Shown here one piece after another: positions 1-64,000 of a stretch of DNA of 64,000 bases (the stretch's first letter is position 1; each line of letters begins with the position of its first letter). The notes under the pieces are model-generated. The model saw nothing but the letters and a program-made list of their open reading frames with translations. It made no database searches and was not told the DNA's origin. This DNA is from Rhodanobacter sp. (lineage in GTDB: Bacteria > Pseudomonadota > Gammaproteobacteria > Xanthomonadales > Rhodanobacteraceae), in assembly GCA_040371205.1 (NCBI GenBank), contig AP031382.1:1733562-1797561 (forward strand). Reading direction: 5' to 3'. A program made the position numbers and the translations under genes.

Positions 1-758
1 ATCGCGATCCTGCCGAAGCCGTGCGCCTCGCCGAGGAACATGCCTGGGTGATGGCCAGCGAACTGCGCGCCTGCGGCGTGGATTTCAGCTTCGCGCCGGT
101 GGTGGATCTGGCGCGCGGCAACGCGGCCATCGGCACGCGAGCGTTCCACGCCGATCCCGCGGCGGTTGCCGAACTCGCCGCGGCCTACGTGCGCGGCATG
201 CATCTCGCCGGCATGGCCGCGGTGCTCAAGCATTTCCCCGGCCACGGCTCCGTGGCTGCGGACACGCACAAGGCCGCGGCCATCGACCCGCGGCCGCTGG
301 AAGACATCCGGCGCGACGACCTCCGGCCCTTCGCCGAATGCATCGCCGCGCGGGTGGAGGCGGTGATGATGGCGCATGTGATCTATCCCGCCGTGGACGC
401 GCGGCCGGCGGGTTACTCGCGCACCTGGACGACCGGCATCCTGCGCGGCGAACTGGGTTTTGCCGGCGCGGCGATCAGCGACGACATCAGCATGGCTGCC
501 GCGGGCGAGGCCGGCAGCGTGGCCGAGCGCGTGCATGGCCACCTGGATGCCGGTTGCGATCTCGTGCTGGCCTGCTTTCCCGACGTGGTGGACGCGGCCA
601 TCGCTGCCGTCGCGGATCGCGCTCCTGCGCATCCGGAGCGGCTGGCTGCGCTGCAGGGTGCCATCGGCGCCAGCTGGGACAGTCTCACCGACAACCCGCA
701 ACGCGACCGTTTCGTCGCACGCATCACGGCGCTGTGCGCCGAGCAGGCCAACGCATGA
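1..758 (+). CDS. nagZ: Beta-N-acetylhexosaminidase NagZ, 5'-truncated by the window edge
   Basis: Cytoplasmic glycoside hydrolase family 3 enzyme that removes N-acetylglucosamine from anhydro-muropeptides during peptidoglycan recycling. The reading frame is open from base 3, so the true start lies upstream. The family signature KHFPGHG followed by AADTHKA (about bases 228-273) is the GH3 substrate-binding lysine/histidine block, and the later AISDDISM segment carries the catalytic aspartate region. The stop overlaps the hpt start as ATGA, indicating translational coupling. In Pseudomonas nagZ also neighbours the methylthioinosine phosphorylase gene, which matches the context here. Confidence 0.93.
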   Translation, partial: RDPAEAVRLAEEHAWVMASELRACGVDFSFAPVVDLARGNAAIGTRAFHADPAAVAELAAAYVRGMHLAGMAAVLKHFPGHGSVAADTHKAAAIDPRPLEDIRRDDLRPFAECIAARVEAVMMAHVIYPAVDARPAGYSRTWTTGILRGELGFAGAAISDDISMAAAGEAGSVAERVHGHLDAGCDLVLACFPDVVDAAIAAVADRAPAHPERLAALQGAIGASWDSLTDNPQRDRFVARITALCAEQANA

Positions 759-1303
759 ACGACAAGCCACCCTCGCTCAAGGACGCACTGGCGCACGCCG
801 ACGTGCTGTTCGAACGCGCCGAGCTGGAAACCGTGATCGCCGACCTCGGCCGGCGCATCGACGCCGCGCTGGACGGCGAACGTGCGGTGTTCCTCACCGT
901 CATGAACGGCGCGCTGATGTTCGCCGGCCAACTGGCGCTGGCGATCCGCACCGACCTCGAATTCGACTACGTGCACGCCACCCGTTACCGCGGCGCCACC
1001 TCCGGCAGCGACCTGCACTGGTTGCGCGAGCCCGCGGCGAATCTCGCGGGGCGCACCGTGCTGCTGGTGGACGACATCCTCGACGAGGGCCACACGCTGA
1101 AGGCTGTGCGCGACGATTGCCTGCGCCGCGGCGCCAAGCGCGTGCTGATCGCCAGCCTGTGCTGCAAGGATCACGACCGCCTGGTCGAAGGCATCGCTTC
1201 CGACTTCAACGGCGTCGTGCTGCCCGACCGCTACGTGTTCGGCTACGGCATGGACTACCACGAGCAGGGCCGCAACCTGCCGGCCATCTACGCGCTGCGC
1301 TGA
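755..1303 (+). CDS. hpt: Hypoxanthine-guanine phosphoribosyltransferase
   Basis: Salvage enzyme converting hypoxanthine or guanine plus PRPP to IMP or GMP. The 182-residue product has the PRPP-binding signature LLVDDILDEGHTL near residue 105 and the purine-loop region VVLPDRYVFGYGMDY near the C terminus, both typical of the HPRT family. The ATG at 755 overlaps the nagZ stop; longer upstream starts in this frame would run inside nagZ and are unlikely. It sits two genes ahead of a methylthioinosine phosphorylase that releases hypoxanthine, so product and substrate are linked within one operon. Confidence 0.93.
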   Translation: MNDKPPSLKDALAHADVLFERAELETVIADLGRRIDAALDGERAVFLTVMNGALMFAGQLALAIRTDLEFDYVHATRYRGATSGSDLHWLREPAANLAGRTVLLVDDILDEGHTLKAVRDDCLRRGAKRVLIASLCCKDHDRLVEGIASDFNGVVLPDRYVFGYGMDYHEQGRNLPAIYALR

Positions 1304-2617
<1,314 letters not shown>

Positions 2618-2810
2618 GCGTGCGCTAACGCGTTACCGCATTGCCTGGCGATCGGCGCCGAACGCCGGCAGCGTGCAGCGAATCGGCCAACGCATATTGC
2701 GCTTTGCCGGCAATCATGCTGATACTTCGCGCGCACCAGGACGGTGAGCCAGGGGGATGGTTCGAGCTCGGTCGGGTGCATTCCTGTCCATGCTTCCAGA
2801 GGTTCCAGCA

Positions 2811-3017
2811 ATGCGTTTCGGTACGGTCAAGTGGTTCAACGACGCCAAGGGCTTCGGTTTCATCGCGCCCGAAGATGGTGGTGAAGACGTGTTCGTCCAT
2901 TTCTCGGCGATCAATTCCAAGGGCTTCCGCAGCCTGCAGGAAGGCCAGCGCGTGAAGTTCGAAGTCACCCAGGGGCCGAAGGGCGCCCAGGCTTCGGGCG
3001 TCGAAGTTGCAGGTTGA
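2811..3017 (+). CDS. cspA: Cold-shock-domain protein (CspA family)
   Basis: A 68-residue single-domain nucleic-acid chaperone. It has RNP1 (KGFGFI) and RNP2 (VFVHFSAI) and the usual start GTVKWFN. A longer in-frame start at 2757 would add 18 unconserved residues; the ATG at 2811, preceded by an AGAGG Shine-Dalgarno, gives the standard CspA length. About 190 bases separate it from mtiP, room for the structured 5' leader usual for csp mRNAs, and a strong terminator follows. Confidence 0.93.
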
Positions 3018-3058
3018 GTGACGGTGGCCGGCTCCTGGCCGGCCATGCAGGAAACCGA

Positions 3059-3089
3059 GCCCCGCGCCATGGCGCGGGGCTTTTGCTTT
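3059..3089 (+). terminator. Rho-independent terminator of cspA
   Basis: A perfect 22-base palindrome at 3059-3080 (arms GCCCCGCGCC / GGCGCGGGGC) is followed by TTTTGCTTT. It lies about 40 bases after the cspA stop and ahead of cutC. Confidence 0.9.
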
Positions 3090-3259
3090 GAAGGGCGCAG
3101 CCACGCGTGGCAATCGGCCCGGTTCGGGCGAACGGGAGCAGCCGCAAGGCATGGGAGCATGGCGATGATGGCTTCCCCGTTCGATTCCCGCGATGATCGA
3201 CGGCTGCAGCGACCGGCACGGCCGTGATGCGCACAAGGTTTGCAGAGGATTCGGCCGAC

Positions 3260-3988
3260 ATGGGTACACGCTTGCTCGAAATTGCCGCCAACTCGGTGGC
3301 CTCCGCGCTGGCTGCGCAAGCGGGGGGCGCAGGGCGGGTGGAGCTGTGCGGCGCGCTGGAGCTTGGCGGCCTCACGCCTTCGCATGCCAGCATCGCGATG
3401 GCGCGCGAGCGGTTACGCATTCCGCTCTACGTGCTGATCCGGCCACGCGCCGGCGACTTCCTCTATGACGATGACGAATGCGAGGCCATGCGCCGCGACA
3501 TCGAAACCTGCGTGGCGCTGGGTTGCGACGGTGTGGTGCTGGGCGTGCTCGACGCCGACGGCGACGTGGACATGGAGCGCTGCTACGGGCTGATCGCCGC
3601 AGCGGGGCATTTGGGCGTGACCTTCCACCGCGCCTTCGACCTCGTGCGCGATCCGCAGCGCGCGCTGGACGACGTGATCGCGCTGGGCTGCGAGCGGGTG
3701 CTCACCTCGGGCGGCCAGGCCAGCGCGATGGAAGGCGCCGCGCCGATCCGCGAGCTGATCGCGCAGGCGGCCGGCCGCATCGCGATCATGCCGGGTGCCG
3801 GCGTCACGGCCGCCAATCTGCCCATGCTCGCCGCCGCCACCGGTGCCCGCGAATTCCACGCCTCGGCCAAGCGGCAACTCGCCTCGAGCATGCGCCATCG
3901 GCCGCCGCGGCTGGCCGACATGCAGGGTGGCGAACTGCGCAGCGACGCGGCACAGGTGCGCGACCTGGTGCAGGCCATGCAAGCCTGA
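3260..3988 (+). CDS. cutC: Copper homeostasis protein CutC family
   Basis: Cytoplasmic TIM-barrel protein of the CutC family, historically linked to copper tolerance although its biochemical role is unsettled. Family motifs are LEIAANSVASALAAQ, GRVELCGALELGGLTPS near residue 30, VLIRPRAGDFLY, the HRAFD stretch mid-protein and LTSGGQASAMEGA. The product is 242 residues from the ATG at 3260; an upstream start at 3224 would add a 12-residue non-homologous extension. It is monocistronic here. Confidence 0.87.
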   Translation: MGTRLLEIAANSVASALAAQAGGAGRVELCGALELGGLTPSHASIAMARERLRIPLYVLIRPRAGDFLYDDDECEAMRRDIETCVALGCDGVVLGVLDADGDVDMERCYGLIAAAGHLGVTFHRAFDLVRDPQRALDDVIALGCERVLTSGGQASAMEGAAPIRELIAQAAGRIAIMPGAGVTAANLPMLAAATGAREFHASAKRQLASSMRHRPPRLADMQGGELRSDAAQVRDLVQAMQA

Positions 3989-4099
3989 TGCAGGCTCGAT
4001 CCAGGCCCGGACGCGCCGGTCGAAGCTCCCTACCGCAGCGCATGTTCCCCCACCTTCGCTAAGATGCCGTTTTGCTATTCCCTTGCGGAGCGAGTCCCA

Positions 4100-5302
4100 G
4101 TGATCATCAAACCCAAAGTGCGCGGCTTCATCTGTGTCACGGCCCACCCGGTCGGTTGCGAGCGCAACGTGGCCGAGCAGATCGCCACCACCAAGGCCGC
4201 CATCCACGACGGCGGCAAGGGGCCGAAGCGCGTGCTGGTGATCGGCGCATCCACCGGCTATGGCCTCGCCTCGCGCATCACCGCCGCGTTTGGCTATGGC
4301 GCCGCCACGTTGGGCGTGTTCTTCGAAAAGCCCAGCAGCGAGGACAAGACCGGCACCGCGGGCTGGTACAACGCCGCCGCGTTCGACAAGTTCGCGAAGG
4401 AAGCCGGCCTGTACGCCAAGTCCATCAACGGCGACGCCTTCGCCGACGAGACCCGCGCGCGCGCCATCGAGATCATCAGGAACGAGATGGGCGGCCCGAT
4501 CGACCTCGTCGTCTATTCGCTGGCCTCGCCCGTGCGCAAGCTGCCCGGCAGCGGCGAAGTGGTGCGCTCCGCGCTCAAGACCATCGGCCAGCCGTTCACC
4601 AATACCTCGGTCGACACCAACAAGGACACGGTGATCGAGGCCACCATCGAGCCGGCCACCGAGCAGGAGATCAAGGACACCGTCACCGTGATGGGCGGCG
4701 AGGACTGGGCGCTGTGGATCGACGCGCTCGGCCAGGCCGGCGTGCTGGCCGAACACGCCAAGACCATCGCCTACAGTTACATCGGCACCGAGATCACTTG
4801 GCCGATGTACTGGCACGGCACGCTCGGCCAGGCCAAGCAGCACCTCGACAACACCGCCAGGCAGTTGCGCAGCCGCCATGCCGGACTCGACGCCTGCGTC
4901 GGCGTGATGAAGTCGGTGGTCACCCAGGCCAGCGCGGCCATCCCGGTGATCCCGCTGTACGTCTCCATCGCCTTCAAGATCATGAAGGAGAAGGGCATCC
5001 ACGAGGGCTGCATCGAGCAGATCAACCGCCTGTTCGACGACCGCCTGTACCGCGTCGACGGCGCCCCTGCGCCCACCGACGACGAGGGTCGCGTGCGCCT
5101 GGACGACTGGGAACTGCGCGACGACGTGCAAACCCCCTGCAAGACCCTCTGGCCCACCGTCACCACCGAAAACCTCAAGCAGGTCACCGACTACGCCGGC
5201 TACAAACACGAGTTCCTCAAGCTGTTCGGCTTCGAGCGTGCGGATGTGGACTACGACGCCGAGGTGGAAGCGGATCGTCGGTTCGATTGCGTGGAGATGT
5301 GA
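4100..5302 (+). CDS. fabV: Enoyl-[acyl-carrier-protein] / trans-2-enoyl-CoA reductase FabV
   Basis: NADH-dependent reductase of the last step of fatty-acid elongation, the triclosan-resistant FabI replacement common in Xanthomonads and Pseudomonas. Read from the GTG at 4100 the protein begins [19 protein letters not shown], the canonical FabV N terminus, giving 400 residues, the usual length. The Rossmann motif [11 protein letters not shown] lies near residue 50 and an active-site [11 protein letters not shown] segment near residue 230. An ATG 36 bases upstream is in frame but adds non-conserved residues. A hairpin terminator shared with fadA follows. Confidence 0.94.
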
Positions 5303-5345
5303 GGAAACCCGCAGGCGCGCGTCTGCAGATTGAATGAGTACGTAA

Positions 5346-5378
5346 GCAAAGGGCGGCCAGTGGCCGCCCTTTGCTTTG
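5346..5378. terminator. Bidirectional hairpin between convergent fabV and fadA
   Basis: A near-perfect stem (GCAAAGGGCGGCC / GGCCGCCCTTTGC, 5346-5374) lies between the 3' ends of the convergent genes fabV and fadA. The stem ends in CTTTGC/GCAAAG, so the U-rich portion is partly inside the stem; probably terminates both ways. Confidence 0.7.
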
Positions 5379-5465
5379 AACGTCGTTGTCGATGCCGGTG
5401 CTCGTGGCGCGACCGTCTCCCGTCGCGGGACGGTTCGCGCCAAGGCTTCCGGGCAGGGCGCGCGT

Positions 5466-6671
5466 TTACACCGCCTCGAAGATGCCTGCGGCGCCCATGC
5501 CGGTACCGATGCACATGGTCACCATGCCGTACTTCTGCTTGCGGCGGCGCAGGCCATGCACGAGGGTGGCGATGCGCACCGCGCCGGTGGCGCCGAGCGG
5601 ATGGCCGAGTGCGATGGCGCCGCCCAGCGGGTTGACCTTGGCCGGGTCGAGCTGGAGGTCGCCCATCACCGCCAGCGCCTGCGCGGCGAAGGCTTCGTTG
5701 AGTTCGATCCAGTCGAGCTGGTCCTGCGTGATGCCGGTCTGCCTGAGCGCCTTGGGGATCGCTTCCTTCGGGCCGATGCCCATCACCTCGGGCTTGACGC
5801 CGGCCACCGAGAAGCCCACGAAGCGGGCCAGCGGCTGCAGGTTGTATTCCTTGATCGCCCTCTCGCTGGCCAGCAGCACGGCGCCCGCGCCGTCGGACAT
5901 CTGCGAGGAGTTGCCGGCGGTGACGGTGCCGCCGAACTGGCCGTTGCGGAACACGGTCTTGAGCTTGCCCAGCACCTCGGCGGTGGTACCGGCGCGCGGG
6001 CCTTCGTCGGCGCGGATCAGGAGGCTGTCGGTGACGATGCCGCGGGTGGCGAGGTCGGGGTAACGGTCGTCGAGCTGGAACGGGCTGATCTCGTCGTTGA
6101 ACTCGCCGGCGGCCTGCGCCGCCAGCGCGCGGCGGTGGCTTTCCACGGCGAAGGCATCCTGCGCCTCGCGGCTGACCTTCCACTGCTTGGCCACGTTCTC
6201 GGCGGTGATGCCCATGCCGTAGGCAATGCCGATGTGCTCGTTGCTGAAGATCGCGGGGTTCATCGCGATCTTGTGGCCCATCATCGGCACCATGCTCATG
6301 CTCTCGGTGCCGCCGGCGAGCATCAGGTCGTCCTCGCCGAGGCGGATGCGGTCGGCGGCCATCGCCACGGCCTGCAGGCCGGATGAGCAGAAGCGGTTGA
6401 TGGTGACGCCGGGCACGGTGTCGGGCAGGCCGGCCAGCAGCACGCCGATGCGCGCCACGTTCATGCCTTGCTCGGCTTCGGGCATGGCGCAGCCGATGAT
6501 GGCGTCGCCGATGCGGTGCGGGTCGATGCCCGGCGCCTGCGCCATCGCGGCCTTGATGACATGGGCCAGCATGTCGTCGGGACGGGTGTTGCGGAACACG
6601 CCGCGCGGCGCCTTGCCGACCGGGGTGCGGGTGGCGGCGACGATGTAGGCGTCTTGCACTTGCTTGGTCAT
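5466..6671 (-). CDS. fadA: Acetyl-CoA C-acyltransferase (3-ketoacyl-CoA thiolase)
   Basis: Thiolytic enzyme of fatty-acid beta-oxidation, 401 residues. The acylation cysteine is in NRFCSSGLQAVAMA (about residue 90). The C-terminal catalytic histidine is in GGAIALGHPLGATGA and the second cysteine in MCIGTGMGAAGIFE. It lies downstream of the fadN-like gene on the same strand with 139 bases between them, holding a dispersed repeat. The pair parallels Bacillus fadN-fadA and should form the beta-oxidation complex here. Confidence 0.93.
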   Translation of the reverse strand: MTKQVQDAYIVAATRTPVGKAPRGVFRNTRPDDMLAHVIKAAMAQAPGIDPHRIGDAIIGCAMPEAEQGMNVARIGVLLAGLPDTVPGVTINRFCSSGLQAVAMAADRIRLGEDDLMLAGGTESMSMVPMMGHKIAMNPAIFSNEHIGIAYGMGITAENVAKQWKVSREAQDAFAVESHRRALAAQAAGEFNDEISPFQLDDRYPDLATRGIVTDSLLIRADEGPRAGTTAEVLGKLKTVFRNGQFGGTVTAGNSSQMSDGAGAVLLASERAIKEYNLQPLARFVGFSVAGVKPEVMGIGPKEAIPKALRQTGITQDQLDWIELNEAFAAQALAVMGDLQLDPAKVNPLGGAIALGHPLGATGAVRIATLVHGLRRRKQKYGMVTMCIGTGMGAAGIFEAV

Positions 6672-6723
6672 GGGATTTGCTCCGTGGCGTCGCGCGTGGA
6701 GCGGCGACGCGTCTTCAGTTTTG

Positions 6724-6809
6724 ATCGTCGTCCCGGCGTCGGCCGGGATCCAGTGTCGTTGTCTAGAATCGGAGTCGCTGGGCCCCGGCCTGCGCCGGGG
6801 CGACGACGC
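6724..6809. repeat. Dispersed-type inverted-repeat element between fadN and fadA
   Basis: Arms CGTCGTCCCGGCG (from 6726) and CGCCGGGGCGACGACG (to 6808) are near-complementary, and the interior includes the phrase GGCCGGGATCCAG. This layout is typical of short intergenic repeats in Xanthomonadales. A folded RNA here could set the fadN:fadA ratio. No second copy was identified in this window. Confidence 0.6.
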
Positions 6810-6810
6810 A

Positions 6811-9198
6811 TCAGTTCCTGAGCGGCTTGCCGGTGGTCATGGTGTGCGCGATGCGGGCCTGGGTCTTCTCGGTCCTGGCCAGCTCCACGAAGTGCTTGCG
6901 CTCCAGTTCCAGCAGCCATTCCTCGTCCACCAGCGAGCCGCGCTCCACGTTGCCGCCGCACAGGCAATCGGCGATGCGGGTGGCGATGGCGATGTCGTGC
7001 TCGGAGGCGAAGTAGCCGGCCTGCAGGTTGGCCAGCGAGGCCTTGAAGGTGGCGGTGCCGACGTCACCGGCGACCGGCACGTTGCGCTGGTACAGCGGCG
7101 GACGGTAGCCGGACTCGGCCAGCGACAGCGCGACCTTCTTCGCCACGTAGAGCAGTTCGTAGGCGTTGAACACGATCGCGTCGCTGTCGCGCAGCAGGCC
7201 CATGTTCTTCGCCTCGATGGCGCTGGGCGACACCTTGGCCATCGCCACCGTCTCGAACACTTTCTTCAGCACTTCGAACGGGTCGGCCGGGTTGGCCTTG
7301 GCTGCACGCACGGCCAGTTCGTGCAGGCCGCCGCCGGCGGGCAGCAGGCCCACGCCGGCTTCGACCAGGCCGATGTAGCTTTCCAGCGCGGCCACGGTGC
7401 GCGCGGAGTGCATCTGGAACTCGCAGCCGCCGCCCAGCGCGAGGCCGCGCACGGCGGAGACCACCGGCACCAGCGAGTGCTTGATGCGCATGCTGGTGCG
7501 CTGGAAGTTGGCGACCATCTTCTCGAAGTCGTCGAACTTGCCGGCCTGCAGCAGGCCCAGCGCGCCCTTGAGGTCGGCGCCGGCGGAGAACGGTTCGCCG
7601 TTCTGCCAGATCACCACGGCCTTGAGCTTTTCCTCCGCCACGCCGATGGCGTGCTGGATGCCGTCGAGCACCTGGTCGTTGACGGTGTGCATCTTGGTCT
7701 TGAACGAGAGGATGCCAACGCCGTCGTCGCCCAGCGTCCACAGGCGCACGCCGTCGTTCTCCCACAGCGTGTTGCCCTGGTCGAAGGTCTCGCCGAGGAT
7801 GGGATCGGGGAACAGCTGGCGGGCATAGACCGGATGCGCGGAGCGCGGCTTGGCCTTGCCGTCGGCGGCGGACCAGGAACCGTCCTTGCCATGCACGCCG
7901 TCGCGGCCGTCCAGCACCCAGGCCGGCAGCGGGGCGCTGCTCATGGCCTTGCCGGCGGCGATGTCTTCCTGCACCCACTGCGCGACCTGCTGCCAGCCGG
8001 CGGCCTGCCAGGTCTCGAACGGGCCGAGCTTCCAGCCGTAGCCCCAGCGGATCGCGAAGTCCACGTCGCGCGCGGTGTCGGCGATGTCGGCCAGATGGTA
8101 GGCGGTGTAGTGGAACAGGTCGCGGAAGGTGGCCCACAGGAACTGCGCCTGTTTGTCCGCGGAGGCGCGCAGCTTGGCGAACTTCTCGGCCGGGTTCTTG
8201 ATGGCGAGGATGGCGGCGACCTCGTCCGAGGCCTTCTGCTCGGAGGCGTGGTAGTCCTGCTTGGCGACATCGAGCACCACGATGTCCTTGCCGGCCTTGC
8301 GGTAGAAGCCGGCGCCGTTCTTCTGGCCCAGCGCACCCTTCTCGATCAGCGCGGAGAGCCACACGGGCGCCTTGAAATACTGGTGCCACGGATCGTTCGG
8401 CAGGGTGTCGGCCATGGTCTTGATGACGTGCGCCATGGTGTCCAAGCCAACCACGTCGGCGGTGCGGTAGGTGGCGCTCTTCGGGCGGCCCACGGCCGGG
8501 CCGGTGAGCGCGTCGACCACGTCGAAGCCCAGCCCGAACTGCTCGGTGTGGTGCATGGTGGCCAGCATCGAGAACACGCCGATGCGGTTGCCGATGAAGT
8601 TGGGGGTGTCGCGCGCGATCACCACGCCCTTGCCCACGGTGGTGACGAGGAAGGCTTCGAGGCCTTCGACCACCTTCGGTTCGGTGAGGCGGGTCGGGAT
8701 CACCTCGACCAGGTGCATGTAGCGCGGCGGGTTGAAGAAGTGCACGCCGCAGAAGCGGTGGCGCATTTCCTCCGGCAGCGCCTCGGCGAGGCCGTTGATC
8801 GACAGGCCCGAGGTGTTCGAAGCCAGCACCGCGGTGGGCGAGACGTGCGGGGCGATCTTCTTGTAGAGATCCAGCTTCCAGTCCATGCGCTCGGCGATGG
8901 CTTCCACGATCAGGTCGCAGCCTTCCAGCAGGTCCAGGTGCTCGTCGTAGTTCGCCGGGACGATGGCGGCGGCGAGGCTGGCGTCGGCCAGCGGGGCGGG
9001 CGAGAGCTTCTTCAGGTGTTCGATGGCCTTGAGCGCGATGCCGCTCTTCGGGCCTTCCTTGGCGGCGAGGTCGAACAGCACGGTTTCGACGCCGGCATTG
9101 GTCAGGTGCGCAGCGATCTGCGCGCCCATGACGCCGGCGCCGAGCACGGCCGCCTTGCGGATGCGCAGCGCCGGGGTGGGGGTGGATGAAGCGGTCAT
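6811..9198 (-). CDS. fadN: 3-hydroxyacyl-CoA dehydrogenase / enoyl-CoA hydratase fusion, FadN type
   Basis: Bifunctional beta-oxidation enzyme of 795 residues. The N terminus is an NAD-binding 3-hydroxyacyl-CoA dehydrogenase domain (VLGAGVMGAQIAAHL near residue 16; HFFNPPRYMHLVEVIP near 155). The C-terminal third is a crotonase domain (SAVRGLALGGGCEFQMHS; GLLPAGGGLHEL). This order is opposite to E. coli FadB and matches Bacillus FadN/YusL. The ATG at 9198 is preceded by GGAG; the upstream start at 9243 is less likely. It lies between the psrA-like regulator and fadA on the same strand. Confidence 0.92.
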   Translation of the reverse strand: MTASSTPTPALRIRKAAVLGAGVMGAQIAAHLTNAGVETVLFDLAAKEGPKSGIALKAIEHLKKLSPAPLADASLAAAIVPANYDEHLDLLEGCDLIVEAIAERMDWKLDLYKKIAPHVSPTAVLASNTSGLSINGLAEALPEEMRHRFCGVHFFNPPRYMHLVEVIPTRLTEPKVVEGLEAFLVTTVGKGVVIARDTPNFIGNRIGVFSMLATMHHTEQFGLGFDVVDALTGPAVGRPKSATYRTADVVGLDTMAHVIKTMADTLPNDPWHQYFKAPVWLSALIEKGALGQKNGAGFYRKAGKDIVVLDVAKQDYHASEQKASDEVAAILAIKNPAEKFAKLRASADKQAQFLWATFRDLFHYTAYHLADIADTARDVDFAIRWGYGWKLGPFETWQAAGWQQVAQWVQEDIAAGKAMSSAPLPAWVLDGRDGVHGKDGSWSAADGKAKPRSAHPVYARQLFPDPILGETFDQGNTLWENDGVRLWTLGDDGVGILSFKTKMHTVNDQVLDGIQHAIGVAEEKLKAVVIWQNGEPFSAGADLKGALGLLQAGKFDDFEKMVANFQRTSMRIKHSLVPVVSAVRGLALGGGCEFQMHSARTVAALESYIGLVEAGVGLLPAGGGLHELAVRAAKANPADPFEVLKKVFETVAMAKVSPSAIEAKNMGLLRDSDAIVFNAYELLYVAKKVALSLAESGYRPPLYQRNVPVAGDVGTATFKASLANLQAGYFASEHDIAIATRIADCLCGGNVERGSLVDEEWLLELERKHFVELARTEKTQARIAHTMTTGKPLRN

Positions 9199-9275
9199 GG
9201 AAATCTCCGGATGAAGGACAGCTTGCGGAACGGGATCGGTCAAGGTGATCGCGCGGCCGTGGCCGCGCGGTGAAC

Positions 9276-9902
9276 TCAGGTGGCCCTGAGGCCGGCGGCG
9301 GCGAAGCGGATCAGGTGCTGCACGGTCTGCTCGCGGTGGGCGCCCTCGCTGACGCCGCTCTTGCGCTGGATGATGCCGAAGCCGGACATGGCATGGGTCA
9401 GCGCGCCGGTGGCCAGGTCGATGCGCCAGTACAGCTCCTCCTTGCTGAGTTGCGGCAGCAGGCGGGCGAACTCCGCGGTGAACTGGCGCATCACGTGGCC
9501 GTAGTTTTCGGACAGGAACTTGCGCAGGCCGTCGTCGTGCTCGGCGAAGGCGCGCGCCAGCACGCGCATGAACAGCGAGCCCTCGTCCTCGTGGGAAAGC
9601 TCCAGGGCAGGGCGGATGAAGGCGTCGAGCACATCCTCCAGCCGTGTTGCGGGCTGGCCGGCCACCTTGGCCAGCGCGGCGAGGCGCTGGGCGTTCAAGG
9701 TGTCCAGCCGGCGCCGGAACACCTGCTCGACCAGTTTTTCCTTGGAGCCGAAGTGGTAGTTCACGGCGGCCAGGTTGACCCCGGCGGCACTGGTCAGCTG
9801 GCGCAGCGAAGCGCCGTCGAAGCCGCGCTGGGCGAACAGGGTCTCGGCGGCGCCGAGTATGCGTTCCTTGGTGGAGCCGGTGCGGTTCACTGGGCGGTTC
9901 AT
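9276..9902 (-). CDS. TetR-family regulator resembling PsrA/FadR of fatty-acid metabolism
   Basis: A 208-residue TetR protein. The N-terminal helix-turn-helix ([25 protein letters not shown], split as [11 protein letters not shown] and [14 protein letters not shown]) is followed by [19 protein letters not shown], nearly the PsrA signature. PsrA of Pseudomonas senses long-chain fatty acids and represses beta-oxidation genes and itself. Start chosen at 9902 because homologues begin shortly before the helix-turn-helix; an upstream start at 9986 would place the operator palindrome inside the gene. It heads the unit psrA-like-fadN-fadA, so a fatty-acid-responsive repressor of this operon is the likely role. 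Confidence 0.87.
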
Positions 9903-9925
9903 CCCATCAGGCCAAGGGTAAGGAT

Positions 9926-9941
9926 TCAAACGATCGTTTGA
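9926..9941. promoter_or_regulatory. PsrA-type operator palindrome
   Basis: Perfect 16-base palindrome TCAAACGATCGTTTGA, 24 bases before the start of the TetR gene. It contains CAAAC-N4-GTTTG, which fits the PsrA binding pattern (G/C)AAAC-N2-4-GTTT(G/C) known from Pseudomonas. Autoregulation of the whole beta-oxidation unit is the natural reading. Confidence 0.75.
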
Positions 9942-10114
9942 GCATACGCGGGCGGATTGCCCGCCGTCAAACCCTGCGCCTTTCACGCCGTCGGCGGCTT
10001 GCGAATGAAATAGAATCTGTCAAACTTCATGATCTAAACCCGTATTCCAAGTCGGTTTTGGTCATTTCGGCAGGTTGCCGGCACTTTTTCTTTTTCCTTT
10101 CCCGGAGCACCCCC

Positions 10115-10540
10115 ATGGCGCTGGAGCGCACCCTTTCCATCATCAAGCCCGATGCCGTCGCCAAGAACGTGATCGGCGAGATCTACGCGCGTTTCGAAAA
10201 GGCCGGCCTCAAGGTGATCGCCGCCAAGCAGAAGCAGCTGTCGCGCGCGGAGGCCGAGGGCTTCTACGCCGTGCACAAGGAGCGTCCGTTCTTCAAGGCG
10301 CTGGTGGATTTCATGATCTCCGGCCCGGTGATGATCCAGGTGCTGGAAGGCGATAACGCCATCCTGAAGAACCGCGAGCTGATGGGCGCCACCAATCCGA
10401 AGGACGCCGCGCCGGGCACGATCCGCGCCGACTTCGCCGATTCGATCGACGCGAACGCCGTGCACGGCTCCGACGCCGCCGAGACGGCGGCCGTCGAGAT
10501 CGCCTATTTCTTCGCCGCCACTGAAGTACACAGCCGGTAA
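10115..10540 (+). CDS. ndk: Nucleoside diphosphate kinase
   Basis: Transfers the gamma phosphate between nucleoside triphosphates and diphosphates. The 141-residue product begins [17 protein letters not shown], and the active-site histidine lies in [12 protein letters not shown] near residue 118, the universal NDK signature. The ATG at 10115 follows CCCGGAGC, a usable Shine-Dalgarno. It heads the conserved ndk-rlmN-pilF-rodZ block. Confidence 0.96.
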
Positions 10541-10582
10541 GCCGTTACTTGAGCGTTCGTCCATGAACGCGGAGATCAAAAG

Positions 10583-10600
10583 GCGGCCATCCGTGGCCGC
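10583..10600 (+). terminator. Hairpin between ndk and rlmN (weak)
   Basis: A 7-bp perfect stem GCGGCCA / TGGCCGC with a TCCG loop, followed by ACTCTT rather than a U run. It may attenuate read-through from ndk or simply be an mRNA structure ahead of the rlmN ribosome binding site (AAAAGGAC). Confidence 0.35.
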
Positions 10601-10615
10601 ACTCTTGAAAAGGAC

Positions 10616-11767
10616 ATGACCCAGGTACCCGCCATTTCATCCGACCAGCCCGGCGCCGCCGGCAAGGTCAACCTGCTCGACTTCGATCGTCAGGGGCTGC
10701 GCGATTTCTTCGCGCAGCTCGGCGAGAAGCCGTATCGCGCCGAGCAGGTGATGAAGTGGATCTACCACCACCTGGAGTCCGACTTCGCCAACATGACCGA
10801 CGTGGGCAAGGCGCTGCGCGCCAAGCTGGAAGCGAGCTGCCACGTCGGTCCGCCGCAGACCCTGGTGGACAAGGCCGCCGCCGACGGCACGCACAAGTGG
10901 CTGCTCGGCATGGACGGCCGCAACGCAGTGGAGGCGGTGTACATCCCCGAGCCCACCCGCGGCACGCTGTGCGTGTCCTCGCAGATCGGTTGCGCGCTGA
11001 ACTGCCAGTTCTGCTCCACAGGCGCGCAGGGCTTCAACCGCAACCTCTCCACCGCCGAGATCATCGGCCAGATGTGGGTGGCGGCGAAGCAGCTGGGCAA
11101 CGTCACCCACCAGAACCGCCGTATCACCAACGTGGTGATGATGGGCATGGGCGAGCCGCTGGCGAACTTCGACAACGTGGTGCGGGCGATGAGCCTGATG
11201 CGCGACGATCTGGGTTTCGGCCTCGCGTCCAAGCGCGTCACGCTGTCCACCGCCGGCATGGTGCCGATGATCGACAAGCTGTCGGACGTCATCGACGTGT
11301 CGCTGGCGGTGTCGCTGCACGCGGCCAACGATGAGCTGCGCACCGAGCTGGTGCCGCTCAACAAGCGCTATCCGCTGGCCGAGCTTACCGCAGCCTGCCA
11401 GCGCTGGATCGCGCGCAAGCCGCGCACCTCGATCACCTTCGAATACACCTTGATGAAGGGCGTGAACGACCAGCCGGAGCACGCAAAGCAGCTGATCCGC
11501 TTCATGCGCAGGCTGCCGACCTGCAAGGTCAACCTGATCCCGTTCAATCCCTTCCCGGGTACGCGCTTCGAGCGTTCCGACGCCGAGGCCATCCGCGCTT
11601 TCCAGACCCAGTTGCTCAACGCCGGCATCCTCACCATGCTGCGCCGGACCCGCGGCGACGACATCGATGCCGCCTGCGGCCAGCTGGCCGGGCAGGTGAA
11701 CGACCGCACCCGGCGCAGCGCCGGGATTCGCCAACGTGTGGACCAAGAGGTGACGCATGCGCTGTAA
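10616..11767 (+). CDS. rlmN: Dual-specificity RNA methyltransferase RlmN
   Basis: Radical-SAM enzyme that methylates C2 of A2503 in 23S rRNA and A37 of some tRNAs. The 383-residue protein has the CxxxCxxC iron-sulfur motif in [12 protein letters not shown] (about residues 125-136), [11 protein letters not shown], and the C-terminal [16 protein letters not shown] with the mechanistic cysteine. The stop overlaps the following pilF start by 11 bases, as in other Xanthomonads. Confidence 0.96.
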
Positions 11768-12563
11768 GCCGCTGGTGGTACTCGGGCTGTCGCTGGCCAT
11801 GGCTGGCTGCGTGACGGTAAACGGCAGCGGCGACAACAATGGCAACGGTCAAAGCGGTGCGTCGATGCATCGGGTCAGTCAGGCAGATCAGCGCGAAGAT
11901 GCGGCACGTGTCCATACCGAACTGGCCCAGCATTATCTCGACCAAGGCGACCTGCAGGATGCCCTGGCCAAGCTGCAGATGGCGCTGAAATTCGACGAGA
12001 ATTACGCGCCGGCGCAGACCGTGATCGCGGTGGTCTACGAGAAGATCAACAACATGCCCGCGGCGGAAGAGCACTATCGCAAGGCCGAGGCGCTGGAGCC
12101 CAACAAAGGCGGGCCGAACAACAATCTCGGCCAATTCCTGTGCCGCACCGGCAAGGAGCAGGAGTCGATCGGCTACTTCCGCAAAGCGGTGGCCGACCCG
12201 TTTTACGCCACGCCCGACGTGGCGCTGACCAATGCCGGCATCTGCCAGATGCGCATGGGCGACGCGGCCGCCGCCGAGGCGAGTTTTCGTGACGCAATCG
12301 CGCGAAATCCGCATAACGGGGACGCACTTTTCCATCTGGCCGAAGTACTCTACCGGCAAGGGGATGCGTTCCGTGCACGGGCTTTCATCCAGCGCTTCGA
12401 CGCGCTGGGGCAGCCCAGTGCAGCCGCCCTCCAGCTTGGTTACGACATCGAATCGCGCTTGGGCAACACGGACTCAGCCCAGACCTATCTCGGGCGTTTG
12501 CAGAGCCAGTTCCCGGATTCGGAACAGGCTCGCGCCCTGAAAGCCACCGCCAGCCGTCCATGA
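11757..12563 (+). CDS. pilF: Type IV pilus biogenesis/stability lipoprotein PilF (PilW)
   Basis: Outer-membrane pilotin needed for assembly of the PilQ secretin. The 268-residue product starts with a lipoprotein signal, [13 protein letters not shown], with the lipobox cysteine near residue 18. Tandem tetratricopeptide repeats follow ([21 protein letters not shown], written here as [41 protein letters not shown]). It overlaps rlmN and its stop overlaps the rodZ start (ATGA), so all three are translationally coupled. Confidence 0.9.
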
Positions 12564-13576
12564 ACACCATGCAGCCTTCGCAGCCCGGTCAGGAGCCGGT
12601 CGCACACGATCCGTCCGCTGATCCGATGGAAGCCGCGGATGCCCGTGTCACCCTGCAGGCGCAGGTCGATCCCGAGGTCGCTTTCGGCAATCGCCTGCGC
12701 GCCGCCCGCGAGGCCCGCGGATTGGATATGGAAAGCTGCGCCCACGCCCTGAAGCTGCCGCTGCGTGTGCTGCGCAAGCTGGAGCAGGGCGGCCACGACG
12801 GCCTCGACTCGCGCATCTATCTGGCCAGCTACATCGGCAAGTACGGCGAGCACCTGGGCATCAACAAGGCGGCGATCGAGTCCGAAGTGGCGCGCATCCG
12901 CCATGTCGAGCCGCCGTTGGTGGCTACGGGCGGCGTGTCGCATTCGCGTTTCCTGTTCGACCGCTATCGCACCGCCGCCACCTATGTGGTGCTGACGGCG
13001 GTCATCGTGGTACCGATGATCTGGTTCGGCGTGAGCGGCTCGCTGGACCGCAACCTCACCCATTTGACGCCGCTGGATGCCTCGCCGGTGGCGCAGCAGG
13101 ATGCGCAGGCGGCCGTGCCGGCCAAGACGGTCGCGCAAGCCGCCGCCGCACCGCAGGCGAAGGCGCCTGCCGCACAACCGGCGCAGGAGCAACCGCTGAT
13201 GGCCTCGATGGCGCCGTTCCCGAACATCGACAACGCCACGCCCCAACAGCCCACGAGTGCCACCGGCACGGCGTCCGTCGAGGATGCCGCGGTCGCCGGC
13301 ACCGGCGCGCACAGCCTCAGCCTCAATCTCGGCGCGGCCAGTTGGGTCGAGGTCGTCGCGCAGGACGGTACGCGGCTGGAGTACGGTCTGCTGCCCGCCG
13401 GCACCAGCCGCACCTGGCGCAGCGACCAGCCGCTGGAAGTACGCATCGGCAACGCGGTCGATGCGCAAGTGAGCATCGACGGGCAGCCGGTGGCGCTGGA
13501 CGGCTTCCGCCATGCCAACGTGGCGCATTTCCGCGTGCGGATCGCGGACGGCAAGGCCGCCGCGGCCAATCTCTGA
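12560..13576 (+). CDS. rodZ: RodZ-like helix-turn-helix membrane protein
   Basis: Cytoskeletal adaptor linking MreB to the cell-wall machinery in rod-shaped cells. The 338-residue protein has a cytoplasmic HTH_25 domain (GNRLRAAREARGLDMESCAHAL, seen as GNRLRAAREARG then LDMESCAHAL, residues 40-62), a single transmembrane helix (TYVVLTAVIVVPMIWFG, about 143-159), an Ala/Gln/Pro-rich periplasmic linker, and a C-terminal DUF4115 domain (ASWVEVVAQDGTRLEYGLLP). ispG, often next to rodZ, is absent here; yfgM follows directly. Confidence 0.88.
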   Translation: MNTMQPSQPGQEPVAHDPSADPMEAADARVTLQAQVDPEVAFGNRLRAAREARGLDMESCAHALKLPLRVLRKLEQGGHDGLDSRIYLASYIGKYGEHLGINKAAIESEVARIRHVEPPLVATGGVSHSRFLFDRYRTAATYVVLTAVIVVPMIWFGVSGSLDRNLTHLTPLDASPVAQQDAQAAVPAKTVAQAAAAPQAKAPAAQPAQEQPLMASMAPFPNIDNATPQQPTSATGTASVEDAAVAGTGAHSLSLNLGAASWVEVVAQDGTRLEYGLLPAGTSRTWRSDQPLEVRIGNAVDAQVSIDGQPVALDGFRHANVAHFRVRIADGKAAAANL

Positions 13577-13719
13577 CGCGCGCCTCCGCGCCAGAAAACC
13601 ATCCGATCGGTTATGCTTGCGCATTCTTCGCCCCTGATCGGGCGAAGGGCGACGGCGAGCGTTTTCCGCCGTCGCGTCACGCGACGCACGACGCGCGCGA
13701 TTTCCACCAACGGTGAAGC

Positions 13720-14370
13720 ATGGCATTCGACGCATACGACGATTACGAACAAAGCGAACGTGTCCAGAAGTGGCTGCGCGAGAACGGCCTTTCCATCGCC
13801 CTGGGCATCGTGATCGGCCTGGTCGGCATCTTCGGCCTGCAGCAATGGCGCAAGCACCAGGCCAATCACGAGGCCGCGGCCGCCACGTTGTACCAACAGG
13901 CCGAGGTGGCGCGGATCGGCGGCAAGCCGACGGCTGCCACCGCTTTCGTCGACGAACTGATGAAGGACTACGCTAAGTCGCCGTATGCGCTGTTCGCAGT
14001 GAGCGACCGCGCGAAGCAACAGGTGCAGGACAAGCAGTTCGACAAGGCCATCGCCTCCTTGCAGTGGGCCGAGGCGCATGCCGCCGATCCGGCGCTGAAG
14101 TCGCTGGTGCAGTTGCGCATGGCACGTGTCCAGCTGGCCAAGGGCGACGACCAGGCCGCCTTGTCCACGCTCGATTCCATGCCGGCCGGTCAGTTCGCCG
14201 GCCTGAAGCAGGAACTCCGCGGCGATGCGCTGGTCAAGCTGGGACGCGCCGACGAAGCCCGCACGGCCTATCAGTCGGCGATGGCGGCACTGGGTGAGGA
14301 CGCGCCGCAACATGCCGTCCTGCAAATGAAGATCGACGATCTGGCTGTGGCCGGAAAGCAGGGTGCATGA
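13720..14370 (+). CDS. yfgM: YfgM-family tetratricopeptide membrane protein
   Basis: Inner-membrane ancillary factor of the Sec translocon and periplasmic chaperone network. The 216-residue product has a cytoplasmic N terminus (DDYEQSERVQKWLRENGLS), one transmembrane helix (IALGIVIGLVGIFGLQQW, about 27-44) and a TPR_21-type periplasmic domain. It overlaps bamB by four bases, the usual pairing yfgM-bamB-der. Confidence 0.9.
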   Translation: MAFDAYDDYEQSERVQKWLRENGLSIALGIVIGLVGIFGLQQWRKHQANHEAAAATLYQQAEVARIGGKPTAATAFVDELMKDYAKSPYALFAVSDRAKQQVQDKQFDKAIASLQWAEAHAADPALKSLVQLRMARVQLAKGDDQAALSTLDSMPAGQFAGLKQELRGDALVKLGRADEARTAYQSAMAALGEDAPQHAVLQMKIDDLAVAGKQGA

Positions 14371-15590
14371 AACACGTGGTGAAAAAGAGCGCTTGGTTGC
14401 TTGCCTTGGGTGCGCTGGTCTTGTTGACCGGCTGCGATTCCTTCAAGAAGAAGAACATCGAGCCGCCCACGCCGCTGGACAAGCACTTCACGCCGACGGT
14501 GCAGGTCAGCAAGGTCTGGACGGCGCGCATCGGCGATGGCGCCGGCATCAGTGGCGTGCGTCTGCGGCCGACGGTGGCGGACGGCGTGCTCTATGCGGTT
14601 AGCACCGACGGCAAGATCGCCGCGTTCGACGCCGCCAGCGGCAAGAAGCTGTGGGAGAAGACCGCCAAGGTCAAGAAGGGCTGGTTCGGTTTCGGCGGCA
14701 AGAAAGGCAAGGCCGTGCCCAACGGCTCCTATGCCGGCGGCCCGACCGTGGTCGGCAACCTGCTTGCGGTCGGCACGCTGGACGGTTACGTCTACGGCAT
14801 GAATCCCAAGGACGGCAGCCCGTTGTGGTCGTCCGAGCTGGATTCCGAAGTGATCGCCGCACCGGCGATCAGCGGTGACCTGGTGATCGTGCGTACGCAG
14901 GATGGTCGCGTGTACGGCCTCGACGCCGCCACCGGCAAGCGCCGCTGGGTCTACGATCAGGGCACCGTGCCCACGCTCAGCCTGCGCGGCTACGGCATGC
15001 CGCTGGCCGCGAACGGCGTGGTGTTCATCGGCAGCGACGACGGCAAGCTGGTGGCGCTGCGCGAGGACAATGGCGAGAAGCTGTGGGAGCAGCGCCTGGC
15101 CAACGGCGACGGCCGTACCGACATCGAGCGTCTCGACGACGCCGACGGCACGATCGCGCTCGACGGCAGCACGCTGTACGGCTCGGCCTACCACGGCAAC
15201 CTCACCGCGATCGACGGTCCCAGCGGCCGTCCCCTGTGGTCGCATCCCTTCTCCACCTATACCTCGCTGGCCCTGGGCAGCAACGCCATCTACGGCGTCA
15301 ACGACCAGGGCGAAGTGTGGGCCTTCGACCGCAGCAGCGGCGCGGACATGTGGAAGAACGCCAAGCTGAAGTACCGCTGGCTCACCGGTCCCGCGGTGCA
15401 GGGCAACTACGTGGTGGTAGCCGACGCCTACGGTTTCGTGCACTGGCTGCAGGCCGGCGACGGCGCGCTGGCCGCGCGCATGCGCCTGTCGAAGAAGCCG
15501 ATCCAGGCCCAGCCGCTGGTGGTGGGCGATACCGTGTACGTCGAGGACGTGAAGGGCCATCTCGGCGCCTACCGTCTCGCCGCACACTGA
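14367..15590 (+). CDS. bamB: Outer membrane protein assembly factor BamB
   Basis: Lipoprotein subunit of the BAM complex that folds outer-membrane beta-barrels. The 407-residue product starts with a lipoprotein signal ending LLTGC (cysteine near residue 23). Repeated beta-propeller blades follow, of the pattern G.lYgldaatGkklW (for example VYGLDAATGKRRWVYD and IAAFDAASGKKLWEK). Length and position before der are typical. Confidence 0.94.
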   Translation: MKHVVKKSAWLLALGALVLLTGCDSFKKKNIEPPTPLDKHFTPTVQVSKVWTARIGDGAGISGVRLRPTVADGVLYAVSTDGKIAAFDAASGKKLWEKTAKVKKGWFGFGGKKGKAVPNGSYAGGPTVVGNLLAVGTLDGYVYGMNPKDGSPLWSSELDSEVIAAPAISGDLVIVRTQDGRVYGLDAATGKRRWVYDQGTVPTLSLRGYGMPLAANGVVFIGSDDGKLVALREDNGEKLWEQRLANGDGRTDIERLDDADGTIALDGSTLYGSAYHGNLTAIDGPSGRPLWSHPFSTYTSLALGSNAIYGVNDQGEVWAFDRSSGADMWKNAKLKYRWLTGPAVQGNYVVVADAYGFVHWLQAGDGALAARMRLSKKPIQAQPLVVGDTVYVEDVKGHLGAYRLAAH

Positions 15591-15610
15591 TCGCGGGAAC
15601 CATGCCTGGA

Positions 15611-15876
15611 GAGCCTGTTCGATATCTCCGCATGGCCCGCGTCGCCTTGCCATGGCTGCCAGGTGGCGGTGCGTGGCGTAGCGCCTGCCTGGCTGGCATG
15701 TCAAGCCACGCGCTGCCGCATGGTGGCCGTGGCAAGGCAACCCGAAGGGCCGGGTCTGTTTGTCCACATGCCCGCGTCATCACTCAGTCGTGGACAGGCG
15801 TCCACTCCTTCGTTCTTCCTTGGCCTGCGTGCAAACAGCTCCCAGCGCGGGCCATGCGGAGATATTGAACAGGCTC
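15611..15876. repeat. Nonautonomous element with 30-bp terminal inverted repeats between bamB and der
   Basis: Bases 15611-15640 and 15847-15876 are inverted copies matching at 29 of 30 positions; the arms begin GAGCCTGTTC and end GAACAGGCTC. Inside, GCCTTGCCATGG (about 15644) and a partly complementary GTGGCAAGGC (about 15732) suggest nested pairing. No transposase fits in the 266 bases. It may be a MITE-like element or a large structured repeat; it ends 6 bases ahead of the der start and so replaces the der leader. Confidence 0.7.
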
Positions 15877-15882
15877 TTTGCC

Positions 15883-17286
15883 ATGCTGCCCGTCGTCGCC
15901 CTGGTCGGTCGCCCCAACGTCGGTAAATCGACCCTGTTCAACGCGCTGACGCGCAGCCGCGACGCCCTGGTGGCCGACCTGCCGGGCGTCACCCGCGACC
16001 GCCACTACGGCGTCTGCCACCTCGCGGAGGAGCGGCCGTTCGTGGTGGTCGACACTGGCGGCCTGTCCGGTTCGGACGAAGGGCTGGACGGGCTCACCGC
16101 GCAACAGGTGCGCCTCGCCATCGGCGAGGCGCAGGCGCTGGTGTTCGTGCTGGATGCGCGTGATGGCCTGCTGCCGCAGGATCGCACCATCCTCGACGAG
16201 TTGCGCCGCAGCGGCAAACCGATCATCGCCGCGGTCAACAAGACCGACGGCCTCGACGAGCAGGCCGCGCTGGCCGAATTCGCCGCCTTCGGCATCGCCG
16301 CCACGCTGCCGCTGTCCGCCGCGCACAACCGCGGCACCGACCGCCTGCTCGCCGCGCTGCAGCCGTTGCTGCCGGAAGACACCGACGAGGAACTCGCACC
16401 GGACGAGGACGACAGCATCCGCGTCGCCATCGTCGGTCGCCCCAACGCGGGCAAGTCCACCCTGATCAACCGCCTGCTCGGCGAAGACCGGCTGATCGTC
16501 TCGGACGTCGCCGGCACCACGCGCGACCCGATCCGCGTGCCGCTGGAGCGCGACGGCCGCAAATACACCCTGATCGACACCGCCGGCGTGCGTCGCCGCG
16601 CACGCGTTGAGGAAGCGGTGGAGAAGTTCAGCGTCATCAAGACCCTGCAGTCGATGGCCGCCGCGCAGGTGGTGGTGATGATGATCGACGCGCGCGAGAA
16701 CCTCGCCGACCAGGACCTCACCCTGATCGGCCACGCACTGGACGAGGGCAGGGCGCTGGTGATCGCGGTGAACAAGTGGGACGGCCTCGATGCTTACCAG
16801 CGCGAACGCTGCCAGGAGGCGCTGGCGCGCCGCCTGCAGTTCGTGGAGTGGGCGCGGCACGTCTACATCTCCGCCATGCACGGCTCGGGCCTGCGCGAGC
16901 TGATGCGCGCCATCGTGCGTGCGCATGCTTCCGCGACCAAGGAGCTGAACTCCTCCGACCTCACCCGCTCGCTGGAAAAGGCCTACCAGAACTACCAGCC
17001 CCCGCTGGTGCGCGGGCACGCGCCCAAGCTGCGCTTCGCCCATCCCGGCGGCAGCAATCCGCCCACCATCGTGATCCACGGCAGCCGCACCAAGCACATC
17101 GCGCCGGCGTACCAGCGTTACCTCGAGAACTTCTTCCGCCAGCGCTACAAGCTGGAAGGCACCTCCATCCGCATCGTGTTCCGCGAAGGCGAGAACCCCT
17201 ACGCCGGCAAGAAGAACGTGCTGACCGAAGGCCAGCTGCGCAAGCGCCAGCGCATGATCCGCGAGATGAAGAAGCGCAAGAAGTAG
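15883..17286 (+). CDS. der: Ribosome-associated GTPase Der (EngA)
   Basis: Essential double GTPase of 50S ribosome assembly, 467 residues. The first G domain begins VALVGRPNVGKSTLFN (residue 5), the second VAIVGRPNAGKSTLIN (about residue 181), each with DTGG/DTAG switch motifs and NKTD/NKWD specificity motifs. A KH-like C-terminal domain ends in a lysine-rich tail. The frame is open upstream, but the ATG at 15883 matches family starts; the upstream part belongs to the inverted-repeat element, and the Shine-Dalgarno (ACAGG) is weak and lies in that element. Confidence 0.96.
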   Translation: MLPVVALVGRPNVGKSTLFNALTRSRDALVADLPGVTRDRHYGVCHLAEERPFVVVDTGGLSGSDEGLDGLTAQQVRLAIGEAQALVFVLDARDGLLPQDRTILDELRRSGKPIIAAVNKTDGLDEQAALAEFAAFGIAATLPLSAAHNRGTDRLLAALQPLLPEDTDEELAPDEDDSIRVAIVGRPNAGKSTLINRLLGEDRLIVSDVAGTTRDPIRVPLERDGRKYTLIDTAGVRRRARVEEAVEKFSVIKTLQSMAAAQVVVMMIDARENLADQDLTLIGHALDEGRALVIAVNKWDGLDAYQRERCQEALARRLQFVEWARHVYISAMHGSGLRELMRAIVRAHASATKELNSSDLTRSLEKAYQNYQPPLVRGHAPKLRFAHPGGSNPPTIVIHGSRTKHIAPAYQRYLENFFRQRYKLEGTSIRIVFREGENPYAGKKNVLTEGQLRKRQRMIREMKKRKK

Positions 17287-17520
17287 GCCATTTCCGTCGA
17301 ACCGGAATCCATGGCGCCCGTACCCGCTACGGGCCGCCGCTTCGCGGAAAACGCGAATCCATCCGGCCCATTCGCTGCCGCTCTCCGCCGGGGAGAGCAT
17401 CGAGGTGCGTGGGTGGGTGCTCGCGAAAGCCGCCACCGAAGCACGTTTCGTAGCTCCTCCGCCGTCAGCCTGTCGCCTCGCCCGCCGGAGAGAAGGGGGG
17501 CACCGCGCTACACTTCTTGC

Positions 17521-18690
17521 ATGCCCTCCCACACCGATCGCGACAACTGGCTGGCCGAACTGCGCGGCCGCATTTCCGAGCTTTCGCCCGCCGACGCGCT
17601 GGCACGCCAGGCGCAAGGCGCCTTGCTGCTCGACGTGCGCGAGGACAGTGAGCGCACCGCCGGCATGCCGGCGGGCGCGCTGGGCATCTCGCGCGGCTTT
17701 CTCGAATTGCGCATCGAGCAGGCGGAACCGGATCGCGCGCGCGCCGTCCTCGTCCTATGCGGCAGCGGCACGCGTTCATTGCTGGCGGCGGAGACGCTTC
17801 AACGCATGGGCTATCGCGAGGTGCTATCCGTGGCTGGCGGTTTCGAACGCTGGAAGAGCGAAGGCCTGCCCATCGTGGCGTCCGCCCTGGATGCCGACGC
17901 CGCCGAACGCTACGCACGCCAGCTGCGCCTGCCGCAGGTGGGCGAGGCGGGGCAGGCGAAGCTGGCGGCGGCGAAGGTGGTGCTGCTGGGCGCCGGCGGC
18001 CTGGGCGCACCGGCGGCGCTGTATCTCGCCGCCGCCGGCGTGGGCCAGCTCACCCTGATCGACGACGATCGCGTGGAGCGTTCCAACCTGCACCGGCAGG
18101 TGATCCATGCCGATGCGCGCGTGGGCATGGCCAAGACCGAGTCGGCGCGTCTGGCGCTGAACGCCTTGAATCCGCGCGTGCGCATCGAGACCCGCCAGGA
18201 GCGCCTGTGCGCGGACAACGTGGAGCGCCTGCTGCGCGGCCACGACGTGCTGATCGACGGCGCCGACAATTTCCCCGCGCGCTACCTGCTGGCCGCGGCT
18301 TCGCAGCGGCTGCGGCTGCCGATGGTCTACGGCGCGGTGGAGCGCTTCGGCGGCCAGGTCAGCGTATTTGACCCGCACCGGCCGGATTCGCCGTGCTACC
18401 GCTGCCTGTTCCCCGAGCCGCCCGCGGCGGCCGATGCGCCGAACTGCAGCGAGGCCGGCGTACTCGGTGTGCTGCCCGGCATCGTGGGCCTGCTGCAGGC
18501 CACCGAGGCGCTCAAGCTGATCCTCGGTCTCGGCCAGCCGCTGACCGGCCGCCTGCTGTCCTTCGATGCGCTGGGCATGCGTTTCCGCGAGACGCGCCTG
18601 CCGAGCGACCCGGCGTGTCCTGGATGCGGCGCGCACGCGCACTTTGCCGGTTACGGGGAGATCGCCGCGTTCTGCGCATCCGCCGGTTGA
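17521..18690 (+). CDS. moeB: Rhodanese - MoeB/ThiF adenylyltransferase fusion
   Basis: Sulfur-carrier activating enzyme for molybdopterin synthase (MoaD) or thiamine sulfur carrier. The 389-residue protein carries an N-terminal rhodanese domain with its persulfide cysteine in VLCGSGTRSLL (about residue 80). A ThiF/E1-like domain follows: GAGGLGAPAALYLAAAGVG near residue 160, ADNFPARYL, a zinc site from CYRCLF and CPGCGAH, and the adenylate-attacking region APNCSEAGVLG. Rhodanese-first order is reversed relative to eukaryotic MOCS3. The ATG at 17521 is preferred over the track-length upstream extension, which is low-complexity. Its 3' end overlaps a convergent acetyltransferase gene. Confidence 0.88.
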   Translation: MPSHTDRDNWLAELRGRISELSPADALARQAQGALLLDVREDSERTAGMPAGALGISRGFLELRIEQAEPDRARAVLVLCGSGTRSLLAAETLQRMGYREVLSVAGGFERWKSEGLPIVASALDADAAERYARQLRLPQVGEAGQAKLAAAKVVLLGAGGLGAPAALYLAAAGVGQLTLIDDDRVERSNLHRQVIHADARVGMAKTESARLALNALNPRVRIETRQERLCADNVERLLRGHDVLIDGADNFPARYLLAAASQRLRLPMVYGAVERFGGQVSVFDPHRPDSPCYRCLFPEPPAAADAPNCSEAGVLGVLPGIVGLLQATEALKLILGLGQPLTGRLLSFDALGMRFRETRLPSDPACPGCGAHAHFAGYGEIAAFCASAG

Positions 18691-19256
18691 GCGAGATCGG
18701 CGGGGAGCAGCCCGTAGACCACCGCGTCCTCGGATTGTCCGTGCAACAGCACTCGCCTTCTTGCGATGCCCTCGCGCCTGGCGCCGATGCGTTCGGCGCA
18801 GCGCCGGCTGGCCAGGTTTCCGGTTGCCGCAACGATCTCGATCCTTTGCAAGGCCAGCCTCTCGAAGCCGAATGCCGCGACGGCGCGTGCCGCCTGTGCC
18901 GCGTACCCTTGCCCGTTGGCGGAAATGCGCAGCCAATAGCCGAGGTTGGCGCGCAGGTCGCGCTCGTCCAGTTGATTGAGCCCGACGCTGCCGACCAAGC
19001 GTCCCACCGTATCGAGAACCGCAAAGGCGTACTGCTCGCCCGTGCTCCAACCTAGCTTGCAGCAGTTGATGCGCTGGCGTGCTGCGTCCAGGTCGTAATC
19101 GGCCCGGCACCAGGGCAACCAGCGGCCGAGGCTGTCCAGCGATTCCTGCACGGCCTCGTGCAAGGCCGGCGCGTCATCGTCCTGCCATGGACGCAGAACG
19201 AGTGGCGGGGATGCGAGGCGCACGGGATCGGCGGGGTTCGGCAGTGGAATGGGCAT
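18651..19256 (-). CDS. GNAT N-acetyltransferase, RimJ/RimL type
   Basis: A 201-residue acetyl-CoA dependent N-acetyltransferase. It shows the RimJ/L pattern: [18 protein letters not shown] at the N terminus, [19 protein letters not shown] mid-protein, the acetyl-CoA loop [13 protein letters not shown], and [21 protein letters not shown] near the end. Substrate unknown; relatives modify ribosomal proteins or antibiotics. Start at 19256 is chosen because upstream residues resemble folD-strand shadow. Its last 40 bases overlap the convergent moeB end, and it is divergent from folD. Confidence 0.85.
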
Positions 19257-19320
19257 GGCGTGTTTGTGCGGGCGACGGCCAGTCAGGATAATGACGCGCT
19301 CCGCAGAACAGAAAAGCCCC

Positions 19321-20169
19321 ATGAGCGCACGCATCCTCGACGGCAAACGCATCGCGCAGGAATTGCTGGATCGCATCGCCCGGCGCGTCGCCGAACGCAA
19401 GGCGCAGGGCTTGCCTGCGCCGGGGTTGGCGGTGGTGCTGGTGGGCGACGACGCGGCTTCGTCGGTGTACGTGCGCAACAAGCGCAAGGCCTGCCATCAG
19501 GTCGGCTTCCGTTCGTTCGACTACGACCTGCCGTCGGCCACCACGCAGGACGAGTTGTTCGCGTTGATCGACCGCCTCAACGCCGACCCGACGGTGCACG
19601 GCATCCTGGTGCAGTCGCCGCTGCCCGAGCACATCGACGAGGACGCGCTGGTCGACCGCATCGACCCGGCCAAGGACGTGGACGGCTTCCAGGCGGTGAA
19701 CGTCGGGCGCCTCGCATTGCGCCGCTTCGGCCTGCGACCGTGCACGCCCAAGGGCGTGATGACCCTGCTCGGCCACACCGACCGCCCGGTACGCGGCCAG
19801 CATGCGGTGGTCGTGGGCGTGTCCAATCACGTGGGCCGGCCATTGGCGCTGGAACTGCTGATCGCCGGCTGCACCACCACCTGCTGCCACAAGTTCACCC
19901 GCGACCTGGAAGGCTACGTGCGCCAGGCCGATATCGTGATCGTCGCCGTGGGCCGGCCGGGGCTGGTCAAGGGCGAATGGATCAAGCCCGGTGCGGTGGT
20001 GGTCGACGTGGGCATCAACCGGCTCGACGACGGCCGGCTGGTGGGCGACGTGGAATTTGCGCCGGCTGCCGAACGCGCCAGCTGGATCACGCCGGTGCCC
20101 GGCGGCGTGGGCCCGATGACCGTGGCCACGCTGATGGAAAACACGCTGGAAGCCGCGGAAGCCCGCTGA
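19321..20169 (+). CDS. folD: Methylenetetrahydrofolate dehydrogenase / methenyl-cyclohydrolase FolD
   Basis: Bifunctional enzyme of one-carbon metabolism interconverting 5,10-methylene- and 10-formyl-tetrahydrofolate. The 282-residue product starts [16 protein letters not shown]. The catalytic YVRNKRKA lies near residue 45, [11 protein letters not shown] near 95, and [18 protein letters not shown] at the C terminus, all signatures of the family. The ATG at 19321 sets the normal length. Confidence 0.95.
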
Positions 20170-21699
<1,530 letters not shown>

Positions 21700-21813
21700 G
21701 GCCGGGCGGGCAGGACATTTCCTGCCCCTCCGCGATCCATGCGTGACGCCGTTCCCGCCCAAGTGGGAACGCCACGATCCATTCCGGACCCCCTCCAGAA
21801 AAGCCCGAGTCCG

Positions 21814-23952
<2,139 letters not shown>

Positions 23953-24046
23953 GGCCCGGGCTTCCGCTGAGGTGCCAGCGGGGCGGGATCTTCTGTGCCG
24001 GATTCGGCTCGGGCACGCTCCGGCAACGCGCAATGCATGGGCCGCG

Positions 24047-25138
24047 TCAGCCGCCGGATGGTGACTGGCCAGCGGCCTGAGGCGTGGCAGTGTGTATCTC
24101 GGGAGGCATCGGCAAGGTCGCTGCGGCAGTCGTCTTGCTGTCCGGAGGTGTCGGCGCCGCCTTGGCATGCGCATCGTCGCCGAGCGGCTCGGAGGGCACG
24201 GGCGATTTCGGTGCGTCGGGCGCCGAGCCGGTGCTGGCGGGCATGGACGTGTTCTGCACCATGCCCTGCGACAGCGCGGCCTTTTCGGCCTCCTTGGTCA
24301 TCACGATGATGCTGATGCGCCGGTTGATCGGGTCGCCCGGATTGGCCTTGTCCAGCGGGACCGAGGCGGCCAGGCCCACCACGCGCGACACCTTGTCGCT
24401 CTCCAGGCCGCCAGCGATCAAGGCGCGGCGTGCGGCGTTGGCGCGGTCGGTGGAAAGCTCCCAGTTGCTGTAGCCGTTGTCGCTGCTGTAGGGCGCGTCG
24501 TCGGTGTGCCCGGTGATGCTGATGTGGTTGGGGACCTGGTTGATGAACTTGGCGAGGTCGGCAAGGATCGCGCGCGTGTAGTCTTTCAGGTGCGCGCTGC
24601 CGAGATCGAACATCGGGCGGTTTTCCTTGTCCACGATCTGGATGCGCAAACCCTCGGGAGTGATGTCGATCAGCAACTGGTCCTTGAACGGCGCCAGCGC
24701 CTGACTGTTCTGGATGGCCGCATTCAGCTGTTTCTTCAGCTCCTCCAGGCGCGCCTTGTCGAGTGCGCGCGCCTGCTTTTCGACGTCGTCGCCGTTGGGC
24801 GACTTGCCCACCGGTCCGTTGTGGCGGTCCTTGCCTGGGCCGTGCGAGAGGTCCATCGCACCGCCCAGCTTGATCATCGAATCGCTGGCGCCACCCGGTC
24901 CCATCTGGCCGGGCGGCGCCATCGTGGCGGTGCCCGGAGTCGCGCTGGGATTCTTGAAATACTCGGAGATGGCTGCCTTCTGCTGGCGCGTGCCCACGCC
25001 GATGATCCACATCACCAGGAAGAACGCCATCATGGCGGTGACGAAGTCGGCGTAGGCCACTTTCCAGGCTCCGCCATGGTGGCCGTGGCCGCGTTTCTTC
25101 ACCCGCTTGATGATGATGGGCTGGCCCGTGTCGCTCAT
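24047..25138 (-). CDS. motB: Flagellar motor stator protein MotB
   Basis: Peptidoglycan-anchored half of the proton-driven stator. The 363-residue product has the characteristic N terminus with basic residues, then the plug/transmembrane segment WKVAYADFVTAMMAFFLVMW containing the proton-carrying aspartate (about residue 31). The OmpA-like domain follows (ISITGHTDDAPY near 220; NRRISIIVMT near 285). The C-terminal 65 residues form an Ala/Pro/Ser-rich tail. The start overlaps the motA stop (ATGA). Confidence 0.94.
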   Translation of the reverse strand: MSDTGQPIIIKRVKKRGHGHHGGAWKVAYADFVTAMMAFFLVMWIIGVGTRQQKAAISEYFKNPSATPGTATMAPPGQMGPGGASDSMIKLGGAMDLSHGPGKDRHNGPVGKSPNGDDVEKQARALDKARLEELKKQLNAAIQNSQALAPFKDQLLIDITPEGLRIQIVDKENRPMFDLGSAHLKDYTRAILADLAKFINQVPNHISITGHTDDAPYSSDNGYSNWELSTDRANAARRALIAGGLESDKVSRVVGLAASVPLDKANPGDPINRRISIIVMTKEAEKAALSQGMVQNTSMPASTGSAPDAPKSPVPSEPLGDDAHAKAAPTPPDSKTTAAATLPMPPEIHTATPQAAGQSPSGG

Positions 25139-26004
25139 GCAGCGGCCCCGGCGTGCACCTTGCTGAGGTGTTCTTCCAGATCCTGGAAGTTGGGCCTGGC
25201 GTGGGCGGGCAGCACCTTGCGCGCGAATTCCACCGATACCTTGGGGTTATAGCCGCGCAGGTTGGCCAGCAGTCCCACCTTCACGCACTCGAAGGCTTTG
25301 CCGTCTTCGCGCACGCGAGCCTCCATGGCGGCGGCCAACGGGCCGATGAAGCCGTAGCACAGCAAGATGCCGAGGAACGTGCCGACCAATGCGCCGGCGA
25401 TGTGCTCGCCGATGGCCGAGGTGTCGCCGCCCAGGTTGGACATGGTGGTGACGATGCCCAGCACCGCCGCCACGATGCCGAAGCCTGGCAGGGCGTCGGC
25501 CATCTTGCCCACCGCCATCGCGGGGACCTCGGCCTCCATGTGGTGGGTTTCCACCTCGGCGTCGAGCAGCGCCTCCAGCTCGATCGGCTCCATGTTGCCG
25601 CCCACGATCAGGCGCAGGCAGTCGTTGATGAACTCGACGAGGTGGTGTTCGCGCATCAGCCGCGGGTGGGCGGAATACAGCGAGCTGCTCTGCGGGTTCT
25701 CGATGTGCTCCTCCATGCCGAGCAGGCCTTCCTTTCGCATCACGCCGAACATGTCGTACATCAGCGAGAGCAGGTCGACGAAGTCCTGCTTGCGGTACTT
25801 GGGGCCCTTCACCAGACCGGCCATCTCGCGCAGCGCGTTCTTGACCACCTTGCTGGAATTGGCGGTGAGGAAGGCGCCGATGGCGCCGCCGAAGATGATC
25901 ATCAGCTCATACGGTTGCCACAGCGCCAGCAGATGGCCGTGCGACAACACATAGCCGCCCAGCACGCTGCAGATGACGACCAACGATCCGACCAAAACCA
26001 GCAT
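25135..26004 (-). CDS. motA: Flagellar motor stator protein MotA
   Basis: Membrane subunit of the stator ring, 289 residues. It starts MLVLVGSLVVICSVLGGYVL and has LLSLMYDMFGVMRKEGLLGME in the cytoplasmic loop (first part LLSLMYDMFGVMRKEG). The later helices ALPGFGIVAAVLGIVTTM and GALVGTFLGILLCYGFIGP carry the conserved prolines. The ATG at 26004 follows GGGAG; the longer upstream frame is unconserved. Its partner motB overlaps at the 3' end. Confidence 0.94.
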   Translation of the reverse strand: MLVLVGSLVVICSVLGGYVLSHGHLLALWQPYELMIIFGGAIGAFLTANSSKVVKNALREMAGLVKGPKYRKQDFVDLLSLMYDMFGVMRKEGLLGMEEHIENPQSSSLYSAHPRLMREHHLVEFINDCLRLIVGGNMEPIELEALLDAEVETHHMEAEVPAMAVGKMADALPGFGIVAAVLGIVTTMSNLGGDTSAIGEHIAGALVGTFLGILLCYGFIGPLAAAMEARVREDGKAFECVKVGLLANLRGYNPKVSVEFARKVLPAHARPNFQDLEEHLSKVHAGAAA

Positions 26005-26143
26005 GTTCAACTCCCTACGGCATATGTAGTGCTGCAGCAGTGGGTATCGGTCATTTGGCGTGAAGCTTGAATGACGTCGGCACGCCTTGGCCCAAGCGCC
26101 CGCACGGCTTGCGCGCAGGCGCGGCAACGGCGGCCGGGGCAGG

Positions 26144-26254
26144 TCACACCTGCAGACGATCCTCCTTGCGCGCCACGAGGCTGTACAGCGCAGGCATCAG
26201 GAAGATGCTGATCGCCAGCCGCGTGAACAAGCCGCTGACGATCCAGCTGCCGCC
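26144..26254 (-). pseudogene. C-terminal relic of an RND heavy-metal efflux pump (CusA/CzcA type)
   Basis: The minus strand between the tlpA stop and a TGA at 26144 reads GGSWIVSGLFTRL, AISIFLMPALYSLVARKED. This is the last transmembrane helix pattern of HME-RND pumps (GG.l.StllTLlvlPalY). Only about 36 codons remain, without a start codon, directly abutting the tlpA stop, so it is a deletion remnant. Neighbouring tlpA, CxxC-type outer-membrane and DUF2946 genes fit a former copper/metal efflux cluster. Confidence 0.65.
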
Positions 26255-26788
26255 TCAGTGCAACGAGGGTCCGAGCAGAGGTGTGACGATGCGGTCGAGC
26301 CGTTCGCGCGTGAGGGCGGGTTGCTGGTCTTTCCAGCCGTTGTCCACGAGCACGCCGCGGCGATCCACCACGAAGCTCACGGGCAGGTGCCAGATGCGGC
26401 CATAGCCCTTGACGTGGGGATCGCCAAGCAGGCCCACCGGGAAATGCAGGCCGGCCGCCACCTGACGTACCGTGGCCAGCGTATCGGGAGTGTCCAGGCT
26501 GAAGCCGAGCACGACGAGGCCATCCTTCGCATGGGCCTGGGCATAGCGCGACAGCACCGGGAGTTCTTCCCGGCACGGCTCGCACCAGGTTGCCCAGAAC
26601 GTGAGGATCACCGTCTTGCCGCGCAGGTCGTGCAGGGCGATGTGTTGCCCGTCCAGCGTGTTCAGCGTGATGTCGGGAGCCGGCCGTCCCACATGCAGGT
26701 CGTTCGCCAGCACGGGCGACATGCCAAGCAGGCACAGCAGGCCCGCAAGGGCGAGACGATGGAGGTGGCGCAAGGGGAACAGGATCAT
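26255..26788 (-). CDS. TlpA-family thiol-disulfide oxidoreductase (periplasmic)
   Basis: A 177-residue secreted thioredoxin-fold protein. A signal peptide (residues 1-28, LALAGLLCLLGMSPVLA) precedes the AhpC/TSA-Redoxin type domain. The active site WATWCEPCREELPVL (WCxPC) lies near residue 66 and the cis-proline loop HLPVSFVVDRRG near 135. Such proteins reduce cytochrome c apoproteins or copper-chaperone cysteines. Located in a metal-type cluster, so a copper-linked redox role is plausible but not shown. Confidence 0.88.
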   Translation of the reverse strand: MILFPLRHLHRLALAGLLCLLGMSPVLANDLHVGRPAPDITLNTLDGQHIALHDLRGKTVILTFWATWCEPCREELPVLSRYAQAHAKDGLVVLGFSLDTPDTLATVRQVAAGLHFPVGLLGDPHVKGYGRIWHLPVSFVVDRRGVLVDNGWKDQQPALTRERLDRIVTPLLGPSLH

Positions 26789-26846
26789 GGCGGTTGCTCC
26801 GGCGTGGGCCTGCCTGTGGCGGCGGGCTCACGGCCATCGTGGCTGC

Positions 26847-27950
26847 TTACAGTTTCATGCTCAGGCCGACCGTGCCGGTCCAGTGCGGGAACAGCTGATA
26901 GCCGTCCAGATGGCTATACACGGGCAGTTGCACGAAGGCGTAGAACTGCAGGTTCCTGCTCAGGCTGGCGCTGATGCCCGGGCTGAGATAAGCCACTGTG
27001 CCGGCCGTGTCGGGCGTATCGGCGAAGGCGCCCTGGTCGGGGCTGCGGTGGAACAGGTTGACCTGCAACTGCGGCACCCAGTTCGCGTGCGCCTCGTAGC
27101 GCACGCCGAAGCTCGCGGAGAGCAGGTTGCCCGGGCGGTAGTCGGCGCCCGGCTGGTCCAGCTTCTCGCTCACCGCGGCCTGGAATTGCCCGTTGACGAA
27201 CAGGTCGAAGTCCTGGCTGACCGGCTGGTAGTAGTACCCGCCGACGATCAGATCGGTGCTGCCGGTGCCGGCCTGCAGGCTGCTGTCCAGCGACTGGCCG
27301 AGGCCCGGTCCCGAATGGAAGGTAGTGGGCCGGCCGACGAACGCGCCGTCGTCGGTCTGTCCGCCGTAGTTGCCGGTGGGCAGCTTGACGCCGAACTGGA
27401 TGCCTAGGTTGTGCGTGGACAGGAAGCCCTGGTAGCTGCCGATCAATTTGACGTCGCCGATGCCGGCCACGTGCGCGCCGCTGATCTGGTCGGGCGCGGT
27501 TTCGTCCGGCGTGTATGGCGCCGTCTGGGTGCCGTAGGTGTCGTGGTCGCGGATCACGTACGGCACGATGAAGGTCACGCCCCAGTCGGCATCGAAGCGG
27601 TACGTCGCGCCGAGGTTGATGTAGCGGTTGACGGTCCCCTTCTCGATCTCGCCGCCGCCCAGCGACGGATCGGACGGCTGGTTGACCACCTGCGCAGGCG
27701 ATGCCTTGCTGCCGTCGTGGCGCAGCTGGTTCTGGTCGATGTAGGTGTAGTCGACATTGATGCGCCAGCCGCTGGCGGTCGAATAACCCGTGGCGGCGTC
27801 GGTGCTGAGCGTACAGCCGCAGGTGGCGCATGCATGGGCGAGTTGCGGAACGAGGGACGCGGCAAGCAGCAAGGCTCCGCTGCGGGCTGCGCTGCGCAGC
27901 GGCGAGCGGCGAAACGTCGCGGCGGAAAACGGCGAAGGGATGGAGCGCAT
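26847..27950 (-). CDS. Outer-membrane beta-barrel protein with N-terminal CxxCxC motif
   Basis: A 367-residue exported protein. The signal peptide ends near ...QLAHA, and the mature N terminus is CATCGCTLSTDA, a cysteine cluster suited to binding a soft metal. The rest alternates aromatic and polar residues as in porin-like barrels and ends in an aromatic-type C terminus (VGLSMKL). Homologous proteins accompany TlpA-like and copper genes in related bacteria, by recollection. Substrate unknown. It precedes tlpA on the same strand with 58 bases between. Confidence 0.7.
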   Translation of the reverse strand: MRSIPSPFSAATFRRSPLRSAARSGALLLAASLVPQLAHACATCGCTLSTDAATGYSTASGWRINVDYTYIDQNQLRHDGSKASPAQVVNQPSDPSLGGGEIEKGTVNRYINLGATYRFDADWGVTFIVPYVIRDHDTYGTQTAPYTPDETAPDQISGAHVAGIGDVKLIGSYQGFLSTHNLGIQFGVKLPTGNYGGQTDDGAFVGRPTTFHSGPGLGQSLDSSLQAGTGSTDLIVGGYYYQPVSQDFDLFVNGQFQAAVSEKLDQPGADYRPGNLLSASFGVRYEAHANWVPQLQVNLFHRSPDQGAFADTPDTAGTVAYLSPGISASLSRNLQFYAFVQLPVYSHLDGYQLFPHWTGTVGLSMKL

Positions 27951-28128
27951 GAGGATTCAACCTGGGTATGCGGCGAACGCCAGCGGGTCCGCGCGCAGAA
28001 AATGTGCCTGCGGACGCCGGCGCACGGCCGCATGCGAAGGCATGCGATGGCCGGCGCGCGGCGTCGCGGAGGGAAATGGAAGGCGTCAGTCGCCCGCCGC
28101 CATGCCGGCGCGGGCGTCCGCCAGCAGA

Positions 28129-28593
28129 TCAGGTCGCGCGGGGTGGGCCGCGCGGACGCGCCCAGAGGCGGGCGGGCGGTTCCAGCGACGGGACCTGATA
28201 CGTGACGGCGACCGCTTCGTGCGGCGCCGCCGGCAGCAGGTAGAGGATGGTGTAGGCAGCCACCAGCGACTGCTGGCCAAACAGCACGCAGTAGCCGCAG
28301 CAATCCGTCGGATCCTGCGCGCCGTTGTGCTTGTCGGGATGGCCGGCCTTTGCCGTGTCTTGCGGGCAGCCCTTGGCCATCGTGGCGTGCGCCACCGCTG
28401 CCGGCATCGCCGACAGTACGCGCGAGACCAGCGGCGCCATGACCAGCAAGGCCATGGCCAGCCATGCCAACCATGCGATGGGTGCTCGTTGGGCCTTACG
28501 TCGCAGCACGCAGTCGACCGGAAGGGGCAGAAAACAGGAGCGGCAATGTAACACGCACCCTCCGCACGGCGTGCTGTACGGGTTGTCGCACAT
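28129..28593 (-). CDS. DUF2946-like membrane protein
   Basis: Tentative 154-residue product. A hydrophobic helix (WLAWLAMALLVMAPLVSRVL) is followed by a CxxDTAK region, then DCCGYCVLFGQQSLVAAYTILYLL. The CGYC motif next to a second hydrophobic segment resembles the CPYC of DUF2946 proteins found beside TonB receptors and copper genes. The start is uncertain: the ATG at 28593 lacks a clear Shine-Dalgarno, and an internal start at the first helix is possible. Same strand as the outer-membrane and tlpA genes. Confidence 0.55.
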   Translation of the reverse strand: MCDNPYSTPCGGCVLHCRSCFLPLPVDCVLRRKAQRAPIAWLAWLAMALLVMAPLVSRVLSAMPAAVAHATMAKGCPQDTAKAGHPDKHNGAQDPTDCCGYCVLFGQQSLVAAYTILYLLPAAPHEAVAVTYQVPSLEPPARLWARPRGPPRAT

Positions 28594-28642
28594 GCATCGC
28601 GTGCGGAGGCGTGGCGCCACTCGTGGAACGGCTTGCCGCGGA

Positions 28643-30205
28643 TCAGCCGGCGGCTCGGCGCAGCCCGTCGAAATACGCCGCGATGTCGTCGGGAAACGCG
28701 TAGCGCTCCGCCGGCAACGGCGAGCCGGCTTCGACCAGCGCTTCGGCGCAGGCCAGCCAATCGCCATCGGGCGTGGTCTCGGCGATGGAGGCGAAGCTGA
28801 GCGTTCCGTAGACGTTGTCGTCGTAGCCGTGGCGTTCGTCGTAGCGTGCGCCGTGCGCCAGCAGGAACGCCGCCAGCGGCGCGTTGCCGCGGAACACCGC
28901 CCAGTTCAGCGCGCTGCCGTCGATGTCGCCGCCGCGCGCGCCGATCGGCCAACCCGCTTCCACCATGACCCGCACCGCATCGTCGCGGCCGTTGGCGGCC
29001 TGCTCGGGCAGCAGGCGCAGGGCACCCGGCGAAAGCCGGCCGAGCAAGTCCGGATCGGCCGCCAGCATGGCCCGCACCGCGGCGCCGTCCGCGCGTGCGC
29101 AGGCGTTGAGGAAGGCGTCGCCGGGATGTTCTTCGGCTGGGGCGCCCGCCTGCAGCAGGCGTTCGGCGACTTCGTCGAGGCCGCACAGGCGCGCCAGCCG
29201 GTAAGCGCTCACGCCATGCCGGCCACGCACCGAGGGATCGGCACCCGCATCGAGCAGGATGCCGATGACGACGGGTGAGCGGCAGCGGCGGATCGCGTGC
29301 AGCAGCGGACAGCCGCCCGGACCGGCTTCGTTGGGATCGCCGCCGTGGGCCAGCAGCAGGCGCAAGGTCTCCGGCCGCTCGTAGTCGAGCGCGCGGAACA
29401 GCGCGTTGCAACCACTGACGCGGGCGCCGGCTTCGAGCAGCAGGCGCACAAGGGTGGGGTCGGCGTCTTCGGTGGCGTGGTACAGCGACTCCTGATCGTT
29501 CGGGTCGGCGCCCGCAGCCAGCAGCCGCTGCGTGATGGCGGCATCGTGGTTGCGTCCGGCGGCGCCGTACAGCGCGCTCAACGGGTCGTCGGGGAATTTG
29601 GGATCGCTCCAGCGGACATTGGCGTCGGCGCCAGCCGCAAGCAGCAGGTCCACGCAGGCGCGGATACCCGGCGCATGGGCCGGCAGCGCGACCATGCCGG
29701 AAAAACTGGCGCAGATCAGCGGCGACATGCCGCTCTCGGCATGCGGCCGGTTCACCCATGAGGGGTCACTCGCGATCGCCGCACGCACGGCGGCGACGTC
29801 GCCGATGGCGCAGGCGAGCGCGGGCTCGCCGTCCAGCAGGCCAGGATGGTCGCGCAGCAGCCGTTCGGCCAGGCGCGGCCTGGCTGGCTGGTAGCCGTGG
29901 CCGAAGGCCCACTTCCGCCATTGCCGCTTGCGTGTCGCGGTGTCGGCAGAAGCCGATTGCAGTTCGACGTAGTCCTTCAATGACGTCCAGGACTCGAAAC
30001 CGTATTCGCGCGCCACGCAGGATTGCGCATCGTGCAGGCGCAGCGGCATCGCCGTGATGGCGGCGTGGTCGAGGCGGGCGGCGGCGGGTAGGGCGAGGCG
30101 AAGGCGTTCGAGCGAACCGGGATCGCCCTGGCGGACGCCATCGAGCAAGGCCTTGGCCTGCTTCTTCAGGTGATCCAGGTGCGGACGTTCGGGCAGCGTT
30201 TTCAT
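28643..30205 (-). CDS. Ankyrin-repeat protein
   Basis: A 520-residue cytoplasmic protein (no signal peptide seen). The N terminus has PHLDHLKKQAKALLDGVRQGD and REYGFESWTSLKDYVE, a head found on many bacterial ankyrin proteins. At least six ankyrin units follow from about residue 130 to the end, with the pattern LLLAAGADPN (for example ITQRLLAAGADPNDQE, LRLLLAHGGDPNEAG). The ATG at 30205 is preceded five bases away by GGAGG, a strong ribosome binding site. The binding partner is unknown. Confidence 0.87.
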   Translation of the reverse strand: MKTLPERPHLDHLKKQAKALLDGVRQGDPGSLERLRLALPAAARLDHAAITAMPLRLHDAQSCVAREYGFESWTSLKDYVELQSASADTATRKRQWRKWAFGHGYQPARPRLAERLLRDHPGLLDGEPALACAIGDVAAVRAAIASDPSWVNRPHAESGMSPLICASFSGMVALPAHAPGIRACVDLLLAAGADANVRWSDPKFPDDPLSALYGAAGRNHDAAITQRLLAAGADPNDQESLYHATEDADPTLVRLLLEAGARVSGCNALFRALDYERPETLRLLLAHGGDPNEAGPGGCPLLHAIRRCRSPVVIGILLDAGADPSVRGRHGVSAYRLARLCGLDEVAERLLQAGAPAEEHPGDAFLNACARADGAAVRAMLAADPDLLGRLSPGALRLLPEQAANGRDDAVRVMVEAGWPIGARGGDIDGSALNWAVFRGNAPLAAFLLAHGARYDERHGYDDNVYGTLSFASIAETTPDGDWLACAEALVEAGSPLPAERYAFPDDIAAYFDGLRRAAG

Positions 30206-30476
30206 GACAACCTCCATGCATGGGATGCCGATGGTCCGCAAGTCCGGCTGCACAAAGGTTGATGGTGGCAAGCAATCGACAAGTGGGTTGAACCCTTTCC
30301 GCGGACCCGGTGGCGGCTTGCAACGCCAGGCAGCCAGCATAGCAAAGCCGATATGCGACGCGGCTGCTTGAAAGCACCGTCATGGCGCCCAAGTTGTTTC
30401 CGGATGGCACGGGCTTCAGCGTGCGCCTGTTTACAACCTGCCGCGCCGCGCGACGGCACCTCCGAAGGACGTTTCC

Positions 30477-31271
30477 ATGCATATCGATCTCTCCAACCGC
30501 ACCGCCATCGTCAGCGGCTCCACCGCCGGCATCGGACTGGCCATCGCCAAGGGGCTGGCCGGCGCCGGCGCGCGCGTCGTCGTCACCGGGCGCACGCCGG
30601 CGCGCGTCGATGCGGCGATCGCCTCGATCCGCAACGAACGGCCGCAGGCGAAGCTCGACGGCATCGCCGCCGACCTCGGCACGGCCGCGGGTGCCGATGC
30701 GCTGATCCAGGCCGTGCCGGACGCGGACATCCTGGTCAACAACCTCGGCATCTTCGAGCCCAAGGCGTTCTTCGACATCCCGGATGCCGACTGGCAGCGC
30801 TTCTTCGAGGTCAACGTGATGAGCGGCGTGCGCCTGTCGCGGCACTACGCGCAGGGCATGGCGCGGCGCGGCTGGGGGCGCATCCAGTTCGTGTCGAGCG
30901 AGTCGGGCGTGCAGATTCCGGCCGAGATGGTGCACTACGGCGTGACCAAGACTGCCCAGCTTGCGGTGTCGCGCGGCTTGGCCGAGACGCTCGCGGGCAC
31001 CGGCGTCACGGTGAACGCGATCCTGCCCGGACCGACCCTATCCGAAGGCGTGGGCGAATTCTTCGGCAAGATCGCCGCCGAACGCGGCGTACCGCAGGCG
31101 CAGGTGGAGAAGGAGTTCATCGCCACCCATCGCCCCAGTTCGCTGATCGGTCGCCTGGCCAGCGTGGACGAGGTCGCCAACCTGTCGGTCTATCTCGCCT
31201 CGGAGCAAGCCTCGGCCACCACCGGCGCCGCGATGCGCGTGGATGGCGGCGTGGTGCGTTCGGTGGTGTGA
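30477..31271 (+). CDS. Short-chain dehydrogenase/reductase family oxidoreductase
   Basis: A 264-residue classical-type SDR. The NAD(P) loop is SGSTAGIGLAIAKGLAGAGA near residue 13, NNLG near 88 (variant of NNAG), and the catalytic serine/tyrosine pair lies in FVSSESGVQIPAEMVHYGVTK (first part FVSSESGVQIP; Tyr and Lys in HYGVTK). A C-terminal VDGGVVRSVV closes it. Substrate not predictable. Divergent from the ankyrin gene, with a 271-base intergenic region that must hold both promoters. Confidence 0.9.
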   Translation: MHIDLSNRTAIVSGSTAGIGLAIAKGLAGAGARVVVTGRTPARVDAAIASIRNERPQAKLDGIAADLGTAAGADALIQAVPDADILVNNLGIFEPKAFFDIPDADWQRFFEVNVMSGVRLSRHYAQGMARRGWGRIQFVSSESGVQIPAEMVHYGVTKTAQLAVSRGLAETLAGTGVTVNAILPGPTLSEGVGEFFGKIAAERGVPQAQVEKEFIATHRPSSLIGRLASVDEVANLSVYLASEQASATTGAAMRVDGGVVRSVV

Positions 31272-31361
31272 ACCCGGCCGCATTCGGAATGTGGGCGCCG
31301 GCGGCCTGAGGGCATGCCGGTGCCTTCTGCCGTGGTGCAAGAAACCGTGCGGAAAGGCCGG

Positions 31362-33272
31362 CTAGAACGAAGACGCCCGCAACCATGCCGCATGCACGGA
31401 TGTATCGGCTTCCGACGTAGCATCGCTGCGCGCTTGCCGGGCCCACTCCAGCCACTCGGACAGCACGATGAGGTTCCACAGGCCGCGCGCGTGGTCGCCC
31501 TTGCGCTGCAGGTGTTCCTCCATCAACGCGAGGGCCGCATCGGTGCGGATGCCGATGTTGCGTAACGCTTCGCCCGACAGGCTTGCCATGGCCCAGTCGT
31601 GGAGCGGGCCGCGCAGCCATTGGCCGAGCGGAACCGAGAGGCCGCGTTTCCGGCGTTCGACGATTTCCGCCGGAAGGTAACGGCGCGCATAGTCTTTCAG
31701 GAACGCCTTGGTGCGCAGCCGCCTGATCCTGGCGTCGGCCGGGAGCGTGCTGGCGTATTCGACCACGGTGCGGTCGAGGAAGGGGGCGCGGATTTCCAGC
31801 CCGTGGCACATGCCGCCGCGATCGGCCTTGGCCATCAACGCATCCGGCAACGAGTGCTGGAAATCGTGGCCCTGCACAAGGTCGAGCAGGGACAGCCCGT
31901 GTTGCTCGGCCTGGGTTGCCGGGCCGTCCATGCCCAGTCGCTCGATCCACTCCGGCGACAGATTCGCGTTCCACAGCAGGTGGCGCGCAAGGCCGCCGTG
32001 CGCCTGTCCGGCGATGAATTTCTTGAGCAGGAAAGACAGCGAGACCTTCTTGTCGCTGACCGGAAGCGCCGCAACGAGGCGCTGGGCGGCCACGCGCAGC
32101 GGAGCCGGCAGCTTCTCGTAGCGCGACGACCACAGCGCGCCGAGATAGGTGGGATAACCGCCGAAGAGTTCGTCCGCGCCTTCGCCCGCCAGCAGCATTT
32201 TCACGTCCTGCGAAGCGCGCCCGGTCACCAGGTGAAGCGGGAGCCATGCGGGGTCGGCCAACGGCTCGCCGGTGGTGCGGATGAGGTGCCTGAGCATCTG
32301 CGGCACCTGCGACGCACCGAGCGTGACCGTGGTGAGCGGGAAATCGTACAAGCGCGCGACGGCATCGGCGCTGCCTGTTTCGTCGAACGAGCTTTCCTCG
32401 AACCGGACGCAGTAGGCCTTGAGCGGGCGCGAGGGCCGTACCTGGCGCGTCACGGCCGTGATCAGCGACGAGTCCAGGCCGCCGCTGAGCAGCACGCCGT
32501 AATCCACATCGACATCGGTCTGCCGCGCGATGGCCTGGCGGAACAGGGCGTCGAAGGTGGATGCATCCGGCGGCGACACCGGCTTCTTGCCGAAGGGCGG
32601 TGTCCAGTAACGCATGTAGCGCGTCTTGTTTCGCTCCCGCACGATCATCTCGCCGGGGCAGAGCTTGAACTGTTGCTCGAACAACGTGCCCGGCGCCGGG
32701 CAGTAGCCCGACTGGAGATAGCGCGCCACGGACGACCGATCCACCCCGGCATGTCCTGGCGCGGCGATCTGCAAGGCGGCGAGTTCCGACGCGAACGCAA
32801 TCCCCTGCGCTGAGGTGGCGTAGTACAGGTGCCTTTCGCCGGTGCGGTCCCTGGCAAGGATCAGGCGCTGCTGGCGCGGGTCCCACAGCGCCAGCGCGAA
32901 CACGCCATCGAGTCGTTCGAGGAAGCCGAGGTCCTCTTCGAGGTAGAGCGGCGCGATGACGGCAATGTCGCTGCTCGACTCGGTCGCGTGGCCTCGCCAG
33001 GCGAGTTCCTTGCGCAGGGTGCGGTGATTGTCGATCTCGCCGTTGCAGGCCACGACCACGCCGGACTCGTGCACGAACAGCGGCGGCTGCCCCCGTTCGA
33101 TGCCGCGTATCGCGAGCCGGTTGGCGCCCACGCCGATGTTCCCGTCGACGTACTCGGCCTGCCCGTCGGGTCCGCGGTGGCGCATGGCCGAAAGCATGGC
33201 CTGCACCCGGTGCGCGACCGCCTCGGCAGAACCTTCGTGCTGGTTCATCAGGATGCCGCCAATGCCGCACAT
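31362..33272 (-). CDS. asnB: Asparagine synthase-like glutamine amidotransferase
   Basis: A 636-residue two-domain enzyme. The start is fixed by the N-terminal nucleophile: MCGIGGI, with Cys2 exposed after Met removal. The class II glutaminase domain contains RGPDGQAEY and NRLAIRG; the synthetase domain has the ATP pyrophosphatase loop LLSGGLDSSLI near residue 260 and AGEGADELFGGY near 365. It ends the glycan-modification operon, so it may amidate a carboxylated sugar or surface glycan rather than make free asparagine, as in some O-antigen clusters; free asparagine synthesis cannot be excluded. Confidence 0.88.
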   Translation of the reverse strand: MCGIGGILMNQHEGSAEAVAHRVQAMLSAMRHRGPDGQAEYVDGNIGVGANRLAIRGIERGQPPLFVHESGVVVACNGEIDNHRTLRKELAWRGHATESSSDIAVIAPLYLEEDLGFLERLDGVFALALWDPRQQRLILARDRTGERHLYYATSAQGIAFASELAALQIAAPGHAGVDRSSVARYLQSGYCPAPGTLFEQQFKLCPGEMIVRERNKTRYMRYWTPPFGKKPVSPPDASTFDALFRQAIARQTDVDVDYGVLLSGGLDSSLITAVTRQVRPSRPLKAYCVRFEESSFDETGSADAVARLYDFPLTTVTLGASQVPQMLRHLIRTTGEPLADPAWLPLHLVTGRASQDVKMLLAGEGADELFGGYPTYLGALWSSRYEKLPAPLRVAAQRLVAALPVSDKKVSLSFLLKKFIAGQAHGGLARHLLWNANLSPEWIERLGMDGPATQAEQHGLSLLDLVQGHDFQHSLPDALMAKADRGGMCHGLEIRAPFLDRTVVEYASTLPADARIRRLRTKAFLKDYARRYLPAEIVERRKRGLSVPLGQWLRGPLHDWAMASLSGEALRNIGIRTDAALALMEEHLQRKGDHARGLWNLIVLSEWLEWARQARSDATSEADTSVHAAWLRASSF

Positions 33273-33312
33273 GTTCGTCTGTTCCTGGATGGATTGCGGG
33301 TGGAAGCCGGTT

Positions 33313-34827
33313 TCAGCGATGCGCAACGAACAACAGGTCGTTGCGCCACGTGCCGACCGGCGTGGCCGACCCGTGGCAATGGCCAAGCGCACGTTCGAGG
33401 TCGTCGCGCGGAATCGCGCGGTCGACCAGAAGCAAGGACGCCCCCTGCGCCTTGAGTGCAGCGCACATCTGCGCGGCGATGTCCGCATCCAGCCAGCGCA
33501 TGCCGTAGACGGGCTTGCCGAGGTAGAGGCGCAAGCCCCACGGCGTCTGCTCCTCGATCGCGTAGCGGTCGGTGGCCCGCTCCACGAATATGAGGGCGTG
33601 GACATCGACGCCGGCCGCGGCAGCGGCGACCTGCCTCGCGCTGAGGCTGTCGTCGATGTCCGCATGCACGGCATACGCCGGCAATGCCTTGGCCACGATC
33701 AGCACCACCACCCAGGCCGCCAGCAGCAGCGCCTGGCGTCGACGCGCAAGCTCGAACGTCGCCGCCATGCGCGATGCCACGAGCAGGGCCAGCGGCAGGA
33801 ACAGCGGCAGCAAGTACAGCGGGAGGCGGGATTTCGCCAGGCAGAAGACCGCGAACGGCAGGACGAACCACAGCAGCAGGAACAGCTGGATGGAACGCGC
33901 GGCGCGCCATGTCTTCCATGCCGATGGGCTCGCGGCCGATCCGGCCGTGCGCACCAGGCCCGGCCACCACGGCAAGGTGCCGAACAGCAGCACCGGAGCG
34001 TAGACGACCAACCAACCGAAAGGCCCCGAGTGGCGCACGTACATCTTGGTGAAGATCCGCCCGTAGACCTCGTCGTGGATGAAGTAATGCAGCAGCCCCG
34101 GATGGCTGGCGATCGCCGCGGCGTACCAGCTGAATCCGACGACCACGAACACCAGCAGCCCGATGGGGGCGAACAGGCGGCCGACGGCGCGCCAGCCGTC
34201 GCACAACGCGGTGAACGCGACGATCGCGAGCAGGGGCAGCAGGCCGGGCGGCCCCTTGATGAGAAAGGCGAGACCGAAACCGAACCACATCAGCCCGCGG
34301 CCATGGCGCGCCTGCGCCGGCATATCCGGCCATGCGAACCACAGGAAGCCGAGCACCGCGATTCCCTCGGCCAGGGTCAGCAGTACGTCGGTGCTGATGA
34401 TGTTCGCGGTGAGGCAACTGAAGAGCGAGGTGGCGTAGATCAGCGGCGCCAGCCACGGCTTGTCCGGACTCGTCTTGCGGCCCATCGCGAAGAGCACCAG
34501 CAGCGTCGCGAGATAGGCCAGCGCGTAAGGCAACCGGGCTGCCCAGGTAGTGCGGCCGAACACCTGCATGGAACCGGCGATGACCCAGTAGGTCAACGGC
34601 GGCTTGGAGAAATTGGGCTCCGCCGGGCTGTACGCCGGCGCCATGTAGTTGCCGGTGTCCATCATCTGCAGCGCGGCATCCACGTAGCGACCTTCGTCCG
34701 GTGCCCACAATCCGCGCGAGCCCTGGAAGGCGAAGCCGAGCAGCAGGCCGAGAGCCACGATCCAGAGCAGCGGGCGCGATGATCGCCGCGACACCGCGCC
34801 GGCGTGCCTGTCTGCGCGGCCGCTCAT
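33313..34827 (-). CDS. ArnT-like glycosyltransferase, family 39
   Basis: A 504-residue polytopic membrane protein using a polyprenyl-phosphate sugar. After the first helix (PLLWIVALGLLLGFAFQG) comes the catalytic-type loop LWAPDEGRYVDAALQM, whose Asp-Glu is the GT39 metal/catalytic motif, then FSKPPLTYWVIAG. Many further hydrophobic helices and a periplasmic C-terminal domain follow. Start at 34827 overlaps the LAB_N stop (ATGA). It probably adds a sugar to lipid A or an LPS core in the outer leaflet. Confidence 0.87.
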   Translation of the reverse strand: MSGRADRHAGAVSRRSSRPLLWIVALGLLLGFAFQGSRGLWAPDEGRYVDAALQMMDTGNYMAPAYSPAEPNFSKPPLTYWVIAGSMQVFGRTTWAARLPYALAYLATLLVLFAMGRKTSPDKPWLAPLIYATSLFSCLTANIISTDVLLTLAEGIAVLGFLWFAWPDMPAQARHGRGLMWFGFGLAFLIKGPPGLLPLLAIVAFTALCDGWRAVGRLFAPIGLLVFVVVGFSWYAAAIASHPGLLHYFIHDEVYGRIFTKMYVRHSGPFGWLVVYAPVLLFGTLPWWPGLVRTAGSAASPSAWKTWRAARSIQLFLLLWFVLPFAVFCLAKSRLPLYLLPLFLPLALLVASRMAATFELARRRQALLLAAWVVVLIVAKALPAYAVHADIDDSLSARQVAAAAAGVDVHALIFVERATDRYAIEEQTPWGLRLYLGKPVYGMRWLDADIAAQMCAALKAQGASLLLVDRAIPRDDLERALGHCHGSATPVGTWRNDLLFVAHR

Positions 34828-35141
34828 GGCGCCTCTCCGCGGATCGCCGGATCGACTGCCGCGGCATCGGCCGACGGCTTGCGGCTGACCAGTTGCAGGT
34901 TGCGGCAGAAAATCACCAATGTCATCGCCTCCCCGGAAATGAACACCGGATCGCGCCGGTGGATGGCGTAGGCCAGGATGAGCACGCCGGCGGCGACGCT
35001 GATCTGCCAGAACAGCCGTGGGAAGCGGCTCTTGCCGAGCCGCTCGCTGTGCAGCCATTGCACGAAGAAACGCGCGCCGAACAGCGCCTGCCCGAGCAGG
35101 CCGACGGCGAGCCAGACGGATGTCGCGTCGACGCGGATCAT
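34824..35141 (-). CDS. LAB_N domain membrane protein (first tandem copy)
   Basis: A 105-residue protein with about three transmembrane helices of the lipid-A-biosynthesis N-terminal (LAB_N) family: VWLAVGLLGQALFGARFFVQW, (VWLAVGLLGQ then ALFGARFFVQW), LGKSRFPRLFWQISVAAG, and RRDPVFISGEAMTLVIFCRN. Size and topology resemble SMR-type lipid carriers. Located between GT39 genes, a role in moving or presenting a polyprenyl-phosphate sugar (like ArnE/ArnF) is a reasonable inference. Start overlaps the second copy's stop. Confidence 0.82.
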   Translation of the reverse strand: MIRVDATSVWLAVGLLGQALFGARFFVQWLHSERLGKSRFPRLFWQISVAAGVLILAYAIHRRDPVFISGEAMTLVIFCRNLQLVSRKPSADAAAVDPAIRGEAP

Positions 35142-35425
35142 CGCGCCACTCCGGCAACGTCCGCGCGCGCCTCGCGCCAGCGCAACTGGATGTTGCGGCC
35201 ATACACGAACAGGCCCGAGGCCTGTCCGACGATGAACACCGGGTCGCGCCGTTCGATGGCATAGGCAAGCAGGCCCACACTGCCGACGATGCTCGCGTAC
35301 CAGAACGACATCGGGATACTGCTTTCGCGCCGCCATTCGCTGTAGACCCATTGCACGAGAAAGCGCGCGGAGAAAACCAGCTGGCTGCCCAGGCCGACGG
35401 CCATCCACACGATGCCCGTATTCAT
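35138..35425 (-). CDS. LAB_N domain membrane protein (second tandem copy)
   Basis: A 95-residue paralogue of the adjacent protein. It shares the plan WMAVGLGSQLVFSARFLVQW, ESSIPMSFWYASIVGSVGL, AIERRDPVFIVGQASGLFVY, GRNIQL. The ATG at 35425 is preceded by GGAGG at a good distance and overlaps the GT39 stop by one base. Two unequal copies in tandem suggest a heterodimer, as with ArnE/ArnF. Confidence 0.83.
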   Translation of the reverse strand: MNTGIVWMAVGLGSQLVFSARFLVQWVYSEWRRESSIPMSFWYASIVGSVGLLAYAIERRDPVFIVGQASGLFVYGRNIQLRWREARADVAGVAR

Positions 35426-37080
35426 CACAGGTCCTCCTGCGGCAAGGCTTTCGCCAGGGCGCGCGCCGGCCACACGGCCAGCGACACGCCGCGGAACGGC
35501 TGGGTGTAAATGGCCTGCGCGCGGTCGGCGCGACTGAGCCGCTTCGGGTAGACGATGACCAGTCCGTCGGCATGCCGGCTCGACCATTCCTGCAGCGCCT
35601 GCGCGCTGTTCAACTGCTTGATCGGCCGGGTCAGCCGGCCGAGGAAGGTGTATTGGCCGTCGTTCGAATCGAGGCAGGCCACCGGGCGGTTTTCGCGTTG
35701 CGCCTTGGCCACCAGCTGACTGACCGGCGTGAAGTCGTAGGCCGGCCACAACGTCAGGCTGAAGAGGCCGTTCGCCGCCACGACCGCCACGAGGCCCACG
35801 CCTGCCACGCCATAGAGTTCACCTCTGCGCAGTATCGCCAGCGCCAATCCCAGCAACAGGTACAGCACGCCGAACGGCAGCCCGTGGGACGCCAGCGCGG
35901 TGTACACCGGATCGGACAGCACGTGCCGGCCGACCAGCGTCGGCAATGCGATCAGGGCGATTCCGGCGGCCATGAGCAACACGGCGAGCGGCCAGGGCGA
36001 CAGCCAGCGGCTGCCGGCTTTTGCCGATGCGCTGGCACGGATCAACGAGGCGGCCAGCAGCATGGCCATGCCGGCGAACTCCGGCAGCAGGTAATACGCC
36101 TGCTTGCCGCTGATCGCCGAAAAGCCGAGCAGCACCGGCAGCAGCCACGCGAGAAGAAAGCGCATGCCGGGATCCAGCGGCCGGCGCCAGTGCAGCAGCG
36201 CAACCCAGACGCGGGGCCAGAGCGTGAACGGAAAAATCAGCAAGGGCAGCAGCGGCAGGTACCACCAAAGCGGGTGCGCATGGGCAAAGGCATCGACCAC
36301 GCGACCGGCGGTCTGGTGCAGCAGGAGCATGCGCTGGTAGTTCGCGCCGCCCATCCATGCCGCCGGCAACGCCCACGCCAACAGCACCGCGCAGGCGATC
36401 AGGCAGGAAAGCCCGCCACGCCAATACCACCGCCGGCGTTCCCGCCGCGCCGTAGCGCTCCACAGCGGACCCAGCAACCACGGCACGCCGGCATGCAACA
36501 GCACCACCGGTCCCTTGGTCAGCAGTCCCAGGCTGAGCGCAAACGCCAACCAGCCGAAGCGTGGAGACTGTCCATGCACTGCGGGCGCCAGACACAGCAG
36601 GGCGGCCAGCACGCAATCGGCCAGCAACACTTCGTACATCACCTGCAGGCCGAACAGGAAACCGTAGGTAAAGGCGAGCAGGACCCATGCCGTGGCATGC
36701 GCGATGCGCTTGTCCTGCGGGAACAGGGTGCGGGCCAGGCGCCACGCCAACACCAGTTGGATGGCGCCCAGCAGAACCTCCAGCACGCGCGGCCACACGT
36801 CGTTGACGCCGGCCACGGCCCAGCCCGACTGGATCAGCCACAGCAACAGCGGCGGCTTGTCGCTGTAGGGCAGGCCGTTGAGGTACGGCACGAGGAGGCT
36901 GTGATGCAGCCACATCTCCCACGCCACGGACAGGGTGCGCGTCGAATACATGGGCATGGGCCCATGCTGGAAGATGGCGATCAGCGCGGCGATCGACCAC
37001 AGCGGCAGCCACAGCCATGGCAGCGACTGCGCGAGCGCGTCGCGCGAAAGGAGCGGGACGGCCGAACGCGAAGGGCTCAT
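35425..37080 (-). CDS. ArnT-like glycosyltransferase, family 39 (second)
   Basis: A 551-residue polytopic membrane protein. It shows a first helix (LWLPLWSIAALIAIFQHG), then PYSDKPPLLLWLIQSGW, the GT39 loop that follows the catalytic region, and FGLQVMYEVLLADCVLAALL. Note that the usual Asp-Glu of the first loop is replaced (YSTRTLSVAWEMW), so either the active site differs or Glu of WEMW serves. Overlaps both its neighbours, so tightly co-translated in the glycan operon. Confidence 0.84.
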   Translation of the reverse strand: MSPSRSAVPLLSRDALAQSLPWLWLPLWSIAALIAIFQHGPMPMYSTRTLSVAWEMWLHHSLLVPYLNGLPYSDKPPLLLWLIQSGWAVAGVNDVWPRVLEVLLGAIQLVLAWRLARTLFPQDKRIAHATAWVLLAFTYGFLFGLQVMYEVLLADCVLAALLCLAPAVHGQSPRFGWLAFALSLGLLTKGPVVLLHAGVPWLLGPLWSATARRERRRWYWRGGLSCLIACAVLLAWALPAAWMGGANYQRMLLLHQTAGRVVDAFAHAHPLWWYLPLLPLLIFPFTLWPRVWVALLHWRRPLDPGMRFLLAWLLPVLLGFSAISGKQAYYLLPEFAGMAMLLAASLIRASASAKAGSRWLSPWPLAVLLMAAGIALIALPTLVGRHVLSDPVYTALASHGLPFGVLYLLLGLALAILRRGELYGVAGVGLVAVVAANGLFSLTLWPAYDFTPVSQLVAKAQRENRPVACLDSNDGQYTFLGRLTRPIKQLNSAQALQEWSSRHADGLVIVYPKRLSRADRAQAIYTQPFRGVSLAVWPARALAKALPQEDL

Positions 37081-38165
37081 GGCACCAACGCTTGCTGCAG
37101 CGACGTGTCCTCATGGCGCGCGGGGGCGGCATGCGCGGCGGTGGATGCGTCCGCCGCGCCGTCCAGCAACATCGGGTAGCCCGCCAGCACCTGGCAGGCC
37201 GCCTGCTGCGCGGTCAGTCCGGATGTCCGCAGCGACTGGTTGTCCTTGCCGTAGGGCGTGTACACCGAGGCGTCGGTGACGCAGAACATGCCGACGGTAG
37301 TCGCACGGGATGCCACGGCAAGATGCATGACCCCGCAATCGGCCGTGATCACGAGGTCCATGTTCGCCATGACCGCGCCCATGCGGCGGATGTCGGACGA
37401 GTAATAGGCGGGCCATTCCGCGCCCAGCATCGACTGGCCGTGCATCGGAACCAGTTCGAGCAGGTTCGCCTGCGGACAACGCGCCTTGAGCGTGTCGATG
37501 AACTCCCGCCACCACGACGCGGGATAGCGCTTGGCACCCGTGGCATTGGCGAATACGCCGATCAGCGGAGGGCTGGCGTCGGCCAGCACGTTCTCGATGG
37601 CCTGGCGGCCGTTGCGCAGTTCCGCATCGGTCAATCGGATATCCAGCGGCGGGACGCCTGCGTCGCCTTCCGTTGCCAGCGCCCAGCGCAGCAGGTTCAC
37701 CGGTCGCAAGGCCATGTGCTGTCCCGCGGCATCTGCCGGTGCCGCATGGGTCAGGCCGCTGCGCTCGGCGGGATGCTTGCTGAAACCGAGCTTGTAGGTG
37801 CCGCGCAACAGGCGCGTCAGTGTCCTGCTGAAGCCCGAGCCGACACAGGGGTCGACGATCAGGTCGTAGTGCGTGGCACGCACGCGGCGGATCAGGCGCA
37901 GGAAAGGCAACGGGTGTTTGAATCCCCGCTTGGGCAGGCAATACACGTTGCGCACGCTGAAGAAGCTGGCGAACACCTCGCGGGCGATGTCGCCTTCGGA
38001 AAGGATGTCGATTTCCGCTCCCTTGAAGTGCCGCTCAAGCTCGCTGATCAGCGGCGTCAGCAGCAACGTGTTGCCGAGGCGGTGGTTGGGGCGGCAGATC
38101 AGGATGCGGAAGATGCCTCTGCGTGGCAGCGGGTCGGCGCAGCGAGGTGTCGAAATCGAATTCAA
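37077..38165 (-). CDS. Glycosyltransferase family 9 (heptosyltransferase-like)
   Basis: A 362-residue GT-B enzyme. RILICRPNHRLGNTLLLTPL at the N terminus is the GT9 signature, with IGVFANATGAKRYPASWWREF and the nucleotide-binding DLVITADCGVMHLA near residue 280. Family members add heptose to the LPS core. The start is a TTG at 38165 because an in-frame stop lies just upstream (38169-38171) and no ATG precedes the signature; a GTG/ATG further in would cut the fold. First gene of the operon, 48 bases after a candidate sigma-54 promoter. Confidence 0.84.
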   Translation of the reverse strand: MNSISTPRCADPLPRRGIFRILICRPNHRLGNTLLLTPLISELERHFKGAEIDILSEGDIAREVFASFFSVRNVYCLPKRGFKHPLPFLRLIRRVRATHYDLIVDPCVGSGFSRTLTRLLRGTYKLGFSKHPAERSGLTHAAPADAAGQHMALRPVNLLRWALATEGDAGVPPLDIRLTDAELRNGRQAIENVLADASPPLIGVFANATGAKRYPASWWREFIDTLKARCPQANLLELVPMHGQSMLGAEWPAYYSSDIRRMGAVMANMDLVITADCGVMHLAVASRATTVGMFCVTDASVYTPYGKDNQSLRTSGLTAQQAACQVLAGYPMLLDGAADASTAAHAAPARHEDTSLQQALVP

Positions 38166-38212
38166 GCGTCACCAGCACGGAAGTGGAGGGAACATGGATT
38201 GCAGTCGTGCTC

Positions 38213-38228
38213 TGCGAATCCCGTGCCA
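38213..38228 (-). promoter_or_regulatory. Candidate sigma-54 promoter ahead of the glycan operon
   Basis: On the minus strand this reads TGGCACGGGATTCGCA. Compared with the sigma-54 consensus TGGCACG-N4-TTGCA it differs at one position (C for T), with the essential GG and GC at correct spacing. It lies 48 bases before the GT9 start, and a sigma-54 activator gene lies 3.6 kb away. Confidence 0.6.
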
Positions 38229-38326
38229 CCTCGGCAACACTATGATTTGTATGGAATGGCAGCCTGACCGTGGGAGCAGGAAGGCCTGCAGACTGCAATT
38301 TTTGTCTGCAAGATCTGGCGTGCCTC

Positions 38327-38824
38327 TCAGGGCGATGCGCGGTGTGCCGGGCAAGCCGGCGGCGCGTCCCCCGGGCTGGATGGCATGGCGACGGTCATCA
38401 CCACGCGTACCGATGCGTCCACCTGGCAGGCCGGCACGTAGCCGATGGCGCCCGGCGTCTTGGCCACGAACTGGAGCACCGCATCCGCCGACGCAAGCAC
38501 GTAGGGCGGACTCACGCCCTGGAAGTACTGCCTGTTCCAGTAGTCCTGCAACTGGCCCTCGCTCATGCGCAGGATGGTGCGCGCGAACGCTTCGCGCAAC
38601 GGCGCGCGACTGGATAGATTGACCGGCGTGAGCCGCTGTCCGCGGCCGTCCACGAAGATCTTTTTGAGGTAGACGTCGCGCAGCGTGCTCTGGTCGAATG
38701 TGAGCCGCGGCGCGTCCGGTGCCGTGATGATGGCCACTTGCACCTGCACCGGCGAAGCCTGGGCGAAGCCGAGCATCCCCAGCGAGGCCAGGCATCCCAA
38801 CCATGGAAGAAGGTGTCTGCGCAT
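38327..38824 (-). CDS. Periplasmic PBP-like (PstS-fold) small protein
   Basis: A 165-residue exported protein: signal peptide (LGCLASLGMLGFAQA), then LTFDQSTLRDVYLKKIFVDGRG, written LTFDQSTLRDVYLKK and IFVDGRG, and TPGAIGYVPACQVD near the C terminus. These are the type-2 periplasmic binding features of PstS-like proteins, but it is about half the length of PstS and ends in a Pro-rich tail. It follows the porin gene by 6 bases, so both are probably one transcript. Ligand unknown (phosphate or another oxyanion is a guess). Confidence 0.68.
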   Translation of the reverse strand: MRRHLLPWLGCLASLGMLGFAQASPVQVQVAIITAPDAPRLTFDQSTLRDVYLKKIFVDGRGQRLTPVNLSSRAPLREAFARTILRMSEGQLQDYWNRQYFQGVSPPYVLASADAVLQFVAKTPGAIGYVPACQVDASVRVVMTVAMPSSPGDAPPACPAHRASP

Positions 38825-38830
38825 AGCCCG

Positions 38831-39946
38831 TCAGAACAGGATCGCGGCCGAGGCCAGCCACCCGTCGGGGGCAAGCGACAGGTTGTCCGTTCCGTCGCGG
38901 TATTCGAGCTTGAGGACGATGCCTTCGACCGGTTTGAAATTGATGGCCGTGGTGCGGATGGTGCTTGTCTGTTCCGGCGTCGAGGATCGGTAGCGCTCGT
39001 AGCGCTCGATGAAGTAGAAGCCCCGCCACAGCGGTATTTGCGTCTGCACGAATCCGCCGAGCTCGTCGGGTCGGTTGTCCGTGCCGCTGCGGTAGATCGC
39101 TTCGCCGGTGAACCCGATGTAGCGCGTGTTCCAGCTGACATCGAGGCCGCTCAGGAAATATTTGTCGCGCGGCGACTCCAGCTCGTAGTCGACGGCGGAG
39201 GCGCCGATGCTCAGCGAATCGCCGAACAGGTGGTACAGGACCCGCCCGCCCAGAGCCTGGCGGAAATTGTTGTGCAATGCCTCGGTCGCGCCGAAGTTGG
39301 TGTAGACATTGTTCTGGTCGTCGCCGATGTCGAGGTTCTTCGTGTCGTCGGCGAACACCCAGTAATCGAGATCGTTGCCGTGCACCGGAAACGTGCCGAA
39401 CATCATCGCGCCGTTGGCGTGGAGCGCGAAGGCTGCCGAGGTCGAAAGCGGGCGCGATATCGTCCAGGTCAGCGGATCGGCATGCACCAGATTCCAGCTG
39501 CCGACCGGCGTGAGGAATTTGCCGAAGCGGAAATTGACGTACTGGTTGGCGTGATAGTCGACGTACAGGCGTTCGATATCCAGCTCGGCATTGTCGACGT
39601 CGGTGTTGCCGCGGTTGTTCACCGGGTTGGCGGCCTCCACCTCGGCGAACAGCTGCCACTGCGTGCCGATGTCCTGGGTCAGGAACAGGCTGAAATCGTG
39701 GACGTCGTAACTGGATTTGTTGCCTTGGACGTCATAGAAATTGAAGTCGGTGTAGCCGCCCAGGCGCAGGCCGATCGCAGGGTAGTACAGGCCTTGCCCG
39801 AGCGAGTACGGAGCCGGTTGCCAGCGGCTGTTCGCGCCGTCGCCGCCGTCGCCGCCATCGGCGGCCATGGCGGCTGGCGCGCACGCCATGCCGAGGAGCA
39901 GGGCGGCCGCGCCATGGCGGAAAAGGCGGCATAGGAACCGGTTCAT
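38831..39946 (-). CDS. Porin-like outer-membrane protein
   Basis: A 371-residue exported beta-barrel. Signal peptide (HGAAALLLGMACAPAAMA) is followed by a Gly/Asp-rich linker and then barrel strands such as LRLGGYTDFNFYDVQGN, WQLFAEVEAANPV and RLYVDYHANQYVNFRFGKFL, ending FILF-type (WLASAAILF). The NFRFGKFLTPVG motif is typical of proteins in the DcaP/phosphate-porin-like group. Start set at 39946 by the signal peptide; ATGs at 39970 and 40018 are alternatives. Divergent from the kinase gene. Confidence 0.78.
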   Translation of the reverse strand: MNRFLCRLFRHGAAALLLGMACAPAAMAADGGDGGDGANSRWQPAPYSLGQGLYYPAIGLRLGGYTDFNFYDVQGNKSSYDVHDFSLFLTQDIGTQWQLFAEVEAANPVNNRGNTDVDNAELDIERLYVDYHANQYVNFRFGKFLTPVGSWNLVHADPLTWTISRPLSTSAAFALHANGAMMFGTFPVHGNDLDYWVFADDTKNLDIGDDQNNVYTNFGATEALHNNFRQALGGRVLYHLFGDSLSIGASAVDYELESPRDKYFLSGLDVSWNTRYIGFTGEAIYRSGTDNRPDELGGFVQTQIPLWRGFYFIERYERYRSSTPEQTSTIRTTAINFKPVEGIVLKLEYRDGTDNLSLAPDGWLASAAILF

Positions 39947-40119
39947 GAGGCTTTGCGTCGGCATGGGCATGGAATGGGCGCGGCATGGACAGCCATGCCG
40001 ACGGAGAGTCGCAACCACGGGGCGCCGCCATGCTGCGATGACCGGCGCCGCCCCGAATTCTGCGACACTGGAACGTAAAACCGCAAAGCGGCAATCCCCA
40101 CACGCGCTACGGCATCCAC

Positions 40120-41886
40120 TTGACCATACGAGCGGCCCTCTATCGACTGTTGTTCTGGACCCTGCTCGGAACGGTGCTGGTCGTCGGCGCCTTGTCGTTC
40201 TACCAGTTCCGCTCCGCGCTCAGGACCGAGATCGCGGCAAACCTCCGGTTCGGCGCCAGCACGGTCATGCAGCGCATCGACACGCTCCTGTTTTCGCACA
40301 TCGAGAACATGCGCGTGTGGAGCGGGCTGGAGGTCATGCAGGACATCCGCGTCGACGACGTGGACAAACGCGTATCCCACTTCCTTTCGGACCTGCATGC
40401 CGGCCAGGGCAATGCCTACACGGCCTTGTTGTGCACGGATATGCACGGCCGCGTGATCGCGGCGAGCCAGACTTCGTACATCGGTACGATGGCGCCCACC
40501 GCAGGAGCATGGCGCACCATTCCCGGCCGCGGGCTTGGCAACGTGAGCCTGGCGCGGCTCGATGATGCCGATGGCACGACGACCATGTTGCGCACCCCCG
40601 TTCCCAATGCCTTCGGCAAGGGCGATATCGGTTACCTCTACGCCATACTCGATCCGCATGTCGTGCAGATGGTGCTGGACGATGCGGTCGGCTCCGGGCC
40701 ACGCAGCCTGTTGCTGCTGGACCAAGACGGCCGCGTGATCGCGGCGTCGGCAACGCTGCGTGCGCGAGTCGGCATGTCCCGTCAAATCCTCGATTGGAGC
40801 CTGCCCGACCAACAGGCGGTGTCCTATGTGCGCGACGGCCGGGCGTTGGGCTATGGCACGATCCTGGTGGGCGTCGCCCGGTCGGAGGGGTACCAGCAGT
40901 TTCAGGGGCTGGGCTGGCACATCGTGATGATGGAACCCACGGCCGTTTCCTTCAGGCCGATCTGGCACCTGTTGTGGGCATTCCTCGCCGTGCTCGTGCT
41001 GACCCTGGCGGCGGGCCTGTGGATTTCCTCGCGTCTGGCGCAGCGCATCGCGCTGCCGATCATGACGTTGACGGATTTCACGCGCAGCTTCCGCCAGCGC
41101 GACGCCACGCTCGAGCCGTTGCCGCCCACCCACATCCTCGAAACGCAGGAGCTGTACCACGCCTATGCGGAAATGCTCGATGCCCTGGCGAAATCCCGCG
41201 AGCAGGTCGTGCGCGCGGGCAAGCTCGCCGTCGTGGGCGAAATGGCCGCGATCATGGCGCACGAAGTGCGCACGCCGCTGGGCATCCTGCGCAACTCCGC
41301 GCAACTGTTGCAACGGCAGCCCGAGCTGGGCGAACGGGAGAACGAGCTCATCGGCTTCATCTTCAGCGAGACCGAGCGGCTCAACCGGCTGGTGACCTTG
41401 TTGCTCGAATGCGCACGTCCCACGCAACCGGATTTCAAGCGGCACGACCTGCACGCGATCATCGACGGCGTGCTGAACCTGCTCGCATCGCGCGCCGAAA
41501 AGGCCGGCGTCTCGCTTTCGTGCAGCTTCGCCGAACCCGAACTGGTCTTCCGCTGCGACCGCGAGCAGATCATGCAGGTGCTGCTGAATCTGGTGCTCAA
41601 CGCCCTTGCGTTCGTCGGCGAACACGGGCGCATCCGGATCGCCACGCGGCTCGATGGCCCGTTGCTGCATATCTCCGTGATGGACGACGGCCCCGGCGTG
41701 CCGCCGGCGCTGCGGCAGGCCATCTTCGATCCCTTCTTCAGCCGCCGCGAGGGCGGCATCGGGCTAGGCCTCACGATCGTGCAGCAGGTCGTGCACGTGC
41801 ACGGCGGCGAGATCGCCGTGGACGTGAGCGAGTGGGGCGGGGCATCCTTCAATCTTACTTTCATGGTGGACAGGTCCGACCGATGA
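40120..41886 (+). CDS. Membrane sensor histidine kinase
   Basis: A 588-residue sensor. A transmembrane helix (LLFWTLLGTVLVVGALSFY, residues 9-27) precedes a periplasmic Cache-like domain (to about 285), a second helix (LLWAFLAVLVLTLAAGLWIS) and a HAMP-like linker. The HisKA phosphorylation site is MAHEVRTPLGILRN near residue 385 and the HATPase boxes are NLVLNAL, DDGPGVP and GGIGLGLTI. The track start is a TTG at 40120. Its stop overlaps the regulator start (ATGA), so they form one two-component system. Confidence 0.9.
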   Translation: MTIRAALYRLLFWTLLGTVLVVGALSFYQFRSALRTEIAANLRFGASTVMQRIDTLLFSHIENMRVWSGLEVMQDIRVDDVDKRVSHFLSDLHAGQGNAYTALLCTDMHGRVIAASQTSYIGTMAPTAGAWRTIPGRGLGNVSLARLDDADGTTTMLRTPVPNAFGKGDIGYLYAILDPHVVQMVLDDAVGSGPRSLLLLDQDGRVIAASATLRARVGMSRQILDWSLPDQQAVSYVRDGRALGYGTILVGVARSEGYQQFQGLGWHIVMMEPTAVSFRPIWHLLWAFLAVLVLTLAAGLWISSRLAQRIALPIMTLTDFTRSFRQRDATLEPLPPTHILETQELYHAYAEMLDALAKSREQVVRAGKLAVVGEMAAIMAHEVRTPLGILRNSAQLLQRQPELGERENELIGFIFSETERLNRLVTLLLECARPTQPDFKRHDLHAIIDGVLNLLASRAEKAGVSLSCSFAEPELVFRCDREQIMQVLLNLVLNALAFVGEHGRIRIATRLDGPLLHISVMDDGPGVPPALRQAIFDPFFSRREGGIGLGLTIVQQVVHVHGGEIAVDVSEWGGASFNLTFMVDRSDR

Positions 41887-43265
41887 GCGCCAAACGCATC
41901 CTCATAGTGGATGACGAAGCCAAGATGCGGCGCATCCTCGAACTGTCGCTCAAGGCGATGGGGCATGCCGTGGTCGAGGCCAACGACGGCGTCGAGGCTC
42001 TGTCGGCGGTCGAGCAGCAGCCCATCGACCTTGTGCTGACCGATCTTCGCATGCCGCGCCTGGACGGCATCGGATTGCTCGCCGCGCTGCGCGAACGGAA
42101 CATCGACGTGCCGGTCATCGTGATGACCGCATACGGCACCATCGATACCGCCGTGGCCGCGATGAAGCTCGGCGCCGTCGACTACATCATCCGGCCGTTC
42201 GAGATGGAGACGGTCGAGATGGCGGTCGCCAGGGCGCTGGCGATGCAGGCCGTGCAACGCGAGAACCTTTTTCTGCGCGAAGAGATTTCGCGCGGCTGGG
42301 GCGAGTTCGTCGGCACCAGCGCCACGATGCAATCGCTTTACGCGCTGGTGCGCCAGCTGGCACCGACGCGAAGCAACGCCTTCATCGTCGGAGATACCGG
42401 CACGGGCAAGGAGCTGGTGGCGCGTGCCATCCACGCAGCGTCCGGGCGCAAGGGCCTGTTCGTGCCGATCAACTGCGCGGCCATCCCCGCCGAGTTGCTG
42501 GAGAGCGAGCTTTTCGGCCACGTCAAAGGTGCGTTCACCGGCGCCATCCGCGACCGCGTCGGCAAATGCGAACTGGCCAGCGGCGGGACGATCTTTTTCG
42601 ACGAGATCACCGAGATGCCTGCCAACCTGCAAGTCAAGCTGCTGCGCGTGCTGCAGGAGGGCAGCATCGAGAAAGTCGGTGCCAACGGCACGATCCCGGT
42701 GGATCTGCGGGTCGTGTCGGCGACCAATCGCGATCCGCGCCAGGCGGTCGAAAGCGGCGCGCTCAGGCAGGACCTGTATTTCCGGCTCAACGTCGTGCGC
42801 ATCGACGTTCCCAGGTTGCGGGATCGCCGGGGCGACATCGCCTTGCTGGCCGGGCACTTCCTGCAAAAGCATGCGTTGGAGCTTGGGCGCGCCGTGCCTC
42901 GTCTCGAACCGCAGGCGCTGCAGTGCCTCGAAGCTTACGAATGGCCCGGCAACGTGCGCGAACTCGAGAACATCATGGAACGCGCCGTCGTTCTGTGTCG
43001 CGGCGAACAGATCACGTGCGACCACCTGCCGGCCGAGCTGGTCAAGCCCTCAGCCGCGCCGCTGGCCGCATCGAGCACGGATGAATCGCCCGGCGATGGC
43101 TCGCTCGCACTCGACCTGAAGGCACAAGTCGAAAAGCTCGAGTGCAAACTCATCGAAGAGGCGCTCCAACGCAGTGCCAGCAACAAGGCGGCAGCGGCCC
43201 GTCTGCTGGGTATCAGCGAACGGACGCTTTGGTACAAACTCAAGGCCTACAGGGTAGGGGGCTAG
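41883..43265 (+). CDS. NtrC-family sigma-54-dependent response regulator
   Basis: A 460-residue regulator. The receiver domain (ILIVDDEAKMRR; phospho-acceptor in LTDLRMP near residue 54) leads into an AAA+ domain with Walker A GDTGTGKELVARA (about 165), the sigma-54 contact loop GAFTGA (about 222) and Walker B FFDEI. A Fis-type helix-turn-helix ends the protein (AAARLLGISERTLWYKL). It should activate sigma-54 promoters; the matching site at 38213 makes the neighbouring glycan operon a prime target. Confidence 0.95.
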   Translation: MSAKRILIVDDEAKMRRILELSLKAMGHAVVEANDGVEALSAVEQQPIDLVLTDLRMPRLDGIGLLAALRERNIDVPVIVMTAYGTIDTAVAAMKLGAVDYIIRPFEMETVEMAVARALAMQAVQRENLFLREEISRGWGEFVGTSATMQSLYALVRQLAPTRSNAFIVGDTGTGKELVARAIHAASGRKGLFVPINCAAIPAELLESELFGHVKGAFTGAIRDRVGKCELASGGTIFFDEITEMPANLQVKLLRVLQEGSIEKVGANGTIPVDLRVVSATNRDPRQAVESGALRQDLYFRLNVVRIDVPRLRDRRGDIALLAGHFLQKHALELGRAVPRLEPQALQCLEAYEWPGNVRELENIMERAVVLCRGEQITCDHLPAELVKPSAAPLAASSTDESPGDGSLALDLKAQVEKLECKLIEEALQRSASNKAAAARLLGISERTLWYKLKAYRVGG

Positions 43266-43317
43266 ACCGGATCGTCCATCCGCCGCAGGTTCGTCGCTTA
43301 TCCGGCATGCCTTTGCA

Positions 43318-43347
43318 TTGATGCGCCGTACCGCGTCCCCATATACT
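43318..43347 (+). promoter_or_regulatory. Promoter of tmRNA
   Basis: TTGATG (43318-43323) and TATACT (43342-43347) with 18-base spacing. The mature tmRNA 5' end at 43371 lies 24 bases beyond, leaving a short leader for RNase P processing. Confidence 0.55.
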
Positions 43348-43370
43348 TGATCGGCCAATTCGTTTTCCCC

Positions 43371-43723
<353 letters not shown>

Positions 43724-43798
43724 ACAACTCGGCCTCTTTGATTTTAAAGAGAAAATTTGGTGTCTCGCCTAGCCCTTCGGGGTACTACGCGAGGTACC

Positions 43799-43894
43799 AT
43801 GCCTAAACCGTTGATGCTCCAACGACCAAGCGGACTTCATGTCCGCTTTTTCGTGCCCAAAGACCTCGTTACACCGATTGACACGGTTAACTGA
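43799..43894 (+). pseudogene. N-terminal relic of a tyrosine integrase
   Basis: Reads PKPLMLQRPSGLHVRFFVPKDLV before a stop: the start (PKPLMLQRPSGLHVRFF) is the head found on DUF6538-type phage/island integrases, whose catalytic domains are missing here. It lies 76 bases beyond the tmRNA CCA in the orientation expected for an integrase that used ssrA as its attachment site. So this is a decayed integrase marking a former insertion. Confidence 0.68.
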
Positions 43895-44219
43895 GTGACG
43901 ACATTTGGTCACGAACCCAAAAGCCTGACTCCGAGCACATGAAGCATTTTTTGCGAATTTACATAATATACATTATGCGAAATGCCGCCTTGTTCCTTAT
44001 CCTGCTCTGTTGTCGTTGCCCCCTTAACCATGTCGTTTGATCCTTAACCCTGTCATCCCGTTATACCTTGTCACTTTCTAGCAAAAAAGGCGCCTTTCGC
44101 TGACCAGCCAGTCAATGAGACGCAGGGTTTCCGTCACCCGAAGCGTCTCCTGAAGGCAGCGGAACTGCGCCATTCGGTTTGCTCGTGGCGGCGTACCTTG
44201 GTTGTTGGCGTCAAACGAC
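43895..44219. other. AT-rich island-proximal intergenic region
   Basis: Between the integrase relic and the AbiJ-like gene. Base composition is markedly lower in GC than the core genome. Apart from the dif-like site it holds no recognisable gene; two CCTTAAC repeats (around 44022 and 44042) are of unknown meaning. Confidence 0.5.
43956..43983 (-). other. dif-like XerCD recombination site
   Basis: The minus strand carries a 28-base XerC arm / 6-base spacer / XerD arm layout. The XerC arm is ATTTCGCATAA, the spacer TGTATA and the XerD arm TTATGTAAATT. Against the gammaproteobacterial dif pattern (XerC arm RNTKCGCATAA, TGTATA, XerD arm TTATGTTAAAT) it differs at two positions, both in the XerD arm. 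It could be an attachment site of an element that uses host XerCD, or a chromosomal dif. Confidence 0.6.
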
Positions 44220-45041
44220 CTAGCTTTTCTTTCGTGCTAGATAGCGGCAAAGCACCGCACTGAGCCCCGTCATCAGCTCAGCCTCATCAAAGTTTGGCGG
44301 GCGGCCTTCCACAAGATGCCGGCCGAAGTTCGATGTGTAGCCCCAGGCCTTCGATACCACACTGTCGAGCGGGGGTGGAAACATCTGTGGATTGCGTTGG
44401 ATCAATTGCCCCAGAGTATCGCTAGAACATGCGTGAGCACGGGCTGCGCACTCCAACGCTGCCATGGCATGTTGAATGGCGCCTGTGACGTCAGGCTCTG
44501 GTCTGCGCCCTAAATCAGTTATGGCCTGATGCAGTTCAGTAGCGGCCGTTGCTCGACCTGTATCTCGCACAAGCTCGTAGACCCCGTGGAGCGCCATCTC
44601 GACGCCCTCTGTACCGCGATATTCGAGTCGACGATTGATCAACTGCCAGCCTATGCCTTTTTTTCGAAACAAGCGGTTTATTCGCTCTTCGAAGTGCACA
44701 TATCCAGAGCAACGCGGCTCCCCGCCTGGAAACAAAGGTGGAAACATCGCTGTCGCGGGCAACTCGTTGGAAACTGCTTCGATAACGTTGTAGACCTCGT
44801 ACCACGGTGCATCACTAAGAGTACGGCGCACTTCTTCGTCGATGTTTGGATACTCGGACCAATTGCTCGGATCAGGGGCTTCAAAGAGTACTCGACAAAT
44901 GAGGGTGCGCAACGGGCGCGGCGAGAGTCCTGCTTCGTAAGCAATGTCCACAACGCTGGAGCGTAGCTCCGCAGGTGCGTCGCGAGTGCTGATCTCAGCA
45001 TCTCGCGGCTCGAAACCGAAGCGTTCAGAAAAAGTCGACAT
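44220..45041 (-). CDS. AbiJ-like (STM4504/CBY_0614-type) abortive-infection protein
   Basis: A 273-residue soluble protein read from the ATG at 45041. Family-like blocks, from memory of AbiJ_NTD4 proteins, are SNWSEYPNIDEEVRR near residue 60, KKGIGWQLINRRLEYRG near 130, GRATAATELHQAITDLGRRPEPD, (GRATAATELHQAITDLG, RRPEPD), and GAIQHAMAALECAARA. The C terminus SKAWGYTSNFGRHLVEGR has an Arg-His pair reminiscent of HEPN nucleases. It is last in the operon; an alternative TTG at 45083 overlaps the HEPN stop as TTGA. Probable effector of an infection-induced arrest. Confidence 0.72.
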   Translation of the reverse strand: MSTFSERFGFEPRDAEISTRDAPAELRSSVVDIAYEAGLSPRPLRTLICRVLFEAPDPSNWSEYPNIDEEVRRTLSDAPWYEVYNVIEAVSNELPATAMFPPLFPGGEPRCSGYVHFEERINRLFRKKGIGWQLINRRLEYRGTEGVEMALHGVYELVRDTGRATAATELHQAITDLGRRPEPDVTGAIQHAMAALECAARAHACSSDTLGQLIQRNPQMFPPPLDSVVSKAWGYTSNFGRHLVEGRPPNFDEAELMTGLSAVLCRYLARKKS

Positions 45042-45079
45042 CCTGGATGGCCTGATTGCCGGCAAACCTGTGGATCCTC

Positions 45080-45982
45080 TCAAACCGTTGTAGCTCCGTT
45101 TCCGGTGGCGCTGCCAAATACGGCTCGGAACCGCTCATACATTTCATCCGCATTTGGCGATGGCTGCGCATCCTTCTCGCTCGCAAAGATCATGTAGTAG
45201 CGCAGGTACTTGGGCTTGTCGCGACCTTTCTTCCATGTCCAGTTGGGGCCGACACTCACCTGCCCCCTCGTCGAAGATGTTGCTGTACGTGTCAAAACGC
45301 GTTTGAACATCACATTGTTGATGACGCGCACCAGCGTGAGTAGTAGGTCTGCGATCTTGGTGATATCTGCTACCCCAAGTTTGAGCGGCTTCTCCAGAAA
45401 CTGCTTGTGCCCTTGTAAGCCAAGGGAGACTGCGTTCTTCGTTCCGAGCTTTCCAAATCGGTGGACACAACAATGTCGAAGTTCACAAACGTTGTTGTAC
45501 TGGTCCAACAAGTCAGTGACCTCGCGGTCTTGATTGAGGTCAAGGCCAACGAATTTATTGATTGCCGTAAGGATGCCCTTTTTCCCTGAAAAGACGCTCT
45601 CCTCAAGAAGTGCCTCTGGCAGCATAGCGTCCTTGTGGTGCAAAGCTGCGGCGAATGAAAGCATCTGATTTTCGCAGCACGTCTGGGCATGTGCGTCGAC
45701 GTGGACGATGCGACGGATTAGCGCACGCATGTAGCTCTCGACAGCGGACACATAGCCAAGCAAGAGCAATATTCCGAGCTCGGGCTCCAGAATGAAACCA
45801 GGCCCTTGCGTAGCCCAAAGTTTGTTCAGGCGCAATGTGTTTTCGAAGAATTGATCAATTGGCGAGATCGATGAATCATCGTGCTGCTCATCGAAAAGCA
45901 TGGCTGTTTGAAGATTAAACGTCGAAGCTCGCACCGCTACAACAGCGGCGAAGTCCGTAGAGATGGCAGTAGGCGTTGCCAT
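45080..45982 (-). CDS. HEPN-domain protein with RX4H motif
   Basis: A 300-residue all-helical protein; not recognised by family name. ELRHCCVHRFGKLG near residue 169 contains Arg-X4-His (RHCCVH), the catalytic signature of HEPN ribonuclease toxins. Preceding helices (LLLLGYVSAVESYMRALIRR) fit the RiboL-PSP/MAE_28990-type HEPN fold. It starts 3 bases after the ATPase stop and its stop overlaps the AbiJ-like start, so it is tightly coupled. RNase activity is an inference from the motif. Confidence 0.68.
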   Translation of the reverse strand: MATPTAISTDFAAVVAVRASTFNLQTAMLFDEQHDDSSISPIDQFFENTLRLNKLWATQGPGFILEPELGILLLLGYVSAVESYMRALIRRIVHVDAHAQTCCENQMLSFAAALHHKDAMLPEALLEESVFSGKKGILTAINKFVGLDLNQDREVTDLLDQYNNVCELRHCCVHRFGKLGTKNAVSLGLQGHKQFLEKPLKLGVADITKIADLLLTLVRVINNVMFKRVLTRTATSSTRGQVSVGPNWTWKKGRDKPKYLRYYMIFASEKDAQPSPNADEMYERFRAVFGSATGNGATTV

Positions 45983-45985
45983 TTT

Positions 45986-47722
45986 TCAGGACAGAAAATC
46001 GTCGACGAAGCTGTTGAGAACATCGACAATTTTGGCAGTTCGACGCGTGCCGAATCCCCGAACGGTCAACAAGTCCGCAGCGGGGTCTTGCTTCGCTAGA
46101 AAATCGCGTATGGTACGAAGCAGCGGCAAATGCGTTGCGATCTGCTCTCGCTGCCATTGAGTCAGCCCCGGGACCGAATCGATAGTAGCATCCAGGCATT
46201 GCGTGAACGTTGAGGCGTCAACAAGCTGATAGCCGCAGTTGTGGCAGAACTTTTGCGTGTCGTTAAGACGTCTTGTCTCGCAGTGGGCGCACTTTGGTAA
46301 CGATAGTGTGAGATGCGGCAAGTCAACGTCAGGTGCGACCTTCGCTAGGGCCTTGCGCACTGGGTGCTTTGTTGACTTTAGCGCAATACCATCTAGGGTC
46401 TGACGAATACTTCCGCCTGAGCCGCTAGCACCAAAGGCGCGGATAGCTAGTAGACCTGCAGTGTGAGGGATAAAGCGGCGATAGATCCTCTCTGGAGTGC
46501 CGTGTTTCACTGTGCCGTTATCGAACACCAGGCCGGCCTCTACCAGCAAGCGAAACATGCGGTCGACCATGGGCGTTAGCTCATCCTCGAGCACGCCACA
46601 AGTGAGCTGCTTGGCATCACGGGCTGCAAGTATTTCGTTTTGGGCTTTGATCTCGCGGGTCATTCCATCTAGTACGTGCTCACCAGCTTCCACAAGCGCA
46701 TCTAGCTTAGGTACCTTTTTGCCAAGCGAACGAAACTCCGCCCTGCGTGCCTCAAAATGGGAACGGATTATCTGATTCGTTCCTTGTTGAGCGGTCCGGA
46801 AGTTCTCACGGCCGAACTCATCTAGCATAGTGAGGTACGCACGCGGAATACCAAAAGCCGCGAACCGCAACATCGACTGGACCTCCTTCGAGATTGCAGC
46901 GAAGCCCGGTACGCGTGTCTGGGCAATGTTGTCCATGACTACTTCGTACGAAGGATCCTCTACGCAGAGCCAGACTTGTATGGCGATTGAGTCTTGCCCC
47001 TGATGGAAGCGAGGGCTGACTTCGGTGGTGCCCGGATAGACCGAAGCTTTTGGTGCAATGCTGATTGACTTCAGTGACCTGACAATATCGAGGAACTCGA
47101 TCAAGTAGTCCGGGGTGAGCGTCAGTGCGGCATCGTCCATCAAGAGGGTCGTGTAACGCCGGCCGGCGGATTCGCGGATCTCATCAATCACACCTTGAAC
47201 ACGTTCAATGGTAAGGAGATCTGCAATTTCCTGGCCGCGGGTGTCTAAGGGCTGGTTTCGTTCGATCTTCGCAACGAAGTCGCGCAACGGTTCTACCGAC
47301 AGGCCTCTCGCGACAAACAGTGATTCGATTCGGGCCATATCGAGGCCCCACTCGCGAGCACCGTCCCATAGTGCTAGCACGATCCTAGCTAATACCCAGG
47401 AATGAAACTGATGGAGCGCAGTGGCACGACTCGATAGGAGAGGCTCGAGTCGGAAGTACCGATTAAAAGACACGTAGATTGCGAACGGATAGGTCTCCTT
47501 GTTCCGGCACGTGAGCCACGTGAAACGCATCATGTGTGTCTTGCCACACCCGCGAGGTCCGACAATCGTTCGTAACGCCTTGTTCAGCAGTTCCTTGTGG
47601 ATCTTGTTGAACAAATCGCCAGACTGTGAGGTTTCCTCGATCAACTTGTCAAACGGAATGTAGTCTGCTCGTTGCTGAAGCGCTAGTTCGAGCTGAACGT
47701 CTTCCTGGAGCACAGTATTCAT
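45986..47722 (-). CDS. ORC/Cdc6-like AAA+ ATPase with zinc ribbon and HhH tail
   Basis: A 578-residue protein. Walker A is IVGPRGCGKTHMMRF near residue 53; Walker B TTLLMDDAAL near 190 (Asp-Asp-Ala rather than Asp-Glu). A winged region follows, then a zinc ribbon CAHCETRRLNDTQKFCHNCG, near residue 485. A helix-hairpin-helix-like end (LLTVRGFGTRRTAKIVDVL) closes it. The layout is of ORC/Cdc6-type or STAND-like sensors of defence systems. It overlaps the methyltransferase (ATGA) upstream. Confidence 0.7.
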   Translation of the reverse strand: MNTVLQEDVQLELALQQRADYIPFDKLIEETSQSGDLFNKIHKELLNKALRTIVGPRGCGKTHMMRFTWLTCRNKETYPFAIYVSFNRYFRLEPLLSSRATALHQFHSWVLARIVLALWDGAREWGLDMARIESLFVARGLSVEPLRDFVAKIERNQPLDTRGQEIADLLTIERVQGVIDEIRESAGRRYTTLLMDDAALTLTPDYLIEFLDIVRSLKSISIAPKASVYPGTTEVSPRFHQGQDSIAIQVWLCVEDPSYEVVMDNIAQTRVPGFAAISKEVQSMLRFAAFGIPRAYLTMLDEFGRENFRTAQQGTNQIIRSHFEARRAEFRSLGKKVPKLDALVEAGEHVLDGMTREIKAQNEILAARDAKQLTCGVLEDELTPMVDRMFRLLVEAGLVFDNGTVKHGTPERIYRRFIPHTAGLLAIRAFGASGSGGSIRQTLDGIALKSTKHPVRKALAKVAPDVDLPHLTLSLPKCAHCETRRLNDTQKFCHNCGYQLVDASTFTQCLDATIDSVPGLTQWQREQIATHLPLLRTIRDFLAKQDPAADLLTVRGFGTRRTAKIVDVLNSFVDDFLS

Positions 47723-48954
47723 CGGGTCGTTATCAGCAGATTTTTCAAAGCACGGACCGAAATGAAACGTGCGCCGACACCGTGAGATGTAGCTTCTAGC
47801 GCAGATTTGCCGTCTTCGCTACAGAAAAACTTTAGTAGCTGAGAAGCCTTGCCAGGCTTCGGGCGAATGACGAAAAGGCAGTCAGTAATGGCGTAAGTGC
47901 CTTGTCGAACGATGGCAATTTTCTCCGCGTGATTACGTCCCACTCGTGCGATCACGATGTCCCCAGGCTCTGCGAACGGTGGCTTCATGTCCTGAGTTTC
48001 CGTACGCTTGAGTGCTCGCTCGCTTGGTGGCGTAGTGTGTTCGGACGTAAGGTCACTCGTATGAAGGATCGGTCGCGTCGACGCGGCCCTCTCCGAGGAA
48101 CTGTAGTTACCTCGTTTCACCGATTCCACCAGTTGCTCCAGACGGCGACCTCTCTTAGCTGAGCTGGCACCCGGCACCCCAATGGCGGAAGCTAAAAAAC
48201 TGAAGTCTAGTCGCTTAGCCGCCAAATCCTGTGGCACCACCAGTTTCGGTGACAGACGCCCATCGTTGCTGAGCTTCCGCACAGCGATCGTCTCTGTAGG
48301 TACAGGTCCCTTTGAGACGACGACGATGTGTGCCTTCGCCTCCGTCCCGCGAAAGATCATTCGAGGAAGCTCGATGACGGCGTGCACACGGTGACGCGCT
48401 AACAGATGCTGCCGAAACATTTCGTACCGGTCGCCGGCAATTATTCCATCCGGCAAAATGAGGCCGAGGCGCCCACCCGTACGCAAAAAACGCAAATTTT
48501 GGGCGATGAACAGCATATCGGCAGGCACGTCGCTCATCCGCGGCACCACACCGCTTAGCCCGACCTCTTCCAGTAGTTCCCCGAAATGCGCCTGCCACCT
48601 TGGCTTGATGTACGGCGGATTGCAGACCGCAGCGCAAGCCTCCCCCGGTCTCAGACCAAGTCGATAGGGGAGTTCAGGATCCAAGGCATCAGCGGTCACA
48701 TGACGAAACGAAGGGCCATGCACAGCTGGCAGACGTGCACATCCTGCCTGCTCGTCGATGTCCACTGTGAGGAAATTCGCTCGCGTCCAAACCTTTAAAG
48801 CTGCTCCGACCAATGCACCGTTGCCCGCGCCAAGGTCAAGTACGGTTGTTGGCGCCCGCACTGCCATAGATCGCACTAGCAGTGATCCCACCAGCGGGTT
48901 GGTGTAATACCGACCGAGTTGATCCGACCCTTTGATTGGTTCTGTGGTCGCCAT
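47719..48954 (-). CDS. N6-adenine DNA methyltransferase with recognition-like C terminus
   Basis: A 411-residue gamma-class methyltransferase. SAM motif I TVLDLGAGNGALVGAAL lies near residue 37, catalytic motif IV NPPYIKPRW near 112, and LPDGIIAGDRYEMFRQ follows. The C-terminal third (PGDIVIARVGRNHAEKIAIV, SHGVGARFISVRALKNLLI) resembles a type I specificity half-domain, so it may recognise its own target. No endonuclease domain is visible. First gene of the four-gene operon, so it probably marks self DNA. Confidence 0.8.
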   Translation of the reverse strand: MATTEPIKGSDQLGRYYTNPLVGSLLVRSMAVRAPTTVLDLGAGNGALVGAALKVWTRANFLTVDIDEQAGCARLPAVHGPSFRHVTADALDPELPYRLGLRPGEACAAVCNPPYIKPRWQAHFGELLEEVGLSGVVPRMSDVPADMLFIAQNLRFLRTGGRLGLILPDGIIAGDRYEMFRQHLLARHRVHAVIELPRMIFRGTEAKAHIVVVSKGPVPTETIAVRKLSNDGRLSPKLVVPQDLAAKRLDFSFLASAIGVPGASSAKRGRRLEQLVESVKRGNYSSSERAASTRPILHTSDLTSEHTTPPSERALKRTETQDMKPPFAEPGDIVIARVGRNHAEKIAIVRQGTYAITDCLFVIRPKPGKASQLLKFFCSEDGKSALEATSHGVGARFISVRALKNLLITTR

Positions 48955-49014
48955 TCTTCTTCGCCCCTGCGCTTGCTGAAAATATCACGAATGTTGCACG
49001 TTGGTCTCAACGGC

Positions 49015-49908
49015 TCAGGTCGCCGGCTTGCTCGTTGGCTGTCTTCGAGCGGTCGCGCTTCGGGAGACTGCGGCGCCCTTCTTGGGGTTCCTGGTTTTTC
49101 GAGGTTGGCTTCCCTGCGGAAGCTGCATCTGCTTCATGGTCGTCTCAAGTGCAGCGGCGCGTCCCGCGTGGTGCGCCGCACTCGTTTCCGCTTTTTTCAA
49201 CTCTGTCTGAAGCGCCATCTGATGCGCCTCCAACTGTGTGATTCGCTTGCTTTGGTCGCGATGATCGCGATCCAGACGTTGCTGCAGTGCCTTGAGCTCT
49301 TGCCTCGCATGGTCGACCTGTTTATGGGCACGTTCCTCGATCGTACGAATGTGTTGCTCGGATTCGGTGCGCTCGAACCGCAATGTGCTGAGATCACGTT
49401 GCTGTTCATCCAGTTGCAATTGCAGACGGTCACGCTGCTGCGTCAGGTCGGCGACCTGGGCAGCCAACTGGTCGACCAAAATCTGGCGCTCGGCGAGCTG
49501 GCGCTCCGCCAAGGCTCGCTGTGCTGCGTGTTCGGCGACACTTGCCTGGGATTCGGCAAGGGCGATGTCCCACACCTTGCGTTCCTGGGCCAGTGTCGTT
49601 TGTTCGGCAAACAGTGCGTTCTGCTCAGCCGCCAAGGCTGCCTTCGCGGTGCACTCCCCATGGGCAAGCGCCAAACGCCACGCTTCGGTAAAGGCCTGGG
49701 CCACATCGCCGGGTAGTTCCGGCAGCAGCGCATGTCCCTTCAAGCGTTGCGCCAACTGCCCCCACCATTGCTCCAGCAATTGGCCGACGCGGGCCGGACT
49801 GCCGCGGCCGAGCTCGGTCCGCACGCGTTCGACGGTAGGCCGTTCGCCACGCGCCAGCACCGTATCCGCCGCCTCAAAAACGTCCGTTTCCGGTACCCCG
49901 AGCGCCAT
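49015..49908 (-). CDS. KfrA-like DNA-binding coiled-coil protein
   Basis: A 297-residue protein. The N-terminal KfrA_N fold (VFEAADTVLARGERPTVERVR, as VFEAADTVLARGERPTV and ERVRTELGRGSPARV) is followed by a long coiled coil (about residues 75-250, heptads rich in Q, A, E, L) and a basic tail. KfrA of plasmids binds its own operator and helps partition. Start at 49908 gives the usual head; an upstream frame to 49962 crosses the operator-like repeats. Located 60 bases upstream of the methyltransferase on the same strand, so perhaps co-transcribed with it. Divergent from the integrase. Confidence 0.78.
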   Translation of the reverse strand: MALGVPETDVFEAADTVLARGERPTVERVRTELGRGSPARVGQLLEQWWGQLAQRLKGHALLPELPGDVAQAFTEAWRLALAHGECTAKAALAAEQNALFAEQTTLAQERKVWDIALAESQASVAEHAAQRALAERQLAERQILVDQLAAQVADLTQQRDRLQLQLDEQQRDLSTLRFERTESEQHIRTIEERAHKQVDHARQELKALQQRLDRDHRDQSKRITQLEAHQMALQTELKKAETSAAHHAGRAAALETTMKQMQLPQGSQPRKTRNPKKGAAVSRSATARRQPTSKPAT

Positions 49909-49923
49909 GCCCTGCCCCTCTAC

Positions 49924-49969
49924 TTTTAGGTATGATAAAGATAAGTTATCCGATCTGTTCACCCTAAAA
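49924..49969. promoter_or_regulatory. Operator-like inverted repeats between kfrA and integrase
   Basis: Outer arms TTTTAGG (49924-49930) and CCTAAAA (49963-49969) enclose a perfect palindrome GATAAGTTATC (49940-49950) and the core TTATCCGAT. The same TTATCCGAT core, inverted, occurs upstream of the second kfrA-like gene (63046-63078). May be the KfrA operator or the recombinase core site. Confidence 0.55.
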
Positions 49970-49994
49970 ACGCGCTTCTCATACGGTGGACGTA

Positions 49995-51089
49995 ATGAAT
50001 CATACGCTGATCCAGATAGATGTCACCGCCTCCACACTGGACCTGGCGGCGCTGGATGCGTCGAGCCAGGCCGCCGCCGCGGCGTTCGTCGCCGCCGGCA
50101 CCGCGCCGAATACCGTGCGCAGCTACCGCAGCGCCCTCACCTACTGGGCGGCGTGGCTGCAGGGCCGCTACGGCGCGGCGTTCGGCGCGGCGCCGCTGCC
50201 GCCGGCGGTCGCGGTGCAGTTCGTGCTGGACCACCTGGCGTGCCCGCGCGACGACGGCACCTGGGAACACCTGCTGCCGCCCACGCTGGACACTGCGCTG
50301 GTCGGCGCCGGCATCAAGGGTCATCCGGGCCCCCTGGCCTACAACACGGTCAGCCACCGGTTGGCGGTGCTGGCCAGCTGGCATCGGGCCCACGGCTGGG
50401 ACAGCCCGAACGAAGCGCCGGCCGTGAAGACCTTGCTGCGCCAAGCCCGTAAAGCGCAGGCCCGTCAGGGCGTCAGCGTGCGCAAGAAGACCGCCGTGGT
50501 CGCCGAACCACTCCAGGCGATGCTCGCCACCTGCACCGACGGCCTGCGCGGCGTGCGCGATCGCGCCCTGCTGCTGCTCGCCTGGAGCGGTGGCGGCCGC
50601 CGCCGCTCGGAGGTCGTGGGCTTGCAGGTCACCGACGTGCGGAGGCTCGATGCCGACACCTGGGTGTACGCGCTCGGCGCCACCAAGACGCATACGGATG
50701 GCGTACGCCGCGAAAAGCCGCTGCGGGGTGAGGCCGCCCACGCCCTGGCGGCGTGGCTCGCCGCGGCGCCGGCGACCACCGGTCCCCTCTTCCGCCGCCT
50801 GCACCGCGGCGGCGCCGTCGGGACCACCGCGCTCACCGCCGACCACGTGGCACGGCTGGTCCAACGGCGCGCAAAGCTGGCCGGGCTCGCCGGCGACTGG
50901 GCCGCCCACAGCCTGCGCTCGGGCTTCGTCACCGAAGCCGGACGCCAGGGCGTGCCCCTCGGCGAGGTGATGGCGATGACCGAACACCGCGGCGTCGGCA
51001 CCGTGATGGGGTATTTCCAGGCGGGCAGTCTACTCAACAGTCGCGCGGCGGACCTATTAGAAACGGGAAAAGCTGTGAAACTCAGCTAA
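49995..51089 (+). CDS. Tyrosine site-specific recombinase/integrase
   Basis: A 364-residue recombinase (from ATG 49995; an in-frame GTG at 49986 would add three). SAM-like N-terminal domain (NTVRSYRSALTYWAAWLQGRY, as NTVRSYRSALTYW and AAWLQGRY) is followed by the catalytic domain: Arg in WSGGGRRRSEVVGL, HxxR in HSLRSGFVTEAG, and MTEHRGVGTVMGYFQAG holding the last His/Arg and the nucleophilic tyrosine. GC content is as high as the core genome, unlike its neighbours, so it came separately from the defence and lanthipeptide genes. It may mobilise the KfrA-associated unit. Confidence 0.85.
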   Translation: MNHTLIQIDVTASTLDLAALDASSQAAAAAFVAAGTAPNTVRSYRSALTYWAAWLQGRYGAAFGAAPLPPAVAVQFVLDHLACPRDDGTWEHLLPPTLDTALVGAGIKGHPGPLAYNTVSHRLAVLASWHRAHGWDSPNEAPAVKTLLRQARKAQARQGVSVRKKTAVVAEPLQAMLATCTDGLRGVRDRALLLLAWSGGGRRRSEVVGLQVTDVRRLDADTWVYALGATKTHTDGVRREKPLRGEAAHALAAWLAAAPATTGPLFRRLHRGGAVGTTALTADHVARLVQRRAKLAGLAGDWAAHSLRSGFVTEAGRQGVPLGEVMAMTEHRGVGTVMGYFQAGSLLNSRAADLLETGKAVKLS

Positions 51090-51478
51090 CGCCGCCGAGA
51101 ACTCACAAGGCGTGACCGGAACCCAAGCGAGCTCAAGCGATCATCAGGGATGACGCCCGTGGTCCGACTCGTCGCCTTGCTGCGACTCTCACGCGGCGGT
51201 CGCGGTTTCACTCATTCGCGCCGAATGTGTGCGACTAGCTGAGGCACTCCGGGCGCGACGTGTTACGGATCCGATTCTCGCCACGTGGCTCCGAGCGACC
51301 ACGGAGGATCCACTGCCGAGGTTCGCTTTAGCTTGCAACAAGGTGGAAATGGATAGAGCGCAAGAAGTGAGCTCGGTCTTCAACGTGGCTTTGCTTTCTA
51401 GCCGACGAATTGGCGGAGTGATCGGCGCTTCTTGAGAGTCCTCCCCCGCCTTAACAGACGCACGGCAGCGCGCCGACC
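51090..51478. other. Gene-free stretch between integrase and nuclease relic
   Basis: About 390 bases. Only short frames without family features are present (largest 68 codons at 51229), with mixed composition, so it looks like decayed or spacer sequence. Nothing recognisable. Confidence 0.4.
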
Positions 51479-53363
51479 CTACTGACCGGGATCCGCTCCA
51501 CCATCCAGGCGGCTGCGTACCAGTGCGTTGAGCTTGCCCAGCCGAACGAACTGCGTCAGCACCGGACGCGGCACGTGGCGCATGAACGGGAAGATGCGCG
51601 GGCATACGTACAAGTCCTCGATCCGCTGCTCGACGGCGGGCCCCGCGGGCCACTTCAATAGCTCGAGCAGTCGCGCAGCATGGGTCTCCAGGAACGCGTG
51701 TCGACGTGCGATCTTCGCTAATTGGCCCGTCGTCGGCGTCTTCCCGAAGACCTCTTCGCGAAGACGTCGCATGTCCTTGATGCAAAACGCTGGCTTGTTG
51801 TACTTGCACTCGACCATAAACCACCGGTTGTCCTCCGGACGGTAGGCCAATACGTCGAAATCGCCGACATCCTCGAAGCCTTCTAGCGGGAACCGCCGGT
51901 GGAAATCAACGCCGTGCTCGAAGTACGTCAGATGCCGGCCAAGCACCTCCACGGTGCGCACTTCCAGATCATCTTCAATATGCTTCTTGATCGAGGCGGC
52001 GACCTCTTCGATCTGTGGGTACCCAAAGTCGGCCGGCGGGTAGCCGTCCGAAAACGTGCCATTCCAGATGCCGAAGGCCCGATGCGCTGCCGCCGCACCC
52101 CACAACAGTCTGTCCTGCCCGATGCGCAGCACCGGACGAATGCCGTAGCGGTGCACGCGCTTGCGGTGCTCCCAGATAGGCACATCACCTTCCTCGAGCT
52201 CGCGAGCGGCCAGCACGCATACCCTGCCCGCGTCCAAGGTCAGAAAGTCCAATGCTGCCTCTACTTCAGCCTGCGGCATGGGTGGCGACATGTGCGCGAC
52301 AAGCGTGGCCAGCACGTCGGCCTTTGAGCCTTCGTACGACCACGCCAGCGGCACCGCCCCTTCCCTGGCACTCACCCACCGACCCAGAACCGCCAACACG
52401 GGCAACAGGGTGGTCAGGGGAAAACCGACACTGTTCACGAAGGCCGTGTTGAGCCGTTGCCGCTCCGCCTCGTCCATCGACGCGACGCGGTCTTCGTCAT
52501 CGTCACGCTCCAGCAGCTCGTTCGCGGCTTCGTGCTGGTAGGCGTGGTCATCGCCGCCTTCATAGAAGACTTCGGGGATGAACTCGCTATCCACGTCGAC
52601 GCCGCCGACTTCCAGTTCGTTGTGCAGGGTGTCGCTCGCCCCATACAGGACCAGCAGCCAATCCACTTGGGCAAGCAATCTTTGCCACTCCTCCACCGAG
52701 GGCACCCTGCCCCCCGATAGGCCACGGCTATACCCGAGCTCCAGCAGGTAGCGCACGTTCCGCGTCGCCCGAATGAACTCCTCGTGCGCCTTGGCCTGCT
52801 CCTCGATGCGATCGAAGTCGACTTCGTGCGTAAGACTCATGCGAAGCCTCGTGCTCTCGCTATCGTACTCGGCCACCAAATGATCGAACTGCTGAACCGC
52901 AAGTCGAACGAGGGCTTGCCGATCAAGCTGGCGGACGTGTTCGTGCACCAACGACCGATAGCGATCTCGAATCTTGTCGATTACCGCCTTGGCCGGCTTG
53001 AGTTCGTAGCGACCGGGTGCGATGCCCTCGGCACGGAACTCCATTGCCAGATCGCGCCGGGCCAGTTTGAAGTGCTCAAGATCAGCCGAAATCGGATCGG
53101 CATGATCAGGCACGTCTACCGTTCGCTCCCGGTGCGAAAGGGTGAAGCGAGGCGTTCGGTCCGCCGTGGCCGCCAACGCCCGCAGCACCTGCTCATCGAG
53201 TGAAATTTCCAACAGTGCACACACGCCGCGGAGCCACTCGCTGGCGCAGAAGGCCTCGAACCGGGCATTGGAGGCATCTTCCAAGTCCACGGCGACCTGA
53301 GACAGGTTGACCTCGACTTCAAGGACCAGCGAATCGGCGTTGCGTTCGCAGATCTTCCACGAG
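51479..53363 (-). pseudogene. PD-(D/E)XK nuclease-type protein, 5' end lost to an IS element
   Basis: About 628 codons remain on the minus strand from the IS left end. Early part: helical, with LEHFKLARRDLAMEFRAEG. Late part: VGDFDVLAYRPEDNRWFMVECKYNKPAF near the C terminus (short pieces GDFDVLAYRPEDNRW and FMVECKYNKPAF), where Asp and Glu-Cys-Lys form a PD-(D/E)XK nuclease core, and a DNA/RNA-processing role in defence is likely. The N terminus is replaced by IS sequence and no continuing frame was found on the other side, so it is probably inactive. Confidence 0.7.
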
Positions 53364-53367
53364 GGTT

Positions 53368-54228
53368 CTACCCCGAAATCACGGACGGTTGTGAAAGGGT
53401 GGAAAACTTCAGATCCTGCTTTGCCTGCCTGCGCCGCATTCTCGGATTGTGGAACCGCTCGATGTATTCGAACACATCGGCTCTTGCTGCATCGAGCGTC
53501 GGATATTTCATGCGGTAGACACGCTCGCGCTTGAGCTGGCCGAAGAAGCCCTCGCAAGCCGCGTTGTCCCCGCAATGGCCGACCGCGCTCATCGAGCACA
53601 CCAACGCATTGGCCACCAGATAGTCCTGGTAGTCGCCGCTGCGGAACTGGCTGCCACGATCCGAATGCAGGATCACCGGCTCGCCTCCCTGGCGCTGCCA
53701 CACGGCCATCTGCACGGCCCGGATCACCATCTGCCGGTCTTGCCGATGATGCATCGACCAACCCACGACCCGGTGGTCGAACAGGTCCAGCACGATGCAT
53801 AGGTACAGCTTGCCTTCGTCGGTCTTGATCTCGGTGATGTCGGTGACCCACTTGGTCTCCGGCTCCTGTGCGGTGAAGTCCCGTTCCAGCCAGTTGCGCA
53901 CGCCCGGTGGGGCCAGTCCCGGTTGAGCCCGCTGGCCGCGCCGCTTCTTGCGTGGCCAGCCCTGCAGGCCATCGGCCGCCATCAGACGCGCCACCCGGTT
54001 CAGGCTGGCCGACTCGCCTTCCGCGGCGAGGTCCTCATGCATCCGTCCCGCCCCCAACACGCCACGGCTGTCCTCGTGCAGTGCACGGATGCGGCCGAGC
54101 AGGCGATCGTTGTCGGCTTGGCGGGCACTGGGCATGCGCTTGCTCCAATCGTAGTAGCCACTGGTCGACACCCGCAGACAGCGGCACATCAGCCGAACCG
54201 GAAACTCGTTGCGGCAACGTTCGATCAC
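53368..54228 (-). CDS. IS3-family transposase OrfB (DDE integrase domain)
   Basis: A 286-residue catalytic subunit of the rve integrase fold. DDE motifs: first Asp in [17 protein letters not shown], second in [16 protein letters not shown], Glu in [20 protein letters not shown]_21 head ([20 protein letters not shown]) binds the ends. It ends inside the left inverted repeat. The start is not a normal ATG context: OrfAB is normally made by a -1 frameshift from orfA. Confidence 0.9.
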
Positions 54229-54236
54229 CTGATACC

Positions 54237-54524
54237 TCAGGATGATCCCTTGGCAAAGAACGTCGCCGCTTCGCGCAAAAAATCCCGCTCCTTCTTCACC
54301 CGGGCCAGCTCGCGCTTGAGCCTCGCCAGCTCCTCATCCCGCGGCGTTCCGCTACCGCCAAACGCGACCGACCCCTGGCTGTTGGACTCCCGTTTCCAGC
54401 GGGTCAACAGGTTCTCCCGGACCCCCAGCTCGCGGGCCACTTGGGCGCAAGTGACACCCGGCTGCCTGGCCTGTTCAACCGCACCGCGCTTGAACTCCGC
54501 ACTGAACTTTCTTCGCTTCGACAT
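54237..54524 (-). CDS. IS3-family transposase OrfA (helix-turn-helix)
   Basis: A 95-residue DNA-binding subunit: [39 protein letters not shown] (helix-turn-helix) and a leucine/lysine coiled coil ([19 protein letters not shown]). Start at 54524; the longer upstream frame crosses the IS end and is not part of the protein. The stop at 54237 is 9 bases before the first in-frame base of the annotated orfB. Confidence 0.9.
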
Positions 54525-54693
54525 GAACACTCCTCTGGGCCTCGAGCGGCCCTTTTGTAAGTGTCCGTGAAATCGGGGGTGAACCCCGACGAGCAACATC
54601 AGGACAGCGCACGCACGAAGTGGGAGGGGCGCCTGCAAGTGAGGGCTCGGCCCCGGACTGCGCAAATCGCGCATGAAGTTCGTGTCGAGCGTC

Positions 54694-54711
54694 GCATAAA
54701 CTAGTTTATGC
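54694..54711. promoter_or_regulatory. Perfect 18-base palindrome (operator-like)
   Basis: GCATAAACTAGTTTATGC is its own reverse complement. It lies 110 bases outside the IS right end and 650 bases before lanA. Size and symmetry suit a dimeric repressor site, but no adjacent regulator gene remains. Confidence 0.4.
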
Positions 54712-55222
54712 TGACCCGATTGTAGTCCTTCGCCTACAGACACTCGTTATGGCTTTGATGTAGCGTCAAAGAAGATGAAATCATAGGGGAACGCATTATG
54801 ATTATCATGCCGCCTCGTTCGAGGCTGAAAGTGGGCATGCAATATGTCCATTGTCGTCCCTGTCGCCTGCTGGCGTGGCGCAACATGCCGCACAACGTAT
54901 GCGCGGCGACACCGCCGCTGTATCTATTCAGTGATAGTCGACCTTGCAGCGTTCATACATTCGCGGATGCCGATTACCATTATAGATTTATGCGATAACT
55001 CTATGGGTGCTTCGAGATAACTCATAGGCGATTTAACCCTATTTGACGTTTTCTCTGATCACACTTAAAAGTGCTTGGGGGCAATTTGTGTTGCACCGGA
55101 GTCTATCAAAGGTTCGGAGCCAAGGTGGCATTGCAGGCAAAGGTCTGCATATCATTGAGGACAACTTAAGACGCTTCAACGTGTTTTGCAGGCGTGATGT
55201 ATATTAGGATTGAGCTCGACAC

Positions 55223-55252
55223 TTGACACGGTTCACGACATTCATTTTAAAT
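55223..55252 (+). promoter_or_regulatory. Predicted promoter of lanA
   Basis: TTGACA (55223-55228, perfect -35) and TTAAAT (55247-55252) at 18-base spacing, about 90 bases before the precursor gene start. It is the strongest promoter-like signal in the region. Confidence 0.55.
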
Positions 55253-55345
55253 ACGCTTAGCAAGCCCAGAAGGGTTTGCACGTCGGCTTGGAAGCCGCTA
55301 TACGGCAACAGGCCTCACTCGTAAGTTGAACTAAGGAGAGAATCA

Positions 55346-55477
55346 ATGACAAACGTAATGCATTTGCAGACCCTTGATCTCGATTCGAATGCTCCGGAAG
55401 TGGCTTCCTGCGTTTCGTGGCAGAGCTGTACGTCCAGCGTCAGCAGTAAGACGAAGGGCGAAGGTCAAGGCGGCTAA
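55346..55477 (+). CDS. Class III lanthipeptide precursor (lanA)
   Basis: A 43-residue peptide with the Shine-Dalgarno AAGGAGAG. Leader (residues 1-20) contains LQTLDLDSN, similar to the L-x-L-D-L element recognised by class III synthetases. The core SCVSWQSCTSSVSS fits the labionin rule Ser-X2-Ser-X2-5-Cys at Ser21, Ser24 and Cys28. Further Ser/Thr (29-34) could be dehydrated, and Cys22 is free or could pair. The tail is KTKGEGQGG. It lies directly before the LanKC synthetase gene, so assignment rests on position plus motifs. Confidence 0.8.
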   Translation: MTNVMHLQTLDLDSNAPEVASCVSWQSCTSSVSSKTKGEGQGG

Positions 55478-55483
55478 GCAAAT

Positions 55484-55516
55484 AGAAGGGGTGGGCACAG
55501 CCCACCCCTTCTTTAT
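55484..55516 (+). terminator. Attenuator between lanA and lanKC
   Basis: A perfect 13-bp stem (55484-55496 and 55500-55512, arms AGAAGGGGTGGGC / GCCCACCCCTTCT, loop ACA) followed by TTATTGTT. It lies just after the precursor stop, as usual for lanthipeptide operons, and would keep peptide mRNA above synthetase mRNA. Confidence 0.8.
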
Positions 55517-55583
55517 TGTTGAAATAGGAAGTTGACCACGGTCTCAAAAATTCCTTGACTAGGTGGTAGCGATTGGAGAGATC

Positions 55584-58292
55584 ATGAAAGATCACCCGTA
55601 CATGATGTACACACTTCTGAGCAAGGTATTCTACGAGTCCCTAAGTCAGCGTAAACCATCAGACGAATATCTAAATGTCGTCAGGCCCCTTCTGCCAGCT
55701 GGTTGGCATACCAGTAATCACGGCGTGTGGACCGAGGTCACACCTCCTGATGCCGTGGGTCTAGGGCATGGATGGAAGATCCATCTCTCCGTTATACCTA
55801 TGCATGCGAAAGACATGCTTACCTTCGTTGTTCCTGAACTGGTCAGAGCAAATGTGTCATTTAAATTTTGCGCCGACCTGCAGATGCTTGAGCTTACACT
55901 AAATAAGAATTGGCCTCGCACACAAGTTGGAAAGTTCATCACTATCTATCCATCCTCAGCAGAGAATTTTAAATCTGTAATTGAGGCGTTGCACCCACTC
56001 ACGGATAAGTTCGTTGGACCGCATATCCTCACGGATAATATCTATAAAAACAGCATGGTCCTACACTACCGTTACGGAGCGCATATTGAAGACTACCGGC
56101 TCGACGCATATGGATATCGAATTCCAGGATATCGATTGGGCGATGGATCATGGGTCGACGATATACGTAAGCCTGGCCTATTTAACCCTTTGAATCTCGA
56201 TGTTGACTTGGGCGATAAGATCTCGTCGAGCGGCATTGAGAATTCGCGTTCAAGCGTGCTACTCAACGGTCACTACCGAGTCGAAAAGGCGATCAAGTTC
56301 AGTGGCGAGGGTGGCATGTACTATGGTGTAGACGAGCGAGACGGCCTACAAGTTGTGGTACGGGAGCAACGCCGATTGCTTGGTGCGATCTTAGGGGTTG
56401 ACGGTCTCGAACCAGGCTACACGCTAAAGAAGGAAGCGGCAATCCTTCAGAAGCTGGATGGTTGCGGTTTTACGCCACGTTACGTGGATCATTTTGAAGA
56501 GGAAGGACACTGGTTTCTCGTGCAGGAGCGGCTGAATGGTGCTGATACGCTCTGGGGTTACTCCATGGCGTTTTACTTCAATAGCGAAAACCAAACTCCG
56601 AGCCAAACTTTCGAATCTTTGAGAACGGTCGTGCGTAACATCGCCACGGCCCTTAAGGCTATACATTCGTTTGGCGTAGTACTGCGCGATCTCACGCGGA
56701 CTAATGTGCTTATTACTACTGATAACGAGGTGCGCTTTGTCGATTTTGAGTTCTCCCATGACCTCACAATCGATTCGCACTGGGTCGCCGGATGGACGGC
56801 TGGTTATGCCTCAGCAGATCAACGAGCCGACAGACGACCGTCATTAGCTGATGACTATTATGCATTCGGCGCCTTGATCCTTGACCTTATCACCTATAGC
56901 GCGTCGGGATTCGACTTAAACAGGGCTGGCCTATTTCGGAAGCTCGATATGAACTTGGCTGATTTGGGGTTGCCCGCACACCTGGCTGACATGGTTCGCG
57001 GCCTAACACAGCAGGACCCTGCGGAACGGTGGGACATTGATAGCGCTATAGCACACCTAGACGGCATCGAGCCTCCCGATGACAAAAGGCCGCTTTTCCC
57101 CACGCTGTCGAGAAATCTATCGACGTATGATCGAAAAGCCTATTCACCAATCTTGGCCGAGATTGATCTATTTTTCGACAGTTCGATCACTCTCACTCGA
57201 TCGGACCGCCTATGGCCCGGATCAGCCGAGATATGGGCTACAAACCCAGTAAACCTAATGTATGGTGCAACCGGGTGTGCATATTTTCTTCTTCGTCACC
57301 GTGGATACGTGGAAGATGCAATCCTAGACTGGATTGCTGCCCGGGCCACTATATTGAATTGTCCGCCAGGATTATTCTCCGGCTTGGCCGGCGTAGCGAG
57401 TTTGCTGCTCGACAGTGGGCGTGTCGAGCAGGCCGTCAAAATGCTTGACGGGGCTATGAATGGCATGACCTCCGATTTGCCGCACGGGTTGCTGACCGGC
57501 TTCGCGGGTGTGGGCCTCGCCTACATCCGCTTCTACCTTGCGACTGGAGAATCGCGCCATCTTGAACGTGCGATTGAACTAGCTGAGCGGATCCTCGGCC
57601 AAGCGGAGGTGGACGCCAAAGGCATTCACTGGAAAGTTGGTGGGCGGACACCGCTTGGCTTTGCCACGGGCCAAAGCGGCGTGGCTCTTTTTCTCATATA
57701 TTTGGCTGTCGCTGCGAAGCGTGATGATCTGCTTCGATATGGCACCGAAGCACTAGATTTTGATCTCTCGCACCGGGTGGATCGTGCGGGTCAGATACTC
57801 TGGCAGCAGTTCGCGGAATCCGCATCGAACGAGCCACATACCCCACACGTAATGGCAGGTACGGCTGGCATAGGTGCGGTTGCATTACGGGCCTGGCTTG
57901 CGACTGGCAATGAAGATTACTTACGCGTGGCGCAGGAGTGCGCTCGATCAGTGAGCGAGCGGTTCTCCAACAAGATATGGCAGATGGAAGGACTATCAGG
58001 CATGGGCGAACTACTTATCGACATGGCACAGTTGGCGCCAACTCCTACCGACGATTTCATCAGGAGTGCATGTTACCTCGCCGATGGTATCTTGCCCTAT
58101 GGCATTAACCGGACAGAACAAGGGGAGTTCCAGGGTACCGCCTTCGGTGGTTTCGATCACTTTCGAGTCTGCTCCGACTATGGATATGGGACTGCAGGCA
58201 TCGGTATCTTTCTCGACAGACTCGTCAACGATCGACAGAGGTTGTTCATGCCAGATGAACTATTCAATATCTCAAGCAGGTGTTCTCGATGA
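55584..58292 (+). CDS. Class III lanthionine synthetase LanKC
   Basis: A 902-residue three-domain enzyme. It has a phosphothreonine-lyase-type N terminus (about 1-215), a kinase domain (about 225-500; catalytic VVLRDLTRTNVLI with Asp near 369, and FVDFEFSHD), and a LanC-like cyclase end (about 520-902) of repeated Gly-rich helices (LPHGLLTGFAGVGLAYIR, GFATGQSGVALFL). The zinc ligands of class I, II and IV LanC (Cys and Cys-His) are absent; GFATGQSG stands where GxCHG is expected, so class III, not IV. Start at ATG 55584 follows GGAGAG. It would phosphorylate, eliminate and cyclise LanA. Confidence 0.88.
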   Translation: MKDHPYMMYTLLSKVFYESLSQRKPSDEYLNVVRPLLPAGWHTSNHGVWTEVTPPDAVGLGHGWKIHLSVIPMHAKDMLTFVVPELVRANVSFKFCADLQMLELTLNKNWPRTQVGKFITIYPSSAENFKSVIEALHPLTDKFVGPHILTDNIYKNSMVLHYRYGAHIEDYRLDAYGYRIPGYRLGDGSWVDDIRKPGLFNPLNLDVDLGDKISSSGIENSRSSVLLNGHYRVEKAIKFSGEGGMYYGVDERDGLQVVVREQRRLLGAILGVDGLEPGYTLKKEAAILQKLDGCGFTPRYVDHFEEEGHWFLVQERLNGADTLWGYSMAFYFNSENQTPSQTFESLRTVVRNIATALKAIHSFGVVLRDLTRTNVLITTDNEVRFVDFEFSHDLTIDSHWVAGWTAGYASADQRADRRPSLADDYYAFGALILDLITYSASGFDLNRAGLFRKLDMNLADLGLPAHLADMVRGLTQQDPAERWDIDSAIAHLDGIEPPDDKRPLFPTLSRNLSTYDRKAYSPILAEIDLFFDSSITLTRSDRLWPGSAEIWATNPVNLMYGATGCAYFLLRHRGYVEDAILDWIAARATILNCPPGLFSGLAGVASLLLDSGRVEQAVKMLDGAMNGMTSDLPHGLLTGFAGVGLAYIRFYLATGESRHLERAIELAERILGQAEVDAKGIHWKVGGRTPLGFATGQSGVALFLIYLAVAAKRDDLLRYGTEALDFDLSHRVDRAGQILWQQFAESASNEPHTPHVMAGTAGIGAVALRAWLATGNEDYLRVAQECARSVSERFSNKIWQMEGLSGMGELLIDMAQLAPTPTDDFIRSACYLADGILPYGINRTEQGEFQGTAFGGFDHFRVCSDYGYGTAGIGIFLDRLVNDRQRLFMPDELFNISSRCSR

Positions 58293-58316
58293 TTATGTGC
58301 AAGGGCTCTGCGACCT

Positions 58317-60095
58317 ATGGTTACTGAACACTTCAAGTTGAGCGAAGCGAAAAAGCTCTTCGCGTTAATGAAGGGGCTTCGTTTAAGGATAGCTGCGGGC
58401 GTCCTATTCGTGCTCGCCTCGACTGGCCTCTCGCTTACATTTCCGCTTATCATTGGGAAGGTAGTAGATGCGGCCGTGAATAACGCAGGATTCCTAGCCA
58501 TTAATTCGTTTGCGTTTATTTTGTTCGCCATCTTCATAGCCCGGGCGGCTATTGGATTCGCTGGTGGCTATCTATTGGATACCTCAGGCGAGATCATCAT
58601 TAACGGACTTCGCAAAGGTCTGCTTTCACGGATTATCGCATTAGATTTGCGTTTCTTCCACAGCCAAAGACTTGGTGAACTGGCATCGCGACTCCACTCT
58701 GATACGGCGACTATTCGCAACGCCGTGACGGAAACGATCGTTAGCTCGCTTAACCAATTACTCACTTTCTGCGGCGCACTCATTGTCATGTTAGCGATGA
58801 ATTGGCGATTGACCTTGCTGATTCTCTTTCTTGCACCAGTCTCGGCAATACTATCAGCCCGCTTTGGGCCGCGGATTAGCAGTGCAGCACGGCGTGTCAG
58901 GGATCACTCTGGCGACGCACTCGCGGTTGCTAGCGAAGGCATTTCTGGTATCCATACGGTGAAATTATTCAGCCGGGAACCCGTGCTACACGAAATGTAT
59001 TCTGAATCTATTGATCGTGCACTCACTGCTTCCATCCTTTCTGTGCGACTAAGCTCACTGTTCGGTGGCGCATTGAATTTCTTTTCCTCGATCGTAACAG
59101 TGGGGGTGTTTTGGTACGGCGGCACACAAGTATCAGCAGGACACCTGTCGGCTGGTCAACTAATCGCGTTTCTGTTCTACTCAGAAAACATCACGCAGAG
59201 CATCTCAGTGTTTTCAGTGATCTACGGAAATATTGCAACCGCGCTCGGATCCTCCGCACGCATATTTGAATTGATGGAGCTCTCGCCTACCGTCGTTGAT
59301 CCCTCGGAAAACGAGGCAAGTCTGCGGATGCCCACGAGTAGTTCATGCCAAATAGAGGGAGTTTCGTTCGGCTACGATCCAAATCACTGCATCCTTCATG
59401 ATATCGACTTTCGCGTCGATCCAGGCGAGGTGGTGGGTCTGGTGGGCACGAGTGGCTCCGGAAAGACGACACTGGCAAATCTCATTTGCCGCCTGTTCGA
59501 CCCCGACAGCGGTCGAATTTTGCTGGATGGCATTGACATCAAGAGGTTGCCAATCGGTGTAGTGCGCGAGCATGTTGCAATGGTTTCTCAAGATGTCTTC
59601 CTCTTCAATACGTCGATCCGCGAAAATATTCGGATGGCCCGTGTGGATGCCAGTGATGAGGATGTAGAGAACGCCGCGCGGGATGCTTGCGTGGATGAGT
59701 TCATCGTGGGACTCGATGAAGGCCTCAACACAATTGTCGGCGAACGCGGTGTCAAGCTAAGCGGTGGCCAGCGTCAACGCATTTCGTTGGCACGAGCCTT
59801 TCTACGCAAATCGCGGCTCCTTGTTCTCGATGAGGCGACATCTGCTGTAGATAGCCTTACGGAGCAGCGCATCCAGGACGCCATGATTGAGAAAGCTAGA
59901 AAGAATAGCCTCTCATTAATTGTTATCGCACACAATTTAAATACGATGCGCAAGACGGACCGGCTCGTGGTCATTCATGGCGGGCAAGTAGTAGAGACGG
60001 GGACCTTCAGTACACTCGCTTCGAACAATGGTATGTTCGAGAAGCTACTTACAGCCGGTCAACGTGTAGATGAAGAGTTCATGCTTAACGCGTAA
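58317..60095 (+). CDS. ABC transporter, fused permease-ATPase (lanthipeptide exporter)
   Basis: A 592-residue half-transporter. Six transmembrane helices (about 25-315) precede a nucleotide-binding domain with Walker A GTSGSGKTTLAN near residue 380, signature LSGGQRQRISLARAF and Walker B LLVLDEATSAVD. There is no C39 peptidase domain, so the leader is presumably removed by another protease. It starts 24 bases after lanKC. Export or self-protection against the peptide is the likely role. Confidence 0.88.
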   Translation: MVTEHFKLSEAKKLFALMKGLRLRIAAGVLFVLASTGLSLTFPLIIGKVVDAAVNNAGFLAINSFAFILFAIFIARAAIGFAGGYLLDTSGEIIINGLRKGLLSRIIALDLRFFHSQRLGELASRLHSDTATIRNAVTETIVSSLNQLLTFCGALIVMLAMNWRLTLLILFLAPVSAILSARFGPRISSAARRVRDHSGDALAVASEGISGIHTVKLFSREPVLHEMYSESIDRALTASILSVRLSSLFGGALNFFSSIVTVGVFWYGGTQVSAGHLSAGQLIAFLFYSENITQSISVFSVIYGNIATALGSSARIFELMELSPTVVDPSENEASLRMPTSSSCQIEGVSFGYDPNHCILHDIDFRVDPGEVVGLVGTSGSGKTTLANLICRLFDPDSGRILLDGIDIKRLPIGVVREHVAMVSQDVFLFNTSIRENIRMARVDASDEDVENAARDACVDEFIVGLDEGLNTIVGERGVKLSGGQRQRISLARAFLRKSRLLVLDEATSAVDSLTEQRIQDAMIEKARKNSLSLIVIAHNLNTMRKTDRLVVIHGGQVVETGTFSTLASNNGMFEKLLTAGQRVDEEFMLNA

Positions 60096-60169
60096 TACGC
60101 AGAGTTTCTGTGGCGTCGTTGAATCTCGACATTCGTATCAGCTCTCGCGTAAGTGAGATAAAGACGAAA

Positions 60170-61501
60170 ATGAATATGCTGTTATATTATTTAGATCTTG
60201 CGCTCCGCGCCATATGGCGTAACCGTGCCCTAAGTGCCCTGATGGTACTGGCACTGAGCGTTGGAATTGGTGCATGCATGACGACCATCACCGTATATCA
60301 CCTCTTATCGGGTGATCCGCTACCAGGCCGTAGTAAAACTATATTTTATCCTCAATTGGACGGCGATCCAAAGCATTCTAATGCTAAGGCACCATGGGAT
60401 CTTCTGGACTATCGTACTGCTGTTGACTTAGCCCAAAATGGGCCTGCAACACGAAGTGCCATTGTAGTTTCAAGTTCTGAAAAAATTGATGCCATGACAG
60501 ATGCCGTCCCGCCTTTCATTGGGCAGCTTCTGTCGACCAATTCAGATTTCTTCTCAATGTTTGATGTGCCCTTCGCATTTGGCGGATCATGGTCAAAAGA
60601 CGACGAGATACATCATGCACGAGTTGTCGTTATTTCCAATTCTCTGAACAAACACTTGTTCCATGGTGCAAACAGTGTAGGTCGACGTATCAGCGTAAAT
60701 AACAATTCGTTCGAGATTATCGGAGTACTAGCACCGTGGCGTCCGCGGCCAAAATTTTATGAGGTGGCAGGCGGCGCAATCATGCGCGACTCTGCTTCAA
60801 CCTTTTACGGCAGGGTCGAAGATGTCGTCATGCCATTTGCAACGAGCATCGAACTTAATCGCGATGATTTTAATGCTTGGTACTGCTGGCGTGAGCCGAC
60901 GGCAGGCGTGGACCTGACTCACGCGTCATCGTGCTTGTGGGTGCAGTTATGGGTTCAATTAGGTAATTCAGAGGCCGTAGCAAACTATAAAAGATTTTTG
61001 GAAGGCTATGCTGCACAACAACACGACCTTGGCCGATTCGACATCAAACCAAAAGTACGCCTGACATCGCTTCTTGAATGGCTTTCCTACAACGGCGTTG
61101 TGCCAGACGCAGTAAAGTTGCAGGTGGCTATGGCTTTTGCATTCCTTCTCGTATGTCTTTGCAATACCGTTGGGCTGCTATTTGCGAAGTTCTCTGGTAG
61201 AAGTGTCGAGTTTGGCTTGCGGCGTGCTCTTGGCGCAACGCAAGCCGGCTTGTTTTGGCAGTGTCTCGTCGAGGCTGCAGTCATCGGCCTCTTAGGTGGC
61301 ATCGGCGGACTTATCGTGACGCTATGTGGCTTGATGGTGATTAGAAGGCAGCCGTTTAGCTACGCCGACCTTGCTCATCTTGATCTTTCGATGTTTATGT
61401 CAATTTTTATTCTATCGATTTTCTGCGGCATGCTCGTTGCCATCGTGCCCGCACTGCGTTCGGCAAAGACAGCGCCAGCGCTTCAGATTCGGAGTGAATG
61501 A
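60170..61501 (+). CDS. MacB-like ABC permease (first copy)
   Basis: A 443-residue membrane protein from the ATG at 60170. An N-terminal helix (NRALSALMVLALSVGIGACM) is followed by a large periplasmic MacB_PCD-type domain, then three C-terminal FtsX helices (MAFAFLLVCLCNTVGLLF; ECLVEAAVIGLLGGIGGL-like; FILSIFCGMLVAIVPALR). FGLRRALGATQAGLFWQCL is the MacB coupling motif. No ATPase gene is adjacent. Part of the AT-rich lanthipeptide cluster; stop overlaps the next gene (ATGA). Confidence 0.8.
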   Translation: MNMLLYYLDLALRAIWRNRALSALMVLALSVGIGACMTTITVYHLLSGDPLPGRSKTIFYPQLDGDPKHSNAKAPWDLLDYRTAVDLAQNGPATRSAIVVSSSEKIDAMTDAVPPFIGQLLSTNSDFFSMFDVPFAFGGSWSKDDEIHHARVVVISNSLNKHLFHGANSVGRRISVNNNSFEIIGVLAPWRPRPKFYEVAGGAIMRDSASTFYGRVEDVVMPFATSIELNRDDFNAWYCWREPTAGVDLTHASSCLWVQLWVQLGNSEAVANYKRFLEGYAAQQHDLGRFDIKPKVRLTSLLEWLSYNGVVPDAVKLQVAMAFAFLLVCLCNTVGLLFAKFSGRSVEFGLRRALGATQAGLFWQCLVEAAVIGLLGGIGGLIVTLCGLMVIRRQPFSYADLAHLDLSMFMSIFILSIFCGMLVAIVPALRSAKTAPALQIRSE

Positions 61502-62721
61502 AATTCATGCATATGTCACCCATTTTTTCGGCTCTTCGAAGGCACAAGATACCTGTAGTGCTAATCGCTGCGCAGATTGGACTCACACTAGCGGTATTTT
61601 GTAACGCGACATATCTGCTAAGCGATGCCGTAGCAACAGTGTCTATCCATAGTGGTGTGGACGACGGTAAACTCGGTCTTGTTAAAATCATTGCGTGTGA
61701 TGCATGCCAAGTAAATGATATCAATGTGCGCGCGCTGAACTTTCTTAGGCAAATCGACGGCATATCTGCCGTTGCCGTGGTTAACACCGTCCCATTTTCT
61801 TCACGTCAAGCTGACTTTGGCATACGCCTCGATCAATCATCCACTCACGAAACTGCCTCCGCACATTTTTACGCAGTGGGTCCGGATGCGCCAAAAGTAC
61901 TCGGCTTAGAGCTGACTACGGGGCGTCAGTTCACAGCCGACGATTTCCAGCCGGCCACGGGGGCATTACCTAACAACGCGAATGTATGGGTGACGCAAGC
62001 ACTTGCTTCCACGTTGTGGCCTGGACAGACCGCCTTGGGAAAGGACTTTTGGGTTAACAAATGGCATTTCACAGTTATTGGGACGTTGCGCTATCTCGTG
62101 CGCCCTGAGTTCGAACTACAGCCAAGATTTAAGGCTGATTGGTCAGTCGTCGTGCCTATGCAGCCAGGGGGGAGCTTATATGGTACTTATGTATTTCGCG
62201 CCGCGCCTAAAAAACTTCCGACAATTATCAACATGGCGCGTAACAACCTAAGCCGCATAATTCCCGGTATAATTGTCGACGACGACGAAACACGGACGAT
62301 ATCAACGCTACGAACTGAGTACTTTAAAGGGGACATGTCAATGATCTCCATTCTCGCCGCCATTGTTGGTGCCACGCTTTTAACCACAGTGCTGGGAATC
62401 GTCGGTCTGACGAGCTTTTGGGTGTCGCGGCGGCGCAGACAAATTGGAGTAAGGCGTGCCCTTGGTGCAACTCGCTTCGAGATATTGAAATACTTCTTGA
62501 TCGAAAATGCATTCATCGTAAGCCTTGGCAGCTTAGTTGGTGTGGCAAGCGCCTATGCACTGAACTTAGGGCTCATGCAGATATATGAACTTCCGCGACT
62601 ACCGTTCCTCTACATACCGCTGGGCGTTCTGTTGATGCTATTCGTTGGGCAGACTGCTGCACTTGGTCCTGCGATTCGAGCTTCCTCTATTGCGCCAGCG
62701 GAGGCAATACGGGTCATATAA
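61498..62721 (+). CDS. MacB-like ABC permease (second copy)
   Basis: A 407-residue membrane protein of the same plan as its neighbour but divergent: N-terminal helix (VVLIAAQIGLTLAVFCNATY), periplasmic domain, and FtsX helices with QIGVRRALGATRFEILKYFLIE as the coupling motif. Two unequal permeases could form a heterodimer and need an ATPase from elsewhere in the genome. Together with the ABC exporter they may give export or immunity. Confidence 0.8.
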   Translation: MKFMHMSPIFSALRRHKIPVVLIAAQIGLTLAVFCNATYLLSDAVATVSIHSGVDDGKLGLVKIIACDACQVNDINVRALNFLRQIDGISAVAVVNTVPFSSRQADFGIRLDQSSTHETASAHFYAVGPDAPKVLGLELTTGRQFTADDFQPATGALPNNANVWVTQALASTLWPGQTALGKDFWVNKWHFTVIGTLRYLVRPEFELQPRFKADWSVVVPMQPGGSLYGTYVFRAAPKKLPTIINMARNNLSRIIPGIIVDDDETRTISTLRTEYFKGDMSMISILAAIVGATLLTTVLGIVGLTSFWVSRRRRQIGVRRALGATRFEILKYFLIENAFIVSLGSLVGVASAYALNLGLMQIYELPRLPFLYIPLGVLLMLFVGQTAALGPAIRASSIAPAEAIRVI

Positions 62722-63045
62722 AGCCCGCTGCGGATAGCCTTGTTTACTTGGTTTGGGACTATAGGTTTACTGCGGTTGCTTGACAAAGGCTGCTGGGAGG
62801 CATTGGAAATGAAGTCGATCGGCCAGGTGGGTTGGCCTGGCTGGGAATCATCGTTAAGGGTTCGCGGATCCGGCAGGTGTGGCTTACCCGGCTTAGCAGG
62901 CGGGGCTTCATGGCCATGTAAATCCGCAAACTGCGGGTCTTGCCGAATTCCATCCATCAACTGCGGCTCGGTGGTGGAGGGGTAGGTCAGCAGGACATCA
63001 GGTGTTTCATACTGGTCAGCGGGCACCTACTTGCTAAGCCCCCCC
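62722..63045 (-). other. Intergenic region with a possible small minus-strand gene
   Basis: A minus-strand frame ending inside the permease gene begins near 63026 (PADQYETPDVLLTYPSTTEP, QLMDGIRQDPQFADLHGHE). It is Pro/Asp-rich and unlike the AT-rich neighbours, but lacks a recognised family and overlaps the permease 3' end. Could be a fragment of an island gene. Not called as a gene. Confidence 0.3.
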
Positions 63046-63078
63046 TAACATCGGATAAGTTCCCATTATCCGGTGTTA
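63046..63078. repeat. Inverted repeat, possible recombinase core site
   Basis: Arms TAACATCGGATAA and TTATCCGGTGTTA (12 of 13 positions match) with a 7-base loop. The CGGATAA core recurs, in the same orientation relative to kfrA, upstream of the other kfrA-like gene (49940-49954 as TTATCCG). Confidence 0.5.
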
Positions 63079-63124
63079 GATTTCTCGCCTAGGTCGCCGC
63101 TTCGCTCACTTGAAATATTACGTG

Positions 63125-63141
63125 ATTACATGGTATGTAAT
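63125..63141. promoter_or_regulatory. Probable KfrA operator
   Basis: Perfect inverted repeat ATTACAT-GGT-ATGTAAT, 30 bases ahead of the second kfrA-like start. KfrA proteins autoregulate through palindromes at their own promoters, which is the basis of the call. Confidence 0.5.
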
Positions 63142-63170
63142 GTGTTACGAAATATCAAGGAGGCGTCGTG

Positions 63171-64000
63171 ATGGCCCGTGGCGGCGTGTACAAGACCGAG
63201 ATCGAGAAGGCCCGTAACGCCTTGCTGGCCGAGGGAAAACACCCCTCGGTCGACGCGGTGCGGGTGGCGTTGGGCAACACCGGCTCGAAAACAACCATCC
63301 ATCGCTACCTCAAGGAGCTGGAGGCCGAGGACACCGCCGGTGTGGGCGGCAAATTCCCGATCAGCGACGCCTTGACCGATCTGGTCAGCCGTTTGGCGGG
63401 GCGGCTCCAAGAGGAGGCGGACGCCAAGATCGCTGAGGCCGCCGCCCGTTTCGAGGCCCCGCGGAAAGAGCTCACCGCCCAGTTGGAGCAGGCACGGCAC
63501 GAGGCGGCATCCATCCGTGCCGACCAGGAACGCACGGCGACGGCGCTGCGCGAGGAACAGGCGCAACACGAGAGCACGCGCCAGGCGCGGCTCGATGCGA
63601 CCCTTCAAGTGCGGCAACTGGATGAGCGCGTCACGGGCTTGATCGCCCGCGTGGCCGAGCACGAAGCGCACGCGCAGTCGCTAGAAGAGAAACACGCGCA
63701 TGCCCGCGAGGCACTGGAGCACTACCGAACGTCCGTGAAGGAGCAGCGGGAGCAGGAACAACGCCGGCATGAACACCAGATCCAAGAACTACAGGTAGCC
63801 CTGCGTCAGGCCAACGAAGCCCTCACGGGCAAGAATCACGAACTCTTGCAGCTCAATCGCGACAACGGGCGCCTGACGGAACACAACGCGCGCCTGGACA
63901 AGGAAGTGCAGCAGGCACGCAACGCTGTGCGCGCAGCGCAAGACGAGGTAGCCACGCTTAAGCCTGTGGTGGCGGAACTGACCAGCTTGCGCACGACGTG
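63171..64000 (+). CDS. KfrA-like DNA-binding coiled-coil protein (3' end beyond the window)
   Basis: At least 276 codons, open to the last base. The head ARGGVYKTEIEKARNALLAEG, HPSVDAVRVALGNTGSKTTIHR is KfrA_N-like (first piece 21 residues here split as ARGGVYKTEIEK and ARNALLAEG). A long coiled coil rich in A, E, Q and R follows (for example LEQARHEAASIRADQER). ATG at 63171 has AAGGAGG 7 bases ahead. High GC, unlike the cluster before it. Resembles, but is not identical to, the KfrA-like protein at 49015. Confidence 0.82.
   Translation, partial: MARGGVYKTEIEKARNALLAEGKHPSVDAVRVALGNTGSKTTIHRYLKELEAEDTAGVGGKFPISDALTDLVSRLAGRLQEEADAKIAEAAARFEAPRKELTAQLEQARHEAASIRADQERTATALREEQAQHESTRQARLDATLQVRQLDERVTGLIARVAEHEAHAQSLEEKHAHAREALEHYRTSVKEQREQEQRRHEHQIQELQVALRQANEALTGKNHELLQLNRDNGRLTEHNARLDKEVQQARNAVRAAQDEVATLKPVVAELTSLRTT

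Follow-up and report, generated by a model that had tools for sequence, protein, structure and literature searches.

The window, a stretch of 64,000 nucleotides from a Rhodanobacter sp. chromosome (one contig of 3.48 Mb), very probably carries a complete class III-type lanthipeptide gene cluster from an off-type branch of the LanKC synthetases. The class III assignment, already made in a sequence-only reading of the same DNA, is supported by the domains of the synthetase, its lyase residues and most of its kinase residues, a cyclase domain lacking zinc ligands, an LxLQ-type precursor leader and the neighboring genes. Judged by sequence comparison, the novelty is the sub-branch, with an arginine at the kinase β3 position, near-equal scores for the class III and class IV models and cores in which a cysteine comes first. 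Several observations count against this reading: Arg-267 at the β3 position, an NCBIfam score below its cut-off, the lack of a protease gene, a frameshifted ATPase gene and the commonness of the permeases.

Layout, Setting and Distribution of the Cluster

The cluster is one plus-strand unit in which all open reading frames are open. It consists of the precursor gene lanA (55346..55477), a hairpin (55484..55512), the synthetase gene lanKC (55584..58292), an ABC exporter gene (58317..60095) and two permease genes (60110..61501 and 61498..62721), an arrangement that the sequence-only reading had described correctly. The longest reading frame for LanKC runs from a GTG at 55563 to 58292. The ATG at 55584 is the likelier start on sequence grounds, since GGAGA lies just 5′ of it at 55575-55579 and the relatives L004 and L005 align from there; the residue numbers R267, M764, M808 and E809 used below count from the GTG. 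For the first permease gene, 60170 or 60176 is the likelier start. The gaps are 24 bases between lanKC and the exporter gene and 14 bases between the exporter and first permease genes, and the two permease genes overlap by 4 nucleotides.

The earlier observation that the cluster is AT-richer than the genome was borne out by comparison with the rest of the window: the G+C fraction over 55-63 kb is 0.47-0.55 (about 51%) versus about 0.67 across most of the first 43 kb. To the left lie a tmRNA (43371-43722), an AbiJ/methyltransferase stretch, a KfrA gene, an integrase gene and, on the minus strand at 53363..54587, an insertion element with transposase domains, which we take to be of the IS3 type and which has 6 further copies at 99-100% identity in the same chromosome. 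On the right, a second KfrA-like gene (63168..63998, plus strand; KfrA_N E 1.4e-26) runs off the window, and positions 63046-64000 are 88% identical in a genome of the same genus (G483) that has no LanKC match. The drop in G+C together with the insertion element, integrase and KfrA setting speaks for a cluster on acquired DNA. A copy of 15-25 bp of the tmRNA 3′ end was found neither in the rest of the window nor in L060 to its right, and insertion at the tmRNA is therefore not claimed; neither an empty site nor an attachment repeat was demonstrated.

The insertion element copy, the integrase and the KfrA genes would also suit a remnant that arrived with an island and is now silent or decaying, as would the absence of LanKC from 14/14 other genomes of the genus and the lack of a cognate ATPase gene beside the permeases. 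However, all reading frames are open, the spacing is tight, ribosome-binding sites precede lanA and lanKC, and the motifs are conserved, so that we regard decay as improbable and a complete cluster as the better reading.

At a threshold of E 1e-70, LanKC was matched in 32 of the order's 398 genomes, the one under study among them, giving 33 matches, two of them in G234; in G189 and G288 the LanKC is split over two frames. At E 1e-40 or better, 25 of the 233 genomes of the family match (own included). At this threshold LanKC was absent from the 14 other genomes of the genus, three of which are 85-87% complete. In the class sample (369 genomes) and the phylum sample (398 genomes) the genome under study was the sole match at E 1e-40; as listed, the two samples include just 4 and 9 further members of the order, respectively, and so bear on taxa outside it. 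A scan of genome contigs gave one locus, on a 3.1-kb MAG contig, matched in its kinase part alone. The sequence-only reading had remarked that class III systems are mostly described from Actinobacteria; LanKC and LanL are reported mainly in Actinobacteria and Firmicutes according to the available text of PMC7268733. The cluster is, however, no first for the order: the available text describes class III in Lysobacter as eight clusters having three precursors (2024 preprint, PMC11451712) and class III and IV clusters called by antiSMASH in Luteibacter mycovicinus (PMC11165876), and the 32 genomes above carry LanKC. A claim to priority was accordingly rejected. Because class III clusters of the Xanthomonadales are known solely from genome mining in the literature found, as far as its available text goes, any characterized product would be useful.

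The LanKC Synthetase and Its Clade

The 902-residue LanKC unites a lyase domain (RamC_N, E 3.4e-45), a protein kinase domain (Pkinase, E 2.4e-14) and a LanC-like cyclase domain (LANC_like, E 6.3e-19). It matched the NCBIfam LanKC model NF038151 with E 3.5e-155 and 519 bits, under the cut-off of 575, which is a naming threshold and not a biochemical feature. The NCBIfam LanL score was 487 bits against a cut-off of 650. A single-sequence fold model gave a mean pLDDT of 40, too low to be of use.

Active site residues were compared in an alignment of 41 synthetases, made up of 29 sequences (L004-L032, with L030 and L031 partial), L045, L046, L050, L051 and L052, those of six named plasmids, and the window. 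The lyase residues transferred from ThurKC (PMC10604976), eight in number (K72, H74, K101, K115, K124, D158, R170 and R202), are all present in the window; seven are identical in 41/41 synthetases and K115 in 40/41, a LanL row (L057) having Ala. Kinase residues E291, D376, N381, D394 and E396 are likewise found in 41/41. The β3 lysine is replaced by arginine in five sequences (R267 in the window, and L004, L005, L006 and L051) and is Lys in the other 36, so that the kinase active site of the window LanKC is incomplete at this one position, the other checked residues being there. The sequence-only reading had named missing kinase or lyase residues as grounds against it; checked by alignment, the lyase is intact, and the kinase is hit at R267 alone, a change common to 5/5 clade members.

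In a rapid maximum-likelihood tree (44 rows, no bootstrap), the window LanKC groups with four relatives, at 40-44% identity, in a single clade with an SH-aLRT value of 100. The clade branches close to the base of the class III part of the tree, outside three LanL-type rows on which the root was placed by choice; its exact position is unsure, the surrounding forks being open and long branches meeting there. Lys-245, before the glycine-rich loop, occurs in 5/5 clade rows and in 1/36 others. The residues H69, C103, W331, R375, T378, Y415, H762, W806, H866 and C870 also mark the clade, each present in 5/5 clade rows and at most 2/36 others, with at least 27/36 agreeing on another residue.

A Lys-to-Arg substitution at the kinase β3 position is a classical kinase-dead change. 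The substitution might thus weaken or kill the kinase and leave the clade as lyase/cyclase proteins lacking a working kinase of their own, with a peptide that stays unmodified or is phosphorylated by another kinase. R267 in 5/5 clade members versus Lys in 36/36 others agrees with such a loss, and Ala at the β3 Lys harms ThurKC, which then yielded a degraded peptide, according to the available text of PMC10604976. Nevertheless, 5/5 members preserve the other kinase residues and every lyase residue, the cores of the clade are still Ser-rich, and the gene is kept open by members in five genera; more speculatively, the clade-wide Lys-245 might substitute for the β3 Lys. A disabled kinase consequently seems rather unlikely to us, and the reading of a modifying synthetase is retained.

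The zinc-ligand columns of the cyclase were set by the three LanL-type rows, of which two are annotated as lanL and the third is an S. clavuligerus locus without annotation. They are occupied by M764, M808 and E809 in the window, and the Cys, Cys-His set is found in 0/5 clade members. The zinc ligands are therefore missing, as had been noted from the sequence, but the feature carries no novelty, since the absence of zinc ligands marks the class III cyclases in the available text of PMC10604976; as a claim of novelty it was rejected.

Scores with the LanKC and LanL models lie close together throughout the clade: 519/487 bits for the window and 576/563, 576/571, 549/547 and 538/504 for its relatives, differences of 2 to 34. 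Four other Xanthomonadales synthetases gave 734/549, 655/454, 728/563 and 638/462, scores that lie 164 to 201 bits apart (eight relatives were scored in all). Taken with R375, which one LanL row (L057) also has, and H762, shared with two of three (L057 and L062), these near-equal scores could hint at a class IV (LanL) system. Yet the window has Met, Met-Glu in place of the LanL zinc ligands Cys, Cys-His, which are missing in every clade member, 5/5 proteins score higher with the class III model, and the clade falls outside the LanL-type rows on the tree, albeit one rooted there by choice. A class IV system is thus very improbable, and we treat the cluster as class III.

Precursor Cores and the Hairpin

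lanA encodes a 43-residue precursor and is preceded by the ribosome-binding site AAGGAGA at 55333-55339. Its leader, MTNVMHLQTL, includes an LxLQ-type motif (VMHLQTL), and its core region reads C22-x-S24-x2-S27-C28-x-S30-S31-x-S33-S34. The match to NCBIfam lanthi_III_c (E 0.013, under the cut-off) is weak by profile alone, and the assignment as lanA, itself made from sequence, is based on position and family comparison and not on the profile score. For this comparison we used 20 loci, namely the window, 18 of the 33 LanKC matches picked by hand for spread, and G460; the G438 neighborhood (L061) was left out of the set. A short LxLQ-leader frame lies close to the LanKC start in 20/20 loci. The same pattern occurs elsewhere in these loci only twice in 548 kb-strand, both cases being extra lanA copies of L039. 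At L037, L043 and L049 the precursor frame overlaps the longest LanKC frame, so the true LanKC starts must be further in, and at L035 the precursor frame has no ATG start.

Motifs were counted in one precursor per locus, that nearest LanKC, with the extra copies in L039, L040, L045 and L046 uncounted. The strict motif Sx2Sx2-5C is present in 15/15 precursors outside the clade and in 1/5 within it, the window's own (SCVSWQSC). Where the window has the first Ser of the motif, Ser-21, the other four carry E, A, A and N, and a labionin motif was therefore rejected as chemistry common to the clade. Where Thr is permitted, L035 and L059 gain a distal match, bringing the clade total to 3/5. Conversely, CxSx2S[CS]xS[ST], in which the Cys precedes the conserved Ser run, is found in 5/5 clade precursors and 0/15 others; the motif was derived from the clade, so that 5/5 holds by construction, which is not the case for the 0/15 or for the loss of the strict motif in 4/5. 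The window, L033 and L034 precursors have a second Cys (C28) after S24 and S27, making an ordinary ring possible there as well.

The conserved Cys-x-Ser-x2-Ser nearly mirrors Ser-x2-Ser-x2-5-Cys, and from this we tentatively propose rings in which an N-terminal Cys is joined to C-terminal dehydroalanines. In its full form, a separate synthetase lineage between classes III and IV would serve Cys-first cores, its kinase would work with the β3 Arg, and its rings would be thioether or labionin-like; we put this forward tentatively, as an idea with less chance of being right than wrong by a wide measure. In the clade, present in five genomes of five genera, an altered kinase site and altered cyclase residues go together with an altered Cys/Ser order in the substrate. 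The clade thereby offers a natural test of how LanKC picks the direction of its rings and of whether Arg at β3 is compatible with a working protein kinase. In the open-access literature, among the matches listed, we saw no report of a change of the LanKC kinase lysine or of a pseudokinase LanKC, and none of reversed rings in class III.

The gap between lanA and lanKC holds the hairpin (55484-55512, plus strand), with a 13-bp stem and a loop of 3, then TTATTGTT. This element, which the sequence-only reading had placed after the precursor, folds with z = −3.73, and 0/200 shuffles were as good. In 18/20 loci, the exceptions being L039 and L040, the nearest lanA is followed within 140 nt by a perfect stem of 10 bp or more that includes 6 or more G-C pairs. 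Such a stem was found in 81/2000 random windows drawn from these loci; the random windows consist mostly of coding sequence and are hence an unmatched control. Over the whole region, terminator-like sites numbered 9 versus 8.4 in shuffles, not above the shuffles, so the case for the hairpin rests on its own stem and its recurrence. By sequence the hairpin is terminator/attenuator-like, and attenuation is putative.

Transport Genes, Proposed Pathway and Comparison with Known Systems

The ABC exporter combines a transmembrane domain (ABC_membrane, E 2.6e-56) with an ATPase domain (ABC_tran, E 9.7e-35), and a Pfam search found no peptidase domain in it. A relative 43-45% identical adjoins LanKC in L033 and L034, and an ABC exporter gene also stands beside LanKC at the clade locus L059; the clade locus L035 gave no exporter match. 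Permease A (MacB_PCD, E 3.9e-17; FtsX, E 1.8e-12) and permease B (FtsX, E 3.9e-14) correspond to the first and second halves of a split ADOP/MacB-type permease, covering positions 6-400 and 411-801 of the 803-position ADOP model, both below its cut-off.

Such a pair lies near LanKC in 6/18 fetched loci and adjoins an ABC ATPase gene in L033, L034 and L045; no cognate ATPase gene was found adjoining the window permeases. Permease A is 48-53% identical to its counterparts in L044-L047 and 39-40% to those in L033 and L034, whereas the window LanKC is 28-30% identical to those of L044-L047 and 43-44% to those of L033 and L034. Because these kinships run opposite, the cluster seems to have been put together from modules. 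Such permeases are widespread in the order (84/151 genomes match at E 1e-60 or better), and their nearness to LanKC may therefore be partly background. The same chromosome carries nine A-type permease genes in tandem (C1:1068814-1092361), most followed by a B-type half. The array is preceded by genes for an HlyD-type adaptor and an ABC ATPase and by a TolC-like frame (the last identified by eye), and is followed by a response regulator and a sensor kinase. We infer that the window pair borrows the adaptor, ATPase and channel parts of the array. The ATPase frame before the array is frameshifted as assembled, which counts against borrowing unless it is a sequencing error. Among the open-access literature matches listed, none was seen to pair MacB-type permeases with LanKC.

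In the proposed pathway, LanKC would grip the LxLQ leader of LanA, its kinase domain would phosphorylate core serines, and its HopA1/SpvC-like lyase domain would take off the phosphate to give dehydroalanines. The zinc-less cyclase would then link Cys-22 and/or Cys-28 to dehydroalanines in a lanthionine or labionin-like bridge. The hairpin may keep the lanA transcript in excess of the downstream genes. The ABC exporter would take the peptide over the inner membrane, and the permease pair, with ATPase, adaptor and outer membrane channel supplied in trans, would either move it onward or protect the producer from a presumably bioactive product. No protease gene for leader cleavage was found within the plus-strand unit, so the leader would have to be cut by an unlinked protease.

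Class III products of Myxococcus and Bacillus were obtained by refactoring, according to the available text of PMC9576775. The Lysobacter (PMC11451712) and Luteibacter (PMC11165876) clusters share order and class with the window, and both were reported from genome mining; the available text gives neither precursor nor LanKC sequences for them. The noursin enzyme NorKC/LanKC-Hbt (PMC10206099) is likewise described, in the text available and compared here by description only, as belonging to a LanKC subgroup with a distinctive cyclase domain and altered ring chemistry; however, it makes a histidine-to-butyrine crosslink, and the window core has no His.

The best solved relative by sequence (E 2.7e-50) is ThurKC of Bacillus thuringiensis (PDB 8sap, 8sao and 8sam), which has the same domain order, lyase residues, DFE motif and zinc-less cyclase. 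The two differ at the β3 position (Lys in ThurKC, Arg in the window), in the catalytic loop (GD versus LRD) and at the second and third zinc positions, which are F770-D771 in the ThurKC text available and M808-E809 in the window, as placed via the LanL rows.

ADOP and MacB-type permeases share MacB_PCD and FtsX domains with the window pair, which differs in being two genes beside LanKC, in having no ATPase and in scoring below the ADOP cut-off. Within the order, other Xanthomonadales loci (e.g. L036, L038 and L044) have the same LxLQ leader, hairpin and LanKC, and L044 also the permease pair. Their synthetases, however, are 28-33% identical to the window LanKC and have Lys at β3, and such loci have Sx2Sx2-5C cores in 15/15 cases and clear class III scores in the 4/4 tested, features in which the window clade differs from them.

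A possible genomic island around the cluster

The lanthipeptide cluster lies within a stretch, window positions 43371-63998, that is possibly a genomic island. The stretch contains a tmRNA, an AbiJ-like gene, an ATPase with weak resemblance to ORC/CDC6, an N6-methyltransferase, a KfrA gene with a tyrosine integrase (49015-51089), an IS copy, the cluster itself and a second KfrA gene. Taken at its longest, the reading frame of a big uncharacterised ORF on the minus strand (51479-53851) overlaps with the IS element (53363-54587), six more copies of which, 99-100% identical, are present in the same chromosome.

A split permease array elsewhere in the chromosome

A tandem row of nine A-type genes, corresponding to the first half of a split MacB/ADOP-like permease, was found outside the window at G000:C1:1068814-1092361 (L078, L079) in the same chromosome; the B-type second half is present for most of them. 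Ahead of the array stand a single adaptor gene, a single ATPase gene that carries a frameshift in the assembly, and a TolC-like frame; a sigma-54-type response regulator and a sensor kinase come after the array.

Variation among other class III clusters

Several related clusters carry multiple lanA copies with closely similar leaders: four in L040, three each in L046 and L039, and two in L045. The LanKC synthetase reads as two ORFs, with the break in the cyclase domain, in genomes G189 (L030/L047) and G288 (L031/L048), reflecting in each case either a true split or an assembly error. Genome G234 has two LanKC clusters of differing lineage (L035, L050), one belonging to the off-type clade, with Arg at kinase beta-3, and one to the common type, with Lys. 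The class III clusters L053 and L054 are located on Deinococcus plasmids and have two and four or five precursor genes, respectively, adjoined in both by a large LuxR-type regulator.
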